From a virus, in IMG/VR virus record IMGVR_UViG_3300025122_000102, positions 1 through 29,080 of that record: a stretch of 29,080 nucleotides of DNA. One strand, given 5' to 3'. The translations under genes and the position numbers were made by a program. How positions within the stretch are numbered: position 1 is the stretch's first letter; each line of letters starts with the position of its first letter. Of this stretch, positions 1 through 29,080 are shown piece by piece. The notes under the pieces are model-generated. The model ran no database searches and was not told where the DNA came from. It saw nothing but the letters and a program-made list of their open reading frames with translations.

Positions 1-80
1 TTACCACAATACTCCTCACCTTTAATCGCTTCAACCTTGCAGGGGTTTCCCGCAACTGTCGTCCCTTTACATTTAGGCAT
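1..80 (-). CDS. Small Cys-rich zinc-ribbon-like protein (3' end outside window)
   Basis: The reading frame opens with ATG at 80 and runs off the window edge, so only the first 26 residues are visible. They begin MPKCKGTTVAGNPC and reach a third Cys at residue 25 (EYC). The pattern C4, C14, C25 resembles short phage proteins that place two Cys in a KCKGTxxxGxPC segment and finish with YCxxH, which suggests a small zinc-binding fold. The start overlaps the last 8 bases of the DNA polymerase gene, so the two are probably translationally coupled. A GGGAAC tract lies about 7 bases upstream of the ATG. The function is unknown. Confidence 0.6.
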   Translation of the reverse strand, partial: MPKCKGTTVAGNPCKVEAIKGEEYCG

Positions 81-2040
81 TCACTTGTTCCCATGTCAAT
101 TTTTTAAAACTGGCCTCACCCCATGTGCGGCCAAACTCTACGTCTACGACTACAGGTACCACGAGTTCAACTGCGTGGACCATTATTTCTTCCACCCTGC
201 GCCAGAGGCGTTCTTCTCCTATGGAGACATCCAGTTCGTCATGCATCTGGTGCATCGGCACAATGCCTTCCTCCCACATAACACGCATCGCCTTCTTGGT
301 CATATCAGCAGCGGACCCTTGAATTAAGGAGTTCAAAGCTTTATGAGTAAACGCTCGGCGCACGGGCGGTCCCCAGCGGGTCAGGGCCTCGGCACGATTG
401 GCTGCGATGCCCTTGGCCTCCCACTTGCTGCTTTCCCACCTGTTATAGCGGCACAGGCGTCCGCCTATGGTGCGTATCCAGCCCCTTTGGGCCGCGAGGT
501 TCGTACACTTGTCCATGATCCCCTGGATGAACGGAACCTTCCTGTGATACTCTTCCAGGAGCCCCTTACCCTCCGGGCCTGCCACTTCAAAGCTGCGTCC
601 AGTCCTCTCATTGGTGACTATCTCAGTCGGTAACCCAAGAGACTGACAAAGCTTTAATTCACCCATGCCATAGGCCAACCCTAGATTGATCGTTTTGGCG
701 TGAGGTTTTTCAATGTCGCACATTTCTGCCACAATTGCATGATAGCTGATGGACGGGTCTTTGTTCCATTCCTCTACAGCTTTAGAAGCACCAGCCTGTT
801 TCGTGAGTTGAGAATAGTGGAGCGTTAGTCTGGGTTCTTGATTTGCATAATCAAACGCTCCCCAGACTTCTCCGTCTTCAGGTAAAAAGATACCACGGAC
901 GAGTGGGGCGAAGACTTCATCTCTACCCGAACTTTGCTGGAGGTTGGGATTGGAACAAGAGAACCTTCCGGAAACTGTCCCACCTTTGTCACTTTTAAGG
1001 GGGTGAAGTTCGTGGTGTATCCTTCCACTTTGACCGAATTTGAGAATTTGCCCATCTATCATCGTTCCTATCGTGTTTTCTAACTGTCGTATAGTGCGGA
1101 CCATGTTGGGAAATTCATGTGCATGGCCTTCAAGAAATTCCTTAGTGAAGCTGGGCGCTTTAGTCTTCAGTGTTTTTGGGTAGGTCAGATTTTGAGAGTC
1201 AAATACCTGGGCCACACTGTCGGCTGACCAGACATCTACTTCAAACCCATATTTGCGATTAATCTCGTCAAGCATCTCCTGCTTTTGCTTGACGAGACTG
1301 GCCCTAGTTTGCTCAGCTCGATCTAAGTCGACCCGTATGCCTTTTAATCTCATTGCTATCAGCAAAGGTATCAGTGAATGCTCGAGTTCACTTAACTCGA
1401 GCAGCTTATCTTGTTCCAACTCTTTGAGTTCATAAGCTTTCAAGGCATGAAGCATATCCGCATCTTGCTCGGCGTATGGCCCAACAAATTGTGGAGGAAG
1501 ACGCCATAGGTTCTTCTTTATGTCTTTGGCTTTTTTAATTCCCCACGCCCCCGCCGCCTCTTTGAGGAGTTCTTCATCTTTCTGAACGCCAATAAAGTCC
1601 TTACCAATATTATCCAAGCTATAAGAATAACGACGTTCATCAAGGAGGGCCGCTCCGATTTGGGTGTCAAAGATGGATCCCTGTACCTTAATTCCCTCGG
1701 TCCCAAGCCATCCGATATCATAAATAGAATTATGGAATAACTTTGGTATATCTGTTTTACAAACGTCTTTAATGTATTCAACCACTCGACCTTTATCAAG
1801 ATTAGCTCCATTTTGATGCGCGATTGGTAGGTAGAATGATTCTTTCATTCTACCTTTCAACAACGATAAAGAGATACCGACGATATATCCGTCGTTGGTA
1901 GCCCATCCCGCTCCCTTCTCATCCAAGTACGGATCACGTGTCTCAGTGTCTATCCCCACAGCGTCAGCCCCCCGAAATTCAGGGAACTGATCTACCGGGG
2001 ACCACTTACTGTCCGGCTGGATCAGTGGAAGTTGGATCAT
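73..2040 (-). CDS. polA: Family A DNA polymerase with 3'-5' exonuclease domain
   Basis: Replicative DNA polymerase of the Pol I family, without a 5' nuclease domain. From ATG 2040 it has 655 residues. The exonuclease domain shows DTE (D31, E33), N104/D108 in HNSIYD, and Y189/D193 in YAEQD. The polymerase domain shows motif A DYANQEPR (D397), motif B KTINLGLAYG (K449, Y457) and motif C HDE (600-602), so both active sites look intact. The residue equivalent to E. coli Phe762 is Leu453. The frame stays open to ATG 2079, but that start would overlap the upstream HTH gene by 74 bases. No start has a convincing Shine-Dalgarno sequence, and 2040 was chosen because it leaves little sequence before the first exonuclease strand. 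As last large gene of the block, it would use any modified dNTP the block makes. Confidence 0.97.
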   Translation of the reverse strand: MIQLPLIQPDSKWSPVDQFPEFRGADAVGIDTETRDPYLDEKGAGWATNDGYIVGISLSLLKGRMKESFYLPIAHQNGANLDKGRVVEYIKDVCKTDIPKLFHNSIYDIGWLGTEGIKVQGSIFDTQIGAALLDERRYSYSLDNIGKDFIGVQKDEELLKEAAGAWGIKKAKDIKKNLWRLPPQFVGPYAEQDADMLHALKAYELKELEQDKLLELSELEHSLIPLLIAMRLKGIRVDLDRAEQTRASLVKQKQEMLDEINRKYGFEVDVWSADSVAQVFDSQNLTYPKTLKTKAPSFTKEFLEGHAHEFPNMVRTIRQLENTIGTMIDGQILKFGQSGRIHHELHPLKSDKGGTVSGRFSCSNPNLQQSSGRDEVFAPLVRGIFLPEDGEVWGAFDYANQEPRLTLHYSQLTKQAGASKAVEEWNKDPSISYHAIVAEMCDIEKPHAKTINLGLAYGMGELKLCQSLGLPTEIVTNERTGRSFEVAGPEGKGLLEEYHRKVPFIQGIMDKCTNLAAQRGWIRTIGGRLCRYNRWESSKWEAKGIAANRAEALTRWGPPVRRAFTHKALNSLIQGSAADMTKKAMRVMWEEGIVPMHQMHDELDVSIGEERLWRRVEEIMVHAVELVVPVVVDVEFGRTWGEASFKKLTWEQVNA

Positions 2041-2242
2041 TCTTTCGTCGTGTGATGGTGACTTCATATCCAAGAGCATTCGCCCAATCTATGTACTGTT
2101 GAAGAGTAATCTGTGGTTTCTTTTTAAACCATCTTTGAACTGTAGATCGACTATACCCAGTAAGTTCCTCAAGTTCGTCTCTAGTAAGATCATAGATCTT
2201 ACCTGTCTTAATGAGCGCCCACATGAGGTCACGAAATAGCAT
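2006..2242 (-). CDS. Small helix-turn-helix DNA-binding protein
   Basis: A 78-residue protein from ATG 2242. Residues 21-35 (DELEELTGYSRSTVQ) read as the two helices of a helix-turn-helix, followed by RWFKKKPQITLQQYIDWANA, as in short Cro/CI-like or HigA-like regulators. The frame extends to 2359, but ATG 2242 is preceded by an AAAGGG Shine-Dalgarno sequence 4-5 bases away, while the upstream ATGs have none. It overlaps the DUF3310 gene by 14 bases and the polymerase start by 35. It could regulate phage transcription, perhaps at the palindrome near 8817-8840, but nothing in the sequence ties it to a site. Confidence 0.75.
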   Translation of the reverse strand: MLFRDLMWALIKTGKIYDLTRDELEELTGYSRSTVQRWFKKKPQITLQQYIDWANALGYEVTITRRKNDPTSTDPAGQ

Positions 2243-2594
2243 TTGGCCCTTTTCTCTCATCACAAAAAGAACATTTGAAGCTGGCCCCTTCAATAAGTGA
2301 AGCAACAGGTCTCCAATTATGGACGCAGGGCAAGGAGTCCTCCTTTGGATCAAATCCAAATGGACCTATTGGATCGTTGGTGGGTGGTGTTTCCGATTCC
2401 AATAGCTCTACATACTTATCCAGGAAATGCTGGGCCTTTTTTAGGTCTTCCAAACCATTTTTCTTTTTATGTCTAGCGACATATTTGGTGATTTGGGCTT
2501 GGAAGTAATCCAAATTGTTGGCCCATGCCCAATCCCAATGTTGGATCTTCGCTTTGTAGTGATCGCCACCTACTTGCTTTTCATTTGCACTCAT
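2229..2594 (-). CDS. DUF3310 domain protein with C-terminal zinc-finger-like tail
   Basis: Residues 1-65 match the DUF3310 pattern common in phage replication and nucleotide modules: VGGDHYKAKIQHWDW, ANNLDYFQAQITKYVARH, KNGLEDLKKAQHFLDKYVE. The exact function is not known; the family has been annotated as nucleotide-kinase-like on weak grounds. The tail adds CxH (C90, H92) and CxxC (C108, C111), which suggests a small metal-binding module. The chosen start, ATG 2594, has a strong GAGGAG sequence 5 bases upstream. A second ATG at 2669 in the same frame also has an AAGGA sequence, so a 25-residue-longer form is possible. Confidence 0.85.
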   Translation of the reverse strand: MSANEKQVGGDHYKAKIQHWDWAWANNLDYFQAQITKYVARHKKKNGLEDLKKAQHFLDKYVELLESETPPTNDPIGPFGFDPKEDSLPCVHNWRPVASLIEGASFKCSFCDERKGPNAIS

Positions 2595-2652
2595 GACAAC
2601 TCCTCGTTCATAGCCGCTGACTCTATATTCCTCAGGCGTAGATCCTCGAAAG

Positions 2653-2886
2653 CTAAATCTTTGCTTCATAACTTACTTTCCTTGAAGTAAACGCCTCGGC
2701 AGAGATAATTTTGGCTTTGTGGAAAAAGTCATCCCATACTCGGCATCCATCCCATTCTCCATGACACCTAACCTTGAACACCAGTTCCATATTGCACAGG
2801 TCCGCTTCTTGCACGGACTCGTCCACCGGCTTTTTGCACTTGGCGCATCGTATCACAATTGCCTGCATCTTTGAATAAGTGGCCAA
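2653..2886 (-). CDS. Small Cys-rich hypothetical protein
   Basis: A 77-residue protein with Cys at 14, 17, 31, 41 and 48. The first pair is a CAKC knuckle, so zinc binding is likely. I do not recognise a family. The start is probably TTG 2886, with GGGGAAG 8 bases upstream at the end of the preceding gene; ATG 2868 is the alternative and would give 71 residues. It lies between the coiled-coil protein and the DUF3310 gene, with a 3-base gap on one side and a possible 17-base overlap with a longer DUF3310 form on the other. The function is unknown. Confidence 0.6.
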   Translation of the reverse strand: MATYSKMQAIVIRCAKCKKPVDESVQEADLCNMELVFKVRCHGEWDGCRVWDDFFHKAKIISAEAFTSRKVSYEAKI

Positions 2887-2889
2887 GAA

Positions 2890-3231
2890 CTATTCTTCCC
2901 CAAATATGGTTCTAAACATGTCACTAGCAACATGGAATCTAGCTTCAGCGACCGCTGTGCTTTTTTCTAATTCAGCCATCTTTGCTTCACGATTTTCCAC
3001 CAAGGCTTCACGCTCCTGATAGTGCCGAATATGGGCGTCGTCCTTTTTGGCTTGCTCTTCAAGTCTGCTTATGTCACTTTTTCTTAGTTCCGCCCTGTGC
3101 TCCAGTTCAACAATTATTCTTTCTTGCTCTTCCGCCTTTTTGCGAACAGCTACGATTCCTTCAAGCGCCGCACCCGTGAAGGTCTTTTCCTCAACGAGGG
3201 CGTCGATCGCCTCCATTACGTTGTTATCCAT
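2890..3231 (-). CDS. Coiled-coil hypothetical protein
   Basis: A 113-residue protein, mostly charged helix. Residues 28-95 carry a near-continuous run of Glu, Lys, Arg, Ala and Leu, typical of a coiled coil, and the C-terminus is VASDMFRTIFGEE. ATG 3231 overlaps the TGA of the upstream HD gene by one base (TGATG), and an AAGGA sequence sits 9 bases upstream, so it is translationally coupled to that gene. A longer frame to 3264 exists but would overlap more and has no better ribosome site. No catalytic motif is visible. It may be a scaffold or binding partner for a neighbour; that is a guess. Confidence 0.7.
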   Translation of the reverse strand: MDNNVMEAIDALVEEKTFTGAALEGIVAVRKKAEEQERIIVELEHRAELRKSDISRLEEQAKKDDAHIRHYQEREALVENREAKMAELEKSTAVAEARFHVASDMFRTIFGEE

Positions 3232-3770
3232 CACGATAGTTCCTTTCCTGTGACACAATTCCACTCCTTTTCAATAGCTCTCTGTAATTCAAAGACCAAC
3301 TGTCCATCTTTATTGGTCTTTAGGCGTTTTCTATATTCTGTGGTCAATTGCGCTCCTTTATGAAAAGCTTTATCAATTAAGGTGTTTCCCATGCGGCGTT
3401 CTTCCAAACACCGCATGCACAGTTCAATGTAGTCGGCGCACTTTATTTTTGCTTTCGTTTCATCATCCAAATCAAAGGAGATATCATACTTGTCCCGAAA
3501 TTCTTCTTCGACTTTGTCCGCAGCCTCTTTAACAGCAGGGGAATGATACTTAACCGGAGCAGGAATGTCCCCAGTCCAAAACTCAGCGCAGTCATGATAA
3601 AGACAAGCCACCAAGGCCGGGCCGACATCATCAGGCCAAAGAATATTATAAACCACAGCGACACCCCAAGAGTGAGCCGCAACATCTTGCGAGCGAATGA
3701 GAGGAATTGTGTGGTATCGCGATACATTTCCACCGCTCCTAATCTTCTGCAACCGTTCGAATTTTTCCAT
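3231..3770 (-). CDS. HD-domain phosphohydrolase, YfbR-like (5'-deoxynucleotidase or dNTPase)
   Basis: A 179-residue HD-superfamily enzyme. The metal and catalytic residues are in place: H33 in DVAAHSWGVA, H59-D60, E63, D68 in TGDIPAPVKY, and D113 in KCADYIE. E. coli YfbR has the same spacing (H33, H68-D69, E72, D77, D137) and removes phosphate from deoxynucleoside monophosphates. Phage members such as DatZ act on dATP instead. R18 is kept, but the base-contacting Trp19 of YfbR is Tyr here, so nucleotide preference cannot be read from sequence. Next to a thymidylate-synthase-family gene, a likely job is shaping the dNTP pool. It overlaps the upstream gene by 32 bases and has AGGA about 10 bases before its ATG. 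Confidence 0.88.
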   Translation of the reverse strand: MEKFERLQKIRSGGNVSRYHTIPLIRSQDVAAHSWGVAVVYNILWPDDVGPALVACLYHDCAEFWTGDIPAPVKYHSPAVKEAADKVEEEFRDKYDISFDLDDETKAKIKCADYIELCMRCLEERRMGNTLIDKAFHKGAQLTTEYRKRLKTNKDGQLVFELQRAIEKEWNCVTGKELS

Positions 3771-4770
3771 CTCTTTTTTCCTGCCTCCTTAGCAGCCATT
3801 CACGACATGCACGACGCCAATCTGAAGCCGTAATGCGATTGCAAGTTGCGATCGCATCAGGGTATTTCTTTTCTTTATATTGATCCCAAGCCATAGCCAT
3901 AGGTTGAACCACATCACAGAAGAAAGAATTTTTAAGTCCCCCCACCCAAGGATCATACATGAATTTATCCAAGTCCATTCGCCAAGCATTAGGCTCAGTG
4001 ACGAGTGGGATCGTGCTCACTTGGTCTAAGTCATACGGATCCATTGGGTGAGGGTCGGGAACTCCCATTTTCTCCATCACATCAGAATAAGCGTGATAGT
4101 TATTGGAAACTTGATAGTAAGTTCCAATTCCAACTCCAAGTTGGGATGCAATGTATTCTTGCAGTATTGACATATGAACAGCGTTCGCGCCATAGGCTCC
4201 CCAGATGATGTCGTTGGATCGATTAAACACTGTCATGTCCAAAACATTTTCTTGAATACGAAACGCAATAGACAAATTGCAAGGGAAGTCTTTACCTTCT
4301 GCTCCTAAATCTTCAGAAGGATCCCACATCTGCAATACAGCTCGCCGACTTTTTGGATCATTTCGTAAATGAACAATCAAGGCTGTTATCTGATCTAATG
4401 GTTGATGAGTTACAGGAACGCCTCTAGGCTCTTGCTGAAACCAGAAACGCCATCGATATCCATAGGCTCCATGAAAGGTGACGCCATCATCACTAAACTG
4501 ATAAAAAGTGCTATTGTATTTTCCGATCCATTCTGCATCATTACGCCCCGCCAACATCCACAGGGCTTCCATCAAATGAAAAAATGGATTACAGTCACGA
4601 CGGACATTAAATAGCACCCGCTCCCAGGGTCGTGTATAAACGGTGGTGACTGGATAGGGCATGACGATTGCCGGTGCAAAACGAGTTTCTTCTTCCACCC
4701 CTTTCGCCGCCAGCAAATTCATACCCACGGCATAGGCTTCATTCACATTTCGTGCCACTATTACTCTCAC
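3739..4770 (-). CDS. Thymidylate synthase family enzyme (dTMP synthase or dUMP/dCMP hydroxymethylase)
   Basis: A ThyA-fold enzyme that adds a one-carbon unit from methylene-tetrahydrofolate to C5 of a pyrimidine nucleotide. From GTG 4770 it has 343 residues. Visible signatures are NPFFHLMEALWMLAGRND, the SRR phosphate-binding arginines (142-143), the nucleophile Cys164 in FPCN, RSNDIIWGAYGAN (184-196) and SNNYHAY. Asn196 sits where ThyA has Asn177, which favours a uracil substrate over cytosine. ThyA relatives of this phage type include hydroxymethylases that make 5-hydroxymethyl-dUMP, so the product may be dTMP or hmdUMP. GTG 4770 overlaps the previous TGA (GTGA) and has TTGGAG 8 bases upstream; the frame open to 4824 has no ribosome site. 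Confidence 0.9.
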   Translation of the reverse strand: MRVIVARNVNEAYAVGMNLLAAKGVEEETRFAPAIVMPYPVTTVYTRPWERVLFNVRRDCNPFFHLMEALWMLAGRNDAEWIGKYNSTFYQFSDDGVTFHGAYGYRWRFWFQQEPRGVPVTHQPLDQITALIVHLRNDPKSRRAVLQMWDPSEDLGAEGKDFPCNLSIAFRIQENVLDMTVFNRSNDIIWGAYGANAVHMSILQEYIASQLGVGIGTYYQVSNNYHAYSDVMEKMGVPDPHPMDPYDLDQVSTIPLVTEPNAWRMDLDKFMYDPWVGGLKNSFFCDVVQPMAMAWDQYKEKKYPDAIATCNRITASDWRRACREWLLRRQEKRDGKIRTVAED

Positions 4771-5165
4771 GGTGTAAACTCCAATACAGTGTCGTCTGGG
4801 CGAAGTTCCTGGGTCCACTGCCAAGAACTATTATTCACAATAATCTTATCGTATTTGTTGCTTTCCATATTACTTAATAAGATCTTTTCACTCGGCTTGT
4901 TATCTGCTTTCACTTGCGCCAGGGTGCGAATTTCACCACCAAGAAAATAGAAATTACTGGATTTAATTTCCTTACTGTCGAGTTCCTCATCTGTTCTTCC
5001 ACGAGTAGAAAATCTGAATCCATAAGGTGTCGCACCGTGTCGTTGCTTTATTCCCCTAGCCATTTCCACAGCTTTATCCACGTCCCAGCTATCAATGAAC
5101 ATGCTGCTTTGTTCAGCCACCATAGTCCCGGGACTATAGAATATTACGAAATGTTTTTCAAGCAT
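4767..5165 (-). CDS. Conserved-looking hypothetical protein in the modification block
   Basis: A 132-residue protein starting MLEKHFVIFYSPGTMVAEQ. Notable stretches are IDSWDVDKAVEMARGIKQRH, ATPYGFRFSTRGR, FYFLGGEIRTL, ILLSNMESN and NSSWQWTQELRPDDTVLEF. The alternating strands and one helix suggest a compact alpha/beta fold. I cannot name a family or see catalytic residues. The start is well supported: GGAGGAG lies 7-8 bases before ATG 5165, which overlaps the glycosyltransferase stop by 8 bases. It also overlaps the ThyA-family start by 4 bases, so it is locked between the two enzymes and probably acts with one of them. Confidence 0.75.
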   Translation of the reverse strand: MLEKHFVIFYSPGTMVAEQSSMFIDSWDVDKAVEMARGIKQRHGATPYGFRFSTRGRTDEELDSKEIKSSNFYFLGGEIRTLAQVKADNKPSEKILLSNMESNKYDKIIVNNSSWQWTQELRPDDTVLEFTP

Positions 5166-6447
5166 TAAAAAACTCCTCCATGTATTGGTTACTCTTGTCG
5201 GCCAATTCCTGACTGAATTGACCGATATCCCTCTCCTTTTTGTAGACGCCCGAAGGGCGACCTTCTGCCATGTCAATAAAGTGCTGGGCTACGACGCGGT
5301 TATCCCACAGTCGAGCAATCTTGCGCCCTTCTTCCAACATGTCGTTAAAGGTATTCTCACCCATATTCATAGTGTCGTCCACAATTTCAGCAAATTCCAG
5401 GGGTGCCGCGTTCCAAGGCACCATCACAAAGTTCTTTCCAGCTTTGAAGAACTCACCATCTCCACCCTCTGGGCCAGCAATCCCCTGATCCCGCGCTATG
5501 GGGATAGCACCATTAATAAGAGCATCAATGCTAACTCTATTGGGGTGATCACCGTATGCCCCAAACTTTTTTGACCAAGACGGATCAATAAGGAATCTCG
5601 TGTTGTCCAGACACATTTCTCGTTCTGCGTTTTGAATGTACCCCAAGTATTCAAGCCCGGCCTCAATTGCTTTATCCCATATTTTATCACCATTTTCGTC
5701 CAAATACTCCGGCTTGACCTTATCGTCGCTGTTCATGTAGTACCATTGGATACCTCCACCTGCTATGACCATAGTCTGACAAGCTTTCATGTGGGGCACG
5801 GCACGAATAAGATCGTCAACGTGTTTCCATCCTTTAAAGGTCTGTAGGGAAAACCAACCCTTCTCACGATCCCTAAACTTGGGACCGTGACGTTTATCTT
5901 GATCAGCCTGGGAGGTAAAGAACAAAGCACGGGGAATGTCTATGTTAGCCAAAGAGTGATAACCACAAGGATGAGTAGCCCCAATGCCCACAAGGTGATG
6001 TCTAACGGCATAGAGCCAAGGATAGCGAGCAGGAAAATTGCCATCATGAACATAGGCAATTTGTTTGACGGGAACATTATACAACTCCAACCACTCACTA
6101 TTTCCTCGGTTTTTCTTATTCTTAGAGGGAACAGGAATTTGCCAAATAATAAGATCATACTTTATAGCGGTGTCTTTCCATCGCTGTAAATTCCTCGCTC
6201 CTTTATAAGGAATCACATTCTTATTCGGCCAGACCCAACCTTTCCGTTGGTTCATCCAGAATCCCTGCTTACCTTTTTCAAGGCCATCGTAAGAATTGGG
6301 GCCTCTGCCGTTATGGGTGATTTTCCACACCAGCTTTACAACGTCTACTTCGTGCCCAAGTTCCTGGAACCCAGCATAAAGATCTTCCTGATTGTTGATG
6401 ATACCACCTAGATCCATTAGGTCGTGGAACGCTATTAGAATTTTCAT
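5158..6447 (-). CDS. GT-B fold glycosyltransferase (GT4-like)
   Basis: A 429-residue protein with a two-domain GT-B layout. The N-terminal half starts MKILIAFHDLMDLGGIINNQ, resembling the Gly-rich acceptor loop of GT4 enzymes. The C-terminal half has SLQTFKGWKHVDDLIRAVPHM, a strand MVIAGGG, LEYLGYIQ, and RVSIDALINGAIPIARDQG, matching the nucleotide-sugar-binding end of GT4-type enzymes. Donor and acceptor are unknown. Its place between DNA-modification genes suggests it may glycosylate a modified base, but phage glycosyltransferases can also act on host surface sugars. ATG 6447 overlaps the upstream TGA (ATGA), with AAGG about 9 bases before it. Confidence 0.85.
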   Translation of the reverse strand: MKILIAFHDLMDLGGIINNQEDLYAGFQELGHEVDVVKLVWKITHNGRGPNSYDGLEKGKQGFWMNQRKGWVWPNKNVIPYKGARNLQRWKDTAIKYDLIIWQIPVPSKNKKNRGNSEWLELYNVPVKQIAYVHDGNFPARYPWLYAVRHHLVGIGATHPCGYHSLANIDIPRALFFTSQADQDKRHGPKFRDREKGWFSLQTFKGWKHVDDLIRAVPHMKACQTMVIAGGGIQWYYMNSDDKVKPEYLDENGDKIWDKAIEAGLEYLGYIQNAEREMCLDNTRFLIDPSWSKKFGAYGDHPNRVSIDALINGAIPIARDQGIAGPEGGDGEFFKAGKNFVMVPWNAAPLEFAEIVDDTMNMGENTFNDMLEEGRKIARLWDNRVVAQHFIDMAEGRPSGVYKKERDIGQFSQELADKSNQYMEEFFNA

Positions 6448-6704
6448 TCTTCTACCTTTTCATAAGTCATTTCAAATACATCCGGTTTGCAAGGGTAGAA
6501 TTCTCCTTTTATACCTTTAATAATCCAGTCACCTGGAGAAACAAAATGATCTCCTTCCAAAGTAGTAATCACAATTCCAGTATCATCCCCAGACCAATTA
6601 ATAAAGTCTCCAAAGAAACGATGAAGATCATCAACTTCATCTTCATTGCTTCCAACACAAAGTTGAATTGCGTCGACTATTACCGGCTTTTTTCTAACTT
6701 TCAT
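6444..6704 (-). CDS. Conserved phage hypothetical protein (PGDWIIKG family)
   Basis: An 86-residue protein that opens MKVRKKPVIVDAIQL and ends TTLEGDHFVSPGDWIIKG followed by GEFYPCKPDVFEMTYE. This end is a very common phage signature whose role is not established. It probably forms a small beta barrel. GGAG lies about 10 bases before its ATG. It is joined to the glycosyltransferase by an ATGA overlap and separated from the CxxCxxCC gene by 3 bases. Confidence 0.8.
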   Translation of the reverse strand: MKVRKKPVIVDAIQLCVGSNEDEVDDLHRFFGDFINWSGDDTGIVITTLEGDHFVSPGDWIIKGIKGEFYPCKPDVFEMTYEKVEE

Positions 6705-6707
6705 TAT

Positions 6708-7217
6708 TCAATTCTCCGAATTGGATAAAAGATTTCTTGCTGCATCTAGATAAGATTTCGTGTTATTCAGGTAATTTTTCAGTATCTCAGTAGCCACTTC
6801 ATCGATGCCTATGGCGTCGGGGTTTAATTTCATGGTGCCGTCTCGTATGACTCTCAAAGCTGTCCACAGTATTGTGTCATCCCTAGTGTTGAATTTAGGT
6901 GTCCAAGATCGATAGACCTCGGCCATATGTTCTCGTGGCTCGATGAAGTCTAGCTGAAGCAGGGAGTATATGCGGCAATCATAGATGCGGCACTGTTCAG
7001 GGCGGATGCTGTACCTAGTACATTTTTCATCTTCTAAAAATGAACAACATCCGTTTTTGTCGGCTTCATACACTTGACCATCGTCAAGTGTAAGAATCCC
7101 TCCTTGTTTGCAACATTCATTGCAGTCTCCGCAGGGCACCTTGGCTGTCTTGTCAAGGCGCTTCATCCGAGCGATGTATTGCCGGAACCATGTTGTCGGG
7201 GAGCCCCATTTACGCAT
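6708..7217 (-). CDS. CxxCxxCC-type (YkgJ-like) zinc/iron-chelating protein
   Basis: A 169-residue protein with PCGDCNECC (C29, C32, C35, C36), then GCCSF (C57, C58), C66, and PEQCRIYDCR (C76, C81). This is the spacing of the YkgJ/UPF0153 CxxCxxCC family, which is predicted to bind zinc or an iron-sulfur cluster. The IRPEQCRIYDCR segment is its second hallmark. The C-terminal half is helical with no known motif. The biochemical role of the family is not settled. In this operon a redox or metal-dependent step in base modification is possible but not shown. Its start overlaps the upstream small gene by 8 bases and lacks a clear Shine-Dalgarno sequence, consistent with coupling. Confidence 0.85.
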   Translation of the reverse strand: MRKWGSPTTWFRQYIARMKRLDKTAKVPCGDCNECCKQGGILTLDDGQVYEADKNGCCSFLEDEKCTRYSIRPEQCRIYDCRIYSLLQLDFIEPREHMAEVYRSWTPKFNTRDDTILWTALRVIRDGTMKLNPDAIGIDEVATEILKNYLNNTKSYLDAARNLLSNSEN

Positions 7218-7389
7218 CTGAATTATGAGGTCCTATATCCTTTAGCCGGAGTTCATATATTCGGCCATCATGGTCAAAAGTTAAGTCCATTTCACCTGTT
7301 TCTAGATCTATTCCTCCGCCATGCCAGTTAAGATTTTCTGAATTATTGATAAATTTGTCAAATAAGTGTCGAATTTCAAGTTGGTCCAT
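7210..7389 (-). CDS. Small acidic hypothetical protein (59 residues)
   Basis: A short gene filling what would otherwise be a gap. ATG 7389 overlaps the TAA of the upstream gene by one base (TAATG) and has AGGAG 9 bases upstream, so translation is well supported. The product begins MDQLEIRHLFDKFINN and contains LNWHGGGIDLETGEMDLTFD, then RIYELRLKDIG. The strand-rich middle suggests a small beta sheet. No family is recognised. It sits between the aGPT-type protein and the CxxCxxCC protein and is probably co-translated with both. Confidence 0.7.
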   Translation of the reverse strand: MDQLEIRHLFDKFINNSENLNWHGGGIDLETGEMDLTFDHDGRIYELRLKDIGPHNSDA

Positions 7390-8255
7390 TATTCTGTTCT
7401 CCTATATTTAGATCGTGGGCGACCTTGCCCTAGGCGAACACGTTCTTTCTTGTCATATTCGCAAAGCTGAAATTGAATGTCATGAAGTTCCAGCTTCACG
7501 TAGTCCTTAGGCCAGAAGTCAGCTCTTTGACTAAAGAGCATGATCATCTCCTCAAGGAATTTTTCCTCAGTTTGTTGGTGTTTAATCTCCCGATCAAACA
7601 CGCGATTAAGTCCACGACGAGCGCCAGGGCCAACAGGACAATAAGTGTTGCGGTCATCGCAACCATTTTTAAAAACTCCACTATTGAGCGCATCCTGCAA
7701 AATCTCCTTTGTCATGAATCCACTGCCGCCAAACCCTTGAAGTCGCCTCATTTCAGAGGCGACTGCTCTCCATGATTTTGTTTCCGCTGCCATCACTGAT
7801 AATCTATCAGATGCTCCCCAAAAAGGCTGTAAAAAATAATCCACAACGACTTCCTCCTTAGGAAGACTCAAGCCTTGATTGGTGATTACATAGGCACCTG
7901 TGAACACTCGTTGCTTGCTAGAGAGTCTTTCTCTAGCAATCTGCTTAATATCGCTACGAACCGCTGCTGATCCAAATTCAGTCTGCCATCCAATAGCCTG
8001 AGCAAACTCAGTTGTTCCAAAATATCGGAACAATGCACAATTGAACAATATCTCAGCCGAATGCCGATTGGCATTCGGCTTAGTCCAATTGTCGCGCATC
8101 CATCGAGTTGTGCGATCATGTTCACGTTTCACGTTTGTGAATTTGTAGGTACGCAGAATTTCATCCTGCGTCCAGGGCCAAGGCGATCCGGCTTCCTTAA
8201 GAAACCGGATGGACTCTCGTTCTTTCATAAATGCATAGAACTCCTTGGTCCTCAT
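7389..8255 (-). CDS. aGPT-pyrophosphorylase / 5-hmdU DNA kinase helical-domain family protein
   Basis: A 288-residue helical protein of the family defined in phages with hypermodified thymine. Its members process 5-hydroxymethyluracil in DNA after phosphorylation. Signatures in order: FMKERESIRFLKEAGSPWPW, YKFTNVKREHDRTTRW (37-52), FTGAY (118-122), LQGFGGSGFMTKEILQD (172-188, like the helix-hairpin-helix of DNA glycosylases), GPGARRGLNRVF (209-220) and DIQFQLCEYDKKER (259-272). No Walker A is present, so it is not itself the kinase. The frame opens to 8327, but ATG 8255 has GGAAGG 8 bases upstream. It is the first gene after an intrinsic terminator, so its expression probably depends on read-through or a local promoter. 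Confidence 0.85.
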   Translation of the reverse strand: MRTKEFYAFMKERESIRFLKEAGSPWPWTQDEILRTYKFTNVKREHDRTTRWMRDNWTKPNANRHSAEILFNCALFRYFGTTEFAQAIGWQTEFGSAAVRSDIKQIARERLSSKQRVFTGAYVITNQGLSLPKEEVVVDYFLQPFWGASDRLSVMAAETKSWRAVASEMRRLQGFGGSGFMTKEILQDALNSGVFKNGCDDRNTYCPVGPGARRGLNRVFDREIKHQQTEEKFLEEMIMLFSQRADFWPKDYVKLELHDIQFQLCEYDKKERVRLGQGRPRSKYRRTE

Positions 8256-8270
8256 TAATTCAACCTTCCA

Positions 8271-8316
8271 CAAAAAAGTACGCGGATGGAACAGGGGGGG
8301 ACGAGTTCCATCCGCG
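8271..8316 (-). terminator. Intrinsic terminator just before the modification block
   Basis: A perfect 12-bp inverted repeat (8281-8292 with 8305-8316, CGCGGATGGAAC and its complement) around a 12-base C-rich loop. On the minus strand it is followed by TAC and six T residues (8277-8272). Stem strength and T tract fit a Rho-independent terminator for rightmost-to-left transcription. It ends only 16 bases before ATG 8255, so it can act as an attenuator for the block below. Confidence 0.8.
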
Positions 8317-8354
8317 CGTCGCTCCATACCGGGGACGATATAAGAACGACTCCC

Positions 8355-8374
8355 TCATCGCACCATTGCGATGA
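8355..8374. other. Perfect 8-bp hairpin in the leader region
   Basis: TCATCGCA at 8355-8362 pairs exactly with TGCGATGA at 8367-8374 around a 4-base loop. It lies between the 10-codon ORF and the terminator. There is no T tract after it on the minus strand, so it is a structural or protein-binding element and not a terminator. Confidence 0.6.
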
Positions 8375-8387
8375 AAAATTGATAAAA

Positions 8388-8420
8388 TTAATCTGCCAGA
8401 ATTTCATGTGACTCACCCAT
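8388..8420 (-). CDS. Possible 10-residue leader peptide
   Basis: ATG 8420 is preceded by AAAGGAG 9 bases away, a strong ribosome site, but the frame stops after 10 codons, giving MGESHEILAD. It sits 130 bases before the aGPT-type gene and ahead of a hairpin and an intrinsic terminator, the place of a leader peptide in attenuation. It has no run of one amino acid. It may equally be a remnant of a gene. The ribosome site is nearly the same as that of the gene at 8551-8799. Confidence 0.35.
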   Translation of the reverse strand: MGESHEILAD

Positions 8421-8466
8421 TTCTACTTTCTCCTTTTGGGTGTCTCAATCTTCTGGGTTAGGTGAA

Positions 8467-8544
8467 TTCAGCACTCCCGCCCCATGCCGCTGTTAAGCAG
8501 GCATCACCCTCCGTAAAGGGAGTGCGTAACGCGAGAGTGCTGAA
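8467..8544 (-). promoter_or_regulatory. Structured RNA element with alternative pairings
   Basis: A 78-base element just after the small gene at 8551. The ends pair as a 10-bp stem (8467-8476 with 8535-8544, TTCAGCACTC). A competing 8-bp stem pairs 8471-8478 (GCACTCCC) with 8518-8525. An inner hairpin joins ATGCC at 8484-8488 with GGCAT at 8500-8504. Because the first two stems share 8471-8476, they exclude each other, as in a switch. It is not a tRNA and no known riboswitch was recognised. Confidence 0.45.
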
Positions 8545-8550
8545 ATCGGG

Positions 8551-8799
8551 TTAAGCTGAGATCTTAATACGTCCCAACTTAATGTCTTTCCGAAGATTGC
8601 CCATGCCGCCGCCCAACGGTTTGACTTTCTCGAGCCACTGAGCGACTGTCATGCCATTTTTGTATTGATCGTAGAGCTTGGCAACCTTGGAGCCGGGCCG
8701 ACGAAGCTTAACGTCTTCCCCAGTAATCAAAGTGATCTTCGCTTCTTTGTTAATCGGCTCCGCTTTGGGAGTCGGTTTCGGATCTTTATTTCCAGCCAT
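8551..8799 (-). CDS. Small basic hypothetical protein
   Basis: An 82-residue lysine-rich protein beginning MAGNKDPKPTPKAEP. The charged N-terminus is followed by KITLITGEDVKLRRPGSKVAKLYDQYKNG, a helix MTVAQWLEKVK, and a Gly-rich end with GGGMGNLRKDIKLGRIKI. The composition suggests nucleic-acid binding. ATG 8799 has GGAG 9 bases upstream; ATG 8814 in the same frame has none. It is the first gene after the promoter at 8846-8874 and lies downstream of a palindrome, so it may be made early and autoregulated. No family is recognised. Confidence 0.75.
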   Translation of the reverse strand: MAGNKDPKPTPKAEPINKEAKITLITGEDVKLRRPGSKVAKLYDQYKNGMTVAQWLEKVKPLGGGMGNLRKDIKLGRIKISA

Positions 8800-8816
8800 T
8801 GCTACTTTCTCCATTC

Positions 8817-8840
8817 TTATCCAAAGGTATTTTTGGATAA
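8817..8840. promoter_or_regulatory. Operator-like palindrome TTATCCAAA-N6-TTTGGATAA
   Basis: A perfect 9-bp inverted repeat with a 6-base spacer, placed where transcription from the -10 box at 8846-8851 would begin. No T tract follows, so it is not a terminator. The size and place fit a dimeric repressor site or a 5' mRNA hairpin. Confidence 0.5.
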
Positions 8841-8845
8841 CACAT

Positions 8846-8874
8846 ATTATAGGGGCTTCCTACCCCATCGGAAA
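8846..8874 (-). promoter_or_regulatory. Putative sigma70 promoter for the small basic gene
   Basis: On the minus strand a perfect -10 box TATAAT (8851-8846) lies 17 bases after TTTCCG (8874-8869), a poor -35 box matching 3 of 6. Transcription would start near 8838, inside the palindrome, and give a leader of about 40 bases before ATG 8799. The -35 match is weak, so it may need an activator. Confidence 0.45.
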
Positions 8875-10248
8875 GAAGAATTTGCTTTTTGGTAGTATGA
8901 TTATTAGTCTCTCCCTGGCACGGGTGGCTCCTACATAAAAGACTCTATGTTCATCTTCAGGAGTTTCCCGCAATTGATACCATGTTCGTCTAGCCATGTC
9001 AGTAAACAAGACTACATTTTCCGCTTCTCCCCCTTTAGCCCCATGGATTGTGCTCAACACAATCCGTGGAATCTTAGAAGGTGTTTCACCTCGCTTCAAA
9101 GCTGAAACAAGATACGATCTCTCTATCAAAGTCATTTCTCTAAATGCCTTGTGCCAAATCAAACCTTCAGGAGCGCCCCACTTTTCCTGTAAAGTTTTCA
9201 AGTCTAGATCATCTTCTTCTGGGAACTTTTTGATATTAGCAGTAGTCAATCTTAGTATGTTCCGGGCCTCTGCGGCAGTACAGACACCCCCGGCCCGAAG
9301 GGTCTCCCAGTTTCGGATCGTGGTCAGGGTCTTCTCGCTTATAGACTTACGATGTCGCCGCTCATATATAAAGCCTTCTCTGCGGCATTGAGCTTCAGTA
9401 TCATCAAGCAAGAAATCATTACGCGCTAAAATCAGCCAAGTGCCTTCACTCATATCCAGGGCGTCCGTGGTGGTGGTGAACTCCAGCTTACCATCAGCTC
9501 CACGAGGTTCCCACGGTTTGATCCTTCGGTCTCCCACACGAGCAAGAATGGAATTGGCAATAGTTTGGATCTCTTTGGGCACCCTATGAGACTGGCCGAG
9601 CACCGTGCTAGATCCTTCCAAGTTAATGAAATAATCTACATCAGCTCCAGCCCATCTGAAGATAGCTTGATCATCATCCCCAGCGATAATGACCCGTTGG
9701 GCCTTATCTGCTAAAGCATGAATCATATCCCATTGGATCTTGCTGAGATCCTGCGCTTCGTCCACAACTAGGAGATCTAGTTGTGGAATAGGCGCCTCCG
9801 TAATGAACTGTTCTAGCATGTCTGTGAAGTCAATTAGGGAGTTGGCTTCTTTGAATTCTTTGAGACCGCGAAATATGCGCTCAACTTCAAACCATCCCAA
9901 ATCCTCTGTTGTCGCTCTCCACTGCTCCTGGAGATCGATCTTCTTAATGCGAGCAAGCTGGCAAAGGAACAACGCCCGATCGCCTTTCTGATTTCCATAT
10001 ATCTGGCCTTCATCCATGCTTACTGAACCAGTGATGCGAATTCCCATAAGAGCTCCAAATTCTTGTAATGACTTTCTTCCAAGAACTTGGGCCTTTTTCA
10101 AGCCTAACGCCCGAAAGGCTAGACTATGAAGCGTCCGAAAATATGGCAGGTCTTTGGGTGTAAAATCGAAGCGCCCACAAGCCCGCTCGATGGCTTCATT
10201 GGCGGCTTTGCGGGTAAAGGCCACATAACCTATGGCACCGGGCGCCAC
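8860..10248 (-). CDS. UvrD/Rep-type SF1 helicase, body without Walker A
   Basis: Superfamily 1 DNA helicase. The 462 residues from GTG 10248 carry motif Ia (YVAFTRKAANEA), TLHSLAF, motif II DEAQD (163-167), motif III GDDDQAIFRWAGAD (190-203), motif IV QSHR, motif V STIHGAKGGEAENVVL and motif VI FYVGATRARERL. Walker A is missing from this frame. It lies just upstream in the same reading frame (GTGKTT at 10288-10305) but is cut off from the natural start by TAA at 10309-10311. A protein begun at GTG 10248 could not bind ATP normally. The gene is broken, recoded, or mis-sequenced here. The rest has no frameshift or other stop, which argues for recent loss or an error. Confidence 0.85.
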   Translation of the reverse strand: MAPGAIGYVAFTRKAANEAIERACGRFDFTPKDLPYFRTLHSLAFRALGLKKAQVLGRKSLQEFGALMGIRITGSVSMDEGQIYGNQKGDRALFLCQLARIKKIDLQEQWRATTEDLGWFEVERIFRGLKEFKEANSLIDFTDMLEQFITEAPIPQLDLLVVDEAQDLSKIQWDMIHALADKAQRVIIAGDDDQAIFRWAGADVDYFINLEGSSTVLGQSHRVPKEIQTIANSILARVGDRRIKPWEPRGADGKLEFTTTTDALDMSEGTWLILARNDFLLDDTEAQCRREGFIYERRHRKSISEKTLTTIRNWETLRAGGVCTAAEARNILRLTTANIKKFPEEDDLDLKTLQEKWGAPEGLIWHKAFREMTLIERSYLVSALKRGETPSKIPRIVLSTIHGAKGGEAENVVLFTDMARRTWYQLRETPEDEHRVFYVGATRARERLIIILPKSKFFFPMG

Positions 10249-10308
10249 GCCCGCCGTAAGGGCACCCTGTACCTGTTCTAATAGGTATGTTGTTTTGCCA
10301 GTACCTAG

Positions 10309-10368
10309 TTATGGTGGCCCCAGGACAATCTCTGGCGAGAATCCTGGGGCCTGATCTCCTTTATTCAT
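10309..10368 (-). pseudogene. Detached N-terminus of the UvrD-like helicase
   Basis: ATG 10368 opens a frame reading MNKGDQAPGFSPEIVLGPP and then TAA. Two codons later (TAA CTA) the frame resumes with GTGKTT and runs into the helicase body. Without those 6 bases the motif would be GPPGTGKTT, a perfect Walker A. A TTG at 10398 could start a longer form with ASQLWKKI before the same methionine. The piece itself is too short to function. Confidence 0.7.
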
Positions 10369-10441
10369 GATCTTTTTCCAAAGCTGTGATGCTTGCAATG
10401 TTCAGACTGACTAGAAAATATCTGCCACATTTCCCATCAGG

Positions 10442-11965
10442 TCATAACACGTCACCTTTCATCTGGGGGAGTTTAAACGGTTCTATCTGGGCCTCTGGTT
10501 CAGGGATGTGCCAAAGGTTCACACCTCGGCCAGCTACTCTCATAAACAGGTTTTCGGCACCGATATTGTTCAGGCGGGATGTGATCTGGGTGCGCGAATA
10601 ATATTTAAATCCATTGCGTACTAGAAATTCTTCTATATCTCTTAGCCTGAAGTGAACCCTGGCTTCACCATCGACTTCAGATGTCCAAGGACGACCTAGA
10701 AGGAGCTCGTCCTTGTCCAGGGCCTTTAGGCGTGAATCTGAACAGAAAGTGTAGAGAAGTTCCAAGAATTGATCACCTATACTGGCCCCCGGTGGAGCCG
10801 CCAGTTCCTCACACTTTTTCAGAAGTTCCCCCGAGATTAAGGACCATTTGGCTTCATTCATCATTGGAATATGTACGGTGAGGGCGTCAGCGCAAGCTTT
10901 GCGAAATAAGCGGATGTTTAGGAGTTGATCTGTACTGAGTTCTATTGTTATCTTGTTGACTTCTAGGAACCAGACTGGTTGGTCTGTTGGTAATTTTCTT
11001 AGGTTCTCTAAAGTTGGTAAGGCATCTCCACCTATACCGAATTCTGCGATTCGGCATAATTGAGAATTACAATAATTCACGATAGGCTGATCATTGCATT
11101 TGTAAGTATATGACTTTCTGCCAAGTTGCTTTGTGATTGCCTGGACTTCTTTGGACTCAAGGGGTGGCATCATATACTTGGAATTTAATTCTTCTATAAC
11201 TTTCCCCCAATCGTCAGGGTGGGCTTTTCTACAGTATACTCCTAGAGCAAAGAGCCCATTATTCCTTGTACCTTCTGGAAATCCCTGTTTGACCAAAACT
11301 TGAAGACATGGCGGGCCTCCTTTAAGATCTGGCGTCTCTATAATTACTTCAATCTTTTTCAGTTCTTCTTGTGATATTTTTACCCCATTGGCGCAAGTAA
11401 TGAATTCTTCTAATTTCATTGCTTCACCCTTCGCATTTAGGGCATACCGATTACTTTTATTTCCACCGAAATAAGGCATGTTGAGCCAATTCCCAACATC
11501 GCCTCTATCTCTTAATACTTGGCTCTGCTTCGGGAAAATTTCAGATTTACCATACCCCAAACTCGCAGCGACACTTTGTAAGGTGGATTGTAGTATGCTC
11601 GCAGCAACAGGTTCATTAAGAAAAACCGCTAAATGACATCCACCAGACTTTGTTCTCATTGGTATGAGGGGAAGATCTAAACTATATATTCTTTTAGAAA
11701 AGCCGACTATATCTAAGGTATAGTCGTCAATATCAATAACCCCCCAGACACAATTATTGTCCGTTTTAATAGGGACAATACCGAGCGCCTTACGTCCTTT
11801 TATATGAGCTTCCCACAGTGTTTCTGTTACTTCTCCCCGTATTGTTGAAGCTCTACCCTTAGCTTTTTCCCCAGGACTAACGCTGGCACCATCTAATTCA
11901 TAAATGCCGTAAGCATCTTCAGCCCCGGAGAATATTGTCATCATATCAAGCGCGAGTGACACCAT
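10442..11965 (-). CDS. Archaeo-eukaryotic-type primase / primase-polymerase (TOTE-like AEP)
   Basis: A 507-residue protein whose N-terminal 180 residues form an AEP primase domain: WGVIDIDDY with metal-binding D78 and D80, KSGGCHLAVFL with H111, EIFPKQ (142-147) and GNWLNMPYFGG. This arrangement matches the TOTE-type AEP used by phages for priming or gap-filling synthesis. The middle, GTRNNGLFALGVYCRK and PPLESKEVQAITKQLG, looks like a PriCT helical module, followed by a Cys cluster (KC, YC, LC) that may bind metal. The C-terminal 200 residues are not recognised. ATG 11965 has AGGAG 5 bases upstream. It lies directly after a strong hairpin and before the helicase, so it is the likely primer-maker for the PolA. 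Confidence 0.85.
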   Translation of the reverse strand: MVSLALDMMTIFSGAEDAYGIYELDGASVSPGEKAKGRASTIRGEVTETLWEAHIKGRKALGIVPIKTDNNCVWGVIDIDDYTLDIVGFSKRIYSLDLPLIPMRTKSGGCHLAVFLNEPVAASILQSTLQSVAASLGYGKSEIFPKQSQVLRDRGDVGNWLNMPYFGGNKSNRYALNAKGEAMKLEEFITCANGVKISQEELKKIEVIIETPDLKGGPPCLQVLVKQGFPEGTRNNGLFALGVYCRKAHPDDWGKVIEELNSKYMMPPLESKEVQAITKQLGRKSYTYKCNDQPIVNYCNSQLCRIAEFGIGGDALPTLENLRKLPTDQPVWFLEVNKITIELSTDQLLNIRLFRKACADALTVHIPMMNEAKWSLISGELLKKCEELAAPPGASIGDQFLELLYTFCSDSRLKALDKDELLLGRPWTSEVDGEARVHFRLRDIEEFLVRNGFKYYSRTQITSRLNNIGAENLFMRVAGRGVNLWHIPEPEAQIEPFKLPQMKGDVL

Positions 11966-11974
11966 TATTCTCCT

Positions 11975-12007
11975 AAAATCCCTCGGCTCCTCTACGGAGC
12001 CGAGGGA
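11975..12007 (-). terminator. Intrinsic-terminator-like hairpin before the primase gene
   Basis: A perfect 12-bp GC-rich inverted repeat (11979-11990 with 11996-12007) with a 5-base loop, followed on the minus strand by TTTT (11978-11975). The T tract is short, so termination may be partial. The primase Shine-Dalgarno sequence begins right after it. Confidence 0.65.
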
Positions 12008-12016
12008 ACTAAGGGC

Positions 12017-12790
12017 TTACATCGATTCGGGTTCTTCACCTTCCTGAACATGCTTCACCTTAACCTTGCCAGCTTCAATCGCTTTGGCAAAGTCTTTAGC
12101 GGTGCGATACAATTCAATATTATCAATTACTCCTTCCAAGGAAATATTCCAGCTTCCCCAACTTCCATCCTCATTACTTTCAAACATGGTTTTCAGCCGA
12201 TATATGCGACTATAGGTCGGGGCAGGCTTATTCCCTTCCGCGGTCTGGATAATCTGTTGGTTAATCAAACTACCCCACTTCCGGCCATATTTCAATTGAG
12301 TAGAGGACATGGCAATGCAGGCGCGTTCACACGTTCCGCCTTCACCAACAATTAGAACAAAGTGTTCTTGGGTGGGGGTGAGAGTATTTCCTTCGTCGGT
12401 GATGTCCCGTCCACGATCATCGGGTGTAGTGTGAGGCAGGACATCGCCTCTAGGAAAGACATTTGCAATGCCGCCGCCTTCTTTACGAGGACGCCATTCG
12501 ATGTGCTTAAAGTTGAAACTACATGGAATGACTAGAATGCCTTCATCAGCAGGCCATCTTTCATTTGTAACGGTATTAATGATCTCACCGTATTCAGCTT
12601 CCTCAATATACTGAGGTTCTTGATGATCCAATTGAGGCGACATTTTCTGAATAATCCGCATGAATGGCATCATCAAGTCGTCAGTTGTATAGTTTTGGAG
12701 ACCATCACCGGCATCCTGTTCTATCTCATCAGCGAGTTCCGCCGGAAGACCTCCATTATCTACTTTCGCCACTTCTTTCTTTTTTGCCAT
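12017..12790 (-). CDS. Conserved phage protein, possibly ssDNA-binding
   Basis: A 257-residue protein. The N-terminus is charged (MAKKKEVAKVDNGG); the core has LMMPFMRIIQKMSPQLD, YIEEAEYGEIINTVTNERW, GILVIPCSFNFKHIEWRPR and KEGGG; the C-terminal 40 residues are charged, ending VKVKHVQEGEEPESM. Proteins of this layout recur in phage replication modules and are often guessed to bind single-stranded DNA, partly from the acidic tail and the location. I cannot confirm an OB fold from sequence. AAAGG lies 9 bases before its ATG. It directly precedes the primase, which supports a replication role. Confidence 0.7.
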   Translation of the reverse strand: MAKKKEVAKVDNGGLPAELADEIEQDAGDGLQNYTTDDLMMPFMRIIQKMSPQLDHQEPQYIEEAEYGEIINTVTNERWPADEGILVIPCSFNFKHIEWRPRKEGGGIANVFPRGDVLPHTTPDDRGRDITDEGNTLTPTQEHFVLIVGEGGTCERACIAMSSTQLKYGRKWGSLINQQIIQTAEGNKPAPTYSRIYRLKTMFESNEDGSWGSWNISLEGVIDNIELYRTAKDFAKAIEAGKVKVKHVQEGEEPESM

Positions 12791-12795
12791 AGTTT

Positions 12796-13365
12796 TCAGC
12801 CTTTCTTAATCGTCGTTTTCTGCCCGAGATATGCTCCAAAGAGCTCTAGCGGTACGGGCGTTCCCGCTTCAACCTGTTCCTTCAACCACACCTTCAATGT
12901 GCCTGCATGAACACTGTCTTTGGTAATTGGAAATAGACCTACTTCTTTCAAAGCTTTAAAAGCTGTTTCTGCAGCTTCCAGATCTCTACCAGTGTCAACA
13001 CTGGTTATCACTTTGATCAAATCTCCAAAGTTATGGTCTCTAAGCCATGCAAACGCCTCCGGTTTCTTTTCTTCAGTGATACTTGCAGCCACAAAAGGCT
13101 TAATTTCTACACGAATACCATCTGCCGTTGTGAAATCTTTTAACAGATTTCCTGCTTGAACGGCTTCTGGAATTTCTTTTGTAGATGTGAAAAGAAGTTG
13201 AGCCTTAAGATCTTTTAAATGCGCGTCTGCATTTGCAACCTGTTCTTCAAGTTGTAACTGTTTCTGAACCAGTGCCGCGATCCCCGCCAACTGTTCATCG
13301 CTTGTGATGCTGGAAGCAGATTCAATGGCGTCTTCTTCCATTTCTGCAAAGACATTTTTATTCAT
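12796..13365 (-). CDS. Conserved phage hypothetical protein with N-terminal coiled coil
   Basis: A 189-residue protein from ATG 13365, which has GGGAG 8 bases upstream and overlaps the upstream stop by 8 bases. Residues 25-62 (LAGIAALVQKQLQLEEQV and onward) form a likely coiled coil. The second half has IRVEIKPFVAASITEEKK, AFAWLRDHNFGDLIK, GLFPITKDSVHAGTLKVW and VPLELFGAYLGQKTTIKK. This ending is familiar from phage replication modules, but no function is known. It is followed 5 bases later by the putative ssDNA-binding gene, so they may act together. Confidence 0.75.
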   Translation of the reverse strand: MNKNVFAEMEEDAIESASSITSDEQLAGIAALVQKQLQLEEQVANADAHLKDLKAQLLFTSTKEIPEAVQAGNLLKDFTTADGIRVEIKPFVAASITEEKKPEAFAWLRDHNFGDLIKVITSVDTGRDLEAAETAFKALKEVGLFPITKDSVHAGTLKVWLKEQVEAGTPVPLELFGAYLGQKTTIKKG

Positions 13366-13687
13366 CGGTTTTCTCCCGTAAGTTAAATCCAACAGCGTAA
13401 TAGTCCTTTTCTCCTCGGTCCCACTTTAGAACCTGGGCTCTTCCTTGATTAATTTCGGCAGCGATGGCCACAGCCAACCCCATAATCAAAGGATCACCAG
13501 AAAGAAGCAAATAGTCGTCATCACAGAAATTTCTTAAATCATACTTTAATCTTCTCAGAGCTGGTGTGGATGTAATAAGGATCTGAGCATTAGCAGGCAT
13601 GATGATATGTAAATCTCCATATCTCCGGGCTGGCAGAAAATTCCTACCCACCGCGTCCTGAGTGATATAGACTGTGGGCTTTACCAT
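13358..13687 (-). CDS. Conserved phage hypothetical protein
   Basis: A 109-residue protein with PTVYITQD near the start, RRYGDLHIIMP, then DDDYLLLSGDPLIMGLAVAI and a C-terminal VLKWDRGEKDYYAVGF. Short strands and one hydrophobic helix suggest a compact alpha/beta protein. The pattern is one I associate with phage genomes, without a known role. It overlaps the J-domain gene by 7 bases and the coiled-coil gene by 8, so it belongs to the replication operon. Confidence 0.7.
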   Translation of the reverse strand: MVKPTVYITQDAVGRNFLPARRYGDLHIIMPANAQILITSTPALRRLKYDLRNFCDDDYLLLSGDPLIMGLAVAIAAEINQGRAQVLKWDRGEKDYYAVGFNLREKTDE

Positions 13688-14295
13688 GTTGTCGTTGTTC
13701 CAGTATATATTCCTTGAAATCTAATTGTCTCTGAAAGGCTATGATAATTTTCTAATTCTCTCCCAACCTCAGTGCAGACCTGAACAGCCAATGTTAGATG
13801 ATCTACCGCATCATCACATCTTCTTATGTGCTCCAATGTCGTAGTTTCAAAGATATTAGGTTTTTTATCATCACGAGTAATCTTATTAATAATAGTTTTC
13901 AAGAGTCTACGCTTTTTCCTAGTAGCTTCTAAATCTTTATTATGTTCAGCTTTACTTTTCTGCATAATTACCTTCATAGTGCCAATAAGATCTACTTCGC
14001 TCCTAAATACGGCGCCTTCTTCTATGGCCTTGGTATAAAGAACCACTAGTTCTGTAGTCACTCGTTGGGCCACAGTCAATTCTGCTTGTTCACTATATTC
14101 CCCATCTTTATCATATTTCTTACGACGCTTAGGATCACGAAGAACTTTGTAGGCAAGATCTACCTCACGAAATTTATTAATATCCCCATCAGGCGTATCT
14201 GGATGATACTGCTTGACCAATCGCCTGTGAGCCGCCTTTATATTGGTCTGAGACGAGTTTCGTCTCACCCCCAGAATTTTATATAGATCAATCAT
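13681..14295 (-). CDS. J-domain (DnaJ-like) co-chaperone protein
   Basis: From ATG 14295 the first 65 residues form a complete J domain: DLYKILGVRRNSSQTNIKAA, the essential HPD at 31-33, and the helix IV end KFREVDLAYKVLRDPKRRKKY. The remaining 140 residues lack the Gly/Phe region, zinc finger or DnaJ C-terminal domain, and are mostly helical with no match. A J domain stimulates DnaK ATPase, so this protein probably directs host DnaK to a phage target, for instance a replication complex as lambda does with DnaJ/DnaK, or blocks host chaperone use. The start overlaps the previous stop by 8 bases. A frame open to 14328 has no ribosome site. Confidence 0.88.
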   Translation of the reverse strand: MIDLYKILGVRRNSSQTNIKAAHRRLVKQYHPDTPDGDINKFREVDLAYKVLRDPKRRKKYDKDGEYSEQAELTVAQRVTTELVVLYTKAIEEGAVFRSEVDLIGTMKVIMQKSKAEHNKDLEATRKKRRLLKTIINKITRDDKKPNIFETTTLEHIRRCDDAVDHLTLAVQVCTEVGRELENYHSLSETIRFQGIYTGTTTTW

Positions 14296-14770
14296 AGGTG
14301 GTAACAGTCCATTCCTTGGATGCCGCATTAAAACTTATGAACCAAGTATGTTTAGAATCATCTTCTGGTAACGACCATACATAGTCAGGAATATCGGCTA
14401 TATCCCACACCCGTTCATAACGATTATCAAGTACAATGGTGCGATCAGATAGATCAACGGTGCAGACAAGATGGTAGCGTTCAGCAATAGTCTCATACTT
14501 ACGACCAGTACCATCGGTAAAGGGTTCCACGGCTACAGTCGTAACATTAATGGCCTCAAGTGGGATGCCAGCTTCACAACAGCCAACAAAGTTTGTCCAA
14601 GCATTACCATCACAATCATCTCTAAATTGCTTATTGCCCCTCACTTCATCCCAATGATCACGCCAATCGTCAGGCATACCAAACTGTTCTTGATCATAAA
14701 CATAGTTTAACAGATCATATACAGTCGCATGAACATCCTCAGCTTTTGACCTAATTTCATCATCATCCAT
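14288..14770 (-). CDS. Transglutaminase-like cysteine protease fold protein
   Basis: A 160-residue protein with the order Cys, His, Asp expected of bacterial transglutaminase-like cysteine proteases: C53 in RDDCDGNAWT, H100 in RYHLVCTVDL, and D115-N116 in IVLDNRYERVWDIADI. Between them lies EAGIPLEAINVTTV, like the G-x-P segment of that family. It may cleave or crosslink a protein, but the substrate is unknown and it might be a structural relative without activity. There is no signal peptide, so it should act in the cytoplasm. ATG 14770 overlaps the upstream TAA by one base (TAATG) and has AAGGA 7 bases upstream. Confidence 0.75.
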   Translation of the reverse strand: MDDDEIRSKAEDVHATVYDLLNYVYDQEQFGMPDDWRDHWDEVRGNKQFRDDCDGNAWTNFVGCCEAGIPLEAINVTTVAVEPFTDGTGRKYETIAERYHLVCTVDLSDRTIVLDNRYERVWDIADIPDYVWSLPEDDSKHTWFISFNAASKEWTVTTYD

Positions 14771-14952
14771 TATCTTTCCTTTGATTTCTCATTCTTACAA
14801 ATCCACTTGTTCCATGTCTCAGCCTTAAAACATTGAAGAGTGTGAGACAACGGTGTCGGGGCGATCTTACCTTTTTCCAGCTTAACTGGCCCATTATTTC
14901 CCGCGCATCCAGCCAAAAACAATGTCAAAACTACTAAAACAATCTGCTTCAT
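14770..14952 (-). CDS. Small lipoprotein in the early module
   Basis: A 60-residue protein with a signal peptide MKQIVLVVLTLFLAGC. The lipobox LAGC puts the acylated Cys at 16, giving a mature 45-residue lipoprotein with Cys41 and Cys52. GGAGG lies 7 bases before the ATG. Its place next to the SNF2 helicase, far from the lysis cassette, makes a spanin role unlikely. Small early phage lipoproteins can act in superinfection exclusion at the envelope; that is only a possibility here. Confidence 0.75.
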   Translation of the reverse strand: MKQIVLVVLTLFLAGCAGNNGPVKLEKGKIAPTPLSHTLQCFKAETWNKWICKNEKSKER

Positions 14953-14983
14953 TTATCTTCCTCCATTAAAGTTACATCAAAAG

Positions 14984-16459
14984 TCATAACCACTCTCTCC
15001 ATTCATCTCCAGTTACAGCGCGGGCAATATTGATCTTAGCCCGAAGGGCATCTATGATCTTTTCATCTACCGTGTCACGGCACACAAGATCAACATACGT
15101 TACGGCTTTATTCTGTCCGATTCTATGGGCTCTGTCCTCAGATTGAAGTCGTTTCTCAAGGTCGTAGTTGTTTGAAAAATAAATGACGGTGGATGCTTCG
15201 GTAAGGGTAATCCCGTAGCCTCCAGTCTGAGTGTTACCAAGGAAGAACCTGACGGACGATCCGGGATCTTGAAAGCTATCGACCGCTGCAACCCTGTCAT
15301 TATCACTTGTGTCGCCGAAATAAGTGACGATGGATTCAGATCCAAACTCAGAAGCAATTGCTCCATGCAATCTAGCAATGTCATATCTATAGTTGGCCCA
15401 GATAATCGCTTTTCCATCAACTTCCTCCAATAACTCCATGAGCTGAGTGAGACGCTCGTTCTTAAATTCCTTTATTCCTTGCTCTTCATCAAGGGATAAA
15501 AAACCACAAGATATCTGATGTAGCCGCAATAATTGAATAATTACACTGGTCGTTGTAGCTTCGCCCTCTTCTAAAATAACAAGGGCCATTTCCTTCATTT
15601 CTTTATACGCTTTCCGCTGTTCAGATGTTAAGTCGAACTCACGACGCATATATATCTTCTCAGGAAGATCCAAACATTCAGCTTTCGTCTTCCGAAAGCT
15701 GAAATCCTTCAGCAGTTCCTGCAATTCCTCCACGTTCTTAAAACCAGTAACCTGATCAAAAGTACGTCCACCATAATTTCTCGGTTCTAGTTTCGCATAG
15801 CGCCTACGAAATCCATAATATGAAGAGTGTCCGAGAAGGTGGGGATTGAGAAATTCACATTGCGTATATACATCAAGCGGGGACTTAGTAACAGGGGAGC
15901 CGGTTAAAACTCTCCGGTATCTCGATAGCGGACCTAGCTTCACCGCAGCTTTAGTTCTCTTTGCCTTTGGATTCTTTATAGTGGTGCTTTCATCAATCAC
16001 GGTCATAACATTACGAGAGTTTAAGAACGCCTTAATTGCCTTAATGCCTTCATTCTTCCTGCCGAGGACCTGCATCACTTGGTCGATGTTTATAACGAAG
16101 ATACATAGCTTACTCGCTGCATCTTCGCTAAACAACGCGTTTATCTCGTCCTTTTTGGCCACTGTGAGCTTACCCCAGGTCGCCACCTTAAGCGGGATGT
16201 GGTCTGGCATGTGTATATCTATCTCACCCCCCGGCTTGGTCCAGTTACGATAGACACCCTTTGGGGCAATAATAAGCAGACCTTCTATATTACCCGCATC
16301 GAAGAGCATAGCAGCATTATCTATCACCACCTTGGACTTGCCGGTTCCCATCTCCATAAAAAGGGCATATTCCAGCTTTTGCCAAGATTGTTCTAGGGCT
16401 TCGACCTGATGCTCGTAAGGTTCAGTCTTGAACACATAGGAAAAGTCGCCTATTCGCAT
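14984..16459 (-). CDS. SNF2-family SF2 helicase/ATPase
   Basis: A double-stranded DNA translocase-type ATPase of 491 residues. Motifs in order: YEHQ (Q motif, Q18), MEMGTGKSKV (Walker A, 36-45), IIAPKGVYRNW (Ia), VIDESTTIKN with D156-E157 (motif II, DEST in place of DEAH), LTGSPV (185-190), GGYGITLTEAS (V) and QSEDRAHRIGQ (VI, about 439-449). All are intact. Phage SNF2 proteins are thought to remodel protein-DNA complexes or assist recombination and replication. ATG 16459 was chosen over ATGs further upstream because AAGGG lies 10 bases before it and the promoter -10 box at 16490-16495 is upstream; the longer forms would start inside or before that promoter. Confidence 0.93.
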   Translation of the reverse strand: MRIGDFSYVFKTEPYEHQVEALEQSWQKLEYALFMEMGTGKSKVVIDNAAMLFDAGNIEGLLIIAPKGVYRNWTKPGGEIDIHMPDHIPLKVATWGKLTVAKKDEINALFSEDAASKLCIFVINIDQVMQVLGRKNEGIKAIKAFLNSRNVMTVIDESTTIKNPKAKRTKAAVKLGPLSRYRRVLTGSPVTKSPLDVYTQCEFLNPHLLGHSSYYGFRRRYAKLEPRNYGGRTFDQVTGFKNVEELQELLKDFSFRKTKAECLDLPEKIYMRREFDLTSEQRKAYKEMKEMALVILEEGEATTTSVIIQLLRLHQISCGFLSLDEEQGIKEFKNERLTQLMELLEEVDGKAIIWANYRYDIARLHGAIASEFGSESIVTYFGDTSDNDRVAAVDSFQDPGSSVRFFLGNTQTGGYGITLTEASTVIYFSNNYDLEKRLQSEDRAHRIGQNKAVTYVDLVCRDTVDEKIIDALRAKINIARAVTGDEWREWL

Positions 16460-16489
16460 ACGATATGTCCCTTTCTTATTTCTAAGCAT

Positions 16490-16519
16490 ATTATAGGCCC
16501 ATAGGTACAAAGAGAACAA
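16490..16519 (-). promoter_or_regulatory. Putative sigma70 promoter of the replication module
   Basis: On the minus strand TTGTTC (16519-16514), matching the TTG of a -35 box, is 18 bases before a perfect TATAAT (16495-16490). Transcription would begin near 16483, about 24 bases before ATG 16459. It lies next to the CCAATAC array, which ends 21 bases upstream of the -35 box, so a protein bound there could control it. Confidence 0.5.
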
Positions 16520-16539
16520 CAGGATTTTTGTAATACGAG

Positions 16540-16747
16540 CCAATACCTACCAATACTCATCCAATACATCATTAAGCCTTTAATTATAAAGGCTTAAACT
16601 TCGGGTATTGGTGTATTGGCAGTATTGGCTATACCGGAGGATCTCGATCGATTTTTTGGTGGCAATATGCCAATACCAATACATATTGCTTCAAGCCTTT
16701 GTTATTAAAGGCACAATGATGTATTGGCTGTTATTGGCAACCAATAC
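16540..16747. repeat. CCAATAC iteron-like array with two palindromes (origin or operator)
   Basis: A 208-base intergenic stretch holds ten exact copies of CCAATAC: six on the plus strand at 16540, 16550, 16561, 16670, 16676 and 16741, and four as GTATTGG at 16605, 16613, 16622 and 16721, plus near copies such as TTATTGG at 16731. Two palindromes, AAGCCTTT-N6-AAAGGCTT (16574-16595) and GCCTTT-N6-AAAGGC (16695-16712), each lie between a CCAATACA and a later GTATTGG, so the region reads as a duplicated unit. By chance about 3.5 copies are expected in the whole window. Iterons around an AT-rich dyad are typical of replication origins; a multi-site operator for the adjacent promoter is the alternative. 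Confidence 0.85.
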
Positions 16748-16749
16748 CT

Positions 16750-19623
16750 TTAACGTGTTTTTAGAAGTTTTTTCTTCAGAACAGGGTCATTTTCTACATT
16801 TTTAAGTAGAGCTTTTATTCGCTTATTATCAAGCGCCACATCATCGACAGACCCGGAATGAATGCTTTCTCCCATGGATGAACCTAGAATAGCTTGCCAT
16901 ATTTTAGACTTTTCTGTGGTCGTAATTGCCCGAGCAGCCGAATTTAAAAGCTGAGGATCTAGCACAACATTCATTAAAGTGCCGGCCTGTACTTCAGCTC
17001 TTTTGGCTCCGATAACCCGGATAGCGAAACTTTTATGATCCAGTGGCCCGAAGGCAACTTTCCTTATGGTATTGATCCAGGGATCGTTGGTGTTCCTCAC
17101 TTTACCAGGGCTGCGAGCTAGAATTACCGCCGCACGACGAAGCCGCTTGAGGTTGCCGACATACTCTTTACCGTATAGAGTTTCAAGTTTTCTTACTTGA
17201 CTATCGTTATCTAAAATCCGATTAAGTTTGAAGAAGCTGACTGTCTGACGCTCCAAAGTGGGGTCAAATTCAGTTATATCAGATTTAAGACGTTTAAGTC
17301 CAGCATTTTTGAACATTTCCCATTCCTGAGGGAATTTTTTAAGTGCTCTTTTAAGATGAGCGACGCTGTCTGCATTCTTCCATGCGGCTTCAAATATCTG
17401 ATCTGAATCCATCTTACGATATTTGGCTCCAACTGCCTTTTTCATAGCCTTATCAAATAAAATCTTTCGCTTTGTAAGCCCTTCAGCAACCTGCTTTCTA
17501 TTTTTTGATGTTTGCAAAGTAGCGATTTCGTCTGGGTTTAAGTATCGCTTAAGAACATGTTTTCTTTCATCCATCCATTTGGTTGCGGCTTTCGTATTTA
17601 TTTTTCCATTTCCAGTAATATGAAGGCGTGAGAATTCCTCAAAGATGCCGTCCTTTATGGCCCGCAATTCGTTGATATATTTTCCATCGCCCAGAACTCG
17701 CATGGTTTCTCTAGCAAAAGTATCATGTGTTTTGTCTGGTCCAAATATTGAACTAAACACTTTCTCCCCTGAAATTACAGGTCGACCATTTTTATATCTT
17801 ATCAGTTTTCCAGCCATTCCCTCAGAAAGACGCTCTTTTTCTTTAAAGTATCGGTCTTCAAGATCTAGATGTTTCTTTTGAAGTTCTGGACTCATTTGTT
17901 CAAGCTGACGAGTGCGAGTGTCCATTGCAGCTTCTTTGATTTTTCTAAGTGGCTCCCTGAGTTGAGCAGATGTAATCCCAGTATTCACATCTCGTTCTGC
18001 TCGTTTAACTTGAGAAAGAAGACGCTGAATTGATCCATAGCTTTTGAATGCTGGGGCCTCATACTGGCCACCAGAAGGAGTACTAGCCTGTCTGGAAGTA
18101 CCTGATTTGAGACTTTCAAAAAGCGCACGGTCTTGTTCAGAAAGACCTTTTAAAATATCATCATCTAAAACCTCTAATTCTTTTTTTGCAAGCTTATATA
18201 GAGGATCAGTATTAAATTTTCGGCCTCCAACTTCGTCAGCCAAGGCTTGATATTCTTTTTCATATTTTTTAAGAAAGTCTCGATATTCCTTTTCAGGAGC
18301 ATAGCGAACTCTATCCCCAGCAAATTCAGTGCTGGCTCTAGCTCCTGCTTTTTGCTGAACAGCTAAATCGGCCTGATCCATTTGGTCGATGCCTTTGCCA
18401 ACCCTATTTGCCATAGTACGCTCGGCCTGTTCACCTTGAGCGCCTACTGCTTTCCCCACAGCCGATCCTGCTTGATAGGTGGGAATAGTTCCTGTTCCTA
18501 CCCGCTTATTAGTTTCGTCTAACATAGCAGTTAGAGCAGATTCATTTCCTTCATAACTTTCTCTAACGGCTTTATGACCCAGTAAACCTCTATTCTTAGC
18601 AAGTTGATCTAAAGCCTCCATAAATTGAGGATCGTCCAATAGACGAGCGCTATCAGGGTTAAATCGTTCGGTCCTACCCGCCTGAGCCAGAAAGTCATTA
18701 ACTTCCTTCACAATGCCAGGGAGTTCTAGTTTATTAGATCGTAAATAATTCCAAGCGTTTTTAAATCTTTTTCTAAGCGGTACTGATACATTATGACTAA
18801 TCCAAGGCAAGCCGACCTTCTTAGCAGTATTATCCTCAGATTTAAAGGCGTCTACAGCCCCTTTCAGAGTTCTCTTTTTTGGATCCCCCAATGCGAGTGC
18901 TCTATCAACTACATCTGTTGGAACACGCTTTCCTCGTGCATAGGCCAGACCCTTTTTCCCAAGGTCTCCTACTCCTCGCATCGCCGCCGCGCCCGCGACA
19001 CCGTAGGCTCCCGCTATGGGAGAATCTTTTAGCAGGCGGTCAGCAGTTTCTTCAGGTGTAAGATGTTCTTGTTCTTTAAATACGTCTTTCGCCACCGTTT
19101 GCCGTAAAGCTTCGCCCCCAGTTCCTCCAGCGAAAATTCCTCCTCCAGATTTCAATCTTTCTTTCAACCAGTCTGTAGAGCGTTTTGGATTTTTGAGCTT
19201 AAGCTTCTTGGAAATGATATAGCCAAGGGCTTCGCCTACCATGGCACCCGTTTCACCGATCATTTCAGCTAGATCACCCCAATCTATGCCCGGAGGGTTG
19301 ATGGTGTTCCATTGAGTGTCTTGAGGAGTGCGGAATAGCATCTTCCCACCCTTTGGATCAATCTTAAATTCTGCCTGCTCCGTAGTGTCCAGCTTCTTCA
19401 TCGTGTTAAAGAGGCGATCCTCAGAGCGCCCAGAGAACTGAAGACGTGACCCTGCGGGCGCTCCTTCTGTTTGGATACCTCTCTTTTCCAGGCGCTGTTC
19501 TTCGTAGTCGCCAGTTACGAAGTCTATCCCTTTATCGATAAGACTTCGTGTATCGTTGGGGTCGTCTTGAGCTCGAAACGCCTCTTGCTCTTTTATTAGG
19601 GCTTCTAATTCTTCATCAGTCAT
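16750..19623 (-). CDS. Large virion protein, probably an ejected internal protein
   Basis: A 957-residue protein ending directly at the CCAATAC array. It is acidic at the start (MTDEELEALIKEQEAF), has Gly/Ala-rich amphipathic stretches between about 118 and 245 (MVGEALGYIISKKLK, GGGIFAGGTGGEAL, GAYGVAGAAAMRGVG), and then is almost entirely charged helix, with long Lys/Glu/Arg-rich coiled-coil regions. No enzymatic motif is visible. Size, composition and position at the end of the structural genes fit the large internal virion proteins that podoviruses inject with their DNA. AAGG lies 8 bases before ATG 19623. The identity is inferred from context. Confidence 0.7.
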   Translation of the reverse strand: MTDEELEALIKEQEAFRAQDDPNDTRSLIDKGIDFVTGDYEEQRLEKRGIQTEGAPAGSRLQFSGRSEDRLFNTMKKLDTTEQAEFKIDPKGGKMLFRTPQDTQWNTINPPGIDWGDLAEMIGETGAMVGEALGYIISKKLKLKNPKRSTDWLKERLKSGGGIFAGGTGGEALRQTVAKDVFKEQEHLTPEETADRLLKDSPIAGAYGVAGAAAMRGVGDLGKKGLAYARGKRVPTDVVDRALALGDPKKRTLKGAVDAFKSEDNTAKKVGLPWISHNVSVPLRKRFKNAWNYLRSNKLELPGIVKEVNDFLAQAGRTERFNPDSARLLDDPQFMEALDQLAKNRGLLGHKAVRESYEGNESALTAMLDETNKRVGTGTIPTYQAGSAVGKAVGAQGEQAERTMANRVGKGIDQMDQADLAVQQKAGARASTEFAGDRVRYAPEKEYRDFLKKYEKEYQALADEVGGRKFNTDPLYKLAKKELEVLDDDILKGLSEQDRALFESLKSGTSRQASTPSGGQYEAPAFKSYGSIQRLLSQVKRAERDVNTGITSAQLREPLRKIKEAAMDTRTRQLEQMSPELQKKHLDLEDRYFKEKERLSEGMAGKLIRYKNGRPVISGEKVFSSIFGPDKTHDTFARETMRVLGDGKYINELRAIKDGIFEEFSRLHITGNGKINTKAATKWMDERKHVLKRYLNPDEIATLQTSKNRKQVAEGLTKRKILFDKAMKKAVGAKYRKMDSDQIFEAAWKNADSVAHLKRALKKFPQEWEMFKNAGLKRLKSDITEFDPTLERQTVSFFKLNRILDNDSQVRKLETLYGKEYVGNLKRLRRAAVILARSPGKVRNTNDPWINTIRKVAFGPLDHKSFAIRVIGAKRAEVQAGTLMNVVLDPQLLNSAARAITTTEKSKIWQAILGSSMGESIHSGSVDDVALDNKRIKALLKNVENDPVLKKKLLKTR

Positions 19624-19632
19624 AGTTAGACC

Positions 19633-21225
19633 TTACTCTTTTAGATGACTGTAGTTTTTCCTGATAGCATTGTAGATATTGGTTCTCTTACGGATCGAAC
19701 TACCAGGGGCAGAACTCCTAACTTGATCAGGAGTAATGCCACGAATATAGGATCGCAGTTCAAGAAAGTTATTATCTCGCTGCTGCTTTAATTCTTCTAT
19801 CTGTTCTGCCACTCGGAGACTTTCCCGGCTTTCTGGAAGATCTTTTCCATAAGCCGTGCTTTCTACTCTTTTAAGAGCAGCTTCACCATCCTTGAGATTG
19901 ATCATAAAGCCCTTAAAAAGTCCTTCAGAAATGCGGGCATTGGATACTTCGTCCAATCCAAGGCTGGGCAGCATTTGAAGAATGATATTTAAATCCTTAT
20001 TAGACGGATTATGACCAAAGGCTTTAGTCGCTAAAATAGATTGAGCAAGAGTATTAGTCTGAGCTCGAATAAATTCTCTATCGGACAATTTACCAAGATC
20101 TTCAAATCCAAGTTTTTTCATAACTTTTGGAAGATCAAACCCGGCAACCGTAGACAGACTTTCCCAAGCCGTCAGAGTTTCAACTCCTCCACCCGTGGCC
20201 GCTCCTGAATTAATCTGCTTAGACAATGAAACTACGGCTCGCATCGGCTTCATGCTGCCGAGACCAACTTTTATCTGCTCTGCTGCTCGTTTGTTTAGTG
20301 TATCAAGCGCAAACTCTCTGCCTTTGCCTTTAGCCTTATTAAGGATCTTAGCAAGTTTAATTGTATCACTGTCCCCAGTATTGATATGAAGAGCCTTGTT
20401 TAATTCCAATTTACGAAGAAGTTTAGCTTCCTTGGAATTTTCATTAAGCCCCAGTCTCTTTATTTGCTCATCAACCGTGCGCTCAATCCACTGAGTTGGT
20501 TCTGGGTGTTTTCTTGCAAAGGTTTCTCGCATCTTTGTATTGTGTTCTTCGCTTCCCGGCTTAAGATCCGGATACATATCGTCTACTTCTTTACGAATAT
20601 TGGATCGAAGATCCTTATCAGGATGTAGCGCCCTATAGACTTCTTGATATTTTTTCTGATATCCGGGATCTCCCCGCTTTAATTCGAATCCATTTACAAT
20701 TTTTTCGATATTAGAAATTGATCCTCTATTGGCTTTGGCCAATCGGGCCTTGGCGGCGGTATCCTTGATGTCGAGTTCTCGGCCTTTCTGCAGAGCGTCC
20801 TGATAGCCTTTGGCGAAGGTCTTGGTGCCGGTGCCTAGGGAGCCGAAAAAAGTGCCTCCTGGCTTTCCAGCAGCTTCCATCATCGCGCCACCACCGCGCA
20901 AAAGGTTCAAATTGAAGTCTCTGGTCTTCCATATCGGTATATTTTGCTGCCCCGTGGGTGCCTGCGGGGGTGCCTGCGGGGGCATGGGTGCCCGCGGGGG
21001 CGGCAAAGCGCCCTGGGGGGCGCCCTGGGGGGCTGGCGGGGGCGGCAATGCGGGCCGGGGGGCCGGGGGGCCGGGGGGCGCACTCGATGTGCCGGGTACA
21101 CCGGGACCAGTTTGAGGCGCGGGAGGACCAGCCGGAGCATTTTGAGGCGGGAGCATAGCCATCTGCTTCTGCTGAGGATACAGAAACTCATTGTCATTAT
21201 ACCGCATGGACTCTTGATCGTACAT
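19633..21225 (-). CDS. Proline-rich virion protein, probably internal or ejected
   Basis: A 530-residue protein. Residues 24-95 are a low-complexity Pro/Ala/Gly/Gln segment with repeats such as PPQAPPQAP and PQGAPQGA, unlikely to fold. The rest is helical and charged, with EKIVNGFELKRGDPGYQKKY and SEEHNTKMRETFARKHPEP, and no known catalytic motif. Disordered Pro-rich tails followed by helical bodies occur in proteins that must pass the phage tail channel. AGGA lies 9 bases before ATG 21225 and an 8-base gap separates it from the gene on either side. I do not recognise a family. Confidence 0.65.
   Translation of the reverse strand: MYDQESMRYNDNEFLYPQQKQMAMLPPQNAPAGPPAPQTGPGVPGTSSAPPGPPAPRPALPPPPAPQGAPQGALPPPRAPMPPQAPPQAPTGQQNIPIWKTRDFNLNLLRGGGAMMEAAGKPGGTFFGSLGTGTKTFAKGYQDALQKGRELDIKDTAAKARLAKANRGSISNIEKIVNGFELKRGDPGYQKKYQEVYRALHPDKDLRSNIRKEVDDMYPDLKPGSEEHNTKMRETFARKHPEPTQWIERTVDEQIKRLGLNENSKEAKLLRKLELNKALHINTGDSDTIKLAKILNKAKGKGREFALDTLNKRAAEQIKVGLGSMKPMRAVVSLSKQINSGAATGGGVETLTAWESLSTVAGFDLPKVMKKLGFEDLGKLSDREFIRAQTNTLAQSILATKAFGHNPSNKDLNIILQMLPSLGLDEVSNARISEGLFKGFMINLKDGEAALKRVESTAYGKDLPESRESLRVAEQIEELKQQRDNNFLELRSYIRGITPDQVRSSAPGSSIRKRTNIYNAIRKNYSHLKE
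20945..21080 (+). repeat. G-run tandem repeat tract on the non-coding strand
   Basis: The plus strand carries more than ten runs of 4-6 G, built from short tandem repeats, including TGCCTGCGGGGG twice in a row and CGCCCTGGGGGG twice. They encode the Pro-rich segment on the minus strand. Several neighbouring G runs could form a G-quadruplex in the template strand. It is the most G-skewed part of the window. Confidence 0.7.
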
Positions 21226-21233
21226 GTCAGTTC

Positions 21234-22169
21234 CTATGGTTTATTAAGCAGATTATATCCACCAACGAGACCAGCCAAGGCCCCACCTACCTGACCGAGT
21301 GCAGAGGCTCCTTGGCCCGTGGTGTATCCAGAAGTGTTTTTGAATGTCTGCTGATTATAAGGCACTCCAGACAAAGCACCTGTCAGCCAATTCAATTGCT
21401 CATATGGATACTGCTGCTGACGCTGGAAGTCCTCATAAGCGAGACCGAGGCCTTGTTGTTCAAGATCTTGCTGTTGCTGACCAATTTCTTGAAGAGCCTG
21501 GGCATCCTGCAGACCGAGAGCCTGCCGAGTACTTCCAAGCTGAGCGTACTGATTTGCTAGATCTCCTTGGAGATTTGCTGATTGCAATTGTCTGGTCTTA
21601 TCGGCACTAAACATTGACTGAGCATTGTTGTAAGCGTCATATTGACCTCGAGCAATAACATCCCCGAGAGCAAAGTTACGGTTACGTTCGTTTTCCGCTT
21701 CTACTAGTCCATGACGATTGCCACCGAAAGCGCCTGCATTCACGGCAGAGGCAGCCTCTGCAATTCTTTGTTGATCAAACTGTCGATTCATTTCACGAGT
21801 AACAATGTCCGTAACATTTTGCTGATACGGATTCATATATTGATCCGCAGCATCCTGACTCCAAGGAGTAGCTCCTTCAGCAGTTCCAAAGAAAGCGTTA
21901 TTTGCAGAAGTGGTCGCATCTGCTAAATAAGGACTCCAGGTTCCAGCAGTGCCCCGCACTCCTTCAAATGCGCCCTGTTGATCCTGATTAAAGTCCGCCA
22001 TTCGGTTCTGGTCGTACATCTGATATGGAGTATTGGCAAGGGCTGATGAACTGGCAAAGATATCCTGACCTGCCTGACTTACCCATTCTGGAAGTTGAGT
22101 ACCACCCAGAACATTAGAAGCCGCTGGAAGAGTGGTGGTGGTTGGTTGAAAGATATCACCTATTGCCAT
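21234..22169 (-). CDS. Gln/Ala-rich internal virion protein
   Basis: A 311-residue protein rich in Gln, Ala, Asn and Gly. It has QYMNPYQQNVTDIVTREMNR, then AASAVNAGAFGGNRHGLVEA, a pattern I associate with phage internal or ejection proteins, and a long helical run LQDAQALQEIGQQQQDLEQQ. The C-terminus is Gly-rich (LGQVGGALAGLVGGYNLL), possibly membrane-active. There is no signal peptide. ATG 22169 overlaps the previous stop by one base (TAATG) and has AAGGA about 8 bases upstream. With the two larger neighbours it probably forms the ejected set. Confidence 0.7.
   Translation of the reverse strand: MAIGDIFQPTTTTLPAASNVLGGTQLPEWVSQAGQDIFASSSALANTPYQMYDQNRMADFNQDQQGAFEGVRGTAGTWSPYLADATTSANNAFFGTAEGATPWSQDAADQYMNPYQQNVTDIVTREMNRQFDQQRIAEAASAVNAGAFGGNRHGLVEAENERNRNFALGDVIARGQYDAYNNAQSMFSADKTRQLQSANLQGDLANQYAQLGSTRQALGLQDAQALQEIGQQQQDLEQQGLGLAYEDFQRQQQYPYEQLNWLTGALSGVPYNQQTFKNTSGYTTGQGASALGQVGGALAGLVGGYNLLNKP

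Positions 22170-29080: not shown

Follow-up and report, generated by a model that had tools for sequence, protein, structure and literature searches.

The window analyzed here, a 29-kb fragment (29,080 nucleotides) of a virus record, encodes an HMUDK_hel protein, a ThyA-family enzyme, an HD nucleotidase, a family A DNA polymerase (PolA) and a GT-B glycosyltransferase (GT). The cassette and its conserved upstream neighbors comprise the following features.

73–2079, minus strand: family A DNA polymerase (PolA), the conserved end of the cassette (PF00476, E 6e-41)
3231–3770, minus strand: YfbR-like HD 5'-deoxynucleotidase (PF12917, 70.9 bits), syntenic with M6 gp59
3739–4824, minus strand: ThyA-family enzyme, predicted dUMP hydroxymethylase (PF00303, 84.3 bits, E 1e-23)
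4767–5276, minus strand: small ORF (169 aa) between ThyA and GT, not conserved (no Pfam or PHROG family match)
5158–6447, minus strand: GT-B glycosyltransferase occupying the HMUDK_hel–ThyA slot (AF2 model; PF00534 match in a relative)
6444–6704, minus strand: 86-aa phage protein, not conserved in related loci (phrog_419, E 7.6e-30)
6708–7217, minus strand: CxxCxxCC-like accessory protein, not conserved (PF03692, 18.6 bits, below the cut-off of 23)
7389–8327, minus strand: HMUDK_hel protein (PF18723 profile), helical partner of the 5hmdU DNA kinase, with a predicted all-alpha fold that may be DNA-glycosylase-like
8860–10248, minus strand: UvrD-like helicase, conserved upstream neighbor (PF00580, E 7e-22)
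10442–11965, minus strand: primase-like protein, conserved upstream neighbor (phrog_21866, E 1.8e-80)

All cassette genes lie on the minus strand and most of them overlap, with a single 171-bp gap at 7218–7388. The overlapping operon described in an initial annotation of this DNA, made from the sequence alone, is present, as are the HD phosphohydrolase and PolA that it listed. The position of PolA is the same in nearly all related loci, and the UvrD-like helicase is syntenic in nine of them (L006, L009, L011 to L016, and L020). A search of the phage collection for close DNA relatives of the window returned none. The cassette was found again in ∼50 distinct contigs, which excludes a chance assembly of these genes. 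Homologues of the CxxCxxCC-like gene, which the initial annotation had counted as part of the pathway, were not found in related loci, where an FkbM methyltransferase gene often stands near the same position. Searched against the same loci, the 86-aa protein and the 169-aa ORF, whose true start is probably near 5165, each matched only themselves. Given their absence from every related locus, all three proteins were dropped as candidate pathway components.

The order HMUDK_hel, ThyA, HD and PolA is that of the 5-NedU cluster of Pseudomonas phage M6, to which the window ThyA and HMUDK_hel proteins are 43% and 29% identical, respectively. However, M6 also carries a P-loop 5hmdU kinase (gp54), an amino-acid:DNA transferase (ADDT; gp51), a PLP enzyme (gp52), a radical-SAM protein (gp53) and Nmad5 (gp56), whereas the window lacks all five and carries a GT in the slot (the M6 pathway is described here after PMC6449724, PMC5977210 and Pfam names).

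The product of 7389–8255 had been assigned to a joint aGPT and 5-hmdU-helical family, with a profile search proposed as the check. That search placed residues 28 to 299 in PF18723 (127.5 bits versus a curated cut-off of 25; E 8e-37). The helical-family half of the assignment thus stands, but the aminoacyl/putrescinyl transferase half (PF18724) was not found: PF18723 ("aGPT-Pplase clade 1") is instead the family of helical proteins that partner the 5hmdU kinase. Its AF2 model (pLDDT, 96.1) gave no match in a plain Foldseek search. With VIA-align, its best match was the PaMx11 gp46 5-PmdU glycinyltransferase (8z2n; Z 11.2), followed by HhH DNA glycosylases at Z 7 to 10, all under the caution level of ∼13 for helical proteins. 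Relatives were collected using alignments as queries, since single-protein scans of IMG/VR yielded few (1). About 40 invariant residues are common to the HMUDK_hel proteins of kinase-bearing and GT-bearing loci. Fusions of HMUDK_hel with a GT or kinase, which would be a sign of physical partnership, were looked for and none was found; in CBA120 and PhiW-14, too, HMUDK_hel is encoded separately.

The ThyA homologue is 43 to 45% identical to the M6-type enzymes. The catalytic Cys164 and base-selecting Asn196 noted initially are both present (Cys182 and Asn214 when counted from the TTG start). This uracil-type Asn was found in all 148 ThyA copies with a readable residue, from kinase and GT loci alike. 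Trp80 and Leu143 of thymidylate synthase are required for hydride transfer. In the window enzyme the positions corresponding to Escherichia coli W80 and L143 are Tyr and Asp, with Asn177 retained, and both are replaced in all ThyA copies, as in M6 and the hydroxymethylase MilA. The window protein falls under every NCBIfam thymidylate synthase equivalog cut-off (best, 88.8 bits versus 174.6; others lower), and its best PDB match is MilA (E 6e-21), ahead of E. coli thymidylate synthase (E 1.6e-14). Based on these residues and relationships, the enzyme is predicted to be a dUMP hydroxymethylase.

Alone, the window GT matched nothing in Pfam, PHROG, NCBIfam or the phage collection and nothing meaningful among PDB sequences. 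However, a relative passes PF00534, and the AF2 model (pLDDT, 92.9) aligned to many GT-B enzymes of double Rossmann fold at VIA Z 20 to 27. The model thus clearly identifies the 5158–6447 product as a GT-B enzyme, in agreement with the initial annotation. The top VIA matches, at Z 26.6 and 26.4, were to T4 alpha-glucosyltransferase solved with HMU-containing DNA, in a tie with TarM, PimA and HepE; a phmmer search of PDB sequences gave no match to the T4 enzyme. GT-B folds are generic, and the T4 match is shared with these three enzymes.

Across 169 HMUDK_hel loci, gathered by similarity rather than by random sampling, a kinase lay within 4.5 kb of HMUDK_hel in 71, a GT in 93, neither in 5 and both in none. 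Kinase and GT are thus mutually exclusive to near perfection. In one phage locus represented by two contigs (L171/L178), a GT and a kinase-like gene are both present, further apart and 5.7 kb from HMUDK_hel; in L086/L088 the slot is empty and the GT lies ∼7 kb from HMUDK_hel. On the HMUDK_hel tree, the kinase/GT state switches at least 5 times, and all slot types together switch 19 times. A close relative of the window (L020; 54 to 61% identity in HMUDK_hel, ThyA, PolA, UvrD and primase) has a kinase in the slot. Across the loci at least four unrelated GT families occupy this slot, and from these comparisons GT and kinase look interchangeable. We know of no report of such a swap. Other GTs in the slot are TAGT proteins (PF20691), a family that includes DNA-base-glycosylating members by annotation and synteny (PMC13390438). 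FkbM methyltransferases, possible sugar-tailoring enzymes, were found in 30/57 GT loci versus 1/71 kinase loci, and SPASM radical-SAM proteins in 26/93 versus 0/71.

Taken together, these data are best explained by a phage thymine-glycosylation cassette in which 5hmdU would be incorporated into DNA and glycosylated afterwards, a reading to which we assign a probability of about two-thirds from sequence comparison and structural models. In this pathway, the ThyA homologue would convert dUMP to 5-hydroxymethyl-dUMP, as suggested by its residues and kinship, while the HD nucleotidase probably clears competing dNMPs such as dTMP. The phage PolA would then build 5hmdU-containing DNA, and after replication the GT-B enzyme would use a nucleotide-sugar to glycosylate the 5-hydroxymethyl group. 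The all-helical model of HMUDK_hel has some likeness to folds of DNA glycosylases and base transferases, and the most likely role of this protein is to bind DNA and to present or flip 5hmU for a catalytic partner, which would be the P-loop kinase in M6-type phages and the GT in the window. What the initial annotation had observed is confirmed. Its interpretation is supported in part: comparative genomics lends good support to its core idea of a sugar-bearing, thymine-derived hypermodification.

It is quite improbable that the M6-type route still operates, with 5hmdU phosphorylated by a host kinase or a divergent one, the kinase gene beyond the 29-kb fragment and the GT as an extra decoration. 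The window is indeed a fragment, and in some phages other P-loop families adjoin HMUDK_hel (for example, Ploopntkinase3 in L212). However, the PF18748 kinase was absent from the window by HMM, and a Walker A scan of the window ORFs found no N-terminal motif and one internal match, in the primase. PF18748, an imperfect detector that scores the kinases of L020 and Ab18 at 25 and 15 bits, was found in none of 56 whole contigs with the window-type GT (14 + 42), many of them >56 kb; relatives of 60 to 67 kb likewise lacked a kinase. This check covered IMG/VR contigs found with the window-type GT plus only some of the TAGT contigs. Small ORFs with an N-terminal Walker A motif occurred within 6 kb of HMUDK_hel at 4 of 93 GT loci versus 55 of 71 kinase loci, and those at the four GT loci are one conserved ATPase of ∼380 aa, not of kinase size. 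The partner enzymes of the M6 route are missing as well: ADDT or PLP genes were found at 45/71 kinase loci versus 0/93 GT loci, and PF18724 was absent from the GT contigs searched except for one sub-threshold match. The initial annotation was thus right that the window has no P-loop kinase, but because a GT occupies the kinase slot across the clade, there is no reason to expect one.

We consider it improbable that the GT is merely co-operonic and acts on another acceptor, such as a host envelope glycan, a virion protein or a free nucleotide. Most GT-B/GT4 enzymes are envelope or small-molecule GTs, including the tied matches PimA, HepE and TarM, and one locus (L017) carries the window-type GT without HMUDK_hel or ThyA. 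Nevertheless, HMUDK_hel and ThyA both lie within 4.5 kb in 49 of the 57 loci with the window-type GT, the same slot exchanges it with a DNA-base kinase and TAGT-family GTs, and the only two GT relatives in a collection of 84,980 species genomes both come from short MAG contigs that carry this same cassette. Pfam and phage annotators name proteins like the window ThyA thymidylate synthase, but the replaced hydride-transfer residues, the equivalog scores and the closer match to MilA make an ordinary enzyme producing dTMP, with unmodified DNA, highly improbable. A further alternative differs from the thymine-glycosylation reading only in the role of HMUDK_hel, which would itself catalyze a further change to the sugar or base instead of presenting the base. 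The glycinyltransferase match and the shared invariant residues are consistent with such activity; however, partners as chemically different as a kinase and a GT fit a shared recognition step better, and we regard catalysis by HMUDK_hel as unlikely.

T4 alpha-glucosyltransferase shares the GT-B fold of the window GT, but the T4 system modifies hmC, has no detectable GT sequence similarity to the window and, as far as we know, lacks HMUDK_hel. Base J arises by oxidation of T. In kinetoplastid base J (PMC4111573) and in glucosylated SP-15 DNA (PMC5977210), a sugar is likewise carried on a thymine-derived 5-hydroxyalkyl group, that of SP-15 being dihydroxypentyl-uracil; the excerpted text of the latter source names no HMUDK_hel gene. 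Co-location of hypermodification genes with a GT has been reported for HTVC023P-type pelagiphages (PMC9599517), whose excerpted text describes co-location only, with nothing on GT-for-kinase replacement, several GT families or hydroxymethylase residues. Since the annotation of that GT is the name carried by TAGT proteins of Brevibacterium phage LuckyBarnes, it is probably a TAGT and not a window-type GT-B. LuckyBarnes itself (NC_047851), a cultured phage, has the order PolA, ThyA, TAGT, TAGT and HMUDK_hel, with TAGT proteins where the window has a GT-B and with no kinase match. Its genome announcement predicted a dCMP hydroxymethylase; the Asn at the base-selecting site of its ThyA argues for dUMP.

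If the thymine-glycosylation reading is correct, the cassette represents a second branch of thymidine hypermodification, in which post-replicative glycosylation replaces phosphorylation and amino-acid transfer, and a protein family at present named after a kinase would have a partner-independent role. LuckyBarnes offers a cultured phage in which to seek the predicted sugar-thymine directly. Such bases would be relevant to evasion of restriction and CRISPR, to sequencing artifacts and to enzymes that label 5hmU in DNA. More tentatively, and at a little under even odds, HMUDK_hel may be a general 5hmU-reading DNA module rather than a kinase domain, for which a P-loop kinase and GTs of at least four unrelated kinds serve as exchangeable partners. 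A large, mostly uncultured phage group would thus have chemically undescribed sugar-bearing thymines, in some cases probably O-methylated or radical-SAM altered. FkbM methyltransferases, possible sugar-tailoring enzymes, were found in 30/57 GT loci versus 1/71 kinase loci, and SPASM radical-SAM proteins in 26/93 versus 0/71.

The cassette genes occupy the minus strand of the window, a linear virus fragment of 29,080 bp, in the following order:

Primase
UvrD helicase
7389-8327, minus strand: HMUDK_hel
CxxCxxCC-like protein
86-aa protein
5158-6447, minus strand: glycosyltransferase (GT)
169-aa ORF
ThyA
HD protein
Small ORFs
PolA

In Pfam profile searches, HMUDK_hel scored 127.5 bits against PF18723 (cutoff, 25), ThyA and PolA passed the PF00303 and PF00476 cutoffs, respectively, and the HD protein was YfbR-like. 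At 10250-10340 (minus strand), upstream of the listed ORF, the UvrD-like helicase reads MNKGDQAPGFSPEIVLGPP*LGTGKTT, with an in-frame stop and one additional codon within the Walker A motif; its counterpart in L006, a related locus, is intact. The stop may reflect a pseudogene, an assembly error, or readthrough.

The initial annotation had described HMUDK_hel as an aGPT-type protein. Pseudomonas phage M6 encodes the P-loop 5-hydroxymethyl-deoxyuridine (5hmdU) DNA kinase (PF18748) as gp54, HMUDK_hel (PF18723) as gp55, and the amino acid:DNA transferase (ADDT; PF18724) as gp51. Given its PF18723 match, the window protein therefore belongs with gp55, the kinase's helical partner, and not with the transferase. 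A separate PF18723 protein is also present in Ab18 (a PaMx11 relative), CBA120, and PhiW-14. The AF2 model of the window protein (pLDDT, 96.1) yielded no match with Foldseek alone. With VIA-align, the top match was the PaMx11 5-PmdU glycinyltransferase (8z2n; Z, 11.2, where values below 13 are weak for helical proteins), followed by HhH DNA glycosylases and the DUF2419 queuine enzyme, resemblances that suggest a base-handling fold.

Related loci were collected by IMG/VR scans with GT and HMUDK_hel alignments (L005 to L126) and by a scan with a kinase alignment (L130 to L209). Among them, the backbone HMUDK_hel-slot-ThyA-HD-PolA was mostly constant, and the slot held the window GT-B family, TAGT (PF20691), one of two further families judged GT-B by sequence, or the kinase. 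The 4.5-kb neighborhood of HMUDK_hel contained a kinase in 71 of 169 loci, a GT in 93, neither in 5, and both in none; of the five, two (L086 and L088) had the GT ∼7 kb away and two (L040 and L089) lay at or near a contig end. In the majority of kinase loci, the kinase immediately preceded HMUDK_hel, accompanied by ADDT, PLP, radical-SAM, or Nmad5 genes, with no GT near HMUDK_hel. In the wider view, the only mixed arrangement was one phage locus (L171/L178, 4319-9995) that has, along with a GT-B and a SPASM radical-SAM protein, a kinase-like gene 5.7 kb from HMUDK_hel, all of them within ∼6 kb. In one GT subgroup (L009 to L016; e.g., L011, 12384-13085), a PD-(D/E)XK Cas4-like nuclease was inserted between ThyA and HD.

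The PF18748 profile, which underdetects divergent kinases, had no match in two sets of whole contigs carrying the window GT (14 and 42; many >56 kb), and PF18724 gave a single subthreshold match among the GT contigs searched. Kinase absence was backed by a motif test: small ORFs containing a Walker A motif near the N terminus occurred within 6 kb in 4 of 93 GT loci versus 55 of 71 kinase loci, the four representing one ATPase of ∼380 aa. A phylogeny of 122 HMUDK_hel sequences required at least 5 changes between kinase and GT and 19 changes of slot type; as judged from these sequences, the distribution is not a matter of lineage alone. The nearest example, L020, has a P-loop kinase in the slot and shares 54 to 61% identity with the window in primase, UvrD, HMUDK_hel, ThyA, and PolA. 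L006 carries the same GT (71% identity), and L025 and L019 carry TAGT in a backbone as similar to the window's. This replaceability is our main argument that the GT would act in DNA as the kinase does, modifying the hydroxymethyl group of 5-hydroxymethyluracil (5hmU). For pelagiphages, colocated TS, aG/PT-PPlase1, 5'-deoxynucleotidase, and glucosyltransferase genes have been reported and a broadened function proposed (PMC9599517). The literature, as far as it was covered, did not describe several GT families taking the place of the kinase, or glycosylated 5hmdU in such phages.

By itself, the GT sequence had no meaningful match in sequence-family and PDB-sequence searches; a relative with 42% identity passed PF00534. 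The AF2 model of the window GT (pLDDT, 92.9) is a plain GT-B enzyme, closest among solved structures (VIA-align) to T4 alpha-glucosyltransferase with DNA (Z, 26.6 and 26.4), with TarM, PimA, and HepE tied. In a genome collection of 84,980 species, the GT was found only on two short Bacteroidota MAG contigs, both with the full cassette, consistent with a virus-specific enzyme. A homologue (39% identity) in L017 (10001-14741), a contig with neither HMUDK_hel nor ThyA, directly precedes a DNA polymerase III alpha bearing a C-terminal uracil-DNA-glycosylase-superfamily domain and follows a B12-binding/radical-SAM protein and a second radical-SAM-like protein.

Accompanying genes also favor a sugar. 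FkbM methyltransferases, often found in the slot, occurred in 30 of 57 loci with the window GT versus 1 of 71 kinase loci; SPASM radical-SAM proteins, often alongside TAGT, occurred in 26 of 93 GT loci versus none of 71 kinase loci. Nucleotide-sugar epimerases were sometimes present. The slot of L030 (12848-13591) encodes a MobA-like nucleotidyltransferase (below the Pfam cutoff) and a HAD-like protein, adjoining Nmad5 and TAGT, which suggests local synthesis of an activated sugar. Annotation and synteny mark TAGT as a DNA-glycosylating family in T6-like phages (PMC13390438), and T4 beta-GT is able to form base J by adding glucose to 5hmU in DNA (PMC4111573).

ThyA was aligned to an E. coli TS sequence consistent with that in the PDB alignment. 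In kinase and GT loci alike, all 148 ThyA copies with a residue at the site kept the catalytic Cys146 and the base-selecting Asn177 (E. coli numbering). Hydride transfer is reported to depend critically on Trp80 and Leu143 (Fritz 2002, cited in PMC6841964); both are replaced in the window, M6, and the hydroxymethylase MilA, Leu143 always by Asp. The window ThyA failed all NCBIfam thymidylate synthase cutoffs, its nearest PDB sequence was MilA, and it is probably a dUMP hydroxymethylase. Because the base-selecting residue is Asp in MilA (a CMP enzyme) and T4 dCMP hydroxymethylase but Asn in the window, its substrate should be of the uracil type.

In Acinetobacter phage nACB2 (L211, 6215-6913 and 9096-10268), which had no PF18748 match, a macro-domain protein just precedes HMUDK_hel and a phosphomevalonate-kinase-like protein follows ThyA, possibly a third kind of partner. 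Microbacterium phage PrincePhergus (L212, 1368-2841) pairs HMUDK_hel with another P-loop kinase family, Ploopntkinase3 (PF18751). The cultured Brevibacterium phage LuckyBarnes, also without a PF18748 match, has the order PolA-ThyA-TAGT-TAGT-HMUDK_hel. When the phage was announced, two glycosyltransferases and a dCMP hydroxymethylase were predicted (PMC6588365); its ThyA carries Asn at the base-selecting position, which suggests dUMP rather than dCMP as the substrate. LuckyBarnes offers a cultured test system for the cassette.
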